DNA of 64,000 nt. It comes from Rhodopseudomonas faecalis (lineage in GTDB: Bacteria > Pseudomonadota > Alphaproteobacteria > Rhizobiales > Xanthobacteraceae). The notes under the pieces are model-generated. The model saw nothing but the letters and a program-made list of their open reading frames with translations, was not told the origin of the DNA and did no database searches. A program made the position numbers and the translations under genes. The stretch covers positions 248,001-312,000 of the forward strand of contig NZ_QJTI01000002.1 of NCBI RefSeq assembly GCF_003217325.1, written 5' to 3'. Shown here one piece after another: positions 1 to 64,000 of this stretch; position 1 is the first letter of the stretch, and the number at the start of each line of letters is the position of its first letter.

Positions 1-525
1 CAAATCGTCATCCCGCACACTGACCCCGGCCTTGAGGCCGCGATCAACATCATGGGCCGGCAAATCACCCGCGCTCTGGCGGCCGCCGACACCGAATGGG
101 CGCAGCTCTGGCGATCGTTCGTCATGCGCGTCAACTCGATCAATTCCATTCGCGGCGCCAGCGCGGAAAAGGGCGTCCGCTGGGCTGCGCGGCAGATCAT
201 CATTGGTTGCGAGACGATGAGCGAGCCGGAATTCGGCGCCCCGGCAGCGCCGGGCGGCCCTTGGGCGCGTCTGATCTCTGCGCTCGCGGCGATCCCGGAT
301 CGGGAGCCGATGTCTCGCCTGATCGCCGCCGAGATCGCGACGCCGCCGCTCCCGGATTGGCGGCGCGCAGCGGCTTCGCTGGGCGTCAACCGGGATACTG
401 CCGCAGCGATCGGCATAGCGCCGATTGATGACGCCGCCGACGGCATCGCCGCGGCAGAAATCGTCATCGAGCCGGATGACGGGGCGCAAGGCGTCACTGT
501 CTCGCTGGATGAGGCCACGCAATGA
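1..525 (+). CDS. Prophage protein of unknown function (5' end cut by window)
   Basis: The reading frame is open from base 1, so the start lies upstream; the first internal ATG is at 52. The 174 visible codons give an Ala/Pro-rich protein with a helical N-terminal part and an acidic C-terminus. I do not recognise the family. It ends in an ATGA overlap with the baseplate V gene. In P2 the tail completion genes R and S sit just before V, so a tail completion or connector role is possible from position only. Confidence 0.6.
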   Translation, partial: QIVIPHTDPGLEAAINIMGRQITRALAAADTEWAQLWRSFVMRVNSINSIRGASAEKGVRWAARQIIIGCETMSEPEFGAPAAPGGPWARLISALAAIPDREPMSRLIAAEIATPPLPDWRRAAASLGVNRDTAAAIGIAPIDDAADGIAAAEIVIEPDDGAQGVTVSLDEATQ

Positions 526-1076
526 TCCCAGCGGAAGTTCTTGAGCTGATGACGCGCGTCGCCGAGATCGAGCGCAAACTTGACGGCATGTTCCGGCACG
601 GCCGTGTCGCGGCGCGCAAATACGACGACGACGCGAAGCGCTGGCACGTTCGGCTCCGCGTCGGCGGCACCGATGCCGAGCCGATGCTGGGGCCGTGGGT
701 GCCATATTCGCAGGTGGCGTTCGGCAATGGCGCTCTGAATGTTCATTACGTGCCGCAGGTCGGCGCCCAGATGACGATGCTTTCGCCCGCTGGCGATCCT
801 CAACAGGCTGTCGCTATCCCGCTGACGTGGTGGAGCGATCACCCGGCGCCCAGCAAAGACCCGGGCGCGGTCGTGGCGACATTCGGCAAGGTTCAGCTGA
901 CGGTCAAAGACGGCGTGGTCGAAATCGCGGTCGGGCAGATCAAGCTGCGCGTCACGGGCGATCGTGTCGAGACGATTGGAGCGACGTTCCTTGGCCTGGA
1001 TAGCGCGGGCGAGGGCGCGCCGCGGGCAAAGGTCGATCCCGACCAGCCGGCGAAACAGGTATTCGCGAAGGTGTGA
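522..1076 (+). CDS. Phage baseplate assembly protein V
   Basis: 184 aa. The N-terminal half (about 20-110) reads like the OB-fold of gpV/gp45 spike proteins: a short helix, a basic strand pair (RVAARKYDDDAKRW), then a V-P-Q-V-G-x-Q motif typical of the family. The C-terminal half is beta-rich and would form the membrane-piercing needle; I do not see the HxH iron-binding tip of P2 gpV. It starts at ATG 522 overlapping the upstream stop and is followed by W, J and I in P2 order, which supports the call. Confidence 0.85.
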   Translation: MIPAEVLELMTRVAEIERKLDGMFRHGRVAARKYDDDAKRWHVRLRVGGTDAEPMLGPWVPYSQVAFGNGALNVHYVPQVGAQMTMLSPAGDPQQAVAIPLTWWSDHPAPSKDPGAVVATFGKVQLTVKDGVVEIAVGQIKLRVTGDRVETIGATFLGLDSAGEGAPRAKVDPDQPAKQVFAKV

Positions 1077-1483
1077 GTATGGCTGGAATGGATCGCGAAA
1101 CCGGCCGGCTGCTGGACGGCTGGGACCATGTTGTGCAGTGCTTGATGGAGCTGTTCACGACTGGGTTCGGCGCACGAGCTATGCGCGAATGGTTCGGGAC
1201 GCTGGTCCCTAAACAGCTCGGCAACAACTTGGTCCCAAGCCTTGTCGTGAACATCTACTCGGCTATTTGCACGGCCATCGAGCTGTGGGAGCCGCGCTTC
1301 CGCGTCATCAAAATCACGCCATTGCAGACCAGCGCTGAGAAGGTGCGGCGCGGCGTGCTTGGCATCCGCATCGACGGCGAGTACCGCCCGCGTGCTTTGG
1401 AAGGCGATCTTACGCCCGAAGGGATGCGCGCTGTTCACGTTGATTGGTCCGGCGGTTCCTTTTCCGTCCGGCGCGCTACCTGA
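1073..1483 (+). CDS. Baseplate wedge protein W (GPW/gp25 family)
   Basis: 136 aa from GTG 1073, which overlaps the stop of V (GTGA); ATG 1079 is an alternative. The N-terminus MDRETGRLLDGWDHVVQCL followed by an L-x-T-x-x-G-x-R sequence is the gp25/gpW signature of the baseplate wedge component that helps trigger sheath polymerisation. The small size and the V-W-J order agree. The stop overlaps the ATG of J by one base (TGATG), indicating translational coupling. Confidence 0.85.
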   Translation: MSMAGMDRETGRLLDGWDHVVQCLMELFTTGFGARAMREWFGTLVPKQLGNNLVPSLVVNIYSAICTAIELWEPRFRVIKITPLQTSAEKVRRGVLGIRIDGEYRPRALEGDLTPEGMRAVHVDWSGGSFSVRRAT

Positions 1484-2436
1484 TGGGGGTCTCGGTGTCG
1501 TCAACTCGTTTCGTTACTCTCGACCTGTCGCTGTTGCCCCCGGCGAAGGTGGTCGAAGAGCTCGACTTTGAGGCGATCCTTGCCGATCAGAAGGCGTGGG
1601 TGATGGCGCGATGGGAGGAGGTCCGCAAGAAGCGGCCCGGCCTGCCGGCGTTCGACACGCTCGGGCTCGAAACCGAGCCGATGACGATCATTCTCGAAAG
1701 CTACGCCTTCCGCGAGACGATCGTTCGCGGCGTGATGAACGACAAGGCGAAGGCGAGCATGCTGGCATACGCCAGCGGCAGCGACCTTGACCACATCGGC
1801 GCCGGCTACGACTGCTTCCGGCTGACGCGCTCCCCTGCGGACCCTACGGCGTCGCCGCCGGTCGCCGCCGTGATGGAAAGCGACGAAGACTATCGGAGCC
1901 GTATCCAGCTTGCCCCGAACGCCTTCTCAACGCTCGGCCCCGCGGGGGCCTATATCTACTGGGCGCGCACGGTCGCCCCGACAGTCAAGGACGCTAACCC
2001 GGTGTCCCCTGGCGTTTCCGGCAAGGCGGACGGCCGCGTGGACGTGTACGTCGCCGGCTTCGATGGGCAGCCGGTGCCTGACAGCGACATCAATGCGCTT
2101 GTGGCCTTCTTCACCCGCGAGGATGTCGCGTCGCTGACGGACATCGTGTCGGTGATCCGCGCCGAGGTCTTGGCCTATGACTACGAGGCTGTGCTGCAAA
2201 TCCCCCGCGGGCCTGATCCGGCGGCGATGATCGCCGCCGCTACGGCCGCTGTGCGGGCTTACGGGGCAGAGCGGTACAAGATCGGGGCGACGGCTTACGC
2301 AAAGGCGATGGACGGTGCAGCGCTGCGCCCTGGCGCCGCCAACCTGATCCGCACGGCGCCGGCTGGCGACATCGAGTGCGGCCCCTCGCAAATCCCGTGG
2401 CTCCGCTCGGTCCGCATCACCACACAGACGATTTGA
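1483..2436 (+). CDS. Baseplate J-like protein
   Basis: 317 aa from ATG 1483; an in-frame start at 1444 would lie inside W and was rejected. The pattern FDTLGLETEPMTIILESYAFRE, then ASGSDLDHIGAGYDCFR, is typical of the P2 gpJ/Mu gp47 baseplate family, in which each subunit forms part of the wedge ring. A further typical segment is the DEDYRSRIQLAP stretch near residue 140, followed by alternating domains. It lies between W and I in a tightly packed operon. Confidence 0.88.
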   Translation: MGVSVSSTRFVTLDLSLLPPAKVVEELDFEAILADQKAWVMARWEEVRKKRPGLPAFDTLGLETEPMTIILESYAFRETIVRGVMNDKAKASMLAYASGSDLDHIGAGYDCFRLTRSPADPTASPPVAAVMESDEDYRSRIQLAPNAFSTLGPAGAYIYWARTVAPTVKDANPVSPGVSGKADGRVDVYVAGFDGQPVPDSDINALVAFFTREDVASLTDIVSVIRAEVLAYDYEAVLQIPRGPDPAAMIAAATAAVRAYGAERYKIGATAYAKAMDGAALRPGAANLIRTAPAGDIECGPSQIPWLRSVRITTQTI

Positions 2437-2440
2437 TCCC

Positions 2441-3691
2441 ATGGCACAGCCCAACCAGTTCGCGGAGCATTTGCTGCCGCCGAATGCGTCTCCCCTCATG
2501 GAGACGCTGGCGGCGGCCGGCGCGCGATTGCAGCGCCTGCCGGTGCCGCTCGATCTGCTCAAGCGGCCTTATGAGACGCCGGACGGATTTGTCCCGCTGC
2601 TCGCTTGGGAGCGCGCCGTCGCGCTGTGGAATGGCGACTGGTCGCAATCCCGAAAGCGCAACGTCATCGACGCATCGCTGCGCCTGCACTTCAAGCTCGG
2701 GACCGCCAAAGCGATCCGCGAGTATGTCCGTTACTGTGACGGCGAGGTTATCCGCATCGAGCGCCCGCCGTCGCGCGTATTCAGCGGGCCGGCGCTGACG
2801 CGCGAGGAGCGCGAGGCCTGGCTGTCTAAGCTGCCGCAGGTCCGCGTGTGGACCTTCCGCGAAGCCGGCACCGCTGCCGCCCACAAGGCGTTCCTCGGCG
2901 GCCGATCGGGGCGCGTCAAGTCGCGTCGGTTCTATATGGCCGCCATCGTTGCGACGCCATCAACTGCGCGCGATCACATGGGGCTGAAAGCTCGGTGGGT
3001 CGTCCGCGGCAAGGAAACAGACGAGCGCGTCACGGAGTTCGGGAGCCACTTCCAACTCCATCTCCGCAGCTCCGCCGGTCGTCGGGTGATGTGCGATAGG
3101 CCGTTCGCACGGCGCTACTTCGTGCCGAGCGAAGCATGGCGCCGGCTGGTAACGATCGCGCCGAAAGCGATCTCGCCATGGCGGATCGCAGTGGGGCCCA
3201 CATTGCAGGCAGTCCAAGCCGAGCCCGAGCGGATTGCGGAACACGGCATCCGCGGGCGCGGCGTGTTCTCCGGCTCTGTCTATTACCGCAGCACAGGTTC
3301 GTTCCTGCGCCGCAATTACTTCGTGCCGACGACGGCGCCGATGCGCCTGTTCGATCGTTACCCCGTTTTCGACGGCTCGGTCGGCCTGAAACGCCCAAAC
3401 GTTCAGTTCATGGGGACGGGGCGCTATGGCGCCCCGGCTCATTCTGCAATCATCCACGTCTCAATCCCTGGCCGCCGCAGCCGGCACGCCGCTGGCGAGG
3501 GCATTACCACCCCGGGAGCCCGCTATTGGCTGCCGAGCAATCCTGAGCCGTTCCAGCGCGTCCGCAATGCGATCTCGCTGGCGAAGCGGCTGTCCGACAA
3601 GCTCCTACTGCAATCAGGCCCGATACCGCGCTTTGTCGCCGACAAGCCGTTCCTTGCCGGCATCGACAAGTTCGTTGTTGGGCGCCCATAA
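2441..3691 (+). CDS. Phage tail protein I with long C-terminal extension
   Basis: 416 aa. Residues about 8-150 match the P2 gpI pattern: LLPPNASPLMETL at the start, a central PLLAWERAVALWNGDW, and KRNVIDASLRLHFKLGTAKAIREYV. P2 gpI links the baseplate to the tail fibre and is only about 180 aa. Here another roughly 265 residues, basic and rich in Tyr and Phe, extend the protein; I do not recognise that part. It starts 4 bases after J and is followed by fibre genes. Confidence 0.75.
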   Translation: MAQPNQFAEHLLPPNASPLMETLAAAGARLQRLPVPLDLLKRPYETPDGFVPLLAWERAVALWNGDWSQSRKRNVIDASLRLHFKLGTAKAIREYVRYCDGEVIRIERPPSRVFSGPALTREEREAWLSKLPQVRVWTFREAGTAAAHKAFLGGRSGRVKSRRFYMAAIVATPSTARDHMGLKARWVVRGKETDERVTEFGSHFQLHLRSSAGRRVMCDRPFARRYFVPSEAWRRLVTIAPKAISPWRIAVGPTLQAVQAEPERIAEHGIRGRGVFSGSVYYRSTGSFLRRNYFVPTTAPMRLFDRYPVFDGSVGLKRPNVQFMGTGRYGAPAHSAIIHVSIPGRRSRHAAGEGITTPGARYWLPSNPEPFQRVRNAISLAKRLSDKLLLQSGPIPRFVADKPFLAGIDKFVVGRP

Positions 3692-3705
3692 CGAGGTCCA
3701 CCGAG

Positions 3706-5970
3706 ATGGAAAAGAAAGTCCAGTTCCGCGACTACCAAGAACAGCAGGCCGCGGACCACACGAACTTGCAGGATTTCACCGAGCAATCGCTCGACCACAT
3801 CGTCACCGATGCGGTGACGGCGTCGCGCCGATATTCGGGCTTCGGCGTCGTCAAGAGCGCGCAAGCCGAAGTGATTGTCTCGGGCGGTCGGTTCTATGAT
3901 CAAGGCGGCGCTGTCTACAACCTCGCAACCCCGACAACTCAGCTGCTGGTGTCGTTCCTGCCGGTCATCGCTCGGCGGATTGTGACCGTGTCCGTATCCG
4001 GCGTCGAAGCCGACACCGATGTTGAGACCCGGGATTTCTTGACCAACGTCGATACTGGTCAGACCGAGCCGCGGGCCGTTGCTACTGTGCGGGCGCGCAA
4101 CGCTGTGCTGGCGTTCACTGCCGGCGCGGAGAATGCCGATCCGCAGCCTCCCGCGATCCCTGCGAGCAACGTGGCTATCGCCAACATCCTGCTCGATCCC
4201 ACGCAAGTCGTGTCGATCACGGCCCTGACGCGCAATCAGGTGGCGTCAACCGAAGGGCTCGACATGCGGGCGCTGGCGCTCGAAGCGTGGCGGTCGATCG
4301 TCCAGCCGCGCGTGGACAGCTTGGCGTCCGATATCTCGGCGCTGGCGAAACGGGTCGATATGGCTGGCAGCAACATCCACATCGTCAAGCTGTATCAGGA
4401 CCTCGCGCAAGTGAAGGAAAAGGCAGGCTTGCCGCAGGCGTTCTCTCAATACGGGGCTGACTACTTCCTGTGGCCCGACACCGCGCGAAGCGACATCAAC
4501 AACACCCAGAACCTTGGCTTCGATGCCGAAGTCGAGATGGGCGTCCGCTTCCCGTCGGCCAACGCCACTCAGTTCGAAATCTCGCTGTTCTCGGCCAACG
4601 ATGCGAACGCCGCTTATAGCAATGGCCTGCTGCTGCCCGCATACGATAGCGTCGTCAAGCTCTCGACAGGTGATTTCTACACCGACCTCGCGCTCGGGCA
4701 GTTCGGGTGGCAAACGTACGCGCTCGAGCAAAAGCAGATGAAGGTTGAGCGGTTGCGTTACGGCGGTCGCTATGCGGTCTGCTCGAACGGGTCGCAGTGG
4801 CAGACGGCATCGGCTACCGGCGACGCGCCTTACTGGTTGCCGAACTTCTCGACCTATCGCTCGGTGGCTGCCGTCGGCAATAACGGCAACTACAGCCATC
4901 TCATCGAGTATTATGACTATTGGTGGCACGACAGTTGGGCGGAGCCGTATTGGGAGCTGAAAACCGTTGAGCATAAGATCAGCGGTGCCCAGGTCGCGCA
5001 GACGTTCCTTAACTCATCGGATATGTGGGCGACGGGGCTCGACTTCTATGTCACGTCAAAGGCGGCAGCCGAGGACATTTGGGTAACGCTCTGCGAGGTG
5101 ACCGGAGGGCAGCCCGATTTGTCCAAGACGCTCGCGCACGTTGCCTATCCGCATGCGAGCATCGTCGCTGGCTGGAACACGGCTCAAATCCCGCCGACCT
5201 TCCTCTCGAAGGGGGGGCGCTATGCAGTTGTGTTGACCACTGGCGCAAACCACAAGGTCGGGATGACCAGCGGTCAGTCCTATTTGGACGGGACGTTCTT
5301 CTACAACACCGACGGCGTGTACTTCCTCGGCGATCTGACGAAGGATTTGATGCTCCGTGTTCGGGCGGCCAAATTCCGCGCCGCCCAGGTGACGATCGAG
5401 TTTGGCGTAATCAACTTGGACGGCGGCCTGCGCAACATCGACATCACTGCGCAGCAGATCGTCCCGGCATCGACTGACCTGATCTATGAAATCCGAGCCA
5501 ATGGCTCGGGTGCGTGGCAGCCGCTGACGAAGGAAAATCTCACGGCACTGAACGGCGCCCCGGCGCTCTGCCAGTTCCGCGCTCGGTTCAACGGAACTTC
5601 TGATGTGCAGCCCGGCCTTCGGCTGCCGGGGTCGCGGGTGTACGTGTCGCGTCCCAAGACCGCGTTTCGGCACATCGCTGCCCCCGAAGTTCTGGCGGCG
5701 CCTTCCAGCAACATCACCGTCAAGTATCTGTTGGAGGGGTACGACCCGACGCCGCACACGTTCTCGGGGCAGTTGCGTGTCGGGGGGCAGTACGTCAGCC
5801 CGGCGACGACCACGGTGACGCTCGTTGACGCATCGGTGATGCGCTACGAGGTCGTGTGCAACTACACCCTTGCAGCGCCGACCTCCACGTTCTCGATCGT
5901 GTCGGTAGGAACCACCAATTCCCCGGCGACCGTCTACCACATCGCGGAACGTGTTTTCTGGGCGCTGTAG
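3706..5970 (+). CDS. Large phage tail appendage or fibre protein
   Basis: 754 aa. The N-terminus (MEKKVQFRDYQEQQAADHTNLQDFTEQSLDHIVTDA, given here only as its type: a conserved virion-attachment region) resembles DUF4815-like phage tail proteins; this is recalled similarity, not a search. The middle and C-terminal parts are beta-rich with many Trp and Tyr residues around 300-430, as in receptor-binding or carbohydrate-binding modules. It follows tail protein I, the usual site for fibre genes such as P2 H. The exact ligand cannot be read from sequence. Confidence 0.55.
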   Translation: MEKKVQFRDYQEQQAADHTNLQDFTEQSLDHIVTDAVTASRRYSGFGVVKSAQAEVIVSGGRFYDQGGAVYNLATPTTQLLVSFLPVIARRIVTVSVSGVEADTDVETRDFLTNVDTGQTEPRAVATVRARNAVLAFTAGAENADPQPPAIPASNVAIANILLDPTQVVSITALTRNQVASTEGLDMRALALEAWRSIVQPRVDSLASDISALAKRVDMAGSNIHIVKLYQDLAQVKEKAGLPQAFSQYGADYFLWPDTARSDINNTQNLGFDAEVEMGVRFPSANATQFEISLFSANDANAAYSNGLLLPAYDSVVKLSTGDFYTDLALGQFGWQTYALEQKQMKVERLRYGGRYAVCSNGSQWQTASATGDAPYWLPNFSTYRSVAAVGNNGNYSHLIEYYDYWWHDSWAEPYWELKTVEHKISGAQVAQTFLNSSDMWATGLDFYVTSKAAAEDIWVTLCEVTGGQPDLSKTLAHVAYPHASIVAGWNTAQIPPTFLSKGGRYAVVLTTGANHKVGMTSGQSYLDGTFFYNTDGVYFLGDLTKDLMLRVRAAKFRAAQVTIEFGVINLDGGLRNIDITAQQIVPASTDLIYEIRANGSGAWQPLTKENLTALNGAPALCQFRARFNGTSDVQPGLRLPGSRVYVSRPKTAFRHIAAPEVLAAPSSNITVKYLLEGYDPTPHTFSGQLRVGGQYVSPATTTVTLVDASVMRYEVVCNYTLAAPTSTFSIVSVGTTNSPATVYHIAERVFWAL

Positions 5971-6009
5971 ATCGGCGCCCAGCCAATCAAGAAAGCAGAG
6001 GAGTGAGAA

Positions 6010-6300
6010 ATGGCAAATGAAAGCGCTGCTGCCGGCCCCCAGCAGGCTGCAGGGGATACGTCGCATCTTTCGGGGGTAATGCCCCAGCGGGCGGCAATGG
6101 ACGCGCTGCTCGCCGATGCTGCGGGGTTGAGCAAGGTTCCGGCCAAGTTCGACCCGGCGGCGACATATCGGGTGAAGCTGTCTGGCCTCGCTGTGCTGCC
6201 GTCCGGCGCGATCCTACGCCCGATCAGCGATGTGGTGGTCAGCGGCGAAGTCGCGGAGCTGATCCGGGACAAGATTGCGGGCGCGAAGAAGATCGGGTGA
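6010..6300 (+). CDS. Small prophage protein, unknown function
   Basis: 96 aa, with an AGAGGAGTGAGAA ribosome-binding region before ATG 6010. The N-terminus is Ala/Gly/Gln-rich. The C-terminal half has a beta pattern (TYRVKLSGLAVLPSGAILRP) ending in a charged helix. I do not recognise it. It lies between two fibre-like genes, so it may be a virion accessory or fibre-related protein. Confidence 0.55.
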   Translation: MANESAAAGPQQAAGDTSHLSGVMPQRAAMDALLADAAGLSKVPAKFDPAATYRVKLSGLAVLPSGAILRPISDVVVSGEVAELIRDKIAGAKKIG

Positions 6301-6304
6301 TGTG

Positions 6305-7270
6305 ATGCAGCGGTTCGATCAGCTTTACCGTGTGTGGCGTGGCGATAACCTCGGCTCCGCCGAGTTTTGGAACGTCCGGCTCAAGGACATCGACATCCGC
6401 CTTGATGCGCGGGAGCGCGACGCAGAGAAGATCGATCGGGCTGCCCAAGAACTGATTGCTATCGGAATTCAGCGGGTGAACGTCACGTTCAACCCGCTGA
6501 TCCAGCAATCGCAACAGGCGATGGCTGACGCAACGCAGCTGCTGCATGATGCGCAAGCGGCCGTCCAAGTCACGATCAACGAAGGCGCCTCCAACTTCAA
6601 CGCAGCAATCGACGCGGCGAACGCCAATCTTTCAGCCTTCATTTCCGAGGCAACTGAACAGCTTGGCGCCGCGCTGGCGGGCGGGGTCGATGCGGGGACG
6701 ATTTCATCCCCGCGCCCCCAGAAGATCAAGTTGCTGCGATCGACCATCCAAGGAGAGGTGCCGACTAGTTTGGGGAGCGGCGAGGTCGCGATCAACGAAG
6801 CCGACAACAAGCTGTTCTGGCGGAACGTGGGTGGCGAAGTCTGCTCGCTGCCGCTGGCGACTTTGTTGTCAGTAATCAAAGACGCTCCGGCGTCATTCGA
6901 CACGTTCAAGAAGGTGGCTGACGGCCTTGCTGCGCGGGTGCTGATTTATGGAAACCAGACGCTTCAAGGTGGATTTGCTGCGACGAGTGGAGATGTCGGG
7001 TCGATCTCGGGCGGCTCCTACAAGCCGATCCCGGCGACGGGCAATTTCCAGCACATCGTCAACAACGGAGCGCACACCCTGTCGCCGCCGGATGCGCCCG
7101 GCTCCTTCGTTGTCGAATACACCAACGGCGCCTCTGCTGGGGCGCTGACGACATCCGGCTTCGCAAAGGTCACTGGCGCATCTTACACCGCGACAGCCGG
7201 GCACAAGTTCTTGATGTTCATCACTCGCACCAACAGCGCGAGCCACCTGCATATTCAGGCGCTCCAATGA
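6305..7270 (+). CDS. Tail fibre-like protein with N-terminal coiled coil
   Basis: 321 aa from ATG 6305, five bases after the previous stop; an upstream in-frame start at 6275 would overlap that gene and was rejected. Residues about 30-140 form a long helical, coiled-coil-like region rich in Ala, Gln and Asp. Residues about 150-185 contain a segment (GEVAINEADNKLFWRN) common in phage fibre and stalk proteins, and the last 120 residues are Gly/Ser/Thr-rich and beta-like. A trimeric fibre is the likely fold. It overlaps the next gene by ATGA. Confidence 0.6.
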   Translation: MQRFDQLYRVWRGDNLGSAEFWNVRLKDIDIRLDARERDAEKIDRAAQELIAIGIQRVNVTFNPLIQQSQQAMADATQLLHDAQAAVQVTINEGASNFNAAIDAANANLSAFISEATEQLGAALAGGVDAGTISSPRPQKIKLLRSTIQGEVPTSLGSGEVAINEADNKLFWRNVGGEVCSLPLATLLSVIKDAPASFDTFKKVADGLAARVLIYGNQTLQGGFAATSGDVGSISGGSYKPIPATGNFQHIVNNGAHTLSPPDAPGSFVVEYTNGASAGALTTSGFAKVTGASYTATAGHKFLMFITRTNSASHLHIQALQ

Positions 7271-8157
7271 CATTCCCATTTCCGGCCTTCTGCCCAGGAA
7301 ACTCTATGCCGGCGCCGTTTTCGTTCGCGAATGTTGTGAACGCGCCGAAGTCGGCGACGGTGATGAGCGGCGCGATAGCGCCTATCGGATACGATACGCC
7401 GGCCGAGGTGGCCGTGGTTGGCGGTCAGGTGCGGATCAATGGCGGCGCATGGACGTCGCTTGTCACCTATATCGCCCCGGGCGAGACAATTGAACTCAAG
7501 CTTACCACACCAAACGCCTGGGCGACGCAGGCATCCGCCACGGTCACGATTGGCGGACGAAGTTCGACGTGGTCTGTAACGACCGGCACCGCGTCGAGCG
7601 GCAACTGGGACAGTGGCTGGAAGTCCGGAACGTGGAATATCAGCACGCCTCAGTTCTTTAGTTGGTTTCGAGTTCAGTTGTGGGGGCCTGGCGCTGGCGG
7701 TGGCGGCGGCGGCGGGATCGGCGCCGGGTGCACGAGCGGCGGTGCTGGTACGAGCGCCGGCATTGCCCGCTTCAATGGCGGGCCATATGCCACTGGCGGC
7801 GGTTATGGAACGGGCGGCCAATGGGCAATCCCATCCGCTCCGCGCGGAGCTAACGGAACGACTTCTGGCGTCGGAACTGGTGTTGGTGGGGACACCAACA
7901 CCAGTGGCGGTGGCGCGCTCGGTGGTGGCGGCGGTGCAGGCGGGGTTTGGGGCTCCGTTGTCGGCGGGACAGGCGGAACAGGCGGCAACGGAGGCTATTG
8001 CTCGAAGACGTACTATTGGGGCGAAATCGCGGCGCTGCTGTCGTGCCTTGTTGAACTCGGCGCCCCAGGCGTCGGCGGTCCCGGTGGCTCTGGTTATATC
8101 GCCGGGGCGTCCGGGGCTGGTGGCGGGTACGGCCGCTGTTATATCGATTGGGGTTAG
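7267..8157 (+). CDS. Glycine-rich phage adhesin-like protein
   Basis: 296 aa. Residues 1-115 form a beta-rich N-terminal domain. Residues about 140-290 are dominated by Gly runs (GPGAGGGGGGGIGAG and similar) broken by short aromatic or Cys-containing stretches, ending in GAGGGYGRCYIDWG. Glycine-rich repeats at the distal fibre tip are known from T-even-type gp38 adhesins, where they pack as polyglycine II helices and determine host range. That comparison is inference from composition. The gene is translationally coupled (ATGA) to the preceding fibre gene. Confidence 0.6.
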   Translation: MTFPFPAFCPGNSMPAPFSFANVVNAPKSATVMSGAIAPIGYDTPAEVAVVGGQVRINGGAWTSLVTYIAPGETIELKLTTPNAWATQASATVTIGGRSSTWSVTTGTASSGNWDSGWKSGTWNISTPQFFSWFRVQLWGPGAGGGGGGGIGAGCTSGGAGTSAGIARFNGGPYATGGGYGTGGQWAIPSAPRGANGTTSGVGTGVGGDTNTSGGGALGGGGGAGGVWGSVVGGTGGTGGNGGYCSKTYYWGEIAALLSCLVELGAPGVGGPGGSGYIAGASGAGGGYGRCYIDWG

Positions 8158-8159
8158 TG

Positions 8160-8648
8160 ATGACGAAGGATGGCTTTGCTCTGATCCGTGATGCTGATCA
8201 CACGGAGATCGGGTGGTGGGAGGTGATCCCGGCGCGGATCGAAATCCCGGGCAGTGCTGACGTTGTATTTGGGGCAGAACCGGGCTGGTCTGGCGCCGGC
8301 TATTCAATCAAGCCGCGAACGCGCGAATTTGCAGACCCACCAGATGTTGACCCGGCGTTGCCGCGTCCCATCGTCCCGCTTTCGCGCCGTCAGTTCTATG
8401 AGGCACTGGCGCGGTCGCAATACATCACCGAAGCCGAAGCCCTTGCGGCCATGGCCGGCGTGATCCCGGCGCCGCTTGGCGCGGCCGTCGATGCGCTCGC
8501 CGAGCAAGAGCGTTTCACGGCGCGCATGTTGCTCGCTGGCGGCGCGGAATTTCGCCGCGACCATCCTCTGGTCGAGATCATCGGCGCGGCGCACGGCCAA
8601 TCGGCGGCGCAGATCGACGCCTTCTTCCAGCAAGCGGCGGCGCTGTAG
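8160..8648 (+). CDS. Putative tail fibre assembly or accessory protein
   Basis: 162 aa from ATG 8160, two bases after the stop of the glycine-rich gene; GTG 8157 and TTG 8148 are in-frame alternatives. The N-terminus is beta-rich (RDADHTEIGWWEVIP). The C-terminal two thirds are helical, with an SRRQFYEALARSQYITEAEALAAM segment of the type seen in DUF4376-like and tail-fibre chaperone proteins. Position at the end of the fibre block fits a fibre chaperone. A terminator follows. Confidence 0.45.
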   Translation: MTKDGFALIRDADHTEIGWWEVIPARIEIPGSADVVFGAEPGWSGAGYSIKPRTREFADPPDVDPALPRPIVPLSRRQFYEALARSQYITEAEALAAMAGVIPAPLGAAVDALAEQERFTARMLLAGGAEFRRDHPLVEIIGAAHGQSAAQIDAFFQQAAAL

Positions 8649-8702
8649 ACGCCGCAAACTAACTGCACGCCGGGACATCCGTTCCGACGTGGACCGAACC
8701 TG

Positions 8703-8728
8703 GGCCGCCTGATGGGCGGCCTTTTTTT
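8703..8728 (+). terminator. Rho-independent terminator after the fibre block
   Basis: A perfect 7-bp stem GGCCGCC/GGCGGCC (8703-8709 with 8715-8721) with a 5-base loop is followed by seven T residues at 8722-8728. It separates the fibre module from the sheath/tube module. Confidence 0.85.
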
Positions 8729-8748
8729 ATGGAGTAGGAGCCCCCCAG

Positions 8749-10014
8749 ATGACCGAGCCCACGTTCGGTATTAGCTTCTTGCGCGACGACAATGAGCCGC
8801 GCCCGGCGGTGACCGCCGATATGTCTGTCGTTGGCCTGTTCGGGCCGATGGCCGATGCCCAGGATGGCATCCCGATCAACCGCGCCATCACGTTCAACTC
8901 GGACGACACATCGGTGCTGAACGCGCTTGGCAGCAATGATGTTGCCGATGCTGTGCGCGGGATCAACGACCAGCTCGCCGACTTCCAACGGGCGGCGCGC
9001 GTCGTCCTTGTGCGCACCCCGGCGTCCACTTCCGCTGATCCCGCGACAAAGATCAACGAGAACATCGGCAGCGCTGTTGGCACGCAAGCCGAAGGGAGCG
9101 GCATGTACGGGCTGCTCAAGGCCGGCCCCGCGCTCGGCGTGATCCCGCGGCTTATCGCGTGCCCGGGGCTGACCGGCCATCAGACGGCAGTCAATGAGGC
9201 GAACCTTATCTGCGCCTCGCTGCCGGGTGTGTTGGCGAAGCTGATGGCCGTCGCCGCTGTCGATGGCCCGGCCAATTCGTTGCAGGGCTTCACCAACTGG
9301 CGGGAAACCATGCAGAGCGAGCGGTTGATCCCGATCGAAACTGCGGTCAAAGCAGGCAATGCAGACGGCACCACCAGCGTGCGGCCGGCGTCTGGGCGCA
9401 TCCTCGGCGTTGCGGTTCGCCGCGATTTCGAGAAAGGCGGCTTCCCGTTTCACTCGTGGGCTAACCAGCCGGTCCAGGGCATTGCTGGGCCGAACCGTCC
9501 GATCGATTACTCGCTGACTGACGGGGCGACCGAGGGCCAAGAAATCCTCGCTATGAACGGCGGGGTGATCGTGCGCGGCGAGATGGGCGTCGATACGGCA
9601 ATTTCTGACAGCGGGTTCGTGTTCATCGGCACCGATACCTGCTCGGCAGATACGTTGTGGCAATTCTACAATCAGGTTCGCGGGCGCGATTTCATCCACC
9701 TGATGTTCCTGCGCACCCTGCGGTACTATCTCGGGCGCTTCAACATCACCGGACACGCCATCCAATCGGTTCTCAACACGATGTCGTTCGCGCTTCGCGA
9801 CCTGAAAGCCGACGAGCATATTCTCGGTTACACGGTCGGGTTCACGAAGGACAAGAACTCGCCGGAGAATATCCGAAAGGGGCGGTTCTGCGTCCGCTTC
9901 GCGGCCGAGGAGCCGCCGGTCTTCCGTCATCTGACGATCCAGTCGGCGCGCTACCGCGAAGCGCTGAACGCGATGCTCGATGACCTGCTGACCCAGCTTG
10001 AGCTTGCTGCATAG
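8749..10014 (+). CDS. Contractile tail sheath protein (P2 FI type)
   Basis: 421 aa. The N-terminus (PTFGISFLRDDNEPRPA) and the pattern MSVVGLFGPMADA...NRAITFNS match P2 FI-like sheath proteins. The C-terminal domain carries the conserved RGRDFIHLMFLRTLRYYLGRFNITGHA-type segment that forms the sheath core. Sheath subunits stack around the tube and contract on infection, so this prophage encodes a myovirus-type tail. A GGAGTAGGAG ribosome-binding region precedes ATG 8749. The tail tube gene follows, as in P2. Confidence 0.93.
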   Translation: MTEPTFGISFLRDDNEPRPAVTADMSVVGLFGPMADAQDGIPINRAITFNSDDTSVLNALGSNDVADAVRGINDQLADFQRAARVVLVRTPASTSADPATKINENIGSAVGTQAEGSGMYGLLKAGPALGVIPRLIACPGLTGHQTAVNEANLICASLPGVLAKLMAVAAVDGPANSLQGFTNWRETMQSERLIPIETAVKAGNADGTTSVRPASGRILGVAVRRDFEKGGFPFHSWANQPVQGIAGPNRPIDYSLTDGATEGQEILAMNGGVIVRGEMGVDTAISDSGFVFIGTDTCSADTLWQFYNQVRGRDFIHLMFLRTLRYYLGRFNITGHAIQSVLNTMSFALRDLKADEHILGYTVGFTKDKNSPENIRKGRFCVRFAAEEPPVFRHLTIQSARYREALNAMLDDLLTQLELAA

Positions 10015-10051
10015 CGCTGCAAATCATCTTTCGAACTAATCGGAGACTACA

Positions 10052-10591
10052 GTGTCCACGATGTATCTCATGGAAGCCGTGAACTTGTTTTGCGGCGACG
10101 AAGACCCGACCAAGTCCAAGCATCTCACCATTGCTGAACTCAAGCTGCCGATGCTTGAGGAGAAGTTCGTTGATCACCTGCCCGGCGGCGGCCGGGCAGG
10201 TGTCGAGCTTGGCATGAACGTCCTCAGTAAGCTGACGCCGACGTTCAAGCTCGCGGGGTGGGACCCGGACCTGCTGTCGCAGTTCGGCCTCGGGTCGCGT
10301 GTGCGCAAAGTGTACACGGCATACGGCGTGATCCGGGACAAGCGCGCAGGCGTTGCGCTTGAGAGCAAGGCGATCATTGAGGCCCGGCTCGGCAAGATCG
10401 ACCCGGAGGCTTTCAAGCGCGGGGAACTTCAAGGCCACGACTACGCGCTGAATGAAGTGTTGCACTATGAGCTTTGGTTTCAGGACAAGCGGAAGTTCAT
10501 GTTCGACTTCTTCACGAACGTCTGGGAAGTGGATGGTGTCAGCCAGTTCGCCGCCGAGAACGCGATCCTGCGCATCCCTGGCTCTATCTAA
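10052..10591 (+). CDS. Major tail tube protein (P2 FII type)
   Basis: 179 aa from GTG 10052, with GGAG at 10042-10045 and a 6-base spacer; ATG 10061 is the alternative. The sequence MYLMEAVNLFCGDEDPTKSKHLTIAELKLP and the central GWDPDLLSQFGLGS follow the P2 FII pattern. The protein forms the inner tube through which DNA passes. The length is normal for the family (about 170-175 aa). Confidence 0.92.
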   Translation: MSTMYLMEAVNLFCGDEDPTKSKHLTIAELKLPMLEEKFVDHLPGGGRAGVELGMNVLSKLTPTFKLAGWDPDLLSQFGLGSRVRKVYTAYGVIRDKRAGVALESKAIIEARLGKIDPEAFKRGELQGHDYALNEVLHYELWFQDKRKFMFDFFTNVWEVDGVSQFAAENAILRIPGSI

Positions 10592-10596
10592 GGGGC

Positions 10597-10965
10597 ATGG
10601 CAATGACCGAAGTTTCGATGATGCCGCAGCCTGACGCCGACGTGGCTGCGGTTCGGTACGTCTCCGACAAGCCGCGCTCGCGCTCGATCCCGCTGGAATT
10701 CCCCGTCGAATACGATGGGAAGCGTTACGATCAGGTGACGGTCAGTCGCATGACCACGGCGCAGGTCGCTGACTTCATGGCGGCGGTTCACGAGCAGGGC
10801 GGCAAGGCGAAACTGCCGATGTACGATTGCCCGCACGAGCTGCTGCCGCATCTCGATGCGGACGACGGCGAACGCGTTGATGCGGCGGTGATGGATTTTT
10901 TGCCCCGCGCACTGCGGGAGGCCGGCGCCTCGCTCCCGCAGACTGGCGATGGTTCGTCGCGGTAG
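10597..10965 (+). CDS. Tail assembly chaperone, short form (gpE-like)
   Basis: 122 aa from ATG 10597 (ATG 10603 also possible). The core EYDGKRYDQVTVSRMTTAQVADFMAAV is typical of tail assembly chaperones located between tube and tape measure genes. A heptamer T TTT TTG sits in frame at 10896-10902, 21 codons before the stop, at the place where P2 gene E shifts to E'. These chaperones coat the tape measure during tail assembly and are not part of the virion. Confidence 0.82.
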   Translation: MAMTEVSMMPQPDADVAAVRYVSDKPRSRSIPLEFPVEYDGKRYDQVTVSRMTTAQVADFMAAVHEQGGKAKLPMYDCPHELLPHLDADDGERVDAAVMDFLPRALREAGASLPQTGDGSSR

Positions 10966-11075
10966 TCGCCCGCGCGCTGCATACGCCGATCCCGGCGCTT
11001 ATGGCTATGGATTGGCTTGAACTACTCGCGTGGTATCAGGACGCGAGCGAGCTGATCGGCACAAAGGACTGCTGA
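10597..11075 (+). CDS. Tail assembly chaperone, frameshifted long form (gpE+E'-like)
   Basis: Reading shifts by -1 at the slippery heptamer TTTTTTG (10896-10902). After the slip, the -1 frame is open from 10902 to the TGA at 11073-11075, adding 57 residues after the second slippage codon. The added part has the hallmark MAMDWLELLAWYQDA segment of E' products. The tape measure ATG (11078) lies two bases beyond the stop. P2-type phages need both forms in a fixed ratio. The frame, the heptamer and the open extension are seen directly; shift efficiency is inferred. Confidence 0.8.
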
Positions 11076-11077
11076 CC

Positions 11078-13156
11078 ATGGCGAGCCAAACCGCCCAACT
11101 GATCCTCCAACTCGTTGACCGGCTGAGCGGACCGGCAGCCAATGCAGCCAAGAACCTCGGTGGCGTCGAAAAGGCGTTGCAGGGTATCGGCAAGCAATCG
11201 AACGGCATTCGGGGCTGGGGTTCGTCCTTCCAGGCCGAGCTTGATAAGCTCAAGCTCGCGCCGGCCCAGCTCGCGAAGGTCCGCGCGGAATGGGAGAAGT
11301 TGCAGCGGGCTTTGACCGGCCCGACACCGCTCAAAGCCAGCGTGCAGCTCGGCGCGATGTCCGAATGGCAGCGCAACATGCTGTCGCATCTGCGCTCCGT
11401 TCGCCGCGAGGCGGACAGCACCGGGACATCGATCGCGAAGGCGACGAAGTTGGCCGGCGCCGCTTTCGCGGCGTCGGGCGGCGTCTATGGGCTCGGGCGG
11501 GTCGGGCGGAATGCTGCCCGCAACGCATCGACCAACATGCGCGAGGGCGCGCGGGACTATCTGGCGGGTGTTGATCCGCAAGTTAGTGCAGCGCTTGCCG
11601 CTCGGGCGTTGCAGCTTTCCGGCAAGTACTCGTCGGTGGATATGGCGACCATGCACGCGCAACTGCGCGAGGCCGGAACGTCCATGCGCGATTTCGGCAA
11701 GGCCATGGACCTGTCCGAAACGATTGCGAAGGGCTTGGTTGTTCTGCAATCGCTCAAGGGCAAAGAGCAGGCTGTCGAGGAGAACCAGCGGTTTTTCCGA
11801 GCGCTGGACACGCTCGGCAAGAACCAGGACCCGGCGCAGATCGCGCGGTATTACGACGCATATATTCGCGCGCTCGGCTGGGAAGGCGCCGAGTTGAACA
11901 TGGGCTCGCTGTTCGAGGTCGCGAAGATGTCGAAGTCTGCCGGCCCCGGCCTTTCCGAGCGGTTCTTGATGGCAATCGCACCGGGCCTGATGGGCGACAT
12001 GACGCCGATGCGCTTCGGTACCGCGCTGGGCTCCACGCTCGCCCAGGTGATCGGCGATCGGGCGACTAAGCGGGCGAAGGCTGAGCAGGAACGGTATGGG
12101 CTGCGCGATGCGAAGGGGTGGAAGGATCAGCAATTGATCATGTCCGACCCCTTCCGGTACTCGCTTGAGAAGCTGATCCCGGCGCTACAAAAGCGCGGGG
12201 TGAATACTGACGATCCGATCGAGGTGGCTAAAGTGTTGAACAAGATTTTCAGCAACCAGATCGTCGCTGACTTGTTCACCAAAATGATCACTCAGCGCCA
12301 GCAATATCAGGACAAGGAGAAAGCCTATGAGGGCGCCCCTGGTCTGAAAGCGGCAAAGGAGCTGCCGGCCAAGGACCCGTTCGTCGCGTGGGAGGGGTTC
12401 ATGGCGTCGATGCGCAACTTCGCATCGGTCGTTGGTGATCCGATCATGGGGGTGGCCGCAACCAATCTTGAACGATTGGCTGGGGTGATCAACAGCATCA
12501 GTTCGTATCTGTCGGCGAAGCCAGAACAGGCGGCTGCGGTAGGGGGCGGGCTGCTTGCCGGCGGTGCTGCTGCCGCGGCCTATGCGGCCAGCAAAGCGGC
12601 CGGGATCGCAAAGAGCCTATTTGGCGGCGCTGCCGGCGGCGAGATTGCAATTGGCGAGGCGGCGGCTGGTGCTGGTGTCGGCCGCTGGCTTATGCGGCTG
12701 CTCGGCCCGCTGGGCTGGTACTTCGGCATGACCGGGGAGGCAAACGGCGGCGAGGTGCCCTTCTATAAGCGCGACGGCAACGGCAACGTTGTGCCGAACA
12801 CTGAGCACCCGGCGCTGAAAGGCGGCGCGCGCCCCGATGGCTCGGCCAGCGTTTGGGAGGGCGGCGCAAATCCTATCCAGGGGCTGACCGGGCAGGAAGG
12901 CCGCGCCGCGGCGATCGGGCAGAACGTCGGGGCAAGCTTCACCCAGGCGATCAATAGCGAGCTGGATCGCGCGGAGGCGCTGATCCGCGCGCGCGTCCAG
13001 GCGATGGTCGGGACGCTGAGCTTCACGGCGAGCCCGAAGATCGCACCGCAGTTCGCCCCCGCGCCGGCAGGCGCTGCCGGCGGCTCTGCCGAAGCGCGCC
13101 GGACGGCCGGCTATTACGGCGCACACTCCGATTACGACAAGGGGGCGGCACGATGA
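11078..13156 (+). CDS. Tail tape measure protein
   Basis: 692 aa from ATG 11078; the longer frame from 11030 overlaps the E' extension and was rejected. The first 130 residues are helical and resemble the N-terminus of tape measure proteins (QLVDRLSGPAANAAKNLGGVEKALQ). A hydrophobic Ala/Gly-rich stretch at about 480-545 would insert in the membrane during ejection. The Gly/Ala-rich C-terminal tail is also usual. The protein sets tail length and travels ahead of the DNA. The neighbours E/E' and U confirm the call. Confidence 0.9.
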   Translation: MASQTAQLILQLVDRLSGPAANAAKNLGGVEKALQGIGKQSNGIRGWGSSFQAELDKLKLAPAQLAKVRAEWEKLQRALTGPTPLKASVQLGAMSEWQRNMLSHLRSVRREADSTGTSIAKATKLAGAAFAASGGVYGLGRVGRNAARNASTNMREGARDYLAGVDPQVSAALAARALQLSGKYSSVDMATMHAQLREAGTSMRDFGKAMDLSETIAKGLVVLQSLKGKEQAVEENQRFFRALDTLGKNQDPAQIARYYDAYIRALGWEGAELNMGSLFEVAKMSKSAGPGLSERFLMAIAPGLMGDMTPMRFGTALGSTLAQVIGDRATKRAKAEQERYGLRDAKGWKDQQLIMSDPFRYSLEKLIPALQKRGVNTDDPIEVAKVLNKIFSNQIVADLFTKMITQRQQYQDKEKAYEGAPGLKAAKELPAKDPFVAWEGFMASMRNFASVVGDPIMGVAATNLERLAGVINSISSYLSAKPEQAAAVGGGLLAGGAAAAAYAASKAAGIAKSLFGGAAGGEIAIGEAAAGAGVGRWLMRLLGPLGWYFGMTGEANGGEVPFYKRDGNGNVVPNTEHPALKGGARPDGSASVWEGGANPIQGLTGQEGRAAAIGQNVGASFTQAINSELDRAEALIRARVQAMVGTLSFTASPKIAPQFAPAPAGAAGGSAEARRTAGYYGAHSDYDKGAAR

Positions 13157-13575
13157 CATTGATGGCGTTCGGGCCGGTGGCCTTCGAGGTCTATCCGCTC
13201 AACCCGCAAACGACAGACCGCGCGACAGAGGCAGGGTTTGTCGAAAAGCAGGTGATCGGCCGCCGGCCGCCGCTGGAATTCGTCGGTGATGGCCCCGAAG
13301 AATTCAACATCAGCGCTCGGCTGTTTCCGGCAAAATTCGGCGGCATGTCATCTCTGGCGGTGCTCGACGCGATTAGAGCGTCAGGCGTTCCGCACATCCT
13401 GATCCGCGGCGATGGAGTGCCGCTCGGCTGGTTCTGCCTTGTGCAGGTCCGCGAAAAATCGACGTATCTAGACCCTGCCGGCGTCGGGCAGATCATTGAC
13501 GTTGACGTGTCCATGAAGCGGGCCGACGCGCCCGGAGCGCAGGGATACGTCGCAGCGCTGATGAGGTTGCTATGA
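13153..13575 (+). CDS. Phage tail protein U
   Basis: 140 aa, starting at ATG 13153 inside the tape measure stop (ATGA). The pattern FGPVAFEVYPLNPQ, then PLEFVGDGPEEFNISARLFP, and the ending DVDVSMKRAD is typical of P2 gpU, a tail completion protein. It is coupled by ATGA to the next gene, X. Confidence 0.9.
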   Translation: MTLMAFGPVAFEVYPLNPQTTDRATEAGFVEKQVIGRRPPLEFVGDGPEEFNISARLFPAKFGGMSSLAVLDAIRASGVPHILIRGDGVPLGWFCLVQVREKSTYLDPAGVGQIIDVDVSMKRADAPGAQGYVAALMRLL

Positions 13576-13793
13576 CCACGGAAGACGTCACCGTCAAATC
13601 GGAAGGCATGACCGTCTCGCGGATGATCTGGCGGCGTTATCGCCGCCGGATGCCGGGGCTCGCTGAGCAGGTGTTCGCCATCAACCCTGGGCTGGCGGCC
13701 GTGTCGCCAATACTGCCGGTGGGCACAACGTTTAAGATGCCAGTGGTTAGTGATCAGCCGCAGACCGTCAAAGTTATTCGCCTGTGGGGTTAG
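13572..13793 (+). CDS. Tail protein X (LysM-like)
   Basis: 73 aa. Small basic protein with the order TVSRMIWRRYRRRMPGLAEQVFAINPGLAAVSPILPVGTTFKMP, matching the LysM-like fold of P2 gpX: an N-terminal strand, helices, and a P-x-G-x-x-hydrophobic turn. It is thought to act at the tail tip or help penetrate peptidoglycan. It starts in the stop of U and lies before D, as in P2-like phages. Confidence 0.9.
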   Translation: MTTEDVTVKSEGMTVSRMIWRRYRRRMPGLAEQVFAINPGLAAVSPILPVGTTFKMPVVSDQPQTVKVIRLWG

Positions 13794-13794
13794 T

Positions 13795-14832
13795 ATGGCC
13801 GACCAATCGCTCTACCGCATCGTGGTTGGTGGGCTTGATATCAGCGAGAAGGTCTTCCCGATCCTCCACAGGCTGTCGGTGACGGATCAAGCCGGCACAA
13901 CAAGCGACGCCGCCGAAATTGAGCTCGATGACATCGGGGCACAAATTGCCTTCCCGGATAAGAGCGCCGATATCGCGATCTGGTTGGGCTGGCGATATCG
14001 CGGCATCGCCCCCGTATTCCATGGGACCGTCAGCGATGCGCGCTCAGTCGGTGACAGGGGCGGCGGGATGCGGATGGTGATTAGCGCCAAGGGCGCCGAC
14101 ACCAAATCCAAGGTCAAGCAATCGGTCGAGAAGCATTGGGACAAGAAGCCGCTTTCGGCGGTGTTCCAAGATGCTGCCCGGCTTGCCGGCCTCACCGCGA
14201 TCGTTGATCCCAAGCTCGGCAAGATCGAGCGCCCTTATTGGGCCATGAGCGCCGAGAGCTTTTTGCATTTTGGGCATCGGTTGTCAGAGGAGATCGGCGG
14301 CACGTTTAAGGTCGTCGGGAAGACGGCGATCTTGGCCGCGCGCAACGGCGGCATCTCGGCGTCCGGCATCGCGCTCCCGACCGTCATCGGCCGGCGCGGC
14401 GGAAACCTGATCGATTGGGACGTGTCGCCGATCGTGGGGAGGCCCCGCTACAATCGCATTCGCGTCCGCTGGTACGACACCAAGGCGGCGAAGTGGCGGG
14501 AGGAAAAGGTCGAAGTCAACGACATGGATGCCGAGGCCGAGCAGACGATGCGCTGGACGAGCGCCAATGCCGACGAAGCGAAAGGGCACGCCGACAGCGC
14601 TGCGAAGGAAAGTGAGCGCAACAAGGGCGGCGGCACAGCCACCATTGATGGCGACATTACTGCACAGCCCGAGGGGGCTTTCGCATTGGTTGGGGCGCGC
14701 CCCGGCGTCGATGGCCTCTACAAGATTGACAAAGTGCAGCACGAGCTATCCCGCAGCTCCGGCTTCACGACGCGCCTCGACATCAAAGCCCCAGCCGGCG
14801 AGGCCGGCAAAGACAACCGCGGCAAAGACTAA
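13795..14832 (+). CDS. Late control protein D / tail hub (gpD)
   Basis: 345 aa from ATG 13795, two bases after the stop of X. The segments GLDISEKVFPILHRLSVTDQAG, PVFHGTVSDARSVGDRGG and VKQSVEKHWDKKPLS follow the P2 gpD family, the baseplate hub that carries the spike protein V. A bidirectional-looking terminator follows at 14861-14889, marking the end of the tail operon. Confidence 0.9.
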   Translation: MADQSLYRIVVGGLDISEKVFPILHRLSVTDQAGTTSDAAEIELDDIGAQIAFPDKSADIAIWLGWRYRGIAPVFHGTVSDARSVGDRGGGMRMVISAKGADTKSKVKQSVEKHWDKKPLSAVFQDAARLAGLTAIVDPKLGKIERPYWAMSAESFLHFGHRLSEEIGGTFKVVGKTAILAARNGGISASGIALPTVIGRRGGNLIDWDVSPIVGRPRYNRIRVRWYDTKAAKWREEKVEVNDMDAEAEQTMRWTSANADEAKGHADSAAKESERNKGGGTATIDGDITAQPEGAFALVGARPGVDGLYKIDKVQHELSRSSGFTTRLDIKAPAGEAGKDNRGKD

Positions 14833-14860
14833 GCCGCCACCATCACAACCAGCAGAGCGA

Positions 14861-14889
14861 AAAGGGCCGCCCCATCGGGCGGCCCTTTT
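14861..14889 (+). terminator. Terminator at the end of the tail operon
   Basis: A 9-bp GC stem (GGGCCGCCC, 14864-14872, with 14877-14885) and a 4-base loop are flanked by AAA and TTTT, which extend the pairing. The symmetric A/T flanks would let it work on both strands. It stands between gpD and the lysin. Confidence 0.8.
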
Positions 14890-14916
14890 GCTTTGCGCAA
14901 GCGGAGAACCAAATTG

Positions 14917-15750
14917 GTGGACCAGCCTAATGCAACTGCCAGCCGATCAGGGGCGCCCGTGGTCGGCAGTATTTCGGCGCTCGTCGCCGCGGATGGGGCT
15001 TTGTCGCTTGGGGACAGCGGCATTGCCGTCAAAATCCTGCAAAAGCGGCTCGCGCTCCGGGGCTACGGGCTCACGGGTACCGGCTATTTCGGCAATCTCA
15101 CCGACATCGCCGTGACCGACTATCAACTGAAGCATGGGCTCAAGCCTGACGGCATCGTTGGCCCGGTCACTGCGCGATCGATCGATGACGAGAACGCGTC
15201 AACCCCGACGACGCCGCAGGTTGTGAAGCCCGCGGCGGGCGGGCGCCCTCCCTGGCTGATCTATGGGCTGTCGCTGCTCGGTACGAAAGAAGGCGCCGGC
15301 AGCAAAGACAATCCCGCAATCATCGATTGGGCCGAGGAGGAGGGCGGCGACATCGCCGCAAACTACAAGCACGACGCGACGCCGTGGTGCGCGCTGTTCG
15401 CGAACCACATCCTGACCAAGTGCGATCTCAAAGGCACCGAAACGCTTTGGGCGCTGGACTTCGCAGGCAAGTGGCCGGCGGTCCGGCTGTCGGGTCCAGC
15501 GCTCGGCGCCTTCGCGCCGATGAAGCGCCCCGGCGGGGGGCACATCACCGTCGTTGCTGGGAAGACCAGCGCCGGCCTCATCGCGGGCTTGGGCGGCAAC
15601 CAGGGCGATGCCGTGAGCATCCGCGGCTTCCCGCGCGATCGGCTCGACCGCGGCTTCTGGTGGCCTGCGAAGCACCCGCTGCCGACCCGCATCGGCTTCG
15701 ACACGCTGCCCGTCGTCTCGACGGCCGGCGCGTCGATCAACGAAGCCTGA
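14917..15750 (+). CDS. Endolysin: peptidoglycan-binding domain plus Cys/His hydrolase domain
   Basis: 277 aa if GTG 14917 is used (GGAGA at 14902-14906); TTG 14914 and TTG 14893 are in-frame alternatives. Residues about 30-85 form a PG_binding_1 domain (LGDSGIAVKILQKRLALRGY...GLKPDGIVGPVTA). Residues about 105-255 match the TIGR02594-type NlpC/P60-like domain: Cys158 in TPWCALF, His209 in PGGGHITVV, then LGGNQGD. It should cut peptidoglycan at the end of the lytic cycle. No signal peptide is seen, so release would need a holin. Confidence 0.85.
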   Translation: MDQPNATASRSGAPVVGSISALVAADGALSLGDSGIAVKILQKRLALRGYGLTGTGYFGNLTDIAVTDYQLKHGLKPDGIVGPVTARSIDDENASTPTTPQVVKPAAGGRPPWLIYGLSLLGTKEGAGSKDNPAIIDWAEEEGGDIAANYKHDATPWCALFANHILTKCDLKGTETLWALDFAGKWPAVRLSGPALGAFAPMKRPGGGHITVVAGKTSAGLIAGLGGNQGDAVSIRGFPRDRLDRGFWWPAKHPLPTRIGFDTLPVVSTAGASINEA

Positions 15751-15799
15751 CGGCTTCCCGTGCGCCCGGCCGGCTGCCGGGCAGTCAAAGGAGAGACCT

Positions 15800-15991
15800 A
15801 TGTTCACGAACTGGAAAACGACCGTCGCCGGCATCGGCGCCATTCTGCTCGGCGCAGGCCACATCGCCACGAACGTCGCGAACGGCACGTTCACTGGCAA
15901 CGAGCTGTTCGCTGATTTCGGCGCCATTGTCGCTGGTGTCGGTTTGCTGTTCGGCAAGGATTGGAATGTGACCGGCGGCAAGGCGTCCTAA
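15800..15991 (+). CDS. Small membrane protein, candidate holin
   Basis: 63 aa after a clear AAAGGAGAG site. It has two hydrophobic stretches (about 8-25 and 38-52) separated by a polar turn, and a short charged C-terminus. Size, topology and position just after the endolysin fit a class II-like holin, but there is no sequence signature I can name. Confidence 0.6.
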   Translation: MFTNWKTTVAGIGAILLGAGHIATNVANGTFTGNELFADFGAIVAGVGLLFGKDWNVTGGKAS

Positions 15992-15994
15992 GCC

Positions 15995-16213
15995 ATGCCG
16001 CTGTGGCTGACTGCTCTGTTGCGGCTCGTCGCTGATTTCCTCGCGCGATTTGCCGCGGACGCGCGCCGAGACGAGGAATTGAAGGCGGCCGGGCGCGCAG
16101 AGCAGCGAGCCGCAGATCAAAAAGCCGCGGCGGACGCAGAACGGCGATCCGCCGCGGTCGCTGAAAAGTCGGTAGCTAAGGCCGCCGACGATCTCGAAAA
16201 CGGAGAGTTCTGA
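15995..16213 (+). CDS. Small membrane-anchored coiled-coil protein, possible i-spanin
   Basis: 72 aa. One N-terminal hydrophobic helix (MPLWLTALLRLVADFLARF) is followed by an Ala/Glu/Arg-rich helix to the end, the layout of Rz-type inner-membrane spanins, though shorter than usual. It begins three bases after the candidate holin stop and is followed one base later by a small exported protein. The spanin call is from layout and context. Confidence 0.5.
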   Translation: MPLWLTALLRLVADFLARFAADARRDEELKAAGRAEQRAADQKAAADAERRSAAVAEKSVAKAADDLENGEF

Positions 16214-16214
16214 G

Positions 16215-16445
16215 ATGATCTGCGTGGGGCTGCTCATCATGTGGTGCGGGGCCGCGGAGGCGGCCCCTGCGCCGGCCATTCGCTGTCCGCCGCTGGCGGT
16301 CTACTCGAAGCGAGATCAGCAGGCTGCTGCGCGAGAGGTGCGGGCCATGCCGCACGGCTCGCGGGCTGCCCGGCTGATCGCTGACTATGGGACGCTCCGC
16401 GCCCGCTGCCGGGCGATCGCGGGAGGGGATGGCAGTGGACGTTGA
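16215..16445 (+). CDS. Small exported protein, possible o-spanin partner
   Basis: 76 aa with an N-terminal hydrophobic segment (MICVGLLIMWCGAAEA) that looks like a signal peptide, followed by a Pro-containing stretch (APAPAIRCPPLAVY) and a basic helical part. There is a Cys at the end of the hydrophobic segment, but IMWC is a poor lipobox. It takes the usual Rz1 position but is separate from, not nested in, the previous gene. Function is uncertain. Confidence 0.5.
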   Translation: MICVGLLIMWCGAAEAAPAPAIRCPPLAVYSKRDQQAAAREVRAMPHGSRAARLIADYGTLRARCRAIAGGDGSGR

Positions 16446-16800
16446 CCAATCCGCCTTGAAGGGCTGGTTCGAGCTGCTGTTGGCTGTATCGAGCGTTGGC
16501 GGGACGATCGCTGCGCTACGTGTCACGGTTACCTTTCTCAAGGCAGAGTTTGCGGAGCTCAAAAAATCAACCCGCGCCGACATCACCGGAATTCAGACCG
16601 AGATCAAACAGATCGGGCAAATCCTGATCACCCAGGCCGACATGCGCGGCGAGATCAAAGTCCTTGAGACGCGGATTGACGCGGCTGAACGGGACATCCG
16701 TGACCTGCGGATTGGCGGCCGCCCGCCATCATCAATGCCTCCCCCGACCTGCGGCCGGGAGATTGCCCCCACAAATCTGGCCCCCAGGCCCCGGCCATAG
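16435..16800 (+). CDS. Small membrane-anchored coiled-coil prophage protein
   Basis: 121 aa if GTG 16435 is used, six bases after GGGAGGGG; ATG 16429 is the alternative. It overlaps the end of the previous gene. A hydrophobic helix at about 10-32 is followed by a long coiled-coil-like helix (about 34-85) and a Pro-rich tail. This layout is common among lysis-cassette accessory proteins, but I do not recognise a family. The strong terminator that follows overlaps its last codons. Confidence 0.55.
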   Translation: MDVDQSALKGWFELLLAVSSVGGTIAALRVTVTFLKAEFAELKKSTRADITGIQTEIKQIGQILITQADMRGEIKVLETRIDAAERDIRDLRIGGRPPSSMPPPTCGREIAPTNLAPRPRP

Positions 16801-16826
16801 CGCCGGGTGTCCTGGGGGCCTTTTTT
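16779..16826 (+). terminator. Strong terminator at the end of the lysis cassette
   Basis: Outer stem GGCCCCCAGG/CCTGGGGGCC (16779-16788 with 16811-16820), inner stem CCCGGC/GCCGGG (16790-16795 with 16802-16807), then six T residues. The 5' arm lies in the last codons of the preceding gene. It separates the plus-strand late genes from the minus-strand accessory block. Confidence 0.88.
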
Positions 16827-16849
16827 GCGTTTTAGCTCCCCCATCGGCC

Positions 16850-17080
16850 TCAATGTCGCTGCGGGCGCCATCGCGGCAAAGGGCTGCCGGATTGTGTGTC
16901 TTCGGGGATGGTTAGCGGCTCTGACGGATCATCGCTAAGGACCAAAAAATGGTCGAGCCACCAAACCTCGTCGCCGCCGTCTGATGCAGCGATGCTATCG
17001 GCGGCGGCGAATTTGGCCGGGAGCCAGCGGCCTTTATACTCGACCTCTACGAGTTCGCCGTCGCGCGGGGTGTCGGTCAT
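16850..17080 (-). CDS. Small prophage protein, unknown function
   Basis: 76 aa, acidic, with several Trp residues (KGRWLPAKF, DEVWWLDHFLVL). The pattern of short beta strands with a VEVEYKGRWLPAKF motif recalls small Tudor/SH3-like folds, but I cannot assign a family. Its ATG overlaps the stop of the upstream minus-strand gene by four bases, so the two are likely co-translated. Confidence 0.5.
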   Translation of the reverse strand: MTDTPRDGELVEVEYKGRWLPAKFAAADSIAASDGGDEVWWLDHFLVLSDDPSEPLTIPEDTQSGSPLPRWRPQRH

Positions 17081-17289
17081 AGCCCCCTACCTCCCAAATG
17101 CAGCGGCTTCTCTTCCCGCCTGATCTTGGCCCGCAATTCGGGGTCCGCAATATAACGCTCGGCCTGGTTATGGGCGGCGAACCAGCGGACCTTGATGCCA
17201 TTACAGCGGACGACCCAAAGCGGGGGCTGCAACGCTGCGTCGCGCTCGGGGTCAATTTCGTATGCCTCGTTGGGGTCGCCGTCGATCAT
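17077..17289 (-). CDS. Small prophage protein, unknown function
   Basis: 70 aa from ATG 17289; an in-frame start at 17337 would overlap the antitoxin gene. The sequence is acidic at the start and basic towards the end, with one likely strand-helix unit (LWVVRCNGIKVRWFAAHNQAERYI). I do not recognise it. It is coupled (ATGA) to the next gene and follows the antitoxin by 14 bases, so it probably shares that transcript. Confidence 0.5.
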   Translation of the reverse strand: MIDGDPNEAYEIDPERDAALQPPLWVVRCNGIKVRWFAAHNQAERYIADPELRAKIRREEKPLHLGGRGL

Positions 17290-17303
17290 CGGTGGCGTCG
17301 CCG

Positions 17304-17726
17304 CTATTGCGCTGCCTTGCGCTTCGCGCGGCTGCAAACAGGGGCATCGGCGACAACGAGGTCATCGATTTGCACGCCGAGAACGTATGCGATCTTTCGC
17401 ATGGTCTGGATGTCGCCGCTCTTGCGGCCGGCCTCGATCTCCGAAACATAGCCTTGGGCGAGGTCGGCGCGCTGCGCCAGCGCGGCTTGGGTCAGGCCGG
17501 CCCGCTTGCGGTAGAACGCCAGCGGTGATTTTGCCGCCAGCAGCTCGTCCATCTCCGCGCTGGTGAGGAGCTTTTCTTCCCCGCTGCTGATGCGCGCCAT
17601 CAGTCGGCTGGCAGTCGCGATGTCGGCCGCGTCCTCGACGGCCGCAGCAGCGATCAGCTCGTCATATTCCTTGCGGGCAAGGATCACAATTTCGTCGCCG
17701 TTTGGCGCTTTCGTCATTACGGGCAT
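17304..17726 (-). CDS. XRE-family antitoxin / regulator
   Basis: 140 aa. The C-terminal half is a Cro/C1-type helix-turn-helix (YRKRAGLTQAALAQRADLAQGYVSEIEAGRKSGDIQTMRKIAYVLGV). The N-terminal half carries a Phd/YefM-like segment (GDEIVILARKEYDELI), an arrangement I know from XRE antitoxins paired with RelE/ParE toxins. It lies 32 bases downstream of the toxin gene on the same strand. It should neutralise the toxin and repress the operon. A phage repressor role is less likely because of the toxin partner. Confidence 0.8.
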   Translation of the reverse strand: MPVMTKAPNGDEIVILARKEYDELIAAAAVEDAADIATASRLMARISSGEEKLLTSAEMDELLAAKSPLAFYRKRAGLTQAALAQRADLAQGYVSEIEAGRKSGDIQTMRKIAYVLGVQIDDLVVADAPVCSRAKRKAAQ

Positions 17727-17737
17727 GTTGTCTCCTT

Positions 17738-17769
17738 AGTCGTAAGTCGGTCAGTCGGTCAGTCGTAAA
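17738..17769. repeat. Short GTCG-based tandem repeat between toxin and antitoxin
   Basis: GTCG recurs at 17739, 17746, 17754 and 17762 in the arrangement AGTCGTAA-GTCGGTC-AGTCGGTC-AGTCGTAA. It spans the toxin stop codon and the intergenic gap. It could be an operator for the antitoxin or a simple slippage repeat. Confidence 0.6.
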
Positions 17770-18007
17770 TCTCGCCGCGCGGGCCAATGTCGAGCACTGT
17801 GATCGCGTCTGCCGTCTCGTTGAACAGCACTCGGTAATTCTGAACCCGCAGCCGGCTAACGTTCCTGCCGGTCAATGATTTGACGTTGCGGGCCTGCGAG
17901 GCGGGGTCTGCCGCATATTGTTCAATCTTGCCGCGGATCAGCTTGGCCTTGTTGGCATGGCGTAGCAGGGCGCGGGCGGCGGTGGCTGTGTAGGCAATCG
18001 ATTTCAT
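17759..18007 (-). CDS. RelE/ParE-family toxin
   Basis: 82 aa. The sequence KSIAYTATAARALLRHANKAKLIRGKIEQYA, then NVKSLTGRNVSRLRVQNYRVLFNETADAITVLDIGPRGEIYD, matches the RelE/ParE fold: two N-terminal helices, then a beta sheet with the R-x-x-N-Y-R-V-x-F motif. RelE-like toxins cut mRNA in the ribosome and ParE-like ones block gyrase; the sequence does not tell which. The toxin gene precedes the antitoxin gene, the HigBA-like order. Confidence 0.82.
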   Translation of the reverse strand: MKSIAYTATAARALLRHANKAKLIRGKIEQYAADPASQARNVKSLTGRNVSRLRVQNYRVLFNETADAITVLDIGPRGEIYD

Positions 18008-18271
18008 GCCCTAAATATTGCTTAGAGCGATAATTTTGTAAATAGCTCTCGGCGATATTGCGGGAGATTTTTTGGCCCTCTGAAAACTCCAATGCCAGGG
18101 CGCTGTTCCAGCGCTGGCGATCGCCGCGAGATCAAAGACGCGGATGGCCGGGGCTGGCCCGGCCATGGCGTGCACGGTGATTGGTATCAATTGCCGGGTA
18201 TTAAGTGCATTTTTTGCACAGAAGTAGCCGGAAGCCGGGCGGCACGGCCTGCCGGGTAACGCCCGGCCGCA
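18008..18271. other. Non-coding gap with a partial host intergenic repeat
   Basis: No convincing gene is seen in these 264 bases. The first 60 bases, upstream of the toxin, are AT-richer and probably hold its promoter. From 18129 a half copy of the host palindromic repeat is present (separate entry). Confidence 0.6.
18129..18196 (+). repeat. Partial copy of the chromosomal palindromic repeat, inside the prophage
   Basis: The stretch from AGATCAAAGACGCGGATGGC to TTGGTATCAATTGCCGGGTA aligns with the right half of the copy at 39711-39858, including the hairpin GATGGCCGGG...CCCGGCCATG. The left module is missing. This is the only copy within the prophage. Confidence 0.8.
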
Positions 18272-18496
18272 TCAGGCTTGCGCTTTCGGCGCTGTCCGGT
18301 CCGCCAGCGCCCACACGAACGCCGCCACCCATCCAAGGAATGTCCAGCCGACGAGGATGTTCAGCGCGGCGATTGCGCTGGTGCGTTCCGCGCCGCGCCG
18401 CGCCGCAACAATGGTCGGGAGGAAATAGACGCCGAAGATGGCGAAGCCGATGACGAGCCCGACGATCCACGCCTCGATCTGTTCGCCTGAGAGCAT
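18272..18496 (-). CDS. Superinfection immunity-like membrane protein
   Basis: 74 aa with two hydrophobic helices (about 8-28 and 44-62). The motif GVYFLPTIVAARRG followed by NILVGWTFLGWVAAFVWAL is that of the T4 Imm-type superinfection immunity family, in which small membrane proteins block DNA entry of related phages; similar small proteins are also common in host genomes with no known role. It has a good GGAG site and lies 27 bases downstream of the integrase, probably on the same transcript. Confidence 0.8.
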   Translation of the reverse strand: MLSGEQIEAWIVGLVIGFAIFGVYFLPTIVAARRGAERTSAIAALNILVGWTFLGWVAAFVWALADRTAPKAQA

Positions 18497-18523
18497 TTTG
18501 GTCTCCTATCAGTTGCGCCGGCA

Positions 18524-19693
18524 TCATACCGCTCGCAGCCTGGGACGCGATGCTGCCAAAGGCGAAACCTTCTCCCGATCTGGCGTGCATACGATGTCAA
18601 GCCATTTCCAGCCGGCCCATTTGTCGCCGGTCTGCCGAATATGGGCGTAACGCTTGAGCGAGGTCCATGATCGATGTCCCGAGACGGCGGCAGCTTGCGG
18701 GATATTCCTCCCCAGCTCGAAAAGCCGGGAGATGCCTTCGTGCCGGAGGTCGTGGAAGTGCAGGCGCTGCTCGTCAGGCATGTCGATGTTGTTGACGCCG
18801 GTAAAGATGCCTGCCCGCGTGAATGCCGCGCTGATCGAACGGGATTGGACCTTGTTGACCGGGGCGAAGATGTACTCGGAGGTCCGCGGCATGGACAGGG
18901 CGATCCGCAGCGCCTCGGGAGGCAGGTCGCACCACGTATCGTTGCCGATCTTTTCGCCTGGGTTTTTCATGTCCCGCACCAACATCCGGCTTCCCTCTAC
19001 GTCGAGGTCCTCCCATTTCGCGCGGGCGATCTCGTCCAGCCGTCGCGTTGAGAAAAGCGCGAAAGGGACGATTTTGTGCATGGGGGCTTTATCTGGCAGC
19101 CGCTCGGAGCACTTGACGAAGTAGCGCATCAACACGTCGAGCTCATCCAGGGTGGGGCGCCGGTCGCGCTCGCGCGAGCGGCTGATGGCGCCAAGACGCT
19201 TAAGAACCTTGATGGCGTCCACCATCGCTTGAGGATCAAGCTCGAATTTCCAGGCCGGGCGGGCGATGGCGAACACCGATTGGAGGTGGGACAGGTAATT
19301 GCCAACTGTCTGCGGCTGCCGGCTGCCGGTCGTGAGCAGTTCCTGCGCATATTCCACGATCACGGCGCTGTCGATATCTCGACATTGCATTTTCGCGATG
19401 CGGTGCTTTTGGATCACGCGAAGGGTCGCGATCTTGGTGCGGCCGATCTTTTTGACGCTGGTCGAAATATACCGCTCGATCGCGTCGGTGAGCCGGCCCT
19501 CAGTCAAGGCGGCCGCGGCAAGCGCGCCGGGCTTTGCCAATTCCTTCTCGCGCTTAGCGATCCATTCCGCCGCCGCCTGCCTTCGGTCGAAGGTGCGGCT
19601 CTGCCTGAACGCCTTCCCGTCCTTCATGATTGCGATTTTGGCTAGGTATGCCATTGAGCCGTCCGCCCGTGGCCGATTGAGAATGCTCCCCAT
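18524..19693 (-). CDS. Tyrosine recombinase / phage integrase (dusA-associated)
   Basis: 389 aa from ATG 19693; an in-frame start at 19804 would run through the GGTACA repeats and was rejected. The N-terminal part (about 1-60) has an arm-binding-like pattern; about 60-150 is the SAM-like core-binding domain. The catalytic domain shows the first Arg in STRRLDEIA, HDLRH, then SGHRSWTSLKRYAH with the Tyr nucleophile, so it looks intact. It points away from dusA, whose ATG is 170 bases upstream of the integrase start, as in dusA-targeting elements. Confidence 0.92.
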   Translation of the reverse strand: MGSILNRPRADGSMAYLAKIAIMKDGKAFRQSRTFDRRQAAAEWIAKREKELAKPGALAAAALTEGRLTDAIERYISTSVKKIGRTKIATLRVIQKHRIAKMQCRDIDSAVIVEYAQELLTTGSRQPQTVGNYLSHLQSVFAIARPAWKFELDPQAMVDAIKVLKRLGAISRSRERDRRPTLDELDVLMRYFVKCSERLPDKAPMHKIVPFALFSTRRLDEIARAKWEDLDVEGSRMLVRDMKNPGEKIGNDTWCDLPPEALRIALSMPRTSEYIFAPVNKVQSRSISAAFTRAGIFTGVNNIDMPDEQRLHFHDLRHEGISRLFELGRNIPQAAAVSGHRSWTSLKRYAHIRQTGDKWAGWKWLDIVCTPDREKVSPLAASRPRLRAV

Positions 19694-19695
19694 CT

Positions 19696-19766
19696 GGTAC
19701 AAGCCCCTAATTTGGCTTGGTACATGCCATCCCAGGTATTTGGTACAGCCGCCCAAGCTCGGTACA
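19696..19766. promoter_or_regulatory. Four GGTACA direct repeats upstream of the integrase
   Basis: GGTACA starts at 19696, 19719, 19742 and 19761 (steps of 23, 23 and 19). Two of them are TTGGTACA. The spacing near two helical turns, and the place between integrase and attachment region, suit arm-type integrase or excisionase sites, or an operator of the int promoter. The repeats are seen directly; the role is inferred. Confidence 0.6.
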
Positions 19767-19863
19767 ATGTACTGAATAAGGGGGGAAATGACCGGAAATG
19801 GCAAGTTACGCTTCCAAATATGGAAAGCAGGACTTGTTAAAGTCGCCTAAGGATACCGTCTAA

Positions 19864-19941
19864 ATGCCTGATTTCTCTGAAAACTCAGCAAAATCAATGA
19901 TCCGTCGCTTTGCCGTCGCGCCGATGATCGACTGGACTGAT
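19864..19941 (+). other. Likely attachment (attR) region at the 5' end of dusA
   Basis: The conserved coding block for VAPMIDWTD (19915-19941) at the start of dusA is the region used as attB by known dusA-associated integrases. The prophage integrase lies directly upstream. The matching copy at the other prophage end is outside this window, so the exact core cannot be set. Confidence 0.5.
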
Positions 19942-20880
19942 AGCCGGTGCCGCGTCTTTCACCGGCTACTCAGCCGGCGCGCGCTGCTCTACACCGAGAT
20001 GATCACCACCGGCGCGGTGATCCATGGCGACCGCGACCGGCTGCTGGGCTTTGATGTCAGCGAGCATCCGGTGGCGTTGCAGCTCGGTGGTTCCGATCCG
20101 CGCGATCTCGCCAGCTCGGCGCGGATCGGCGAGCAGTACGGCTATGACGAGATCAATCTCAATGTCGGCTGCCCGTCCGATCGGGTGCAGGACGGCCGGT
20201 TCGGCGCCTGCCTGATGGCCGAGCCCGAGCTGGTCGCCGATTGCGTGGCGGCGATGAAGCAGGCGGTCAGCGTGCCGGTCACGGTGAAATGCCGGATCGG
20301 CATCGACGACCAGGACCCCGAACAGGCGCTCGACCGGCTGGCGCAGGCCACGGTGGCGGCCGGGGTCGATGCCTTGATCGTGCACGCCCGCAAAGCCTGG
20401 CTGCAGGGCCTGTCGCCCAAGCAGAACCGCGATATCCCGCCGCTCGATTACGACCGGGTCTATCGGCTGAAAGCGGCGCTGCCCAACCTGCCGATCGTGA
20501 TCAATGGCGGCATCACCAGCATTGCCGAAGCCAAGGCGCATCTTGCCCATGTCGATGGCGTGATGCTGGGGCGCGCGGCCTATCAGGAGCCGTGGCGGCT
20601 GCTTGCGGTTGATCCGGAGCTGTTCGGCGAGGCGGCGCCGCATCCCAACATGAAGGCGGCGCTGGCGGCGCTCGAGCCCTATATCGCCGCGCAATTGGCG
20701 CGCGGCCTGCGGCTGCACGCCATCACCCGCCATCTGGTCGGGGCGTTTCAGGCGGTGCCGGGCGCGCGGGCGTTCCGCCGCCGGCTGGCCGAGCAGGGCG
20801 TCAAGCCGGAAGCCGGCATTGAGGTGCTGCGCGAGGCGGTGGCGCTGGTCGCAGATCACGCCGATCCGGTGGCGGCGTAG
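19864..20880 (+). CDS. dusA: tRNA-dihydrouridine(20/20a) synthase DusA
   Basis: 338 aa. FMN-dependent enzyme that reduces uridines in the tRNA D-loop. TIM-barrel motifs are present: VAPMIDWTDSRCR, TEMITTGAVIHGDR, NVGCPSDRVQDGRFGACLM with catalytic Cys103, VKCRIGIDD, VHARKAWLQGLSPKQNR (the DusA signature) and the C-terminal GRAAYQEPW. Length is normal, so prophage insertion has left the gene intact. The first 15 codons precede the conserved core and may have been supplied by the prophage. Confidence 0.96.
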   Translation: MPDFSENSAKSMIRRFAVAPMIDWTDSRCRVFHRLLSRRALLYTEMITTGAVIHGDRDRLLGFDVSEHPVALQLGGSDPRDLASSARIGEQYGYDEINLNVGCPSDRVQDGRFGACLMAEPELVADCVAAMKQAVSVPVTVKCRIGIDDQDPEQALDRLAQATVAAGVDALIVHARKAWLQGLSPKQNRDIPPLDYDRVYRLKAALPNLPIVINGGITSIAEAKAHLAHVDGVMLGRAAYQEPWRLLAVDPELFGEAAPHPNMKAALAALEPYIAAQLARGLRLHAITRHLVGAFQAVPGARAFRRRLAEQGVKPEAGIEVLREAVALVADHADPVAA

Positions 20881-20886
20881 TCGCTG

Positions 20887-21402
20887 TTACGGGTAGCCTT
20901 GCAGCACCAGATGATCGGCGCGCACTTCCCACTTTTCCAGCCGGTTCAGAAAGCTCATGCCGAGCAAATTGGTCTTGATCTGACCGCGCGGCACCACCAG
21001 CGCCGGCACTGAGCACTCCACCAGCTTGCCGATCGCCAGCCGGTCGAGCGACAGCCGCGCGGCGCGCGTGCGGCCATTGGCGGTTTCCAGATCGACATCA
21101 AAGCTCAGCAGCTCGAGCGGCAACCCGACTGCCTTGGCGGTCTCATAGCTCAGCACCACCGAAGTCGCGCCGGTGTCGATCACCATCGGCGCGGCGATGC
21201 CGTTGATCTTTGCTTTCAGCGAGAACTCGCCGTCGTCGGCGCGATCGATCCGCACCACCCGCGGCCGCGGCTTGGCCTTCTGGTGCAGCATCGAGCTGAC
21301 CACGTCGCTGGCGGTGGCGAGCCGTTCCGGGTCGCCATACGCCACCACCGCGCCCGCGGTGGCGACCAGCATCAGCAGCACCAGCAGAAAGCGGACCATC
21401 AC
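20887..21402 (-). CDS. Retropepsin-like aspartic protease (TIGR02281 type), membrane-anchored
   Basis: 171 aa. An N-terminal hydrophobic segment (RFLLVLLMLVATAGAVVAYG) acts as signal anchor. The clan AA active site appears as MVIDTGATSVVLSYETAKAVGL, with the later LLGMSFLNRLEKWEV typical of the TIGR02281 family found in alphaproteobacteria. Such proteins have one Asp motif and would act as dimers in the periplasm; their substrate is not known. GTG 21402 and ATG 21399 are both possible starts. It converges with dusA, six bases apart. Confidence 0.85.
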   Translation of the reverse strand: MMVRFLLVLLMLVATAGAVVAYGDPERLATASDVVSSMLHQKAKPRPRVVRIDRADDGEFSLKAKINGIAAPMVIDTGATSVVLSYETAKAVGLPLELLSFDVDLETANGRTRAARLSLDRLAIGKLVECSVPALVVPRGQIKTNLLGMSFLNRLEKWEVRADHLVLQGYP

Positions 21403-21521
21403 CGTCCCGCCTCCGTCGCGCTAGCCGCCTGGCGCGGGCAGGGCGCACAGGCGCAGCGCTGGCGGTGCGTGCGCCAGCTGCGGCAATGCTGTGTCAGGTC
21501 CTTTCTCACGTCGACGCTCAT
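21399..21521 (-). CDS. Possible small Cys/Arg-rich protein
   Basis: A 40-codon frame from ATG 21521 ends in a TGA overlapping the GTG start of the protease gene. It encodes a basic peptide with a CRSWRTHRQRCACAPCPRQ core. The coupling and Cys spacing make a real gene possible, but there is no obvious family. Confidence 0.3.
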   Translation of the reverse strand: MSVDVRKDLTQHCRSWRTHRQRCACAPCPRQAASATEAGR

Positions 21522-21545
21522 GCGATCCCCGGTCGCGAACCGGAC

Positions 21546-23150
21546 TTATAGGCCGGTGCCCGCGCTCATGATCGGTTTGTGCCGTGCCCGGCGCTTGTCG
21601 TCGGACAATGGTGGTTCCGGTGCCGCCGGTTGCAGCGACGGCGAATCCTCGGTGAGCGGCGCCAGCGCCGCCATCACCCGCTCGGGCGGGAAGGTGACGA
21701 TCACTTCGGTGCCGATCCGCAGCTTGGATTTCAGCGTAAAAGTGCCGCCATGCATGTCGATCAGGCTTTTCGCGATCGGCAGGCCGAGGCCGGCGCCCTG
21801 TTCGGCCGATTTGATCGAGTTCGAGCCCTGGCCGAACGAGGCCAGCACCACCGGGATTTCCTCCTCGGCGATGCCGGAGCCGGTGTCCTTGACGCTGAGA
21901 TACTGGCCGCCCGAAGCGGTCCAGCCGACCTTGAGCCAGATCTCGCCGCCCTGCGGCGTGAACTTGATCGAGTTCGACAAAAGATTGAGCACGACCTGGC
22001 GCACGGCGCGCTCATCGCCCCAGATGCGCGGCATGCCCTGCTCGAACACCTCATGAATGGTGATGCCGCGGCTTGAGGCGCGCAGTTTCAGCAAATGATG
22101 GCAATCGGCGACCACATTGACCAGCGACACCGCTTCTTCATTGAGTTCGTAGCGGCCGGCCTCGATGCGCGACAGATCGAGGATTTCGTTGATCAGGTTA
22201 AGGAGGTGCACGCCGGAATTATGGATGTCGGCGGAGTAATCCTTGTACACCGGCACCGCATGCGGCCCGAAAATCTCGCTCTTCATCACTTCGGAAAAGC
22301 CGAGGATGGCGTTGAGCGGGGTGCGCAGCTCATGACTCATCTGCGCCAGAAAACGCGATTTTGCGACATTGGCCGCCTCGGCGCGGTAGCGCGCTTCGTC
22401 GGAAATCGCCTTGGCCTGTTCGAGCTCGCCAAACAGCGCGTCCTTCTCGGCGCGCGCCTCCAGCGTTGCCAGCGTTGTCGAATGCAGCCGCCGCGCCAAA
22501 AGTGCAAAATAGCCTTCCGCCGCCAGGGTCAGCAGCCCGAGAACATAGGTGTCGAGCGTGTTGGTCAGCATGAAATTGATGGCGATCGCGAAGGTGACCG
22601 GCACGGTGGCCGCGAGCGCCGCGATCGGCAGGCTGGCCGACAGCATGGTCGAGAGCGCCACCACCAGCAGCATCAAGAACATCAGCAGCGTGTTCGACAC
22701 CATGTCGGCGCCGGGCGGATTGAGCAGCACCGGGGTCCAGCACACGCCATAGAGCAGATCGAGCAGCACGAACCGGTGGCGCCAGCGGCGGGTGGCTTGC
22801 GGCGATTGCGGCTCGGCCAAAAAGCGGTTGCAGTTGCGGATGATCACCGTGTGGATGCAGATCATGCCGCAGGTCCACATCGCGGCGGCCATCGGCTGCA
22901 TCCAGATCGCGAACAGCAGGCCGGTGCCGAGCACCAGCAGCAGCACCACCAGCGATGCCGATTGTCTTGTCTGGGCGTATTGGCGCAGCAACTCGTGGTC
23001 GAAAGCCGGCCGCGTGCCACTGGTCGAAGTCAGCCGATCGCGGGCCTCGCGGACGCGCTGCGCCGCGGCGCGCCGGGTGCGCGCCGGTGACGCGGCCGGA
23101 GTTTCAGCCGGGATTTGAACGACTTCTGGCCTGTCCGCGGAGGTGCTCAT
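21546..23150 (-). CDS. Membrane sensor histidine kinase (DivJ/PdhS-like core)
   Basis: 534 aa from ATG 23150 (TTG 23162 is upstream). About 80-230 hold five or six membrane helices without a large periplasmic domain. HisKA follows, with His273 in FLAQMSHELRTPLNAILGFSEVMKSE, then the HATPase domain: N box NLLSNSIKFT, G boxes DTGSGIAEEEI and GAGLGLPIAKS. The DHp sequence is close to alphaproteobacterial cell-cycle kinases of the PdhS/DivJ/PleC type. No response regulator is adjacent. A CtrA-like half-matched box lies 60 bp upstream. Confidence 0.88.
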   Translation of the reverse strand: MSTSADRPEVVQIPAETPAASPARTRRAAAQRVREARDRLTSTSGTRPAFDHELLRQYAQTRQSASLVVLLLVLGTGLLFAIWMQPMAAAMWTCGMICIHTVIIRNCNRFLAEPQSPQATRRWRHRFVLLDLLYGVCWTPVLLNPPGADMVSNTLLMFLMLLVVALSTMLSASLPIAALAATVPVTFAIAINFMLTNTLDTYVLGLLTLAAEGYFALLARRLHSTTLATLEARAEKDALFGELEQAKAISDEARYRAEAANVAKSRFLAQMSHELRTPLNAILGFSEVMKSEIFGPHAVPVYKDYSADIHNSGVHLLNLINEILDLSRIEAGRYELNEEAVSLVNVVADCHHLLKLRASSRGITIHEVFEQGMPRIWGDERAVRQVVLNLLSNSIKFTPQGGEIWLKVGWTASGGQYLSVKDTGSGIAEEEIPVVLASFGQGSNSIKSAEQGAGLGLPIAKSLIDMHGGTFTLKSKLRIGTEVIVTFPPERVMAALAPLTEDSPSLQPAAPEPPLSDDKRRARHKPIMSAGTGL

Positions 23151-23210
23151 CAACCAATACAATTCCTGCGCAGACGCGCGCGAGCTTTTGGCAGTTTCAG
23201 TCAGAAATCG

Positions 23211-23225
23211 TTAAGGACGCCTTAG
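23211..23225 (-). promoter_or_regulatory. CtrA-like box upstream of the histidine kinase
   Basis: On the gene's strand the sequence is CTAA-N7-TTAACG, one mismatch from the CtrA consensus TTAA-N7-TTAAC. It lies 61-75 bases upstream of the kinase start. Confidence 0.4.
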
Positions 23226-23304
23226 AAGGGACGCCATTCCGGTTAACAACTGCCTAAAGATGAGCGCGGCCAACACCCGCAGGCGTTGCGCAGGCCGGTA
23301 TCGG

Positions 23305-24174
23305 TCAGCGCTCCAGCCGCGCGATCAGGCTGGAGGTATCCCAGCGCGTGCCGCCCATCGCCTCGACCTCGGCGTAAAAGGCATCGACCAGGCTGGTGAC
23401 CGGCAGGCTGGCGCCGTTACGGCGCGCTTCGGCGATGCAGATCGCCAGGTCCTTGCGCATCCATTCGACCGCGAAGCCGAAATCGAAGCGGCCTTCCGCC
23501 ATGGTTTTGTGGCGGTTCTCCATCTGCCAGGACTGCGCCGCGCCCTTGGAGATCGTCTCGATCACCGAATTGACGTCGAGCCCGGCCTTCTTGGCAAAGT
23601 GGATGGCTTCCGACAGCCCTTCCACCAGCCCGGCGATACAGATCTGGTTGACCATTTTGGTGAGCTGGCCGGCACCGGCCGGGCCGAGCCGTTTGCACAT
23701 CCGCGCATAGCTGGCGATCATCGCTTCGGCGCGCGCATAGGCCGCCTCGTCGCCGCCGCACATCACGGTCAGCACGCCGTTTTCGGCGCCGGCCTGACCG
23801 CCCGACACCGGGGCGTCGACGAAGTGGAAGCCGCGCCGGCGCGCCTCGGCGTCGAGTTCACGCGCGACCTCGGCCGAGGCGGTGGTGTGATCGACAAAGA
23901 TCGCATCCGGCGACATCGCGGCAAACGCGCCATCGGCGCCGATCGTGACCGCGCGCAGATCGTCGTCATTGCCGACGCAGGCCATCACAAAATCCTGACC
24001 GGCCGCGGCCTCGCGCGGCGTCGGCGCGGTCCGGCCGCCGAACTTGTCCGCCCAAGCCTGCGCCTTTGCCGCGGTGCGGTTGTACACCGTGACCTCGTGG
24101 CCGCCCTTGACGACGAGATGGCCAGCCATGGGAAAACCCATGACGCCGAGACCCAGAAAAGCGACTTTCGCCAT
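23305..24174 (-). CDS. 3-hydroxyisobutyrate dehydrogenase family protein
   Basis: 289 aa. NAD(P)-dependent oxidoreductase of the beta-hydroxyacid dehydrogenase family. It has a Rossmann GLGVMGFPMAGHL, the substrate-binding VDAPVSGGQAGAENG, and the catalytic Lys in GAGQLTKMVNQI. The NRTAAK after strand 2 suggests NADP(H) preference, as in glyoxylate/succinic semialdehyde reductases. Substrates could be 3-hydroxyisobutyrate, tartronate semialdehyde or similar. The frame stays open 1.4 kb upstream, antisense to mrp, but ATG 24174 is the proper start. Confidence 0.9.
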   Translation of the reverse strand: MAKVAFLGLGVMGFPMAGHLVVKGGHEVTVYNRTAAKAQAWADKFGGRTAPTPREAAAGQDFVMACVGNDDDLRAVTIGADGAFAAMSPDAIFVDHTTASAEVARELDAEARRRGFHFVDAPVSGGQAGAENGVLTVMCGGDEAAYARAEAMIASYARMCKRLGPAGAGQLTKMVNQICIAGLVEGLSEAIHFAKKAGLDVNSVIETISKGAAQSWQMENRHKTMAEGRFDFGFAVEWMRKDLAICIAEARRNGASLPVTSLVDAFYAEVEAMGGTRWDTSSLIARLER

Positions 24175-24393
24175 GCGATCGATCCTGAAATGAGGGCGAG
24201 GGGAGGCCGTGTTGCAGTTCGCGGCCGCAACGGCTGCGAGCCCGTTGCGGAGCTGGGCGCGACAGCATAAACCCGGCCAGATCGACGGCAAGGTCCTCTT
24301 GCCAGCCGAACCGCGGCCGAGTGGCGCGGTTCTGACCAGTGATCCCGTATGCGTCGCGAGCTGGTCTGTCTGTGGTGCTTGCAGGAGAACATC

Positions 24394-25494
24394 GTGAGCG
24401 TAACGCAACAGCAAATTCTCGAAAGCCTGTCCAAGGTGCCGTCGCCGCGCGGCGCGCTCACCAATGCCGGCGTGCTGTCGGCGATCACCATCGTCAAGGA
24501 CAAGGTCTATTTCGCGATCAATGTCGACGCCGGCGAAGTCAAAGCCTGGGAGCCGGTGCGCGCGCAGGCGGAGGCCGCGGTGCGGGCCGTGCCCGGCGTT
24601 GCCGCGGTGATGGTGGCGCTGACCGCTGAGCGTGCAGCCGGCGCCGCGCCGGCGCCCCGTTCCGGCATTGCGCCGGCCAGCAGCCATCGCTCGCCCGGCG
24701 CGGGCGCGCCGTCGCCGATGTCGCGTCAGGCTGCTATTCCCGGCGTGAACGCGGTGATTGCGGTCGCGTCCGGCAAGGGCGGCGTCGGCAAGTCCACCAC
24801 GGCGATCAATCTGGCGCTCGGCCTGCGCGAACTCGGCCTGCGGGTCGGGCTGCTCGACGCCGATATTTACGGCCCGTCGGTTCCGAAGCTGATCGGCACC
24901 AGCGCACGGCCGGAGCTCGATGACAATCGCCGCATGGTGCCGCTGGCAAAGTTTGGCCTGGCGGTGATGTCGATCGGCTTCCTGATCGATCCGGACAGCC
25001 CGGTGGTGTGGCGCGCGCCGATGGTGGTGTCGGCGATCACGCAGATGCTGCGCGATGTCGATTGGGGCGAGCTTGACGTGCTGGTGGTCGATATGCCGCC
25101 CGGCACCGGCGATGCCCAGCTGACGCTGGCACAAAACGTTCCGCTGCGCGGCGCGGTGATCGTCTCGACGCCGCAGGACCTGGCGCTGATCGACGCGCGG
25201 CGCGGCCTTGCGATGTTCACCAAGGTCGAGGTCCCGGTGCTCGGCATTGTCGAGAACATGAGCTATTTCCAATGCCCGCATTGCGGAACCCGCTCCGACA
25301 TCTTCGGCCATGGCGGCGCGCGCGATGAAGCCGAGCGGCTCGGCGTGCCGTTCCTCGGCGAAATCCCGCTGCATATGGACATTCGCGCCACCTCGGACGC
25401 CGGCACGCCGGTGATGGTCAGCGATCCGCAAGGCGTGCACGCCATGGCCTATCGCGCCATTGCCGTGCAGCTGCTCGATCAGTTGCGGCCCTGA
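24394..25494 (+). CDS. mrp: Mrp/ApbC-family iron-sulfur cluster carrier ATPase
   Basis: 366 aa from GTG 24394, with AGGAG six bases upstream. Residues about 5-80 form the MIP18/DUF59 domain. A Pro/Ala-rich linker follows, then the ParA-like ATPase: deviant Walker A ASGKGGVGKSTT, Walker B VDMPPGTGDAQLTL, and the CxxC cluster ligand in YFQCPHCGTRS. The protein binds and hands on Fe-S clusters in the cytoplasm. It is divergent from the dehydrogenase gene. Confidence 0.93.
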   Translation: MSVTQQQILESLSKVPSPRGALTNAGVLSAITIVKDKVYFAINVDAGEVKAWEPVRAQAEAAVRAVPGVAAVMVALTAERAAGAAPAPRSGIAPASSHRSPGAGAPSPMSRQAAIPGVNAVIAVASGKGGVGKSTTAINLALGLRELGLRVGLLDADIYGPSVPKLIGTSARPELDDNRRMVPLAKFGLAVMSIGFLIDPDSPVVWRAPMVVSAITQMLRDVDWGELDVLVVDMPPGTGDAQLTLAQNVPLRGAVIVSTPQDLALIDARRGLAMFTKVEVPVLGIVENMSYFQCPHCGTRSDIFGHGGARDEAERLGVPFLGEIPLHMDIRATSDAGTPVMVSDPQGVHAMAYRAIAVQLLDQLRP

Positions 25495-26871
<1,377 letters not shown>

Positions 26872-26880
26872 TCGAGCTGA

Positions 26881-27028
26881 TAGCAACGGCGATTGATACC
26901 AACCTATCCGCACGTCATGGCCGGGCTCGTCCCGGCCATCCACGCCTTTGATCTTGATACGATTTCAAGACGTGGATACCCGCGACAAGCGCGGGTATGA
27001 CGGTCATTGGTACAACCCGATGGTATGA
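26881..27028 (-). repeat. Palindromic intergenic repeat, copy 2
   Basis: About 148 bp with two hairpin modules: one around ATGGCCGGGCTCGTCCCGGCCAT and one around TACCCGCGACAAGCGCGGGTA. Its reverse complement is nearly identical along its whole length to the copy at 39711-39858, from ATACCATCGGGT to GGTTGGTATCAATCGC. Such units resemble the BIME/RIME elements of Rhizobiales. Confidence 0.9.
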
Positions 27029-27038
27029 TATCTAAAAC

Positions 27039-27072
27039 AAAGCCCGGCCTTCATGCGAAGGCCGGGCTTTTT
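27039..27072. terminator. Bidirectional terminator between dctP and dctM
   Basis: A perfect 14-bp stem (27039-27052 with 27057-27070, core AAAGCCCGGCCTTC) with a 4-base ATGC loop is followed by TTTTT. A-runs on the left give a T-tract on the minus strand too. It suits two convergent genes. Confidence 0.88.
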
Positions 27073-27100
27073 ATTGTCTGCGGCTTGGTTTCAAACTGCC

Positions 27101-27179
27101 GTCATCGCGAGGAGCGAAGCGACGAAGCAATCCATGTTTGTGCACTGATCTGGATTGCTTCGCTTCGCTCGCAATGAGG
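27101..27179. repeat. Inverted repeat of the TCATTGCGAGGAGCG family
   Basis: GTCATCGCGAGGAGCGAAGC at the left pairs with GCTTCGCTCGCAATGAGG at the right, with an internal GAAGCAATCCA...TGGATTGCTTC arm. A second copy lies at 43479-43556. This repeat type is frequent between genes in related alphaproteobacteria. Confidence 0.85.
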
Positions 27180-27202
27180 TAGAGCGCGCCTCGACGTACC
27201 CG

Positions 27203-29044
27203 TCAGAATTTCGGCGGACCAAAATCCAGCGGCGGCATCTCGATCTGCGGGACGTCGATATTGACCTTGGAGGGGTCAACAATTGTCGCCGTGCCCTTGT
27301 AGTGCATCACCATCGACGGGAATGCGATCACCAGCGCCACCATGACCAGCTGGATGATCACGAACGGCACCGCGCCCCAATAGATCTGCCCGGTGGTCAC
27401 TGGTTCCATGGTTTTGCCGCTGATCCGGTCGATATAGGGCACTTTGGGTGCCACCGATCTCAGGAAGAACAGCGCAAAGCCGAATGGCGGATGCATGAAC
27501 GAGGTCTGCATGTTGACCGCGAGCATGATGCCGAACCAGACGAGGTCGATGCCGAGCTTTTCGGCCGCCGGGCCGAGCAGCGGGATCACGATGAATGCCA
27601 GCTCGAAGAAGTCGAGGAAGAACGCCAGGATGAACACGAAGGCGTTGACGAACAAAAGGAAGCCGAGCTGGCCGCCGGGCATCGACACCAGCAGTTCTTC
27701 GACCCAGCGATGGCCGTTGACGCCATAGAAGGTCAGCGAGAACACCCGGGCGCCGATCAGGATGAAGATCACGAACGCCGCGAGCTTGGCGGTCGACTCG
27801 ACCGCCTGCTTGGTCAGGCCAAAGGTCAGGCGCCGTTTCATCAGCGCCAGCAGCATGGCGCCGGCCGCACCCATCGCGCCGCCTTCGGTCGGCGTAGCGA
27901 CGCCGATGAAGATGGTGCCGAGCACCAGGAAGATCAGGCCGAGCGGCGGCACCATCACGAACACCACCTGCTCGGCAAGCTTCGACAGCAGCTTGAGCTT
28001 CAGCACCCGGTTGATCACCGCGGCGCCAAAGCACAGCGCCACCGTCACCGACATGGTCAGCACCACATAGTCGGCGCCTGACTTCACCTCGGTGTAGGAC
28101 ATCACCACGATCGCGAGCGCGGTCGCCGCCGCTAGCACCAGGAACAGCGAAATCGTCATCATCCGGATCGCGCCGACGAACGGCTTGGTCATGATGCCGA
28201 GCACCAGGAAGAACCAGATGCCGTGCATCACCAGTTCGCTGGCGCCAACCGTGGCAAAGAACGGTGCCGTCCAGTCGAACAACCGCAGATGCACCACGAG
28301 CAGATAGGACGCCGCGGCGGCGGTGAGCGCGGCGAGCGGCAGGATCAGCGGGCTGCGCGCGGTCTCCGGCTCGCGCAGGGTCTGGGCTTCCAGCGGCAGG
28401 CCGGGCACCGACTTCGGTGCGATGATCGTCATCAGGAAGATGTAGCTGGCGTAGAGCAGCGCCAGCACGATGCCGGGGATGAAGGCGCCTTCATACATGT
28501 CGCCCACCGAGCGGCCGAGCTGGTCGGCCATCACGATCAGCACCAGCGAGGGCGGGATGATCTGGGCGAGGGTGCCGGAGGCCGCGATCACGCCCGAAGC
28601 GATGCGCCGGTCATAGCCGTAGCGCAGCATGATCGGCAGCGAGATCAGGCCCATCGAGATCACCGAGGCCGCGACCACGCCGGTGGTGGCGGCCAGCAGC
28701 GCGCCGACGAACACCACCGCATAGGCGATGCCGCCGCGCACCGAGCCGAATAACTGGCCGATGGTTTCCAGCAGGTCCTCTGCCATGCCAGATCTCTCCA
28801 GCACCAGCCCCATGAAGGTGAAGAATGGAATGGCCAGCAGCGTGTCGTTATTCATCACGCCGTAGACCCGTTCGGGCAGCGCCTGCAAAAAGTCCGGACG
28901 GAACAGTCCGAGTTCGATGCCGATGAAGGCGAAGATCAGGCCGTTCGCCGCGAGCGAAAACGCCACCGGATAGCCCAGCAGCAGAAACACCACCAGCGAC
29001 ACGAACATGATCGGCGCCATGTAGTGAATGAACATCGCGGTCAT
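27203..29044 (-). CDS. TRAP transporter large permease (DctM)
   Basis: 613 aa, a polytopic inner-membrane protein. Typical segments are PFFTFMGLVLERSGMAEDLLE, ASVISMGLISLPIML.YGYD..IASGVIAASGTLAQIIPPSLVLIVMADQ and GVATPTEGGAMGAAGAM. It couples substrate uptake to the sodium or proton gradient with DctQ and the binding protein. It is about 180 residues longer than usual (near 430) because of an extra hydrophobic block at about 225-350, a feature of TakM-like permeases. Its start lies 26 bases after dctQ. Confidence 0.92.
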   Translation of the reverse strand: MTAMFIHYMAPIMFVSLVVFLLLGYPVAFSLAANGLIFAFIGIELGLFRPDFLQALPERVYGVMNNDTLLAIPFFTFMGLVLERSGMAEDLLETIGQLFGSVRGGIAYAVVFVGALLAATTGVVAASVISMGLISLPIMLRYGYDRRIASGVIAASGTLAQIIPPSLVLIVMADQLGRSVGDMYEGAFIPGIVLALLYASYIFLMTIIAPKSVPGLPLEAQTLREPETARSPLILPLAALTAAAASYLLVVHLRLFDWTAPFFATVGASELVMHGIWFFLVLGIMTKPFVGAIRMMTISLFLVLAAATALAIVVMSYTEVKSGADYVVLTMSVTVALCFGAAVINRVLKLKLLSKLAEQVVFVMVPPLGLIFLVLGTIFIGVATPTEGGAMGAAGAMLLALMKRRLTFGLTKQAVESTAKLAAFVIFILIGARVFSLTFYGVNGHRWVEELLVSMPGGQLGFLLFVNAFVFILAFFLDFFELAFIVIPLLGPAAEKLGIDLVWFGIMLAVNMQTSFMHPPFGFALFFLRSVAPKVPYIDRISGKTMEPVTTGQIYWGAVPFVIIQLVMVALVIAFPSMVMHYKGTATIVDPSKVNIDVPQIEMPPLDFGPPKF

Positions 29045-29070
29045 TGCCGTACCCTCTTAACTGACCGCGA

Positions 29071-29670
29071 TTATCGCTTGTCGCCGGCTATCACTGTGGC
29101 CATCAGCCGCTCGGCCTCGATCTCGGCCGAGTGGTGCGAACCGGGGCCGGAGGCGTTCGAGTCCGGGATGCGCCCCATCAGCATGGCGGCGCGTTTGATG
29201 ATCTCGGAGATCGCCTGGATGATCAGCAGCACGCAGGCCACCATGATCAGCGACTTGGCCGGCCATTGCGGCAGGCCGCCAGCGCTGAACGATTGTTCGT
29301 TCTGATGCCAGGAGTTGAGGAAAAACGGGATCGACCACCACAGCATGATCACCGCGAACGGCAGCAGGAAGAACACATGGCCGATCATGTCGATCCAGCC
29401 GCGCAGCTTGAGCGGCAGCGCATGATTGATGATGTCGATGCGAATGTGCTCGTTGTTGAGCAGGGTCCAGGGCGAGCACAGCAGGAACACCACGCTGAAC
29501 AGCACCCACTGCATCTCCAGAAACAGATTGGAGGACACGTCGAGGGTCTTGCGGACCACCGCGTTGGTCGCCGAGATCACCACGGCAATCAGGATCAACC
29601 AGGATACCCAACGCCCAATGACGCTGTTGACGGCGTCAATCGCCCGGCTGAGTGCAAGTAAGCTTCGCAA
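29071..29670 (-). CDS. TRAP transporter small permease (DctQ)
   Basis: 199 aa with four hydrophobic helices. The pattern NAVVRKTLDVSSNLFLEMQWVLFSVVFLLCSPWTLLNNEHIRIDII is the DctQ signature (R.x..N.s..w.eE.q...f..l....a..l....HvRvD). The longer cytoplasmic C-terminus is helical. It forms a complex with DctM and heads the dctQ-dctM operon. Confidence 0.92.
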   Translation of the reverse strand: MRSLLALSRAIDAVNSVIGRWVSWLILIAVVISATNAVVRKTLDVSSNLFLEMQWVLFSVVFLLCSPWTLLNNEHIRIDIINHALPLKLRGWIDMIGHVFFLLPFAVIMLWWSIPFFLNSWHQNEQSFSAGGLPQWPAKSLIMVACVLLIIQAISEIIKRAAMLMGRIPDSNASGPGSHHSAEIEAERLMATVIAGDKR

Positions 29671-29855
29671 GGCTGTTTCCCCCGGGTTGCTGCTTGTCGG
29701 TGGTCCCCGAGCGCTAAGCCGCCGTCAGCCGAGGCTGGGAGAGATAGCCGCACAATTTCAGCGGACTATTGTGACGTCAATCGGAAAAACAACGGGCTCG
29801 CTGGCCGCGACGACGTGTACCACGGGGCTTGCCTGCGGCGGTCCGCGGACGCCGC

Positions 29856-30887
29856 TCACCCGCCGGTGACGCTCATATGCCGGGCGACGCTTGGCTGGTT
29901 GCTGCGCCGATCAATGATGAAGTCATGTCCCTTCGGCTTGGTGCCGATGGCCCGGTCGATCGCCGCGATCAGCAGGCGGTCATCGGCCGATGCGCGCAGC
30001 GGGGCGCGCAGATCGCTGGCATCGTCCTGGCCAAGACAAGTATGAAGTGTGCCGGTGCAGGTGATTCTGATCCGGTTGCAGGATTCGCAGAAATTATGGG
30101 TCATCGGCGTGATCAGGCCGAGCTTGCCGCCGGTTTCATGAACGCGCAGATAGCGCGCGGGGCCGCCGCTGCGTTCGTCGAGTTCGCTGAGCGTGTAGTG
30201 CTGCGCCAAGCGGTTGCGTACCAGCGACAGCGACACGTATTGGTCGATGCGGCCGATGCCGACATCGCCCATCGGCATCACTTCGATCAGCGTCAAGGTC
30301 ATGCCGTGGCCATGCGCCCAATCGAGCAGGCGAGGGATCTCGTCCTCATTAAGGTCCTTGAGAACCACGGTGTTGATCTTGACGGCAAGCCCGGCGCGCT
30401 GCGCCGTTTGAATGCCGGCCAGCACCCGGTGAAGATCGCCCCAGCGCGTGATGGCGCGGAATTTGTCGGGATCGAGCGTATCAAGCGACACATTGATGCG
30501 CTGAATGCCGCAATCGCGCAGTTCGGCCGCGTAGCGCTGCAATTGTGAGCCGTTGGTGGTGAGCGTCAACTCATCAAGGCCGCCGCTATCAAGATGGCGC
30601 GACAACAGCCGCAGCAGCGACATGACATTGCGCCGGACCAGCGGTTCGCCGCCGGTGAGGCGGATCTTGCGCACGCCTTTTTGAATGAAGGCCGCGCATA
30701 GCCGGTCGAGTTCTTCGTAAGTGAGCAGGTCGGCGCGCGGCAGGAAAGTCATGTCCTCGGACATGCAATAAGTGCAGCGCAGATCGCAGCGGTCGGTGAT
30801 CGACAGTCGCAGATAGCTGATCGATCGACCAAAGCGGTCGATCATGGTTGACGGCGTGGCAGCAGGTGGGGTCAGCGCGGCTCCCAT
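29856..30887 (-). CDS. moaA: GTP 3',8-cyclase MoaA (molybdenum cofactor synthesis)
   Basis: 343 aa. Radical SAM enzyme for the first step of Moco synthesis. The N-terminal cluster CDLRCTYC, the SAM-binding TGGEPLVRR, the C-terminal cluster [20 protein letters not shown] and the terminal Gly-Gly are all present, so it looks active. ATG 30845 (MIDRFGRS) is an alternative start. No other Moco genes are adjacent. An 18-bp hairpin lies between this gene and the upstream lipoprotein gene. Confidence 0.95.
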
Positions 30888-30949
30888 CGTCCAACCAGTC
30901 CTCCCGGTCGCCGTTCAAATGGCGGCGTGGAGAACAATGTAAGCGCCGG

Positions 30950-30989
30950 CGCGGTCCCGCACAATCAAACATGATTGTGCGGGACCGCG
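30950..30989. repeat. 18-bp perfect hairpin after the lipoprotein gene
   Basis: CGCGGTCCCGCACAATCA (30950-30967) pairs perfectly with 30972-30989 around an AACA loop. It starts 8 bases after the stop of the lipoprotein gene on the minus strand. There is no T-tract, so it may be an mRNA 3'-end stabiliser or a factor-dependent terminator. Confidence 0.7.
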
Positions 30990-30996
30990 GACTTGA

Positions 30997-31452
30997 TCAG
31001 CGCGTCGCCGCCGGATCGGGGAACGGCGAGGATTCGGCCGGCTCGGCCGCGGCCGGGGCCTCGTCGGCCGGCTTCGGCTTGCGCTTGCGCACCGGCTTCG
31101 ACTTCTTGGCCGGGGTGGCGGCCTGCAACTCGGCCAGCACCGGGTTCGGGTCGGCCGAGGTGACCGGCGGCGAGGTGAAGTCGCCCGGGGTGGTGGTGAC
31201 CTGCACCGGCACCGTCGCGCTCTGATACTTGTTCATCGAGAAGGTGACGGTGAAGTTGCCGTTGGCCGGCACGGTCACCGAGCACGGTGTCTTACAGCTC
31301 GGACCAACCGAAGTAACGGCTTCAGCACCGGACGGCACCGAATCGAGCTGCACCGTCACGGTGGGGGGCGCCGACTTGAAGGCGTCCAACGACATCGAGG
31401 AACAGCCAGCCAAGCTCAAGCTCGCCGCTGCGATCACGAAAACTCTACGCAT
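30997..31452 (-). CDS. Lipoprotein with PEGA-like domain
   Basis: 151 aa from ATG 31452; a longer in-frame start at 31530 has no support. The signal MRRVFVIAAASLSLAGCSS has a good lipobox (LAGC). The middle part (VTVQLDSVPSGAEAVTSVGPSCKTPCSVTVPANGNFTVTFSMNKYQ) is a PEGA-like surface-domain pattern. The C-terminus is Lys/Pro/Ala-rich and may contact peptidoglycan. A perfect CtrA-type box lies about 100 bases upstream. Confidence 0.85.
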   Translation of the reverse strand: MRRVFVIAAASLSLAGCSSMSLDAFKSAPPTVTVQLDSVPSGAEAVTSVGPSCKTPCSVTVPANGNFTVTFSMNKYQSATVPVQVTTTPGDFTSPPVTSADPNPVLAELQAATPAKKSKPVRKRKPKPADEAPAAAEPAESSPFPDPAATR

Positions 31453-31548
31453 GTTATTTCTGCCAATTCTGATGCGGCTTCGCGCCACAGTCCCGCTTCG
31501 GAACTTACGGGCGACCGGGGGCCCTTGCAACCGACACGGCTATAAACG

Positions 31549-31563
31549 TTAAGCTTTGGTTAA
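31549..31563 (-). promoter_or_regulatory. Perfect CtrA-type box upstream of the lipoprotein gene
   Basis: On the lipoprotein strand the sequence is GGTTAACCAAAGCTTAACG, an exact TTAA-N7-TTAAC match. It lies 97 bases upstream of the ATG and beyond the 3' end of gph, so it can only serve the lipoprotein gene. Confidence 0.6.
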
Positions 31564-31592
31564 CCACGTCCGGGCGGGCCGAACCAGCGGTA

Positions 31593-32279
31593 TCAGGCGC
31601 TCTGCCGGTTTTCCATCAGGCTGGCGACCGCGGCCGGCAGCTCGCTGTAATGGCCGATCAGCCGGTCCGGATTGAGTTCCGCGATCGGTACGTCGGTATA
31701 ACCAAACTCGACGCCAATTACAGGGATACCCGCGCGGCGCGCAACACCGACATCCGGCCCGGCATCGCCGACCATGATCGCCTGGTTCAGATCGGCGCCG
31801 GCGCGCGCCACGGTCTGGCGCAGGATCACCGGGTCGGGCTTGGACACGCCAAACGTGTCGCCGCCGCAGATCGCGGCAAAGCGCGAGGTCATGTCGAGCC
31901 GGTCGAGCAGCAGTTTCGACAGCCATTCCAGCTTGTTGGTGCAGACCGCGAACCGATAGCCCTGCGCGGCGAGGGTATCGAGCGCCGTCTCCAGCCCTTC
32001 GAACGGCCGGGACTCGTCGGCGATATGGGCCGAATAATACTCGATGAAATCATTGGTCAGCCGGTTGATATCGGCGACGCTGGCATTGCGGCCATCAACT
32101 TCCAGACCGCGTTCGATCAGCTTGCGAACGCCGGCGCCGATCATGTTGCGCGCCGCGGCCATCGGCACGGCGGGCATACCTTCGCGGACCAGGATGTAAT
32201 TGAGGGCGTTGACGAGGTCGGGGGCGGTGTCGACCAAGGTGCCATCGAGATCGAAGACGATAATGCGAGATAATGTCAT
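31593..32279 (-). CDS. gph: Phosphoglycolate phosphatase (HAD family)
   Basis: 228 aa. HAD motifs: FDLDGTLVDTAPDL (nucleophile Asp and acid/base Asp), CTNK as motif II, KPDP as motif III, and MVGDAGPDV as motif IV. It dephosphorylates 2-phosphoglycolate made by Rubisco oxygenation or DNA repair. Other HAD phosphatases of this subclass cannot be excluded. Divergent from rpiA. Confidence 0.88.
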   Translation of the reverse strand: MTLSRIIVFDLDGTLVDTAPDLVNALNYILVREGMPAVPMAAARNMIGAGVRKLIERGLEVDGRNASVADINRLTNDFIEYYSAHIADESRPFEGLETALDTLAAQGYRFAVCTNKLEWLSKLLLDRLDMTSRFAAICGGDTFGVSKPDPVILRQTVARAGADLNQAIMVGDAGPDVGVARRAGIPVIGVEFGYTDVPIAELNPDRLIGHYSELPAAVASLMENRQSA

Positions 32280-32436
32280 TCTTAACCGCTAGCGCTCCCT
32301 GTGCGTTTTCGCAACCTTACTTAGACCGTTGCCGACGTTTTTTCCGCCCTGTTCGCCACCGGCAATCAACGCTAGATAAGGCTCGCGTATCGATCGCCGC
32401 AATTGCTGCCGCGGTCCCGAGGGGTGAGCCTATCTG

Positions 32437-33162
32437 ATGAGTCCGGATGATTTGAAGCGACAAGCCGCCGCAACGGCCCTGGAGCAGGTCCGCGATGGTA
32501 TGAAATTGGGATTGGGGACGGGGTCGACCGCAAAACACTTCGTCGAGTTGTTGGGCGCCAAAGTGCGCGCCGGGCTGAACGTGATCGGCGTGCCGACCTC
32601 GGAAGTGACGCGCGCCGATGCTGAGCGCTGCGGCATTCCGCTGACCACGCTCGATGAAGTCGATCGGCTCGATATCACCGTGGACGGCGCCGACGAAATC
32701 GACGGCGCGCTCAATCTGGTCAAAGGCGGCGGCGGCGCGTTGCTGCGCGAGAAGATCGTGGCGGCGGCGTCCGATCGCATGATCGTGATCGCCGATGACA
32801 GCAAGCTGGTCGAGACGCTCGGCCGTTTCCCGCTGCCGATCGAGATCATTCCGTTTGGCCTGGCTGCCACCCGGCACGCGATCGAACAGGCCATGGCCAG
32901 CTGCGGTATTTCCGGTGAGCTGAAGCTGCGCAGCGGCAAGGATGGCCATGCTTTTGTCACCGATGGCGGCCACTGGATCATCGATGCCCATTTGGGCCGG
33001 ATTCCTGACGCGACCCGCCTCGCTGCCACACTGAGCTTTATTCCCGGTGTGGTTGAACACGGCTTATTCATCGGCCTTGCAAGTTCGGCGGTGCTCGCCA
33101 GCCCGCAAGGAATCCGCATCATGGAGCGGTCATCCGGCCGCGTTTCTGGAGAATCGAAATGA
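32437..33162 (+). CDS. rpiA: Ribose-5-phosphate isomerase A
   Basis: 241 aa. Interconverts ribose-5-P and ribulose-5-P in the pentose phosphate and Calvin cycles. The motifs [44 protein letters not shown] and [12 protein letters not shown] are all present. Its stop overlaps the ATG of the next gene (ATGA), so the two are co-translated. Confidence 0.96.
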
Positions 33163-33674
33163 GGACTATCGCGAATATCGTGCTTGCTGCCGGCATTGCG
33201 CTCGGCGTGTCGATGACGACCGTGTCCGCACAGCAGGCGGCGCAATTGAAGCCTGGTACGCCGGCGGCGATGGCGGCGGCGCGCGAAATCCTGGCGATGA
33301 AGAACGTCAGCGCGATGTTCTCCAACGCGGTGCCCAACATCGTGCAGCGCACCAAGGACACCCTGGTCCAGACCAATCTCAACTATCAGAAGGACCTCAA
33401 CGAGGTCGCGCTGGTGGTGGCCAAGGACACCGCCGGCCGCGAGAAGGAAATCGCCGAGCAGATGGCGAAGATCTATGCCAACGACTTCACCGAGCAGGAA
33501 CTGAAGGACCTCGTGACCTTCTACAAGTCGCCGCTCGGCCAAAAACTGCTGGCGCAGGAGCCGAAGTCGATCGCTGCCAGCATGCAGTACATGAACCAGT
33601 GGGCGCAGAGCTTTGCCGAGGAAGTCAACGGCAAGTTCCGCGCTGAGATGCGCAAGCGCGGCAAGGAAATCTAA
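33159..33674 (+). CDS. DUF2059 exported protein
   Basis: 171 aa with a clear signal peptide ([26 protein letters not shown]). The mature part is helical and has the DUF2059 core ([29 protein letters not shown]). The role of this periplasmic family is unknown. It is coupled to rpiA by ATGA and precedes gor by about 40 bases. Confidence 0.88.
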
Positions 33675-33711
33675 CGCCGCATAGCGGGCGTTCAGCAGGA
33701 GCCAAGGTCGA

Positions 33712-35097
33712 ATGACCGATTTCGATGTCGATCTGTTCGTAATCGGCGGTGGCTCGGGCGGCGTGCGCGCCGCGCGCGTCGCCGCGGGCTACGGCGCCAG
33801 CGTCATGGTGGCGGAAGAGTATCGGTTCGGCGGCACCTGCGTGATTCGCGGCTGCGTGCCCAAGAAGCTGATGGTGTACGCCTCGCACGTACACCACGAA
33901 TTGCAGGATGCCGCCGGCTTCGGCTGGCGCATCCCGCAGGCGTCGTTCGATTGGGCGACGCTGATTGCCAATAAGGATCGCGAGATCGCCCGGCTCGAGG
34001 CGGTCTATGCGGCCAATGTCGAAAAGTCCGGCGCCAAGATCGTCCGGTCGCGCGCGGTGTTTGAAGATCCGCACACACTGCGGCTGAGCTCGGGCGAAAC
34101 GGTGCGTGCCCGCACCGTGCTGATCGCCACCGGCGGCGCGCCCAATCATGGCCCTGCCATTCCCGGCATCGAGCATGTGATTTCCTCGAACGAGGTTTTT
34201 CATCTGCCGCAGCAGCCGAAGCGGATCGTGATCCAGGGCGGCGGCTATATTGCGCTGGAATTCGCCTGCATCTTCGCCGGGCTCGGCAGCGACGTGACGC
34301 TGGTCTATCGCGGCGAGAACGTGCTGCGCGGCTTTGACGATGACGTGCGCGCCCATGTCCGCGCCGAGATGGAAAAGGCCGGCATCACCATTTTGACCGG
34401 CTGCACCGTGGCCGCGATCGACAAGCACGGCGAGGAATACACCTCGCATCTGTCGAACGGCTCGAGCGTCGCCTCCGATCAGGTGATGTTCGCGATCGGC
34501 CGCCATCCCAATGTCGCCAATCTCGGCTTGGAAAAGGCCGGCATTGCCATCGATCCCACCACGGGCGGCATCGCTGTCGACGGTTTTTCGCGCACTTCGG
34601 TGCCGCATATCTACGCGATCGGCGACGTCACCCATCGCTTCAACCTGACGCCGGTGGCGATCCGCGAGGGCCACGCCTTCGCCGACACCGTGTTCGGCGG
34701 ACGCTCGGTCATGGTGGACTACGCCGACATCCCGACCGCGGTGTTTTCGCAGCCCGAGGTCGGCACCGTGGGCCTGACCGAGGCCGAGGCGCGCGCGCAG
34801 TTTAGCCGCGTCGATATCTACAAGACCTCGTTCCGGCCGATGAAGGTGACGCTGTCGGGCCGCGACACCAGGGTGCTGATGAAGCTGGTGGTCGATGGCA
34901 CGACCGACCGGGTGGTCGGCTGCCATATCGTCGGCCCGGAAGCCGCCGAGCTGGTGCAGGTGATCGCCATTGCCGTGAAGATGAAAGCGACCAAGGCTGA
35001 TTTCGACGCCACCATGGCGCTGCATCCGACCGCAGCCGAGGAACTGGTGACCATGCGCACCCCGAGTGCGCGCCATGTCCGCGAGGCGGCCGAGTAG
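33712..35097 (+). CDS. gor: Glutathione-disulfide reductase
   Basis: 461 aa FAD/NADPH oxidoreductase. The redox pair is in GGTCVIRGCVPKKLM, the FAD site in VIGGGSGGVRAARVAA, and the C-terminal His in ALHPTAAEELVTM. It keeps glutathione reduced in the cytoplasm. The NADP-binding GGGYIALEFACIFAGLGSDVTLVYRGENVLRGFD follows the plant/bacterial GR pattern. It may share a transcript with rpiA and the DUF2059 gene. Confidence 0.94.
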   Translation: MTDFDVDLFVIGGGSGGVRAARVAAGYGASVMVAEEYRFGGTCVIRGCVPKKLMVYASHVHHELQDAAGFGWRIPQASFDWATLIANKDREIARLEAVYAANVEKSGAKIVRSRAVFEDPHTLRLSSGETVRARTVLIATGGAPNHGPAIPGIEHVISSNEVFHLPQQPKRIVIQGGGYIALEFACIFAGLGSDVTLVYRGENVLRGFDDDVRAHVRAEMEKAGITILTGCTVAAIDKHGEEYTSHLSNGSSVASDQVMFAIGRHPNVANLGLEKAGIAIDPTTGGIAVDGFSRTSVPHIYAIGDVTHRFNLTPVAIREGHAFADTVFGGRSVMVDYADIPTAVFSQPEVGTVGLTEAEARAQFSRVDIYKTSFRPMKVTLSGRDTRVLMKLVVDGTTDRVVGCHIVGPEAAELVQVIAIAVKMKATKADFDATMALHPTAAEELVTMRTPSARHVREAAE

Positions 35098-35104
35098 GGG
35101 GCGG

Positions 35105-36004
35105 TCAGTCCTGGCCTTCCAGCCATTCGGCGGCGGCGCGCCACAGCGTTTCGCGGTGTTCGGGGCGGAAAAAGCCGAAATGGCCGATCGCCTCGACCCC
35201 GGCGTCCTCCGGGGCGATGGTCAGGATTTCCGGGCGGACCGATTCAAAGCCGTCGCACAGCATTTCGACCGCTGGGCGGGTCGCCCACGGATCGTCGGTG
35301 AAGCACAGCGCGCGCAGCGCGCCGCGGTAGAATGGAAAATTCGCGAGCGCGACCAGGCTCTTGTCGTCGAACATGTAGCGCTCGCGCATCACCCAATCGA
35401 CCCACTGCAGAAACACGCCCTTGGGCAGGTCCTCGCCAAGCCCGAGCCGGCCGGGGGCGTAGCCGAACAGATGGGTCAGCGGCACGCCGAGCACGTTGAG
35501 CAGCAGCGCCACCCGGTAGCGCTCGGGGTGGGCGATCAGCTTCCAGCTGCCGGCCTGGGCGGCCACCAGCAGCGCCCGCGAAATCTCATGATTATTGGGC
35601 AACAGCCCGAGCGCCTGGCCGCCGAATGAGTGCCCGACATAGCGCAGCGGCAGGGTGTCGTAGCGTTCGCGCATCCAGGCCACCGCGGCGGTGACGTCCT
35701 TGGCGGCCCAGTCGGCCATGGTGGCCTCGAACCGCGCCAAAGAGGGCGCCCGGTTGCTGCCGCGCGGCGGCGGCGGGCGCGAGCCGCCAATGCCGCGATA
35801 GTCATAAGTCAGCACGGCGCTGCCGCGCCGCGCCAGATAGCTGGCAAAGCCGCGATAGATTTTGCGCGGCACCGCGGTCGCCGAATTGATCAGCACGGCA
35901 TTGCGCCTGGCCCCCAGCGGCAAATAGAGCGTCGCCGCCAGCGCAAACCCGTCGGTCGCCGGGAAAGTGATGTCGTCGCTAAAGACGTCGTCTAGCGCAG
36001 CCAT
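35105..36004 (-). CDS. Alpha/beta hydrolase
   Basis: 299 aa from ATG 36004; an in-frame start at 36067 is less likely. The fold is that of serine aminopeptidase/lysophospholipase-like hydrolases: [12 protein letters not shown], nucleophile elbow [12 protein letters not shown], a late Asp in FTDDPWA, and His in [10 protein letters not shown]. The substrate cannot be read from sequence. It converges with gor and diverges from the DAHP synthase gene. Confidence 0.82.
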
Positions 36005-36173
36005 GCCAGCGATTTCCGGGGCCTTCCAAGACGGTTGCAGCAAATTCGAATTCGGCTTTGACCGCAAGAGCTTGGGTGTTGCTCATGATTTCCAACTAGC
36101 GGTGGGCCGGAAGCCTGTGTATATACCGGCCTCCGCCGGGAGCCTAACCCGCGTTTTCCCTCAGGAGTTGACC

Positions 36174-37562
36174 ATGTCCGAGCGGTGGACACCCGACAGT
36201 TGGCGCAGCAAGCCGGTGCAGCAGATGCCCGACTATCCGGATCTCAAGCATCTGGGGGAGGTCGAGGCGCAGCTGGCGAGCTTCCCACCGCTGGTTTTTG
36301 CAGGTGAAGCGCGCAACCTGAAAAAGCAACTGGCGCGGGTATGCGCCGGCGAGGCGTTCCTGCTGCAAGGCGGTGACTGCGCCGAGAGCTTTGCCGAGCA
36401 CGGCGCCAACAACATCCGCGACTTCTTCCGCGTGCTGCTGCAGATGGCGGTGGTGATGACCTATGCCGGCGCGGTGCCGGTGGTGAAGGTCGGCCGCATC
36501 GCCGGGCAGTTCGCCAAGCCGCGTTCCTCGCCGTTCGAAAAGCGCGACGCCGTCGAGCTGCCGAGCTATCGCGGCGACATCGTCAATGACATCGGCTTCA
36601 CGGTCGAAGCGCGCACCCCCGATCCGCATCGACAGCTGATGGCCTATCGCCAGTCGGCCGCGACGCTGAACCTGCTGCGCGCGTTCGCGACCGGCGGCTA
36701 TGCCAATCTCGGCAGTGTGCATCAGTGGATGCTCGGTTTCCTGAAGGACTCTCAGCAGTCCCGCCGCTACAAGGAATTGGCGGACCGCATTTCGGACGCG
36801 CTCAATTTCATGCGCGCCTGCGGCCTCAATCTGGAAAGCCACCCCGAGCTGCGCTCGACCGAGATCTTCACCAGCCACGAAGCACTGCTGCTCGGCTATG
36901 AGCAGGCCTTTACCCGGATCGATTCCACCACCGGCGACTGGTACGCGACCTCGGGCCACATGCTGTGGATCGGCGATCGCACCCGCCAGCTCGATCACGG
37001 CCATATCGAGTATTTCCGCGGCATCAGGAATCCGATCGGGTTGAAGTGCGGCCCGTCGCTCAAGACCGACGAGCTGCTCAAGCTGATCGATATTCTCAAC
37101 CCGGACAACGAGCCGGGCCGCCTGACGCTGATCAGCCGCTTTGGCGCCGAGAAGATCGGCGATCATCTGCCGGCGATGATCCGCGCCGTGCAGCGCGAGG
37201 GCCGGGCGGTGGTGTGGTCGTGCGATCCGATGCATGGCAACACCGTCTCGTCGACCACCGGCTACAAGACCCGGCCGTTCGACCGCATCCTGTCGGAAGT
37301 GAAGTCGTTCTTCAGCATTCACGGTGCCGAGGGCAGCCACCCTGGCGGCGTGCATCTGGAGATGACCGGCCAGGACGTCACCGAATGCCTCGGCGGCGCC
37401 CGTGCCATCACCGACGAAGACCTCAACAACCGCTATCACACCGCCTGCGATCCGCGGCTCAATGCCGAACAGTCGATCGACATGGCGTTCCTGATCGCGG
37501 AACTGTTGAAGCAAGGCCGCGCCGGCAAGACCAGCCCGATGCCCGCCGCCGCAGGTCTGTGA
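36174..37562 (+). CDS. 3-deoxy-7-phosphoheptulonate synthase, class II
   Basis: 462 aa from ATG 36174 after CAGGAG. First enzyme of the shikimate pathway, condensing PEP and erythrose-4-P. The class II (plant-like) signatures are clear: [29 protein letters not shown] with the metal Cys, [16 protein letters not shown], and [20 protein letters not shown]. dgkA follows one base after the stop. Confidence 0.95.
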
Positions 37563-37563
37563 C

Positions 37564-37920
37564 TTGCTGCGGCGCTTGTGGCGGGCGACGATCAACTCGC
37601 GTAACGGCCTGACCTTCGCCTTCCGGTCGGAGCAGGCGTTTCGCGAGGAGGTGGTGGCACTGGCGCTGGTCGTGCCGCTGGCCTTTGTGATCGGTGCCAC
37701 CGCAATGCGCAGCATCGAACTGATCGGCGTGGTGCTGCTGGTGATGGTGGTCGAGTTGCTCAACACCGCCATCGAAAAGCTGGCCGACCGTCTCACCACC
37801 GAGCAGGACCCGCAGATCGGCCGCGTCAAGGACATGGGCTCGGCCGCGGTCGGCGTGGCGCTGCTGCTCGCTGGCGCGGTCTGGCTGTTTGCGATTGCTG
37901 AACGGATCGGCATGATCTGA
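37564..37920 (+). CDS. dgkA: Diacylglycerol kinase
   Basis: 118 aa from TTG 37564, one base after the upstream stop; TTG 37576 is an alternative. The N-terminal ATINSRNGL, then FRSEQAFREEV, the catalytic VVELLNTAIEKLADR and KDMGSAAVGVALL are the DgkA motifs around three membrane helices. It recycles diacylglycerol to phosphatidic acid in the inner membrane. Confidence 0.93.
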   Translation: MLRRLWRATINSRNGLTFAFRSEQAFREEVVALALVVPLAFVIGATAMRSIELIGVVLLVMVVELLNTAIEKLADRLTTEQDPQIGRVKDMGSAAVGVALLLAGAVWLFAIAERIGMI

Positions 37921-37956
37921 GGTCATTCCGCCGCGCGTGCCAAGGTAAGTCATCAC

Positions 37957-39711
37957 ATGACTGAAGCTGCTACTTTCACCGTCACTCTGGCCCAACTCAA
38001 TCCGACGGTCGGCGACATCGCCGGCAACGCCGCCAAGGCACGCGCCGCGCGCGCGCAGGCGCAGGCGGCCGGGGCCGATCTGGTCGTGTTTCCCGAGCTG
38101 TTCATGTCCGGCTATCCGCCGGAAGATCTGGTGCTGAAGCCGGCGTTTCAGGCGGCGTGCCGCGCCGCGGTCGAGCAATTGGCGCGCGAGACCGCCGATG
38201 GTGGACCGGCGCTGCTGATCGGCACGCCCTGGGTCGATGATGGCAAGCTCTACAATGCCTGCGCGCTGCTCGATGCCGGCGCGATCGCCGCGATCCGCTA
38301 CAAGGTCAATCTGCCCAATTACGGTGTGTTCGACGAGAAGCGGGTGTTTGCGCGCGGGCCGCTGGCCGGGCCGGTCACCATTCGCGGCGTGCGGATCGGG
38401 GTGCCGATCTGCGAAGACACGTGGATGGAGGAAAGCGCCGACTACGAGAACGTGGTCGAGTGCTTGGCCGAAACCGGCGCGGAAATTCTGATCGTGCCGA
38501 ACGGCTCGCCCTATGCACGCGGCAAGCATGATGTGCGCATCGCCGTGCAGGTGGCGCGGGTTACGGAATGCGATCTGCCGCTGGTCTATCTCAATCAGGT
38601 CGGCGGCCAGGATGATCTGGTGTTCGATGGCGCATCGTTCGTGCTCAATGCCGATCGCTCGCTGGCGGCGCAATTGCCGTGCTTTCAGGAGAGCGTCACC
38701 ACGCTGACCTGGCGCAGGGGCGATGCCGGCTGGCGCTGCGACGGCGCCGTGGTGCCGGTGCTGGAAGGCGATCAGGCCGACTACGCCGCCTGCGTGCTCG
38801 GCCTGCGCGACTATGTGCGCAAGAACGGTTTTCCCGGCGTGCTGCTCGGCATTTCCGGCGGCATCGATTCTGCGCTGTGCGCGGCGATCGCGGTCGATGC
38901 GCTCGGCGCCGAGCGGGTGCGCGGCGTGATGCTGCCGTTCCGCTACACCGCGCAGGTGTCGCTCGATGACGCGCAGCGGCTCGCGGCCGCGCTCGGCTTC
39001 AAATATGAGGTGCTGCCGATCGCCAAGGCGGTGAACGGTTTTGAGGAGATTCTGGCCGGCCCATTCGCCGGGCTGCCGCGCGATATCACCGAAGAGAATT
39101 TGCAGGCCCGCACCCGCGGCACGCTGCTGATGGCGCTCTCCAACAAGACCGGCGCCATGGTGGTCACCACCGGCAACAAGTCGGAAATGTCGGTCGGCTA
39201 TGCCACGCTCTATGGCGACATGAATGGCGGCTTCAATCCGATCAAGGACATCTACAAGACTGCGGTGTTCCGGTTGTCCGAGCTGCGCAATCACTGGAAG
39301 CCGGCCGATGCGCAGGGGCCGATCGGCGAGGTGATTCCGTCCAGCATCATCACCCGGCCGCCGACCGCAGAACTGCGCGACAACCAGACCGACCAGGACT
39401 CGCTGCCGCCTTACGAGATTCTCGACGCCATTCTCGAACGGCTGGTCGAGCGCGAGGAACCGCTCGCCAACATCGTCGCCGCCGGCTTCGATCACGATAC
39501 GGTGGCGCGGATCGACCGCTTGCTGAACGTCGCCGAATATAAGCGCCGCCAGGCCGCGCCGGGCGTGAAGGTGACGCAGAAGAATTTTGGCCGCGACCGC
39601 CGCTATCCGATCACCAATCGCTTCCGCGATTCCGGCGATCCGCTGCCGACGCCTGATCCGGCGCTATTGGTCTGCATCGGCCGGCCGTCGGTCGAGGCTT
39701 TTGACGACTAA
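37957..39711 (+). CDS. nadE: Glutamine-dependent NAD+ synthetase
   Basis: 584 aa. The N-terminal nitrilase-type glutaminase domain (about 1-265) keeps the Glu-Lys-Cys triad in VFPELFMSG, KVNLPNYGVFDEKR and GVPICEDTW. The C-terminal ATP-pyrophosphatase domain has LGISGGIDSALCAA and TTGNKSEMSVGYATLYGDM. It makes NAD+ from deamido-NAD+ using glutamine as nitrogen donor. A palindromic repeat follows its stop directly. Confidence 0.96.
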   Translation: MTEAATFTVTLAQLNPTVGDIAGNAAKARAARAQAQAAGADLVVFPELFMSGYPPEDLVLKPAFQAACRAAVEQLARETADGGPALLIGTPWVDDGKLYNACALLDAGAIAAIRYKVNLPNYGVFDEKRVFARGPLAGPVTIRGVRIGVPICEDTWMEESADYENVVECLAETGAEILIVPNGSPYARGKHDVRIAVQVARVTECDLPLVYLNQVGGQDDLVFDGASFVLNADRSLAAQLPCFQESVTTLTWRRGDAGWRCDGAVVPVLEGDQADYAACVLGLRDYVRKNGFPGVLLGISGGIDSALCAAIAVDALGAERVRGVMLPFRYTAQVSLDDAQRLAAALGFKYEVLPIAKAVNGFEEILAGPFAGLPRDITEENLQARTRGTLLMALSNKTGAMVVTTGNKSEMSVGYATLYGDMNGGFNPIKDIYKTAVFRLSELRNHWKPADAQGPIGEVIPSSIITRPPTAELRDNQTDQDSLPPYEILDAILERLVEREEPLANIVAAGFDHDTVARIDRLLNVAEYKRRQAAPGVKVTQKNFGRDRRYPITNRFRDSGDPLPTPDPALLVCIGRPSVEAFDD

Positions 39712-39858
39712 TACCATCGGGTCGTACCAATGACCGTCATACCCGCGCTTGTCGCGGGTATCCACGTCTTGAAATCGTAGCAAGATCAAAGGCGTAGATG
39801 GCCGGGACGAGCCCGGCCATGACGTGCGGAGTGGTTGGTATCAATCGCGGTTGGTATA
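39711..39858 (+). repeat. Palindromic intergenic repeat, copy 3
   Basis: About 148 bp, opposite in orientation to copy 2 and almost identical to it. Left hairpin TACCCGCGCTTGTCGCGGGTA, linker CCACGTCTTGAAATCG, right hairpin ATGGCCGGGACGAGCCCGGCCAT. It begins at the stop codon of nadE. Confidence 0.92.
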
Positions 39859-39932
39859 AGCAGCCTCAAAACGGCGATGCCCGCGGCGAGCGCGGGCATC
39901 ACAACTCTCAACTGCAAGCGCGACTTAGCTAA

Positions 39933-41060
39933 TCAGCGCGCCGGGATGAAGGTCGGGCCGACCGAACGGATCGGCTTGTTGCCGTCCTCGGTGGTGGCGG
40001 TCGTGCCGGTGCTGGCCGCGCCATTGGTCGGCGCAGTCGCGGCGGCGTCCTTCTTCTGCGGCGCCGGCCGGCTCGGCGGCTGCGACATCTTCTTGGCGCG
40101 CTCCTCGGTGACGATGATGTCGCCTTGTTCGATCGAGGCCTTGTCGTCGATCGCCTTCAGCGCATCCGACCAGGTCTGCCCGGCGGCCTTGCACTGGCAC
40201 GAGGCGTTGTATTCCTGGCGATAGCGGAACGCATTCGGCTGCGAGGTGTAGCTCTGGCCGCTGAGCGAGACCGCGTGGTTGATGTCCTCGCCGGGATTGC
40301 GATAGGTGAACAGCGTCGCTTCCGCGGCCGGGCACAGGCTCTTGCAGGCCCGTTCGTCGTCGGCAAAGCGCGCCGGCACGGTCGCGAACGAGATCGGGAA
40401 GTAGTAGCCGTCGCAGCTGCGCACGCACACCGTGCGGTAGGTGCCGGACGGCGAGCCGGAATCAGCGGGGGGCGGCAGAGGTTGTCCGCCGCCGCCACCG
40501 AAGAAGTTGTCGAGGAATGTGCCGCCCGCGCGCGCCGCCGCGACATATTGCGGGCCGCAATTGTTCTGCGCCAGCGCCAGCAGCACCGAGCGGCGCTGAT
40601 TGTCGCGCTCCGAAACGCCGCCGCCGACCCGCAGCCGCTCCAGGCTGCTGGTGATCTGATCGAGATTGGCGCGCATCTGCTGGATCTGGTTGTTGACCGG
40701 GCCGCACTGCGCCGACTGATTGTTGAACAGCGAGAAGAAGCCGGAACTGTCGCAGCCCATGCGCCGCGCCTGAGTCGTCACCCGGTCGAGTTCCGACTGC
40801 TGCTTGGCGGCAGCATCCTCAAAGCGGCGAATCTGATCGGCCTTGGCGGGGTCGCCGCCGCCGCGATCCAGGCTGGCGAGCTGACCTTCCAGCCGCGCGC
40901 ACATCGGATTCGGGGCGGGCGCCTGCTGCGCTTCGGCCGGGTAGCCTTGCTGCGGCGGATACCCCTGCTGCGCCAGTGCTTCGCCGCTCCCGGCGAGGCT
41001 GAACGTTGCAGCGCCCAGCAGCAGGGCGCAGGCAAGGGTCTGGCGAATCGAAGATTGCAT
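39933..41060 (-). CDS. DUF2865 exported protein
   Basis: 375 aa from ATG 41060 (ATG 41075 also possible). Signal peptide up to EALAQQ, then a Gln/Pro-rich stretch, a coiled-coil region (about 60-150) and a Cys-rich C-terminal domain with CVRSCDGYYFPISFATVPARFADDERACKSLCPAAEATLFTYRNPGEDI, the core of DUF2865. The even Cys pattern suggests disulfides in the periplasm. Function unknown; an envelope role is likely. Confidence 0.85.
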   Translation of the reverse strand: MQSSIRQTLACALLLGAATFSLAGSGEALAQQGYPPQQGYPAEAQQAPAPNPMCARLEGQLASLDRGGGDPAKADQIRRFEDAAAKQQSELDRVTTQARRMGCDSSGFFSLFNNQSAQCGPVNNQIQQMRANLDQITSSLERLRVGGGVSERDNQRRSVLLALAQNNCGPQYVAAARAGGTFLDNFFGGGGGQPLPPPADSGSPSGTYRTVCVRSCDGYYFPISFATVPARFADDERACKSLCPAAEATLFTYRNPGEDINHAVSLSGQSYTSQPNAFRYRQEYNASCQCKAAGQTWSDALKAIDDKASIEQGDIIVTEERAKKMSQPPSRPAPQKKDAAATAPTNGAASTGTTATTEDGNKPIRSVGPTFIPAR

Positions 41061-41159
41061 CACATTTTCAACCATGTCTCGGCGGGGCCGCGACCCGGTC
41101 TAACCGCTTCTCGGGGCATCGTCACGTCGTTTCCGAGGCGCCGGTATGGCGAACCCTGC

Positions 41160-41468
41160 TCACCGTTCGCAGGTGATGGCGAGGAAGTCCGAGCAATTGC
41201 CGCGCGGACAGGCGGAGCTCATGGTCACGGGAATCGAGCCGGTGATTTCATCCGGATCGATCCGCCGATAGGACACCGCCGAGGTGAATTCGTGCGACTG
41301 GCAATAGGAACGCGCCGCCGATGAGCCGCAACGATCGCCCTTGGCCAGGCACTGGTCGATGCCATAGCCGTCAGACAGATTCGGGATGATGAAAACCCGG
41401 GTGTCGGCCAACGCCACCTGGGCGGACAGCAGGCAGGCGAACGACGCAAGCGTGGCAATCGATTTCAT
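41160..41468 (-). CDS. Small secreted Cys-containing protein, unknown function
   Basis: 102 aa. Signal peptide (MKSIATLASFACLLSAQVALA), then about 80 residues with six Cys (in DQCLAKGDRCG, RSYCQSH, SSACPRGNC and ITCER), probably paired. I do not recognise the family. A TTAA-N6-TTAACC palindrome lies about 50 bases upstream. Confidence 0.75.
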   Translation of the reverse strand: MKSIATLASFACLLSAQVALADTRVFIIPNLSDGYGIDQCLAKGDRCGSSAARSYCQSHEFTSAVSYRRIDPDEITGSIPVTMSSACPRGNCSDFLAITCER

Positions 41469-41802
41469 AGCGCACCTGGAATGGGGGAGACGACGGCCCT
41501 CATTCCATAAACCTCAAACGGTTAAGAATGATTAACCATGGAGCAGGGCCAGCGATCTAGGACGCGATCATGGCCGAAATCGGTCGCCGGGAGCCTGGTT
41601 CCTGCGTGTGCCGTCCCGGCGCACCCGCCCACGGCTATTGGCGGACTTGACGGGATTCACCGCCTGTTCCATGGTGCCGTTATGCACGGTCTTTTCTCCA
41701 TTTGCGGCATTATCCGCGAGATTACGAGCTAGCTCAACGCTGGCTGAGGCCGTCTTTTCTCTCCCGAGATCACTGGACGCCCGGCCACAGGGACGGGTAC
41801 CC
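41469..41802. other. Divergent promoter region between the secreted protein gene and cysS
   Basis: In these 334 bases I see no convincing gene; a 64-codon frame at 41538 lacks a ribosome site and family features. The palindrome GGTTAAGAATGATTAACC is at 41520-41537. No T-box or other riboswitch pattern was seen before cysS. Confidence 0.6.
41520..41537 (-). promoter_or_regulatory. GGTTAA-N6-TTAACC palindrome, CtrA-like
   Basis: The exact palindrome GGTTAAGAATGATTAACC has TTAA halves separated by 6 rather than the 7 bases of the CtrA consensus. It lies 52-69 bases upstream of the secreted protein start. Confidence 0.35.
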
Positions 41803-43266
41803 ATGGAATTGCGCCTCTACGATACGCTGAGCCGCGAGAAGCGTGCGTTCACGCCGCTCGATCCGACTCTGGTCCGCATGTATGTGTGCGGCCCCACGGT
41901 TTACGACTTCGCCCATATCGGCAATGCGCGGCCGGTGATCGTGTTCGACGTGCTGTTTCGGCTGCTGCGCCATCTGTACGGCGCCGAGCACGTCAAATAT
42001 GTGCGCAACATCACCGACGTCGATGACAAGATCAACGACCGCGCCGCGCGCGACTATCCCGGGCTGCCGCTGAACGAGGCGATCCGCAAGGTCACCGAAC
42101 AGACCGAGCGCCAGTTTCATGACGACGTCGATGCGCTCGGCTGCTTGCGGCCGACGGTCGAGCCGCGCGCCACCGAACATATCGATGAAATGCGCGCCAT
42201 CATCGAAAAGCTGATCGCGGGCGGCTTTGCCTATGTCGAGCAGGACCACGTGCTGTTCTCGCCGGGCGCGATGAATGCCGCAAACGGCGGCTTGCCGCGC
42301 TATGGCACGCTCGCCAACCGCTCGCTTGATGAGATGATCGCCGGCGCGCGCGTCGATGTCGCGCCCTACAAGCGCGACGCCACCGACTTCGTGCTGTGGA
42401 AGCCGTCCAAGCCGGGCGAGCCGTCCTGGCCGTCGCCGGGCGGCATCAGCACCCCGGGTCGGCCCGGCTGGCACATCGAATGCTCGGCGATGTCATGGAA
42501 GCATCTTGGCGAGCGTTTCGACATTCATGGCGGCGGCATCGATCTGGTGTTTCCGCATCATGAGAACGAGGTGGCGCAATCGTGCTGCGCGTTCCATACG
42601 CCGCGCATGGCCGAAACCTGGATGCACAACGGCTTTTTGCAGGTCGAAGGCGAGAAGATGTCGAAGAGCCTCGGCAACTTCGTCACCATTCGCGAGCTGC
42701 TGGCGACCGACAAATTTGGCGGCCGCTCCTGGCCCGGCGCGGTGCTGCGCCTGACCATGCTCAAAACCCATTATCGCTCGCCGATCGACTGGACCGCGCA
42801 GGCGCTGCAGGAATCGCTCGACAACATCGCGTCGTGGAATGACGCGGTGACGCCGCACGGCCTTGATGAAGCCGGCTCCTATCCGCCGCCGGACGAGGTG
42901 ATCGCGCCGCTCGCTGACGATCTCAATTTCTCGCGCGCGATTGCCGAGATGCATCAATGGGCCAAGGCCGCGCGCGCGGGCGATTATCTGGCCGCCAAGA
43001 AGCTGGCTGGTGCCGCTGATTTTCTCGGGCTGCAGCGCGTGGCCTGGGATCAGGCGGTGCAGTCCTGTGCGGCGGACGCCGAAATTGATGATGCCTCACG
43101 CGCTAAGTTCGACGCGCTGGTGGCGGCCCGCGCCGCCGCGCGCGCCAGCAAGAATTGGGCGGAGTCCGACCGCATCCGCGACGAACTCGCCGCGCTCGGC
43201 GTGGTGCTGAAGGACGGCAAGGACGCCGACGGCAAACCCGTCACCACCTGGGAGATCGCGCGATGA
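41803..43266 (+). CDS. cysS: Cysteinyl-tRNA synthetase
   Basis: 487 aa from ATG 41803; the long upstream in-frame extension to 41608 lacks family residues. Class I synthetase motifs: zinc Cys in [18 protein letters not shown] (HIGH site), [21 protein letters not shown], and [12 protein letters not shown] (KMSKS). The last codons read WEIAR and the stop overlaps a following ATG. The 16-base junction GGAGATCGCGCGATGA here recurs twice downstream. Confidence 0.96.
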
Positions 43267-43282
43267 CCGACACCATCCGCTG

Positions 43283-43379
43283 CGTCATTCCGGGGCGCAC
43301 GCGAAGCGTGCGAACCCGGAATCTCGCTGTCTCGGGATTCCGGGTCTGCGCTGCTGGCGCAGCGCATCCCGGAATGACG
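43283..43379. repeat. Inverted repeat of the CGTCATTCCGGG family
   Basis: CGTCATTCCGGGGCGC at the left pairs with GCATCCCGGAATGACG at the right; internal arms GCACGCGAAGCGTGC and CTGCGCTGCTGGCGCAG form further hairpins. A short frame across it (43263-43430) looks like a by-product of the repeat rather than a gene. Confidence 0.85.
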
Positions 43380-43478
43380 CACGAGAGTTTGTTCGATGCC
43401 GCGACGGCAAGAACGGAGATCGCGCGATGATCATCGTCCTTTGGGGTGGTGTGACGGCGCACGTCCGAGCCGCTGCTT

Positions 43479-43556
43479 CGTCATTGCGAGGAGCGCAGCG
43501 ACGAAGCAATCCATGCACGCTTGGATCTGGATTGCTTCGCTGCGCTCGCAATGACG
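43479..43556. repeat. Inverted repeat of the TCATTGCGAGGAGCG family, copy 2
   Basis: CGTCATTGCGAGGAGCGCAG pairs with CTGCGCTCGCAATGACGG around the arm GAAGCAATCCA...TGGATTGCTTC. It is about 80% identical to the copy at 27101-27179. The frame at 43427-43615 runs through it and is probably not a real gene. Confidence 0.85.
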
Positions 43557-43611
43557 GGAACACCATGTCGTCGCGCGCGCAGCTGCGCTCAGCTCTTTGG
43601 GAGATCGCACG

Positions 43612-44079
43612 ATGACGCCGCAGAGGGACCAACCCTCTCCCCCTGCGGGAGAGGGTGCCCTGCGCCGAAGGCGCGGGGCGGGTGAGGGGGCGCGATCGAC
43701 CGTGGTCGCTCGGCAGCTTCGTTCGCGTATCACAGACGCTGAACGCAAGCTGTGGCTGGCGCTGAAGGATCGCAGGTTTGAGAACTATAAGTTCCGTCGT
43801 CAGGTCCCGATTGGCCCCTACGTGGCTGATTTCGTCTGCTTCGAGTTGTGTCTGATCATCGAAGTCGATGGTGGCCAGCACGCCGACTGTGCTCGTGATC
43901 TGGTGCGCGACGAGTGGTTCGCCAGCAACGAATTCAGAGTCGTCCGTTATTGGAATAACGACGTCCTGCAGAATCTGCAGGGGGTTCTGGAAAATCTGGT
44001 GACCGTCATGAGCGGTCCCCCTCACCCGGCGGCTCGCTTGCGCTCGCCGCCACCCTCTCCCGCAGGGGGAGAGGGTTAA
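43612..44079 (+). CDS. DUF559 endonuclease-like protein framed by inverted repeats
   Basis: 155 aa from ATG 43612. Residues about 30-130 are a DUF559 domain of the Vsr/PD-(D/E)XK nuclease type: ITDAERKLWLALKDRR, FRRQVPIGPYVADFVCFE, LIIEVDGGQH with the acidic active-site residues, and RVVRYWNNDVLQNL. Both ends of the frame are written through the flanking inverted repeats, giving Pro/Gly/Glu-rich tails ending in PSPAGGEG. The function of DUF559 proteins is not established; some relate to very-short-patch repair enzymes. Confidence 0.8.
   Translation: MTPQRDQPSPPAGEGALRRRRGAGEGARSTVVARQLRSRITDAERKLWLALKDRRFENYKFRRQVPIGPYVADFVCFELCLIIEVDGGQHADCARDLVRDEWFASNEFRVVRYWNNDVLQNLQGVLENLVTVMSGPPHPAARLRSPPPSPAGGEG
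43631..43690 (+). repeat. Left terminal inverted repeat of the DUF559 unit
   Basis: The outer 27 bases (43631-43657, beginning AACCCTCTCC, itself a hairpin CCCTCTCCC...GGGAGAGGG) are the exact reverse complement of 44051-44077. The inner GGGTGAGGGGG (43680-43690) matches the reverse complement of 44017-44027. The variable middle holds a GCGCCGAAGGCGC hairpin. Confidence 0.92.
44017..44077 (-). repeat. Right terminal inverted repeat of the DUF559 unit
   Basis: Reverse-complement partner of 43631-43690: CCCCCTCACCC at the inner end, a GGCGGCTCGCTTGCGCTCGCC hairpin in the middle, and a 27-base outer part matching the left end without mismatch. The last codons and stop region of the DUF559 gene lie inside it. 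Confidence 0.92.
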
Positions 44080-44093
44080 GAGAGACAATCGCC

Positions 44094-44225
44094 ATGACAG
44101 AAGACAAGCGCAGCGCGCGTCCAGACACCCCATTCCCAAAACACTGGCTGTACTACATCGCGATCAAGATCGTGCTGCTGGCGGGCGCCACCGCGCTGGT
44201 GCTCAAACTCTACGGATTGTGGTGA
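44094..44225 (+). CDS. Small single-pass membrane protein
   Basis: 43 aa, MTEDKRSARPDTPFPKHWLY followed by a hydrophobic helix (YIAIKIVLLAGATALVLKLYGLW). The stop overlaps the GTG at 44222 that may start the GNAT gene, supporting a real coupled gene. No function known. Confidence 0.6.
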   Translation: MTEDKRSARPDTPFPKHWLYYIAIKIVLLAGATALVLKLYGLW

Positions 44226-44230
44226 GCGCG

Positions 44231-44740
44231 ATGGGACAGTCGATGCCGAAGCCGGCGCTGCGGCCCTATCTGCCCGCCGACACCGAAATCCTGGCCAATA
44301 TTTTCGCCGCCAGCATCAAGGAGCTGACCGGCGACGATTATAGCGAGTCGCAGCAGGAAGCCTGGGCTGCGGCGATCGATGACGAAGCCGCGTTCGGCAA
44401 GCGCCTTTCTTCGCAGCTCACGCTGATTGCGACGCTGCAAGGCGCGCCGGTCGGGTTCGCCTCGCTGAAGGGCGCCGATGTGATCGACCTGCTGTATGTC
44501 CATCCCGGCGCAGTCGGGCAGGGCGTTGCCAGCGCGCTGATCGACGCGCTGGAAAAGCTCGCCGGCGCCCGCGGCGCCAACAGCCTGACCGTCGATGCCA
44601 GCGACACCGCGCAGAGCTTTTTCGCCAAGCGCGGCTACAACCCGACGCAGCGCAATTCGGTTTCCTTGAACGGCGAATGGCTCGCCAACACCACAATGCA
44701 GAAAACGCTGGCGACGCCAGCCGCAGGAGCGACACCATGA
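44231..44740 (+). CDS. GNAT family N-acetyltransferase
   Basis: 169 aa from ATG 44231 (GTG 44222 and 44219 are alternatives). Acetyl-CoA fold motifs: LRPYLPADTEILANIFAASI, the strand DLLYVHPGAVGQGVASALIDALEKLAG (the Q/R-x-x-G-x-G/A loop as GQGVAS), and a FFAKRGYNPTQRNS C-terminus. The substrate is unknown. Its stop overlaps the cimA start by ATGA. Confidence 0.86.
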   Translation: MGQSMPKPALRPYLPADTEILANIFAASIKELTGDDYSESQQEAWAAAIDDEAAFGKRLSSQLTLIATLQGAPVGFASLKGADVIDLLYVHPGAVGQGVASALIDALEKLAGARGANSLTVDASDTAQSFFAKRGYNPTQRNSVSLNGEWLANTTMQKTLATPAAGATP

Positions 44741-46335
44741 GCCGCGAACGCCTCTATCTGTTCGATACCACGCTGCGCGACGGCGCCCAGACCAACGGCG
44801 TCGATTTCACGCTGCACGACAAGCGGCTGATCGCGCAACTGCTCGACGAACTCGGCATCGATTACGTCGAAGGCGGCTATCCCGGCGCCAATCCCAGCGA
44901 CACCGAATTCTTCTCGCAAGAGCAGGGCCTGAAATCGGCGACCTTCACCGCGTTCGGCATGACGCGCCGTCCGGGCCGTTCGGCTTCGAACGATCCGGGC
45001 CTGGCGATGCTGCTGGAAGCCAAGGCCGATGCGATCTGCTTTGTGGCGAAATCGTCGGAGTATCAGGTGCGCGTCGCGCTTGAGACCACCAACGAGGAAA
45101 ACCTCGCCTCGATCCGCGACAGTGTCGGCGCCGCCAAGGCCAAGGGGCGCGAAGTGCTGGTCGATTGCGAGCACTTCTTTGACGGCTACAAGGAGAACCC
45201 GGAATTCGCGCTGTCCTGCGCGAAAACCGCTTATGAATCCGGCGCGCGCTGGGTGGTGTTGTGCGACACCAATGGTGGCACCATGCCGCACGAGGTCGAG
45301 ACCATCGTGCGCGAAGTGGTCAAGCACATCCCCGGCGATCATGTCGGCATCCACGCTCATAACGACACCGAGCAGGCGGTTGCCAATTCATTGGCTGCGG
45401 TGCGCGCCGGTGCGCGCCAGATCCAGGGCACGCTCAATGGCCTCGGCGAGCGCTGCGGCAACGCCAATCTGTGCTCGATGATCCCGACGCTGAAGCTGAA
45501 GAAGGAATTTGCCGACAAATTCGAGATCGGCATCCCCGACGAAAAACTGGCGTCGCTGGTGCAGGTGTCGCGCACGCTCGACAACATCCTCAACCGCGTG
45601 CCCGATCCGCACGCGCCTTATGTCGGCTCGAGTGCCTTCGTCACCAAGACCGGCATTCATGCCTCCGCGGTGCTGAAGGACCCGCAGACCTATGAGCATG
45701 TGTCGCCGGAAAGCGTCGGCAATCACCGCAAGGTGCTAGTGTCCGATCAGGCCGGCCGCTCCAACGTGCTGGCGGCGCTATCGCGCAGCAACATCGTGTT
45801 CGAGAAGGACGATCCGCGCCTGACGCGGCTGATCGAAGAGATGAAGGAGCGCGAGGCCGGCGGCTACGCCTATGAGGCTGCCAATGCGTCGTTCGATCTG
45901 TTGGCGCGGCGCACGCTCGGCAAGGTACCTGAGTTCTTTCGGGTCGAGCAGTTCGACGTCAATGTCGAGCAGCGCTACAATTCGCACGGCGTGCGCGTCA
46001 CCGTGGCGATGGCGGTGGTCAAGGTCAACGTCGAAGGCCACGTGCTGATCTCCGCCGCCGAGGGCAACGGCCCGGTCAACGCGCTCGACGTGGCGCTGCG
46101 CAAGGACCTCGGCAAGTACCAGAAATACATCGATGGCATGAAGCTGGTGGACTACCGGGTTCGTATCCTCAATGGCGGCACCGAGGCCGTGACTCGGGTG
46201 TTGATCGAGAGCGAGGACGAGCTCGGAGAGCGTTGGACCACGATCGGCGTGTCGCCCAATATCATCGATGCCTCGTTCCAGGCGCTGATGGATTCGGTGA
46301 TCTACAAGCTGGTGAAGTCGAACGCGCCGGCCTGA
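44737..46335 (+). CDS. cimA: (R)-citramalate synthase
   Basis: 532 aa from ATG 44737. Alpha-isopropylmalate/homocitrate synthase superfamily, CimA branch: FDTTLRDGAQTNGVDFT, DYVEGGYPGANPSD, HAHNDTEQAVANSLAAVRAGARQIQGTLNGLGERCGNANL, and a C-terminal regulatory LeuA-dimer domain. It condenses pyruvate with acetyl-CoA, giving a threonine-independent route to isoleucine. It closes the small ORF-GNAT-cimA operon. Confidence 0.92.
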   Translation: MSRERLYLFDTTLRDGAQTNGVDFTLHDKRLIAQLLDELGIDYVEGGYPGANPSDTEFFSQEQGLKSATFTAFGMTRRPGRSASNDPGLAMLLEAKADAICFVAKSSEYQVRVALETTNEENLASIRDSVGAAKAKGREVLVDCEHFFDGYKENPEFALSCAKTAYESGARWVVLCDTNGGTMPHEVETIVREVVKHIPGDHVGIHAHNDTEQAVANSLAAVRAGARQIQGTLNGLGERCGNANLCSMIPTLKLKKEFADKFEIGIPDEKLASLVQVSRTLDNILNRVPDPHAPYVGSSAFVTKTGIHASAVLKDPQTYEHVSPESVGNHRKVLVSDQAGRSNVLAALSRSNIVFEKDDPRLTRLIEEMKEREAGGYAYEAANASFDLLARRTLGKVPEFFRVEQFDVNVEQRYNSHGVRVTVAMAVVKVNVEGHVLISAAEGNGPVNALDVALRKDLGKYQKYIDGMKLVDYRVRILNGGTEAVTRVLIESEDELGERWTTIGVSPNIIDASFQALMDSVIYKLVKSNAPA

Positions 46336-46470
46336 TAGCAACGGCAATTGATACCAACCACGCCGCACATATGGCCGGGCTCGTCCCGGCCATTGACGTC
46401 TTTGCCGCGATCTCAAGACGTGGATACCCGCGACAAGCGGGGGGCATGACGGTCATTGGTACGACGCATG
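46336..46470 (-). repeat. Palindromic intergenic repeat, copy 4
   Basis: Same orientation as copy 2 and slightly diverged: TAGCAACGGCAATTGATACC at the left, hairpin ATGGCCGGGCTCGTCCCGGCCAT, then CAAGACGTGGATACCCGCGA and a damaged second hairpin. It begins at the cimA stop codon. Confidence 0.88.
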
Positions 46471-46701
46471 AGCGCCGCAGGCATTGCGGCGCCGTCACCG
46501 GCCGGCGTGCCGGGCGGCGTATTCCGTCAGGCGGTACGAACCGCTGACACATCCAGTTGGCGTTGGTTCCGGCCGCCGTGCCGCTATTTCCTCCTTGCAG
46601 CCGACCAGCGGCGCCGACACTATGCGGCGCTAAACAAATCAAAGCCCGGGGCGGACGTCGCCAGATGCCGCGATCGGGCCGGCAGTTGAGGAGACGTTCG
46701 C
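46471..46701. other. Upstream region of the ThDP enzyme gene
   Basis: No convincing gene is seen; a short plus frame at 46456-46689 has no family features. GCGCCGCAGGCATTGCGGCGC near 46472 is a hairpin without a T-tract. GAGGAG just before 46702 is the ribosome site of the next gene. Confidence 0.5.
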
Positions 46702-48258
46702 GTGGGTCACGCAATCAATGGCGCGCAATCACTCGTGCAGACCTTGGTGAATTGCGGCGTCGAAGTTTGTTTCGCCAATCCCGGCACTTCTGAAATGCAC
46801 TTTGTCGCGGCGCTGGATTCGGTCAGCGGCCTGCGCCCGGTGCTGTGTCTGTTCGAAGGCGTCGCCACCGGCGCGGCCGACGGTTTTGGCCGGGTCGCTG
46901 GCAAACCGGCCGCGACATTGCTGCATCTTGGCCCTGGCCTCGCCAACGGCCTTGCCAATCTGCACAACGCGCGCCGCGCCGCGAGCCCGATCGTCAATCT
47001 GGTCGGCGATCACGCCACCTATCATCTGCAATATGACGCGCCGCTGGCGTCCGACATCGCCGGCTTCGCGCGGCCGGTGTCGTCCTGGCTGCATGAAGCG
47101 CGCAGCCCCGGCATGGTGGCCGGCGACACCGCGCGCGCGGTGCAGGCGGCGCGTAGCGCGCCCGGCGGCATCGCCACGTTGATCATTCCGGCCGATGTCG
47201 CCTGGGACCCGGCCAGCCGTCCTGCAAGCAAGCTCGATGACATTGGCCCGGCGCGGGTTGAGGCCGAGACCATTCGCGAAGTCGCGGCGCTGCTCGGCAA
47301 CGGCAAGAAATCGGCGCTGCTGCTGCGCGGCAGCGCGCTGCGCGGCGCTGGGCTGGAAGCGGCCGGGCGGGTGCAGGCCAAGACCGGCGCGCGGCTTCTG
47401 TGCGACACTTTCGCGCCGCATGCGGAGCTTGGTGCCGGCCGGGTGCCGGTCGAGCGCATTCCTTATTTCGCCGAGCAGATCGTGCTGTTCCTCAAGGATG
47501 TCGAACAGCTAATCCTGGTCGGCTCGAAGCCGCCGGTGTCGTTTTTCGCCTATCCCGGCAAGCCGAGCCGCGGCGCGCCGGAAGGCTGCGCCATGATCTA
47601 TCTGGCCGAGCCGCATCAGGATGGCGCGCAGGCGCTGCAGGATCTTGCGGATGAACTTGGCGCGCCGCCGCAGCCGGCAGTCTCGACCCAGCTGGTGCTG
47701 CCTGAGCTGCCGAAAGGCCGGCTCAACTCGGTGAGCGCCGCGCAGGTGATCGCGCATTACACGCCCGATCACGCGATCTATGCCGAGGAGGCCAACACCT
47801 CCGGCCTGCCGCTGATGATGCATCTGGCGCGCGCCCGGCCGTTGACCCATCTGCCGCTGACCGGCGGTTCGATCGGGCAGGGGCTGCCGCTGGCGATCGG
47901 CGCGGCGCTCGCCGCCCCGGATCGCAAGGTGGTGTGCCCGCATGGCGATGGCGGCGCCGCCTACACATTGCAGGCGCTGTGGACTATGGCGCGGGAAAAT
48001 CTCGACATCACCGTGGTGATCTACGCCAACCGCTCCTACGCCATTCTCAATATCGAGCTGCAGCGGGTCGGGGTCGGCAGCGCCGGCGCCAAGGCGCTGT
48101 CGATGCTTGATCTGCACAATCCGGAGATCAACTGGGTGCAGATCGCCAGCGGCCTCGGCGTCGAAGCCAGCCGCGCCAGCACCGCCGAGGAATTTGCCGA
48201 CCAATATGCCGCGGCGATGAAGCAGCGCGGCCCCCGGCTGATCGAAGCGATGATCTAA
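46702..48258 (+). CDS. ThDP-dependent enzyme, acetolactate synthase large-subunit-like
   Basis: 518 aa from GTG 46702. N-terminal Pyr domain with catalytic Glu52 in CLFEGVATGAADGFGRVAG, middle TPP_enzyme_M-like domain, and C-terminal PP domain with the GDG-N motif in HGDGGAAYTLQALWTMARENLDITVVIYANRSY. It is shorter than true AHAS (about 570) and has no regulatory subunit gene nearby, so another 2-oxo acid decarboxylase or carboligase activity is likely. It is followed 10 bases later by an FAD-linked hydroxyacid dehydrogenase gene. Confidence 0.82.
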   Translation: MGHAINGAQSLVQTLVNCGVEVCFANPGTSEMHFVAALDSVSGLRPVLCLFEGVATGAADGFGRVAGKPAATLLHLGPGLANGLANLHNARRAASPIVNLVGDHATYHLQYDAPLASDIAGFARPVSSWLHEARSPGMVAGDTARAVQAARSAPGGIATLIIPADVAWDPASRPASKLDDIGPARVEAETIREVAALLGNGKKSALLLRGSALRGAGLEAAGRVQAKTGARLLCDTFAPHAELGAGRVPVERIPYFAEQIVLFLKDVEQLILVGSKPPVSFFAYPGKPSRGAPEGCAMIYLAEPHQDGAQALQDLADELGAPPQPAVSTQLVLPELPKGRLNSVSAAQVIAHYTPDHAIYAEEANTSGLPLMMHLARARPLTHLPLTGGSIGQGLPLAIGAALAAPDRKVVCPHGDGGAAYTLQALWTMARENLDITVVIYANRSYAILNIELQRVGVGSAGAKALSMLDLHNPEINWVQIASGLGVEASRASTAEEFADQYAAAMKQRGPRLIEAMI

Positions 48259-48268
48259 GGAGAGCGCC

Positions 48269-49651
48269 ATGAGCACAGAAATCGTAGCTGCCATGCGCGC
48301 GATCGTCGGTGACAGCGGCGTGCTCGAACCGGCCGAGATCAGCAAGCGATCCGCCGGCATGTGGCGGTTCGACACGCTGCGCGGCGCGGCGCTGGTGCGC
48401 CCGAGCAGCACCGCGCAGGTGGCGGAGGTGATGCGCTGGTGCCATGCCAGAGGGATCTCGGTGGTCACCCATGGCGGGCTGACCGGCCTTGTTCATGGCG
48501 CCGACGCGCAGCCAGATGATGTGATCCTGTCACTGGAGCGGATGCGTGCCATCGAGGCGATCGATCCGCTGCAACGCACCGCCACCGTGCAGGCCGGCGT
48601 GGTGCTGCAAACGCTGCAGGAGGAGGTCGACAAGCACGATCTGGCCTTTCCGCTCGATCTTGGCGCGCGCGGCACCGCCACGCTCGGCGGCAATGCCGCC
48701 ACCAATGCCGGCGGCAACCGGGTGATCCGCTATGGCATGACGCGCGACATGGTGCTCGGCGTCGAAGTGGTGCTGGCCGACGGCACCATCGTGTCGTCGC
48801 TGAACCAGCTGATCAAGAACAACACCGGCTACGACCTCAAACACCTGTTCATCGGTTCGGAGGGCACGCTCGGCATCATCACCCGCCTGGTGCTGCGGCT
48901 GCGCGAAAAGCCGCGCGCCACCAACATGGCCTTTGCCGGCGTCGACAGTTTTGACGCGCTCGCGCAACTGCTGAAACACATGGACCGCTCGCTCGGCGGC
49001 ACCTTGTCGGCGTTCGAGGTGATGTGGCGCTCGTTCTATCAGCTCGTCACCACGCCGCCCGCCAAGGGGCGGCCGCCGGTCACCTCCGACCATCCTTATT
49101 ACGTGCTGATCGAAAGCCAGGGCGCCGATCAGGATCTCGACAGCCAGCGCTTCAACGCCGCGATGGAATCGGCACTGGAAGCGGGCCTGATCGCCGATGC
49201 CGCGATCGCGCAATCAGCCGATGACTGCCACGCATTCTGGGCGCTGCGCGACGATGTCGGGCAGGTCATGCAGGGCGGCATGCCGGTGGTGTTCGACATC
49301 TCGCTGCCGATCGCTGCGATGGAGCGCTACGCCAACACGCTGCGCGAGACGCTGGCCGCCGAGATCAGCGAGCACAAGCTCTGGATTTTTGGCCATCTCG
49401 GCGACGGCAATCTGCATGTCGTGGTGCAGGTCAAGCCGATGGAGTATCTGGCGCTGCGCCCCAAGGTGGAAGCGCTGGTCTATGGCCCGCTCGCCGAATG
49501 CAATGGCTCGGTGTCGGCCGAGCACGGCATCGGGCTTGAGAAGAAGCCCTATCTGCATCTCAGCCGCAGCTCGGCCGAGCTGGCCGTGATGAAGACCTTG
49601 AAGACCGCGCTCGATCCCAAGGGCCTGCTCAACCCCGGCAAGATTTTCTGA
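48269..49651 (+). CDS. FAD-linked D-2-hydroxyacid dehydrogenase (GlcD/D-LDH family)
   Basis: 460 aa. FAD-binding type 4 domain (VTHGGLTGLVHGA, LGGNAATNAGGNRVIRYGMTRDMVLGVEVVLADG) and the FAD oxidase C-terminal domain with FGHLGDGNLHVVV and SAEHGIGLEKK, whose His residues bind metal and substrate. It would oxidise glycolate, D-lactate or a related D-2-hydroxyacid to a 2-oxo acid, a possible substrate for the ThDP enzyme just upstream. Confidence 0.88.
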   Translation: MSTEIVAAMRAIVGDSGVLEPAEISKRSAGMWRFDTLRGAALVRPSSTAQVAEVMRWCHARGISVVTHGGLTGLVHGADAQPDDVILSLERMRAIEAIDPLQRTATVQAGVVLQTLQEEVDKHDLAFPLDLGARGTATLGGNAATNAGGNRVIRYGMTRDMVLGVEVVLADGTIVSSLNQLIKNNTGYDLKHLFIGSEGTLGIITRLVLRLREKPRATNMAFAGVDSFDALAQLLKHMDRSLGGTLSAFEVMWRSFYQLVTTPPAKGRPPVTSDHPYYVLIESQGADQDLDSQRFNAAMESALEAGLIADAAIAQSADDCHAFWALRDDVGQVMQGGMPVVFDISLPIAAMERYANTLRETLAAEISEHKLWIFGHLGDGNLHVVVQVKPMEYLALRPKVEALVYGPLAECNGSVSAEHGIGLEKKPYLHLSRSSAELAVMKTLKTALDPKGLLNPGKIF

Positions 49652-49665
49652 ACGGCGCGAGCCGT

Positions 49666-50268
49666 TCAGAAACGCTGCGAAATCGCTGCTGCCCGCCCGG
49701 TATCGTCGGCGCGCGCCAAAGCGGCGGCGCGCAGTTTTGGCAGAATGTCATCGACCTGATCGGCCTGCAGCAGCTCGACCGGCAGATGCGAGCGGATGAA
49801 GCCGGTTTCGCGCATATGCCCGAGTAGCCCGAGCAGCGGGTCCCAGAAGCCGTCGATATTGGCGATCAGGATCGGCTTGGTGTGGCGGCCGAGCTGCTGC
49901 CAGGTCATCTGCTCGACCAGTTCTTCCAGCGTACCGACGCCGCCCGGCAGCGCCACGAAGGCGTCCGAGCGCTCGAACATCAGCCGCTTGCGCTCATGCA
50001 TGTCGGCGGTGACGATCAGCTCCTGCACGCGTTCGAGGGCGATTTCCTTGGTGCTGAGAAAGCCCGGGATGATGCCGGTGACCGTGCCGCCATGGTCGAG
50101 CACGGCCTGCGCCACCGAGCCCATCAGCCCGATCGCGCCGCCGCCATAGACCAGCTGGATGCCATTTTCGGCCAGTTGCCGGCCAAAAGTCCGGGCGGTT
50201 TCGACAAAACGGGGATTGCTGCCGACGCTGGAGCCGCAATAGACGCAAACGGTTCTGATCTCATTCAT
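49666..50268 (-). CDS. LOG family protein (cytokinin riboside 5'-monophosphate phosphoribohydrolase-like)
   Basis: 200 aa, TIGR00730 type. The family motifs VYCGSSVGSNPRFVE, YGGGAIGLMGSVAQAV, MHERKRLMFERSDAFVALPGGVGTLEELVEQMTW (ERK and PGGxGT) are complete. Family members release free bases from nucleoside 5'-monophosphates; in bacteria they are often of unclear role. It converges with the hydroxyacid dehydrogenase gene and diverges from the ABC exporter. Confidence 0.92.
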   Translation of the reverse strand: MNEIRTVCVYCGSSVGSNPRFVETARTFGRQLAENGIQLVYGGGAIGLMGSVAQAVLDHGGTVTGIIPGFLSTKEIALERVQELIVTADMHERKRLMFERSDAFVALPGGVGTLEELVEQMTWQQLGRHTKPILIANIDGFWDPLLGLLGHMRETGFIRSHLPVELLQADQVDDILPKLRAAALARADDTGRAAAISQRF

Positions 50269-50488
50269 GCCGGCGATGTGGCATTGCGGAAATTGCCCGT
50301 CAAGACGGCGCAGTGTCCTTCACGGCAAACTCATAGCTCCGTGCCGAGAATGCGGGCGCTCCGGGCGTGCATCCCAGGCCCAAACCGACTATATGAAAAC
50401 CCGAATATGAAACCCCGACCATCATCCCATTGAATGCGATGCGGCCGCTTCGGGTCGCGTCTTCATTTGAGCTCGTTAAGGCCTTTTG

Positions 50489-52447
50489 ATGTCTCACTCG
50501 CATGCGCACAGGGCGGCGGAGCCGGCCAGCGCCAAGACTGATCCGGCGCAGAAGGCAACGCTGTTCGGGACGCTGCTGCAGTTGTGGCCCTATATCTGGC
50601 CGGGCGATCGCCTCGATCTGAAAATGCGGGTGGTCTGGGCGGTGCTGCTGCTGATCGCCGCCAAGATCGCCACCATGACCGTGCCGTTCACGTTCAAATG
50701 GGCGGTCGATGGCCTGACCGGCGAGGGCAGTGCGCCGGTCGATCCCAATAATTGGATGCTGTGGCTGATCGCCTCGCCGCTGATCATGACGGTCAGCTAC
50801 GGCGCGACGCGGGTGCTGATGGCGCTGCTGACGCAGTGGCGCGACGGCATGTTCGCCAAGGTGGCGATGCATGCGGTGCGCAAGCTGGCGCACATGACCT
50901 TCATCCACATGCACGAATTGTCGTTGCGCTTCCATCTGATGCGCAAGACCGGCGGGCTGACGCGAGTGTTGGAGCGCGGCCGCAATGGCATCGAGACCAT
51001 TGTGCGCATGGTGCTGCTGCAGCTGGTGCCGACCATCATCGAACTGGCGCTGCTGATGGGCGTGCTGCTGTGGCAGTTCGACTGGCGCTATGTCGCGGTC
51101 ACGGTGATCACCGTCACCTTCTACATGCTGTACACTTATGTCGCGACCGAATGGCGGATCGGCATCCGGCGGCGCATGAACGAATCCGACAGCGAGGCCA
51201 ACACCAAGGCGATCGACTCGCTGCTCAATTACGAGACCGTCAAATATTTCGGCGCCGAACAGCGCGAGGCCGCGCGCTATGACCGCTCGATGGAGCGCTA
51301 TGAGCAGGCCAGCGTGATGACCTACACCTCGCTGGCGGTGCTGAACGCCGGCCAGGCCGCGATCTTCACCATCGGCCTCACCGTGACCATGGTGATGTGC
51401 GCGATCGGGGTGCGCAACGGCACCAACACGGTCGGCGATTTCGTCATGATCAACGCCATGATGATCCAGCTCTATCAGCCGCTGAATTTCATGGGCATGG
51501 TCTATCGCGAGATCAAGCAGGGCGTGGTCGACATCGAGAAGATGTTCGACGTGCTGCTCAAGAATCCCGAGGTCAAGGATCTGCCGGGCGCCAAGCCGCT
51601 GGCAGTGCAAAATGGCACGGTGACGTTCGAGGACGTGCGCTTTGCCTATGACCCGAACCGGCCGATCCTCAAGGGGCTGAGTTTTGAGGTGCCGGCCGGC
51701 AAGACCGTGGCGATCGTCGGCCCGTCCGGTGCCGGCAAATCGACCATCTCGCGGCTGCTGTTCCGGCTTTATGACGTCTCGGGCGGCCGGATTCTGATCG
51801 ACGGTCAGGACATTCGCCAGGTCACCCAGACCTCGCTGCGCGCCGCGATCGGCATGGTTCCGCAGGACACCGTGCTGTTCAACGACACCATCCGCTACAA
51901 CATCCGCTATGGCCGCTGGGACGCCAGCGACGCCGAGGTCGAGGAGGCGGCGCGCACCGCGCAGATCGACGCCTTCATCAAGGCCTCGCCCAAGGGCTAT
52001 GAGACCGAAGTCGGCGAGCGCGGCCTAAAACTGTCGGGCGGCGAGAAGCAGCGAGTCGCGATCGCGCGCACGATTCTCAAGGCGCCGCCGATTCTGGTGC
52101 TGGACGAGGCCACCTCGGCGCTCGATAGCCACACCGAACGCGAGATCCAGGACGCGCTTGAACGGGTATCCCGCAACCGTACGTCGCTGGTGATTGCGCA
52201 CCGGCTGTCCACCATCGTCGGCGCTGACGAGATCCTGGTGGTCGACCAGGGACGAATTGTGGAGCGCGGCCGTCATGGACAGCTTCTGGCCGCAAATGGC
52301 CTTTACGCCAGCATGTGGAACAGGCAACGTGAGGCCCAGGAGGCGCGCGAAAAGCTGGCGTTGATCGGCGATGATGAAGAAACGCCGAAGCGCGCCCCGG
52401 CGGTCGATGACGATGATGACCTCACGGCTCCCGCCGCGGTCGACTAG
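50489..52447 (+). CDS. Atm1/HMT1-type ABC exporter (fused permease and ATPase)
   Basis: 652 aa from ATG 50489. A His-rich start (MSHSHAHR), six membrane helices at about 30-330 with the Atm1-like NYETVKYFGAEQREAARYD coupling segment, and an ATPase domain with Walker A GPSGAGKST, signature LSGGEKQR, Walker B ILVLDEATSALD and the H-loop AHRLSTI. Bacterial Atm1 homologues export glutathione-linked metal or sulfur species and give heavy metal tolerance. It acts as a homodimer. Confidence 0.92.
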   Translation: MSHSHAHRAAEPASAKTDPAQKATLFGTLLQLWPYIWPGDRLDLKMRVVWAVLLLIAAKIATMTVPFTFKWAVDGLTGEGSAPVDPNNWMLWLIASPLIMTVSYGATRVLMALLTQWRDGMFAKVAMHAVRKLAHMTFIHMHELSLRFHLMRKTGGLTRVLERGRNGIETIVRMVLLQLVPTIIELALLMGVLLWQFDWRYVAVTVITVTFYMLYTYVATEWRIGIRRRMNESDSEANTKAIDSLLNYETVKYFGAEQREAARYDRSMERYEQASVMTYTSLAVLNAGQAAIFTIGLTVTMVMCAIGVRNGTNTVGDFVMINAMMIQLYQPLNFMGMVYREIKQGVVDIEKMFDVLLKNPEVKDLPGAKPLAVQNGTVTFEDVRFAYDPNRPILKGLSFEVPAGKTVAIVGPSGAGKSTISRLLFRLYDVSGGRILIDGQDIRQVTQTSLRAAIGMVPQDTVLFNDTIRYNIRYGRWDASDAEVEEAARTAQIDAFIKASPKGYETEVGERGLKLSGGEKQRVAIARTILKAPPILVLDEATSALDSHTEREIQDALERVSRNRTSLVIAHRLSTIVGADEILVVDQGRIVERGRHGQLLAANGLYASMWNRQREAQEAREKLALIGDDEETPKRAPAVDDDDDLTAPAAVD

Positions 52448-52496
52448 CGTTTCCCGCTCGATTAGCTAGCCACATCCAGGAACCAGGTTCTCTCAC

Positions 52497-53195
52497 ATGT
52501 CCATCGTCAACTCCATTCGCGCGCAAATCCCGCCGGTCCATCCGGAGGGCTATCCGTTCATCGGCGCATTCGCGCTCGTCAGCCTGGTGCTGTTCCTGAT
52601 CTGGTCGCCGCTCGGCTGGATCGGCGCGGCGCTGACGGTCTGGTGCGCGCTGTTCTTCCGTAACCCGAAGCGCGTCACCCCGATTCGCGACGGCCTCGTG
52701 GTGTCGCCGGCCGACGGCCGGGTGTCGATGGTGACCTCGGTGGTGCCGCCGCCGGAACTCGGCCTCGGCCCCAAGCCGATGCTGCGGGTCTCGATCTTCA
52801 TGAGCGTGTTCAATTGCCACGTGAACCGCGCCCCGGTGCCGGGCCGGATCGAGCGGATCGTTTACACGCCGGGCAAGTTCATCAACGCCGAGCTCGACAA
52901 GGCCAGCGAGGACAATGAGCGCAACGCCATGGTGATCTCGACCCAGCATGGCGAGATCGGCGTGGTGCAGATCGCCGGCTTGGTGGCGCGGCGCATCGTA
53001 TCGTTCGTGCGGGTCGGCCAGGAGATGGCGGCCGGCGAGCGTTTTGGCCTGATCCGGTTCGGCTCGCGGCTCGACGTGTTTTTGCCGGAAGGCACCACCA
53101 CGCTGGTGTCGCCCGGCCAGACCGCCATTGCCGGCGAAACCGTGCTGGCGGATTTCCGTCCGGGCGAGGGTTCTCGGACCTACCGGACCGACTAG
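52497..53195 (+). CDS. psd: Phosphatidylserine decarboxylase proenzyme
   Basis: 232 aa, the short PSD-A form. One or two N-terminal membrane helices are followed by [28 protein letters not shown] and the self-cleavage site Gly189-Ser190 in [13 protein letters not shown], where Ser becomes the pyruvoyl group. It makes phosphatidylethanolamine in the inner membrane. pssA, the preceding step, follows directly. Confidence 0.96.
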
Positions 53196-53267
53196 CGGTG
53201 ACGGGCTTTGCCCCGGCGCCACGCGGCGCCGGTGGCAAAATCGGTCGGCGCGCGTTATAAGAGGTGT

Positions 53268-54143
53268 ATGCAGATGCCGTTCGACCCGAAATTGCGCGAT
53301 CGACCCAAGCGCCGGTTCGGCCCGATCCCGGTGCGCCTGCTGGTTCCCAATTTCATCACGCTGCTGGCGATTGGCGCCGGCCTGACCGCGATCCGGCTGT
53401 CCACCGAAGGGCGCATGGAACTGGCGGTGGCCGCGATCGTGTTCGCCGCGGTGCTGGACGGCATCGATGGCCGCGTCGCCCGCATGATCAAGGGCCAGTC
53501 GAAGTTCGGGGCCGAACTCGACAGCCTCGCCGACTTCGTCAATTTCGGCGTCGCGCCCGGCCTGATCCTGTATTTCTGGCAGCTGCACGACCTGCACAAT
53601 GTCGGCTGGATCGCCGCGATGATCTTCGCGATCAGCGGCGGCTTGCGGCTCGCGCGTTTCAACTCCACCATCGATGATCCCAAGCCTGCGGCGGCCGCCA
53701 ATTTCTTCACCGGGGTGCCGGCGCCGGCCGGCGCGATCGCGGTGATGCTGCCGGTCTATCTGGAATTCCTCGGTGCGCCGCGCATTCCGGCGGTGGTCAC
53801 CGCGCTCTACACCCTGGTGATTGCCGGGCTGATGGTGTCGCGGCTGCCGGTGTTTTCCGGCAAGGCGGTGCGGATGCGGGTGCCGCCGGAGCTGGTGCTG
53901 CCGGTGTTCGTGTCGGTGGTGTTCATCATCGCGCTGCTGATCGGCTATCCCTGGCACGTGCTGACGATCGGCTCCGTGCTCTATCTGGCGACCTTGCCGC
54001 TGGGGCTCAAATCCTACCGCGAGAAGGTCAAGGCCGAGGCGGCGTTGATGGGCGCCGAACCCGGTGCGGCGAGCGGGCTGTCCGCGAATGTGCCGCCGGC
54101 GAGCGGCGCCGCGCATGAAGAACGTCCGACCCGCCTGAACTAA
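53268..54143 (+). CDS. pssA: CDP-diacylglycerol--serine O-phosphatidyltransferase
   Basis: 291 aa from ATG 53268 after GAGGT (ATG 53274 also possible). The CDP-alcohol phosphotransferase motif is intact: LDGIDGRVARMIKGQSKFGAELDSLADFV, with about eight membrane helices. It makes phosphatidylserine for Psd, encoded just upstream. Confidence 0.95.
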   Translation: MQMPFDPKLRDRPKRRFGPIPVRLLVPNFITLLAIGAGLTAIRLSTEGRMELAVAAIVFAAVLDGIDGRVARMIKGQSKFGAELDSLADFVNFGVAPGLILYFWQLHDLHNVGWIAAMIFAISGGLRLARFNSTIDDPKPAAAANFFTGVPAPAGAIAVMLPVYLEFLGAPRIPAVVTALYTLVIAGLMVSRLPVFSGKAVRMRVPPELVLPVFVSVVFIIALLIGYPWHVLTIGSVLYLATLPLGLKSYREKVKAEAALMGAEPGAASGLSANVPPASGAAHEERPTRLN

Positions 54144-54474
54144 GCGGGCCTCGACTGAGCGGCCCAAACTGAGCGGCCGACGCTAACAAGGTTAGCAACT
54201 GGTTGATGAGCGCGACCCGTGGGTGTGCTCATCCTGGCCCAGCGGGCGCGTCTTGAGGGCCGCCGCACTCAGCAAGTCATTGAACTAAGTGGATGGTCTT
54301 GCTGGTGGTTGCTGATCCGTCCGCGCGCTCAACGAGGGCTTTCTGGGGTCTCCCCGCAGTTTAACCTTTACGCGTCTTTAATGGCGACCACGCTACGGTA
54401 AGCCCGTGCAGTGCAGAAGCGCTGTGCCGGCGCCAGCGCGGGCTGGCGCGCGAGTGCGCGTGTCGGAGTACTTC
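54144..54474. other. Intergenic region upstream of motA
   Basis: No gene is seen in these 331 bases. GCTAACAAGGTTAGC (near 54182) is a short perfect inverted repeat, and an AT-richer stretch with TTTAACCTTTA (near 54360) could be part of the mot promoter. No terminator with a T-run was found after pssA. Confidence 0.5.
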
Positions 54475-55248
54475 ATGGATATCGCCACACTCCTGGGCCT
54501 GGCTGCGGGTGCCGCCGTCGTGTCCTCGCTCATCCTGATGGGCGGTAACTTCGGGATGTTCTATGACATCCATGCGGTCATCGTCATTTTCGGCGGTTCG
54601 TTCGCCGCGACGCTGATCCGATTCCCGCTGTCGTCGATGCTGCACGGTCTGCCGCTCGGTGCCAAATTCGCCTTCACGCTCAGCAGTCTGCAGGCCCGCG
54701 ATCTGGTCGACGAACTGGCCCGCATTGCCGAAATCGCCCGTAAGCAAGGCCCGGTCGGACTGGAAAAGGTCGAGACCGACGAGCCGTTTCTGGCCAAGGG
54801 TATCCGCTACGTCGCCGACGGCTACGATCTCGAGTTCATTCGCGACAATATGGAGCGCGACCGCGACAATTTTCTGCTGCACCTCAACGAAGGCTCGAAG
54901 ATCTATCGCGCCATCGGTGACTGCGCCCCGGCGTTCGGCATGATCGGTACGCTGCTGGGCATGGTGCAGATGTTCTCCAACATGTCCGACCCCTCCAAGC
55001 TCGGCCCGTTCATGGCGGTGGCGCTGCTGGCGACGCTGTATGGCGCCGTGGTGGCCAACCTGATCTGTCTGCCGATCGCCGACAAGCTGCATGGCAAGCT
55101 GGTCGATGAAGAAACTAACCGCACGCTGATCATCGACGGCATTCTGATGATCCGTGAATCCAAGAGCCCGGCGCTGGTGCGCGAAATGCTGCTGGCCTAT
55201 CTGCCGGAGAAGCATCGCCACGAAGAGGGAGAGCCGGTGCCCGCGTAA
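54475..55248 (+). CDS. motA: Flagellar motor stator protein MotA/PomA type
   Basis: 257 aa from ATG 54475. Four membrane helices. The signature GDCAPAFGMIGTLLGMVQMFSNMSDPSKLGPFMAVALLATLYGAVVANLICLPIADKL contains the conserved Pro residues, and the cytoplasmic loop has charged residues that touch the rotor. The short form is closer to PomA than to enteric MotA, so the coupling ion could be sodium or protons. motB follows 29 bases later. Confidence 0.92.
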   Translation: MDIATLLGLAAGAAVVSSLILMGGNFGMFYDIHAVIVIFGGSFAATLIRFPLSSMLHGLPLGAKFAFTLSSLQARDLVDELARIAEIARKQGPVGLEKVETDEPFLAKGIRYVADGYDLEFIRDNMERDRDNFLLHLNEGSKIYRAIGDCAPAFGMIGTLLGMVQMFSNMSDPSKLGPFMAVALLATLYGAVVANLICLPIADKLHGKLVDEETNRTLIIDGILMIRESKSPALVREMLLAYLPEKHRHEEGEPVPA

Positions 55249-55277
55249 GCTAGCAACGGCGATCCGGAAAGCGGGCA

Positions 55278-56105
55278 ATGGCCAAGAAGAAGCGCGAAGA
55301 GGCACATGGCGGTCATGGCTGGTTCGTGACGTTCGCGGACCTGATGGCGCTGCTGCTTGCCTTCTTCGTGATGCTGGTGGCGTTCTCGACCCAGGACAAG
55401 CAGAAGCTGAAGATCGTCGCCGGCTCGATGCGCGAGGCGTTCGGCGTGCAGCAGGACTCGCGCTACGCCGGCGTGCTCGAAACCGATGGCGTGCCCAATC
55501 GCGGCAAGCTGAAGAACTCCGCGCATATCTCGCCGGACCAGTCGACCAATACGCCGAGCCCCGACGATGGCGGCGTGTCGGATACCGCCGGCGGCAAGAC
55601 CAAAGCCCAGCGGGAGTTCGCGCTGGCCTCGGCCTCGCTGCGCCAGGCGCTGCAGGACATGCCGGAGCTGACCGACATCTCCAAAAACGTGATCTTCGAG
55701 GAGACCAAGGATGGTCTCAACATGGAGATCGTCGATCAGGAAGGGCGCTCGATGTTCGCCGAGGGCTCCAAGGTGCCGTATGAGCGCACCAAGGTGCTGA
55801 TCCAGCGCATCGCCGAGCCGCTGCGGCAGACCCCGCTGCGCATCTCGATCTCGGGCCACACCTCGGCCGGGGTGCTGCCAGGCCGTGCGGACTACAATGC
55901 CTTCGATCTGTCATCTGACCGCGCCAATGCCGTGCGCCAGATTCTGGAGCGCGAGGGCGTGCCGACCAATCAGATCTACTCGGTGTCGGGCCGCGCCGAC
56001 AGCCAGCCGCTGTTCCCGGACGATCCGACGCTGGCTGCCAATCGCCGCGTCACCATCACCTTGATGCGCGAGCCGCCGCCGCTGCCGCCTGGGCTAAAAC
56101 CCTGA
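55278..56105 (+). CDS. motB: Flagellar motor stator protein MotB
   Basis: 275 aa. The single membrane helix has the essential Asp21 in WFVTFADLMALLLAFFVMLVAFS. A linker/plug region follows, then the OmpA-like peptidoglycan-binding domain (ISISGHTSAG, AFDLSSDRANAVRQIL). It anchors the stator and forms the ion channel with MotA. Confidence 0.93.
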   Translation: MAKKKREEAHGGHGWFVTFADLMALLLAFFVMLVAFSTQDKQKLKIVAGSMREAFGVQQDSRYAGVLETDGVPNRGKLKNSAHISPDQSTNTPSPDDGGVSDTAGGKTKAQREFALASASLRQALQDMPELTDISKNVIFEETKDGLNMEIVDQEGRSMFAEGSKVPYERTKVLIQRIAEPLRQTPLRISISGHTSAGVLPGRADYNAFDLSSDRANAVRQILEREGVPTNQIYSVSGRADSQPLFPDDPTLAANRRVTITLMREPPPLPPGLKP

Positions 56106-56270
56106 TCGCGCGCGAAGTCGTGACCGGCTTCGGCTAGCTCCGTTTGGCACAATTGCCTGTTCAAGACGCTGCCAAGCTCGGCTAATCATGCTCAGGGCAT
56201 GACGGTCGGCCGCTCATCCATTGCGCGCTGCCGGAAGTGTCGATCTGACGCAGCGAGCAAAGGGGTTTCC

Positions 56271-56726
56271 GTGGCTCCCCCACAGATCCAGACCTTGATT
56301 TTCGCGACATCAGCGGCAACTTTGGCCGCGCAATGGGCGGGCGCGATCGCTCCTGTCGTTGCGGGCCTTGGTCCCAGCATGGCATTGGCACAGGAGAAGC
56401 GGGTGGCCAAAGTTCACGATCTGACGCCGCAGCAGGTTGCGCAAGGACTGGCCGAAGGGCGCATGGTGCTGATCGATGTCCGCGAGCCGGACGAGATCGC
56501 CGCCGAGGCTTATCCGGACGCCATTGCCTTGCCGTTGTCGCGCTTCGATGCGCGGCAGATTCCCGATCCGCAGGGCAAGCAGGTGGTGTTCGCCTGTCGG
56601 TTCGGTCGACGCTCGGTGACCGCTTCGCTGGCCGCGCAGGCCGCCGGATTGAATTACGACAGTCATCTGGCGGGCGGCATCATTGCCTGGAAAGCCGCCG
56701 GTCAGCCGACCAAAACCGGCCGTTGA
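56271..56726 (+). CDS. Exported rhodanese-domain protein
   Basis: 151 aa if GTG 56271 is used, after AAAGGGG; ATG 56199 and ATG 56379 are in-frame alternatives. With GTG 56271 the N-terminus is hydrophobic and ends GPSMALAQEK, a likely signal peptidase site. The rhodanese core is LIDVREPDEIAAEAYPDAIALPLSRF, with active-site Cys in VFACRFGRRSVTAS. It would handle sulfane sulfur in the periplasm. The next gene starts 8 bases after its stop. Confidence 0.8.
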   Translation: MAPPQIQTLIFATSAATLAAQWAGAIAPVVAGLGPSMALAQEKRVAKVHDLTPQQVAQGLAEGRMVLIDVREPDEIAAEAYPDAIALPLSRFDARQIPDPQGKQVVFACRFGRRSVTASLAAQAAGLNYDSHLAGGIIAWKAAGQPTKTGR

Positions 56727-56734
56727 TCACTACG

Positions 56735-57889
56735 ATGAACAAGGTCTTTGCCGGGCTGCCGGTCACCGTCTTTGAGGCCATGTCGCAGCTCGCGCGCGAC
56801 AACGGCGCCATCAATCTTGGCCAGGGCTTTCCCGACGATCCGGGCCCGGAGGATATTCGCCGCGTGGCCGCCGACGCGGTGATGAACGGCAACAATCAGT
56901 ACCCGTCGATGATGGGGATTCCGGAGCTGCGCCAAGCGATCGCCAGCCACTACCACCATTGGCACGGCGTCGATCTCGATCCGATGGCGGAAGTGATGGT
57001 CACCTCCGGCGCCACCGAAGCGCTGACCGCGTCGATCCTGGCGGTGGTCGAGCCCGGCGACGAAGTGATCGTGTTCCAGCCGGTCTATGATTCCTATCTG
57101 CCGATCATCCGCCAGGCGGGCGGCATCCCGAAGCTGGTGCGCCTTGAACCGCCGCATTGGCGGTTGACCGAGGATGCACTGCGCGCGGTGTTCTCGCCGA
57201 AAACCAAGGCGGTGATCTTCAACAATCCCTTGAACCCCGCGGCGGTGGTCTATCCGCGCGAAGACCTCGAATTGTTGGCGCGGTTCTGCCAGGAGTTCGA
57301 TGCAATCGCGATCTGCGACGAGGTCTGGGAGCACGTCACTTTCGACGGCCTGCAACATCAGCCGCTGCTCGGCATTCCGGGGATGCGCGATCGCACCATC
57401 AAGATCGGCTCGGCCGGCAAGATCTTTTCGCTGACCGGCTGGAAGATCGGCTTTGTGTGCGCCGCGCCGCCGCTATTGCGCGTCGCCGCCAAGGTGCATC
57501 AGTTTCTGACCTTCACCACGCCGCCCAATCTGCAGGTCGCGGTCGCCTATGGGCTCGGCAAGGCCGACGATTACTTCCTGCAGATGCGTAAGGAACTGGC
57601 GCGCAGCCGCGACCGGCTGGCGAGCGGGCTGCAGACCATCGGCTTTCCGGTGATCCGCTCGCAGGGCACCTATTTCCTCACGGTCGATCTGTCGCCGCTC
57701 GGCCTCAATGAGAGTGATGAAGCGTTCTGTCGACGGATCGTGACCGAGTACAAGGTGGCCGCGATCCCGGTGTCGGCGTTCTATGAAAACAACCCCGTGA
57801 CCTCCGTGGTCCGGTTCTGCTTCGCGAAGAAAGACGCGACGATCGATGCGGCGCTGGAACGGCTGTCGGATGCCGTGCATCGCCGGTAG
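56735..57889 (+). CDS. PLP-dependent class I/II aminotransferase
   Basis: 384 aa from ATG 56735; a longer upstream frame is not coding. Fold type I motifs: INLGQGFPDDPGP, YPSMMGIPELRQAIA, SGATEALTASI, NNPLNPAAVVY, CDEVWEHVTFDG, and the PLP Lys in GSAGKIFSLTGWKIGF. The sequence is of the methionine/kynurenine aminotransferase (YbdL-like) type. The amino donor cannot be fixed from sequence. Confidence 0.9.
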   Translation: MNKVFAGLPVTVFEAMSQLARDNGAINLGQGFPDDPGPEDIRRVAADAVMNGNNQYPSMMGIPELRQAIASHYHHWHGVDLDPMAEVMVTSGATEALTASILAVVEPGDEVIVFQPVYDSYLPIIRQAGGIPKLVRLEPPHWRLTEDALRAVFSPKTKAVIFNNPLNPAAVVYPREDLELLARFCQEFDAIAICDEVWEHVTFDGLQHQPLLGIPGMRDRTIKIGSAGKIFSLTGWKIGFVCAAPPLLRVAAKVHQFLTFTTPPNLQVAVAYGLGKADDYFLQMRKELARSRDRLASGLQTIGFPVIRSQGTYFLTVDLSPLGLNESDEAFCRRIVTEYKVAAIPVSAFYENNPVTSVVRFCFAKKDATIDAALERLSDAVHRR

Positions 57890-57941
57890 GGAGGTTTCCA
57901 TGATCCGCCGCTGAGCGGATCGTGAACGAGGAGGGATAGCG

Positions 57942-59054
57942 ATGTGGGGTCAGGTTCGTAAGCGGCTGCCGGCTTGGGCAGCAGTGCTGGCATCCGTTGC
58001 ATGGGCGGCGGTGCCGGCCAATGCGCAGGAGCGCACCGTCAACTTCTTCAACTGGTCGAGCTACATGGCGCCGGGCGTCCTGGAGGATTTCACCAAGGAG
58101 ACCGGCATCAAGGTGGTGTACGACACCTTCGACACCAACGAGACGCTGGAGACCCGGCTTTTGGCCGGCAAGTCCGGCTATGACCTGGTGGTGCCGACCG
58201 CGTATTTCCTGCAGCGGCAGATTTCCGCGAACGTGTTCCAGAAGCTCGACAAGAGCAAGCTGCCGAACCTCACCAATGCCTGGGACGTGGTCACCAAGCG
58301 CCTGCAAGTCTATGACCCCGGCAATCAATATGCCGCCAACTACATGTGGGGCACCACCGGCATCGGCTACAACATCGACATGGTCGAGAACATTCTCGGC
58401 CGCGGCGCGGTGATCGATAGCTGGGACATGATCTTCAAGCCGGAGAACATCGCCAAGTTCAAGGATTGCGGCGTTCATATGCTGGACTCGCCGTCCGACA
58501 TTCTGCCGGCGGCGCTGAACTATCTCGGCCTTGATCCGAACTCGACCAAGCCGGCTGACCTGGAGAAGGCGGCCGATCTGGTGGCGACCATCCGGCCCAA
58601 TGTGCGCAAATTCCATTCCTCGGAGTATCTGAACGCGCTCGCCACCGGCGAGATCTGCCTGGTGGTCGGCTGGTCCGGCGACATCATGCAGGCGCGCAGC
58701 CGCGCCGCCGAAGCCAACAAGGGCATCCGGATCGGCTACGCCATTCCCAAGGAGGGCGCGCAGATGTTCTTTGATAATCTGGTGATCCCCGCGGACGCCA
58801 AGAACGTTGCCGAAGCGCACGAACTGATCAACTATCTGTACCGGCCGGAAGTGGCGGCGAAGAACTCCGACTTCCTGTCCTATGCCAACGGTAATCTCGC
58901 CAGCCAAAAACTGATCAGCGAAAAGGTGATCAACGACAAGATGATCTTCCCGGACGAGGCGACCGAGAAGGGCCTGTTCATCGTCACCGCGCGCGATCAG
59001 CAGACGCAGCGCGCCATCAACCGGCTGTGGACCCGGATCAAGACTGGCCGCTGA
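57942..59054 (+). CDS. Spermidine/putrescine-binding protein (PotF-like)
   Basis: 370 aa. Signal peptide up to VPANAQ. The mature part has VNFFNWSSYMAPGVLEDFTKETGIKVVYDTFDTNETLETRLLAGKSGYDLVVPTAYFLQRQI, a PotF/PotD core. Aromatic and acidic residues of the ligand pocket (NWSSY, GWSGD) are kept. No ABC permease or ATPase genes are adjacent in the window, so it may serve a transporter encoded elsewhere. A terminator follows. Confidence 0.9.
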   Translation: MWGQVRKRLPAWAAVLASVAWAAVPANAQERTVNFFNWSSYMAPGVLEDFTKETGIKVVYDTFDTNETLETRLLAGKSGYDLVVPTAYFLQRQISANVFQKLDKSKLPNLTNAWDVVTKRLQVYDPGNQYAANYMWGTTGIGYNIDMVENILGRGAVIDSWDMIFKPENIAKFKDCGVHMLDSPSDILPAALNYLGLDPNSTKPADLEKAADLVATIRPNVRKFHSSEYLNALATGEICLVVGWSGDIMQARSRAAEANKGIRIGYAIPKEGAQMFFDNLVIPADAKNVAEAHELINYLYRPEVAAKNSDFLSYANGNLASQKLISEKVINDKMIFPDEATEKGLFIVTARDQQTQRAINRLWTRIKTGR

Positions 59055-59083
59055 CGCAAGCACAAACACCACCGCAAACGACA

Positions 59084-59117
59084 AACGCGCCGAACCTGGT
59101 TCGGCGCGTTTCGTTTA
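59084..59117 (+). terminator. Terminator after the PotF-like gene
   Basis: A 12-bp stem AAACGCGCCGAA/TTCGGCGCGTTT (59084-59095 with 59101-59112) with a CCTGG loop is followed by CGTTT. The symmetric A/T flanks suggest action on both strands. Confidence 0.82.
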
Positions 59118-59127
59118 TGCTGACCTT

Positions 59128-59232
59128 GGTCCGTCATGCCCGCGCTTTGTCGCGGGCATCCACGTCTTGAAAGCGCTGCAGATCAAAGACGTGGATGGCC
59201 GGGACGAGCCCGGCCATGGCGCCGTTGGTACT
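59128..59232 (+). repeat. Palindromic intergenic repeat, copy 5
   Basis: Same orientation as copy 3: hairpin GCCCGCGCTTTGTCGCGGGC, CCACGTCTTGAAAGCG, AGATCAAAGACGTGGATGGC, hairpin ATGGCCGGGACGAGCCCGGCCAT, then GTTGGTAC. It lies between the convergent potF-like and lpxXL genes. Confidence 0.88.
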
Positions 59233-59254
59233 ACTGATGGCAAAGGCGCTGATC

Positions 59255-60187
59255 TCAGCGCCAGCGGCGATGCAGCCACAGCCATTGATCGGGATATTCC
59301 CGCACCCAGGATTCGATCACTGAAGTGATCACCTGCATGGTGCCCTGAATATCGACATTGCCCTTGGCGTCGCGGATCGGCGTGATCTGCTCGGTCAGCT
59401 CGGCGCGGAAGCGGTGATTGGGCAGGCGGATGATGCGCACGCCATGTAGCGGGCAATCGATCTGGCGCAGCAGCCGCGCCAGCATCGGGTTGGCGCGGGT
59501 CTTGCGACCGAAGAACGTCACTTCGACGCCCTTGGTGTACCATTGATCGACCAGCATGCCGACATGCTGGCCCTTTTGCAGCGCTTCAGCGAGCTTGAAT
59601 GGCGCGGTCGGACCACCGGCGATCAGCGTGCCCATTTTCACCGAACGCATCTGCTGCACGATCCGGTCCGCTGCCGGCACATTGGGGCGGCGGAACAGCG
59701 CGGCGGCATCAAGGCCATGCTCGGCGGCAGCGACCGCCGGCAGCTCCCAATTGCCAAGATGGGCAGCGAAGATCAGCGCCGGCTTGCCGTCGTTGCGCAG
59801 CTGGTCGAACAGCTCGATGCTGCGCGGGGTGATTTCGACGCGGCCGTTCTCGGGGTGATCGCGATCGAGCTGCCAGGCGTGATCGAGATGGGCGAATTCG
59901 GCCGCGAGCCGGCCGAGATTGTCCCAGACCCCGGCGAGAATGGCGTCGATTTCCTCCGGCGACTTTTCGGGGAAGGCCGCGGTGAGGTTGTCGCGGCCGA
60001 CCTTGTGCTCGGACAGCCGCGGACCGATCTTGCGCATCGCGGCGCCAAAGAAGTCCGCGGTCTTGATCGGATCGAAATGACGCGTGGTGCGCAAAAGGCC
60101 AACCGCCAATGCGCCGACCACGGCGCCGGCCAGCGGCTTGGTGGCATTGCGCGCGATCGCGGCGGCGCGGATCAGGGGGCGGCGCAT
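59255..60187 (-). CDS. lpxXL: Lipid A very-long-chain acyltransferase (LpxXL type)
   Basis: 310 aa from ATG 60187. LpxL/LpxM (HtrB) acyltransferase family: an N-terminal hydrophobic helix, catalytic HX4E in FAAHLGNWELPAVAA, then FRRPNVPAADRIVQQMR and VDQWYTKGVEVTFFGRKTRANPM. Placed after adhXL and fabF1XL with a one-base overlap (TGATG), it is the expected transferase for the 26-28-carbon hydroxy acid to lipid A. Confidence 0.9.
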   Translation of the reverse strand: MRRPLIRAAAIARNATKPLAGAVVGALAVGLLRTTRHFDPIKTADFFGAAMRKIGPRLSEHKVGRDNLTAAFPEKSPEEIDAILAGVWDNLGRLAAEFAHLDHAWQLDRDHPENGRVEITPRSIELFDQLRNDGKPALIFAAHLGNWELPAVAAAEHGLDAAALFRRPNVPAADRIVQQMRSVKMGTLIAGGPTAPFKLAEALQKGQHVGMLVDQWYTKGVEVTFFGRKTRANPMLARLLRQIDCPLHGVRIIRLPNHRFRAELTEQITPIRDAKGNVDIQGTMQVITSVIESWVREYPDQWLWLHRRWR

Positions 60188-61209
60188 CACAGCCGAACGA
60201 TGATCTTGCCGAACACTTGCCGGCTTTCCATGCGCTTGAGCGCGACTTCGACATCCTCGATCGTCACTTCGGTGTCGATCACCGGCAAGATGCCGTTCGC
60301 CATCTTGGCGAGGCTTTCTTCGATGTTGCGGATGGTGGCGCCGAACGAGCCGAAGATTTTGTACTGCTGCTGGAACAGCTGCATCAGATTGATGGTGGTG
60401 GTCGGGCCCGAGGTCGAGCCGCAGGTCACCAGCCGGCCACCGCGCTTCATGCTGAGCAGCGAGCCGTTGAAGGTGTCGGCGCCGACATGCTCGAACACCA
60501 CGTCGACACCCTTCTTCTTGGTGATCTTGCGGCACTCGTGCTCAAAACGATCGGTGCGGTAGTTGATGACGTGATCGGCGCCGAGCTTCTTGACGCCCTC
60601 GATCTTGGAATCATCTCCGACCGTGGTGATCACCGTGCAGCCGATCGCCTTCGCCATCAAAATCGCGGCGGTGCCGATGCCCGAGCCGCCGGCATGCACC
60701 AGCACGGTTTCGCCGGGCTGCAGCTTGGCATTGTCGAACAGCATGTGCTGCACGGTGGAAAACGCGATTGGCGCGCAGGCGGCGTCGCGCACGCTGACCT
60801 GATCCGGCACCGGGATCACCAGCCGCTCCGGCATGTTCATCAGTTCGCGGGCAAAACCATCGACATGAAAGCCGATCAGCCCGCCGACGTTTTCGCACAG
60901 ATTGTCGCGGCCTTCCTGGCACGGCTTGCAGTGGCCGCAGGTCTGCGCGCCATACATCGCCACCTTCTGGCCGACCTTGAAGCGGGTCACGCCTTCGCCG
61001 ACCGCAGCGATCTCGCCGGCCGCTTCAGCGCCGACCACGATCGGCAGCTTGCGCTTCACGAACGCCATGCCGCGATAGCCCCAGACGTCGATGTGGTTCA
61101 GGCCGACGGCGCCGACCCGAATCTGCACCTCACCAGGGCCCGGAGCGGGCGGGGCGGGGAGATCGGCGACCACCAACTGGCGGTCGGCAACAAGAGTGAG
61201 CGCACGCAT
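60187..61209 (-). CDS. Zinc-type alcohol dehydrogenase of the very-long-chain fatty acid cluster
   Basis: 340 aa from ATG 61209. MDR family: a structural zinc set in CGHCKPCQEGRDNLC, and the NADP site HAGGSGIGTAAILMAKAIG. The usual catalytic-zinc Cys is replaced (VGLNHIDVWGYRG), so it resembles quinone oxidoreductases or enoyl reductases more than true alcohol dehydrogenases. In Rhizobium the equivalent is adh2XL. An enoyl-reductase role in chain elongation is an attractive inference. Confidence 0.85.
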   Translation of the reverse strand: MRALTLVADRQLVVADLPAPPAPGPGEVQIRVGAVGLNHIDVWGYRGMAFVKRKLPIVVGAEAAGEIAAVGEGVTRFKVGQKVAMYGAQTCGHCKPCQEGRDNLCENVGGLIGFHVDGFARELMNMPERLVIPVPDQVSVRDAACAPIAFSTVQHMLFDNAKLQPGETVLVHAGGSGIGTAAILMAKAIGCTVITTVGDDSKIEGVKKLGADHVINYRTDRFEHECRKITKKKGVDVVFEHVGADTFNGSLLSMKRGGRLVTCGSTSGPTTTINLMQLFQQQYKIFGSFGATIRNIEESLAKMANGILPVIDTEVTIEDVEVALKRMESRQVFGKIIVRL

Positions 61210-61323
61210 GGCGAATGTCCGGAACAATGGGATTTTGAAGGGCTGGTTGCGTATCGCCCGTACACTCGACGGCGTCAACCAGGGCGCCGCCAGCGCGCAA
61301 AGCGCGCCGGCGCGAAGCTGGCG

Positions 61324-62610
61324 TCAGTGCGACAGCGGTTCCCGCGTCAGGATCAGCGAGGCGTTCTGACCGCCAAAGCCGAACGAGTTCGACATCACCG
61401 CGGTGACGCGGGCGTCGCGCGCCTTGTTCGGCACCACGTCGAACGGGATCGCCGGATCGGGCACGTCGTAATTGATGGTGGGCGGAATGCGCTGATGTTC
61501 GAGCGTCAGCAGCGAGAAGATCGCTTCGACCGCACCGGCCGCCGACAGCGTGTGGCCGACCATCGATTTGTTGGACGACACCGGAATCGAAGGCGTGCGG
61601 TCGCCGAACACCGTGGAGATGCCAAGATATTCCATCTTGTCGTTCTCCGGCGTGCCGGTGCCATGGGCGTTGATGTAGTCGATCTGCTCGGGCGCAAGGC
61701 CGGCGTCGGCGAGCGCATTGCGCACGCAGCCGATGATCGGCTTGCCGTCCGGGCTGGAGCGGGTGCGGTGGAACGAGTCGGCGAGTTCACCGCACCCGAC
61801 GATCACGCCCAGAATCTTGGCGCCGCGCGCTTTGGCGGCATCGAGATTTTCCAAAACCAGCGCGCCGGCGCCTTCCGCCATCACGAAGCCATCGCGGTTT
61901 TTCGCGAACGGTTTTGACGCGGCCTGCGGCGGATCGTTCTGAGTCGACAGCGCCGACAGCAGCGAGAACCGGATCAACGCTTCGGCGTTCACCGAGCCAT
62001 CGGTGGCCACGCACAGCGCGGCGTCGGTTTCGCCGCGGCGGATCGCTTCGACGCCGAGCTGAATCGCCGAGGCACCGGAGGCGCAGGCGGTCGACAGCGA
62101 GATCGGCGAGCCCTTGGTGCCAAAGGTTTCGGCGAGATGATCGGCGACCGAGCCGAACAGGAAGCGGCGATGGAAATGCGCGAAACGGCCGCCACCGCCG
62201 ACGCGCAGCAGCGCGTCATAGTCGATCTCGGCATCGCCGCCGACCGCCTTGGCGAGCTGTTCGCGCGCGGTCCATTCGGTCTCGACCGGCGCGACCGCCA
62301 AAAACAGCGGGCCGGGGAAGTCACCCTTGGAACCGATGCCGGATTGGCTGATCGCTTCCTCGGTGGCGAGATCGGCGAGTCGCTCGCCGAGATCGGTCGA
62401 GGTGAACGGATCGACCGCGATGAAATCCACGGTGCCGGCCACGGTGGTCTTGAGACCATCGGTCGGGAAGCGGGTGATGGTGCTGAGCCCGGATTGCCCC
62501 GCGGTCAGCTTGCTCCAGTTTTCGGCCAGCCCGGCGCCCAGCGAAGTGATCACGCCCATGCCGGTGACGGCCACGATCGGCCGGCCGAATTTATCGCGCG
62601 TCGCGGTCAT
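61324..62610 (-). CDS. fabF1XL: Beta-ketoacyl-ACP synthase FabF1XL
   Basis: 428 aa from ATG 62610. KAS II family with the full Cys-His-His set: LSTACASGASAIQLG, INAHGTGTPEND and NKSMVGHTLSAAGA. It also has VTGMGVITSLG at the N-terminus. It should extend the AcpXL-bound acyl chain to C26-C28. Its start lies 17 bases after fabF2XL, with which it may form a heterodimer. Confidence 0.9.
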   Translation of the reverse strand: MTATRDKFGRPIVAVTGMGVITSLGAGLAENWSKLTAGQSGLSTITRFPTDGLKTTVAGTVDFIAVDPFTSTDLGERLADLATEEAISQSGIGSKGDFPGPLFLAVAPVETEWTAREQLAKAVGGDAEIDYDALLRVGGGGRFAHFHRRFLFGSVADHLAETFGTKGSPISLSTACASGASAIQLGVEAIRRGETDAALCVATDGSVNAEALIRFSLLSALSTQNDPPQAASKPFAKNRDGFVMAEGAGALVLENLDAAKARGAKILGVIVGCGELADSFHRTRSSPDGKPIIGCVRNALADAGLAPEQIDYINAHGTGTPENDKMEYLGISTVFGDRTPSIPVSSNKSMVGHTLSAAGAVEAIFSLLTLEHQRIPPTINYDVPDPAIPFDVVPNKARDARVTAVMSNSFGFGGQNASLILTREPLSH

Positions 62611-62627
62611 GATCACTCCGTCGTAGT

Positions 62628-63836
62628 TCAGTTGATAGCTTCGACCAGCGCCATGCCTTCGCCACGCCAATGGCCGGCGCCGATCACGACAATCTGGTTG
62701 GGCTGTTCGGTGGTTTCGGTCTCGAGCCCGGTCGGGTCATTGGCAGGGAATAGCGCGCCGCGCGACAGCGACAGCGCCGCCAGCGCAATGCCGAGCGGGA
62801 ACTGCGATTCCATGATGTGACCGAACATGGTGCCGGTGGCGCGCACCGGCATGCCGGGATGGTTTTGCAGGAACGCGCGTTCCTCCGCGGTCACAGGTTC
62901 CGCGCCAGTGGCGCCGGTGATGATCGCGGTGTTGCCGCTCGGCGCGCCGAGCGAGGTCCACAGCTTGTCGAGTGTCGCGGTGACATCGCCGGGCGCCTTG
63001 CGGTGCGACAGGTCGGCAACCACCTTGCTGAGCCGCGCAAACGGCTTGGCGCCGCGCGCTTCGGCGTGGGCGCGCGATTCGATCACCAGGAACGCGCCGC
63101 CCGAGCCGAGCGCAAAGCCGCCCTTGGGCGCGCGCTGCCACACCGGGGCGTAGCCGTCCTTGAGATTGTAGTCGCCGAATTCGTACAGCAGTAGCTGATC
63201 CTTGCGCTCGCCATTCTGCGCCGCGCCAACGAGAGCGACGTCGCTCTGGCCAGCGGCAATGCGCGCCAGCGCGATCCGCACCGCGTCGACGCCGGCCGCT
63301 TCCTCGCCCATAAAAGTTCGGGACGAGCCGGTGACGCCATGAACGATCGCGATGTTGCCGGCGAGCAGATTGGAGAGCTGCGCCAGGAACAGCGTCGGCC
63401 GCAGATCATTCATCAGCCGCTCATTGATCGCGGCCGGGCCGGCATTGCCCTTGGCCTGATCGTTGAGCACCGCGGCATCGACGGCGAGATCGCGCTCACC
63501 GCCGCCGGCGGCGACGATCATGTCCATGCGCGACAGCACGTCCTTGTTGCCCTTCAGGCCCGCGGATTCCAGCGCGAGACCGGCGGCATAGGTGCCGATA
63601 CGCTGCCAGGCTTCCATCTGGCGCTGATCGCCCTTTTTGGGGATCTGCTGATCGAAGCTAATCGGTGCCAGCGGATGCACGACGCAAGGCGCGAAATTCT
63701 TGTCATCGACATTGATGCGGCGCTCGGCCAGCGCCTGCCAATGGGCATCCAGGCCCTCGGCCAGCGATGAGGCCAGCCCGATGCCGGTGATCCAGGCTTC
63801 AACCGGTTGCTTGGCAGTCGATGCGGTTTCAGACAT
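62628..63836 (-). CDS. fabF2XL: Ketosynthase-like protein FabF2XL lacking the catalytic Cys
   Basis: 402 aa. The thiolase/KAS fold is recognisable (AWITGIGLASSLAEG, ALGSGGAFLVIESRAHAEARGAKPFARL). At the nucleophile position the sequence is HGVTGSSRTFMGEEAAG with no Cys. The first His motif reads IITGATGAEP instead of NAHGT. The second His region is kept as TMFGHIMESQ. It therefore resembles a chain-length-factor (KS-beta) subunit and should need FabF1XL as partner. It overlaps the fabZXL stop by 8 bases. Confidence 0.87.
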   Translation of the reverse strand: MSETASTAKQPVEAWITGIGLASSLAEGLDAHWQALAERRINVDDKNFAPCVVHPLAPISFDQQIPKKGDQRQMEAWQRIGTYAAGLALESAGLKGNKDVLSRMDMIVAAGGGERDLAVDAAVLNDQAKGNAGPAAINERLMNDLRPTLFLAQLSNLLAGNIAIVHGVTGSSRTFMGEEAAGVDAVRIALARIAAGQSDVALVGAAQNGERKDQLLLYEFGDYNLKDGYAPVWQRAPKGGFALGSGGAFLVIESRAHAEARGAKPFARLSKVVADLSHRKAPGDVTATLDKLWTSLGAPSGNTAIITGATGAEPVTAEERAFLQNHPGMPVRATGTMFGHIMESQFPLGIALAALSLSRGALFPANDPTGLETETTEQPNQIVVIGAGHWRGEGMALVEAIN

Positions 63837-64000
63837 CAGCGCGCGCCTGTTGCGGGAACCCGATGCGTTCGGCCATCACTTCCATGTGGCCGCGCAGCTC
63901 CGCGTTCGGAAAGGGAACATGGCGGAAGGTGAGCGTGGCGTTGCAAGCCAGCTTGCCGCCGCTCGAAATCTTGGCATTGGTCACGGTGAAGCCGGAGCCT
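63829..64000 (-). CDS. fabZXL: 3-hydroxyacyl-ACP dehydratase FabZXL (C-terminal part, cut by window)
   Basis: 57 C-terminal codons are visible, ending at TGA 63829-63831. The sequence GSGFTVTNAKISSGGKLACNATLTFRHVPFPN is the C-terminal half of a FabZ/FabA-like hotdog domain, and the tail HMEVMAERIGFP is typical of the dehydratase of this cluster. Its place before fabF2XL supports the assignment. acpXL would be expected just beyond base 64000. Confidence 0.75.
   Translation of the reverse strand, partial: GSGFTVTNAKISSGGKLACNATLTFRHVPFPNAELRGHMEVMAERIGFPQQARADV

Follow-up and report, generated by a model that had tools for sequence, protein, structure and literature searches.

DUF559 genes are associated with inverted pairs of hairpin repeats, and this association is beyond reasonable doubt. 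The case described here is a small unit of the 64-kb window (the whole stretch of DNA analysed), in which a single DUF559 gene is enclosed between two repeats that we identified as being of the BoxC/PIT/TM type. As the pairing recurs in many bacteria, the small DUF559 enzyme is likely the partner of a previously partnerless repeat. Judging from sequence comparisons, the unit is probably (we estimate the probability at roughly 60%) a member of a widespread REP-nuclease system, which would follow a RAYT-like logic with an unrelated, Vsr-like enzyme and whose function would be to mobilise the repeats.

The DUF559 unit between cysS and cimA

The features of the unit are listed in Table 1. Its outermost arms (43631-43657 and 44051-44077) are inverted, 27/27 nt complementary (100%) and spaced by 393 nt, and the inner 11-base block GGGTGAGGGGG of the left side pairs with CCCCCTCACCC on the right. 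Two consecutive hairpins are predicted at each unit end (single-stranded DNA folding, each alone; z -4.2 and -3.4), none of 200 shuffles being equally stable. With up to 3 mismatches the hairpin motif occurs twice in the window, once per unit end, for 0.08 copies expected. The encoded protein matches the PF04480 (DUF559) profile with an E-value of 4.1e-35 (120 bits, for a cut-off of 20.6). These results confirm what the initial annotation had described, i.e. a unit with exactly inverted 27-base ends and an inner 11-base match, a hairpin at each end, and a DUF559 gene whose frame runs into both repeats. The candidate starts of this frame are TTG 43597, in frame and upstream, and ATG 43612; GTG 43702, just inside the left repeat, is an alternative start.

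Table 1. Location of the repeats, gene and domain of the DUF559 unit (positions in the window)
Feature	Position	Strand	Remark
Whole unit	43631..44077	.	between cysS and small gene/GNAT/cimA
Left repeat, REP/TM type	43631..43691	+	hairpin 1 43632-43656, hairpin 2 43657-43679
G-rich tail of left repeat, GGGTGAGGGGG	43680-43690	+	directed into gene
Right repeat, inverted	44017..44077	-	tail 44017-44027, hairpin 2 44028-44051, hairpin 1 44052-44076
DUF559 gene	43612..44079	+	N- and C-terminal ends encoded by repeat sequence
DUF559 (PF04480) nuclease domain	43696..44010	+	profile match

A search of Rfam with positions 43200-44300 (E up to 1) gave no match above the gathering score and four sub-threshold ones, one of which, Corio-PBP (43601-43665, minus strand), overlaps the left repeat. 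PADLOC returned no match. In plasmid DNA the only matches were partial ones from Azospirillum, which come from 8 records and cover no more than 22% of the query. Two CGTC-class repeat pairs (43283-43379 and 43479-43556) are located between cysS and the DUF559 unit; they are of the types ATTCCGGGG, which resembles Br-REP2, and ATTGCGAGG. The end of cysS plus the next start (GGAGATCGCGCGATGA, 43251-43266) is repeated downstream at 43415-43430 and 43600-43615, which looks as if repeat insertions had duplicated or re-used the cysS end.

The structure model of the window protein has a mean pLDDT of 78. Its best Foldseek match is 3hrl (NGO0050, E 6.9e-9), followed by the homing endonuclease I-Bth0305I (3r3p, 6.1e-4) and, more weakly, by Vsr (1vsr, 0.07); chance rows with E above 0.1 in a related search were set aside. 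Residues E44, D73, E84, D86 and H90 are invariant across 57 sequences, and by analogy with Vsr we take the catalytic residues to be among them. DUF559 domains are under purifying selection, with a median dN/dS of 0.08-0.13 in 8 families. The window protein is a DUF559 protein, with a predicted Vsr-like nuclease fold and a conserved acidic core.

Distribution of inverted pairs around DUF559 genes

A gene was considered to lie within an inverted pair when the 250 bp upstream of its DUF559 domain, aligned to the reverse complement of the 300 bp downstream, reached a score of 18. Among the 16 genomes of the genus, 58 of the 61 stand-alone DUF559 genes (bits >95) are found within such pairs, one of the 58 being kept although its score comes from a contig-end duplication; three genes (L074, L082 and L083) are below the threshold. 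Of the 88 DUF559 matches of the genus, 15 that were weaker or belonged to fused or long frames fell outside this test. The 61 genes do not count as independent cases, since they occupy 10 orthologous sites; a passing member exists at every one of these sites. Controls gave a clear result: fused DUF559 paralogues of the genus passed in 0/12 cases, random positions in 0/4400 (eleven 20-kb stretches from five complete genomes), positions of the same loci away from the gene in 1/1603 (200/250-bp flanks), and the GNAT loci of the window neighbourhood in 0/16, one of which (L107) was scored at a mid-locus fallback position. The fused paralogues, with frames of about 400 aa, form a second DUF559 lineage (L004, L084-L094) that is found throughout the genus, without repeat flanks in the 12 loci tested.

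The pairing extends well beyond the genus. In 114 genomes of the class, taken from different families, 39 of the 58 DUF559 genes above 90 bits pass (the window genome is not counted) and 19 are below the threshold; 21 of the 29 class genomes with tested genes have a passing gene and 8 have none. For named genomes, 59 of 78 DUF559 loci pass and 19 do not, compared with 0/316 controls, a truncated locus (L285) and an N-run artefact (L250) having been dropped before counting. According to record titles, the passing loci belong to alpha-, beta-, gamma- and deltaproteobacteria, Chloroflexi, a planctomycete and an Aminicenantes bacterium. The initial annotation had proposed to ask whether DUF559 genes lie inside such pairs far more often than by chance; they do so at all three levels. 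Of five loci from the plasmid collection (two E. coli, Neisseria, Azospirillum, Sinorhizobium) only one passes, although inspection by eye shows similar repeats close to every one of the five genes; those of E. coli, Neisseria and one Azospirillum do not form a clean inverted pair.

The kind of repeat was then compared with the kind of gene, using expressions for the repeat classes that were written after the arms were known. On this basis 56/61 DUF559 genes of the genus are in TM-only (triplex-type) pairs, and 2/61 in pairs mixed with a second signature. GIY-YIG genes other than UvrC are in CGTC-type pairs in 14 cases out of 28 (L180-L209), with 1 in another pair and 13 in none, and the two UvrC genes are in none; this set corresponds to the 30 of 40 GIY-YIG matches that had loci. 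Y1 genes of the genus, whose matches are weak (21-31 bits), lie in GTAG-type pairs in 4/6 cases (L326, L328, L329, L332), with 1 other and 1 none, a seventh locus (L327) being too short and left out. As RAYT with GTAG repeats is a known system, the Y1 genes serve as a positive control.

Hairpins and DUF559 genes also occur in the same genomes. With a search pattern that was likewise written after the arms were known, five hairpins or more are found in 19 of the 30 class genomes with a strong DUF559 gene versus 2 of the 84 others, 12 of which carry weak DUF559 matches (Fisher 4.5e-12). The corresponding counts for class genomes of at least 3 Mb are 16/23 and 1/28. With a limit of two hairpins they become 23/30 and 4/84, the limit of five being fairer because a flanked gene itself supplies two; 7/30 genomes have fewer than two hairpins despite a strong DUF559 gene. 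Repeat similarity follows protein similarity (103 units, Mantel r 0.26, 0/999 permutations), a correlation which may be due in part to shared host descent.

Repeat architecture and turnover

The architecture of the repeats was analysed on 106 diverse units, which had been selected because they contain a pair; 103 of them have a hairpin on each side. An arm consists of a stem, a linker of mostly 2-3 nt (TTG, TTA, TCG, TCA, CTG) and a G-rich tail. Longer linkers of 9-45 nt occur in 59 of the 150 mirror-positive arms, 53 of these 59 containing complementary stretches of at least 4 bp. In 61 units the two tails are both directed inward and in 7 both outward, and the rest are mixed, ambiguous or without clear tail; 4 units have a mirror tail on neither side.

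The tail mirrors the purine arm: for the 148 asymmetric arms the mean mirror score is 0.833, versus 0.646 (sd 0.011) after permutation (z 16.6, 0/1000). The mirror fits better than a direct repeat in 96 of these arms, worse in 8 and equally well in 44. Their direct-repeat score is also slightly above the permuted one (0.654 vs 0.618, z 3.5, 1/1000); among the 70 immediate-tail arms it is at the permuted level (916 of 2000 permutations reach it), and the mirror score is reached by 0/2000. A purine-arm G is opposite G in 1083/1098 positions and an A opposite A or T in 259/261, these counts being a selected table because the arms were taken at a mirror score of at least 0.75. Read from the sequences, the stem-tail code is that of an antiparallel purine-motif triplex which would be folded from one strand, and it is this mirror code that places the repeat in the BoxC/PIT/TM kind. 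The window arms are of the C/G-rich triplex type, without GTAG tag. Both have a mirror score of 1.00, and since their stem core is symmetric their own tail cannot separate a mirror from a direct repeat. The initial annotation had treated one 27-base end as the repeat; we find instead a family of variants with a common hairpin-plus-mirror-tail architecture.

The G-rich strand could also act as a G-quadruplex rather than as a triplex, given that strands of the GGGAGAGGGTTAGGGTGAGGGG type contain four G runs. A quadruplex needs neither a tail that mirrors the stem, as the asymmetric stems have, nor the retention of A positions as A or T that is seen in arms of good mirror score, and the CD and NMR data published on the single strand from E. 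coli point to a triplex (PMC4666352). We consider this reading very unlikely.

BoxC/PIT/TM intrastrand-triplex motifs were described by Holder et al. (PMC4666352), who reported 23 copies in E. coli MG1655 and motifs in more than 260 genomes, with a search that allowed loops of 1-6 nt. The window repeats exceed this limit, as their second loop contains a further hairpin of 23-24 nt. In the available text of that study the E. coli single strand formed a triplex in vitro and no stable triplex in vivo, the motifs were abundant and tied to genome instability, no mobility genes or functions were found beside them, and their mechanism and origin were left open. In E. coli K-12 MG1655 the DUF559 gene is ycjD. 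A triplex motif begins 168 bp after ycjD, before fabI (locus L216, 2477-3033 for gene plus motif); its letters are identical to those of the published number 9, and also 16, 19 and 22, and from its position we infer that the ycjD-fabI copy is number 9. DNA matches to ycjD are present in 3365 of 5426 E. coli genomes. One strain without ycjD was opened and gave no clean empty site at sapF-ycjD-fabI, because an efflux-pump cluster adjoins fabI just upstream and sapF lies outside the stretch. Among the top matches of long lists in open-licence PubMed Central, whose scope does not extend to the original BoxC/PIT studies, no published link of DUF559 to these repeats was found. RIME1 of Rhizobium was considered, and the same source gave no paper on it.

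The repeats are not restricted to the gene-bearing units. The window genome (G000; 4.07 Mb in 62 contigs) has 4 DUF559 genes, 3 of which are in inverted pairs, each pair with its own repeat variant, as well as gene-free pairs of about 107 bp. The repeat pattern (up to 3 mismatches) has 43 matches on one strand of this genome and 49 on the other (forward and reverse, respectively), most of which are the same palindromic places, versus 1 + 1 for a control pattern; the pairs seen there are related, and not identical, to the window's own variant. More generally, gene-free pairs with the ends of DUF559 units are dispersed and differ between strains, including in genomes without Y1 match. No Y1_Tnp (RAYT-type) match is found in the window genome, and 10 of the 16 genus genomes overall have none. 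These ten include G007 and G010, where repeats of family D are most numerous.

Family D illustrates this dispersion. In 12 gene-free pairs of G007 the second stem varies, and the ends are those of the DUF559 unit of this family; control patterns have 0 copies in all 16 genomes. An orthologous intergenic site could be followed by its left flank in 15/16 genomes. G007, G010 and G011 have a D pair there, a single repeat is left in G004 and G012, the contig ends at a D repeat in G001, and other repeats are found instead in other genomes; the right flank was not found in G001, G009 and G014. A clean correspondence of one gene to one repeat count was expected for family D across the genus and was not found: G001, G008 and G009 have many D repeats without D gene, and G011 and G006 have the gene and few repeats.

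The unit of the window is itself not fixed, a point that the initial annotation had proposed to check at the cysS-cimA locus. The cysS-GNAT-cimA site is occupied in 2/16 genus genomes (G000 and G002); of the other 14, 13 have other repeat kinds between the flanks and one (L107) is on a cut contig. No target-site duplication could be established at this site, which is rearranged by other repeats. The gap between glyQ and glyS (L048, L050, L057, L069; names confirmed by Pfam in one genome, G012, L067) shows an alternation of two DUF559 families with different repeats, and several of eight loci retain solo repeats of the other family. Our sequence comparisons revealed no transposition, excision or cleavage, nor any conversion of gene-free to gene-bearing repeats, the gene-free pairs resembling an uninterrupted form. 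As the 61 genus genes fall in 10 orthologous sites, the DUF559 gene is for the most part vertically inherited while gene-free pairs turn over.

Interpretation and comparison with known REP systems

The elements of the proposed system would be the following. Two putative triplex-forming REPs, paired in inverted orientation, enclose in their loop the gene for a single-domain, Vsr-like DUF559 nuclease, and the gene-free pairs (REPIN-like, about 100-150 bp) would be dispersed non-autonomous relatives of this gene-bearing unit. The nuclease would bind the hairpin-triplex on single-stranded DNA, e.g. on the lagging-strand template during synthesis, and nick at the repeat, so that repeat pairs are copied or excised, its own gene rarely so. 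Binding, cutting and movement by the nuclease are what we infer from these comparisons; the mechanism is favoured by a gene that lies within the loop of its pair, by the common ends and by pairs that turn over, and the numbers of D repeats not following the D gene, the vertical inheritance of the genes and the lack of a target duplication in our comparisons speak against a simple version of it. The basis of the proposal in the sequences consists of the association and its breadth, the shared ends, the co-occurrence, the repeat-protein correlation, the conserved predicted fold with its invariant acidic residues, the purifying selection and the lack of Y1 matches in pair-rich genomes. It is tentative, at somewhat less than even odds, that this forms a separate class of repeat propagation, where a Vsr-like nuclease recognises an intrastrand triplex and propagates triplex-ended pairs. 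The initial annotation had seen here a REP-plus-nuclease pair, with the REP/RAYT logic and another enzyme; the association beyond chance argues for it, and the interpretation as a whole is partly supported. It had also suggested that this could be an undescribed repeat-mobilising system; the repeat itself is already published as BoxC/PIT/TM.

Other explanations can account for part of these observations. The nuclease could spread by a homing-like process, in which it cuts gene-free repeats that are then repaired from a gene-bearing copy through the homology of the repeat arms. In the fold comparison 3hrl is indeed followed by the homing endonuclease I-Bth0305I and, at a greater distance, by Vsr; GIY-YIG, a homing family too, shows a parallel repeat pattern; and at glyQ-glyS two DUF559 families share one site with remnants of each other's repeats. 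Such a process does not fill its targets, given that a genome contains tens of gene-free repeats and a few DUF559 genes (in most cases a single one for each site family), and it leaves the multiplication of gene-free pairs unexplained; we consider it unlikely. The enzyme could alternatively be a resident repair or structure enzyme that removes triplexes at replication forks, the repeats regulating its gene and spreading by some other cause. The strong purifying selection and vertical inheritance fit such a housekeeping role, as does the report that a DUF559 protein of Caulobacter, VsrA (CCNA_02930), is a Vsr-like mismatch-repair enzyme (PMC12907096). Against it, DUF559 is missing from many genomes (any match in 42/114 class genomes), the gene sits inside inverted pairs of family-specific sequence, and the window unit is absent from 14/16 genus genomes, so that we find this role quite improbable. 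A passive association, where repeats lie beside DUF559 genes by chance or for expression and the enzyme is unrelated to them, might be imagined from the several repeat kinds that are common in these intergenic regions. The controls at random positions and on fused paralogues, together with a pairing that holds across phyla, largely refute this last reading, which is hardly credible.

If the tentative separate class is real, REP systems would have originated in bacteria on three occasions or more (Y1/GTAG, DUF559/triplex and GIY-YIG/CGTC), each with an unrelated nuclease fold, and BoxC/PIT/TM and CGTC repeats would no longer be orphans. Two published puzzles, triplex motifs without mobility function and CGTC REPs without transposase, gain a testable answer, as each can now be linked to a nuclease family. 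For DUF559 this link consists of position, breadth and co-occurrence, for GIY-YIG so far of position in one genus. DUF559, including ycjD of E. coli K-12, would gain a concrete candidate substrate.

Several known systems share some of these features. I-Bth0305I and E. coli Vsr have the same catalytic-domain fold as that predicted here, and neither is known to be coupled to REPs. Caulobacter VsrA has the same domain family; its study deals with its role in mismatch repair, and the main text contains neither "palindrom" nor "inverted repeat" (PMC12907096). BoxC/PIT/TM elements (PMC4666352) resemble the present repeats by their hairpin and mirror G-rich tail, their TTA or CCG/TCG linker, their intergenic location and the presence of some inverted pairs, and differ in being described, in the available text, without a gene partner; linkers longer than theirs are found in the long-linker arms counted above, whereas other DUF559 families and E. 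coli have the short linker. CGTC REPs (PMC3733652), reported in the available text without dedicated transposase, and Br-REP2 (PMC5082802) are alphaproteobacterial REPs that form inverted dimers as here, but their sequence class differs from that of the DUF559 repeats, and in the genus studied here they flank GIY-YIG genes. The nearest parallel in layout is the REPIN-RAYT system. RAYTs are characterized by low gene copy number and vertical inheritance, and as in DUF559 units their gene lies between inverted REPs, with gene-free inverted pairs dispersed in the genome. The two differ in the enzyme, HUH/Y1 for RAYT and a predicted Vsr-like nuclease for DUF559, and in the repeats, which are GTAG-tagged in REPIN-RAYT and carry no such tag in the DUF559 system.
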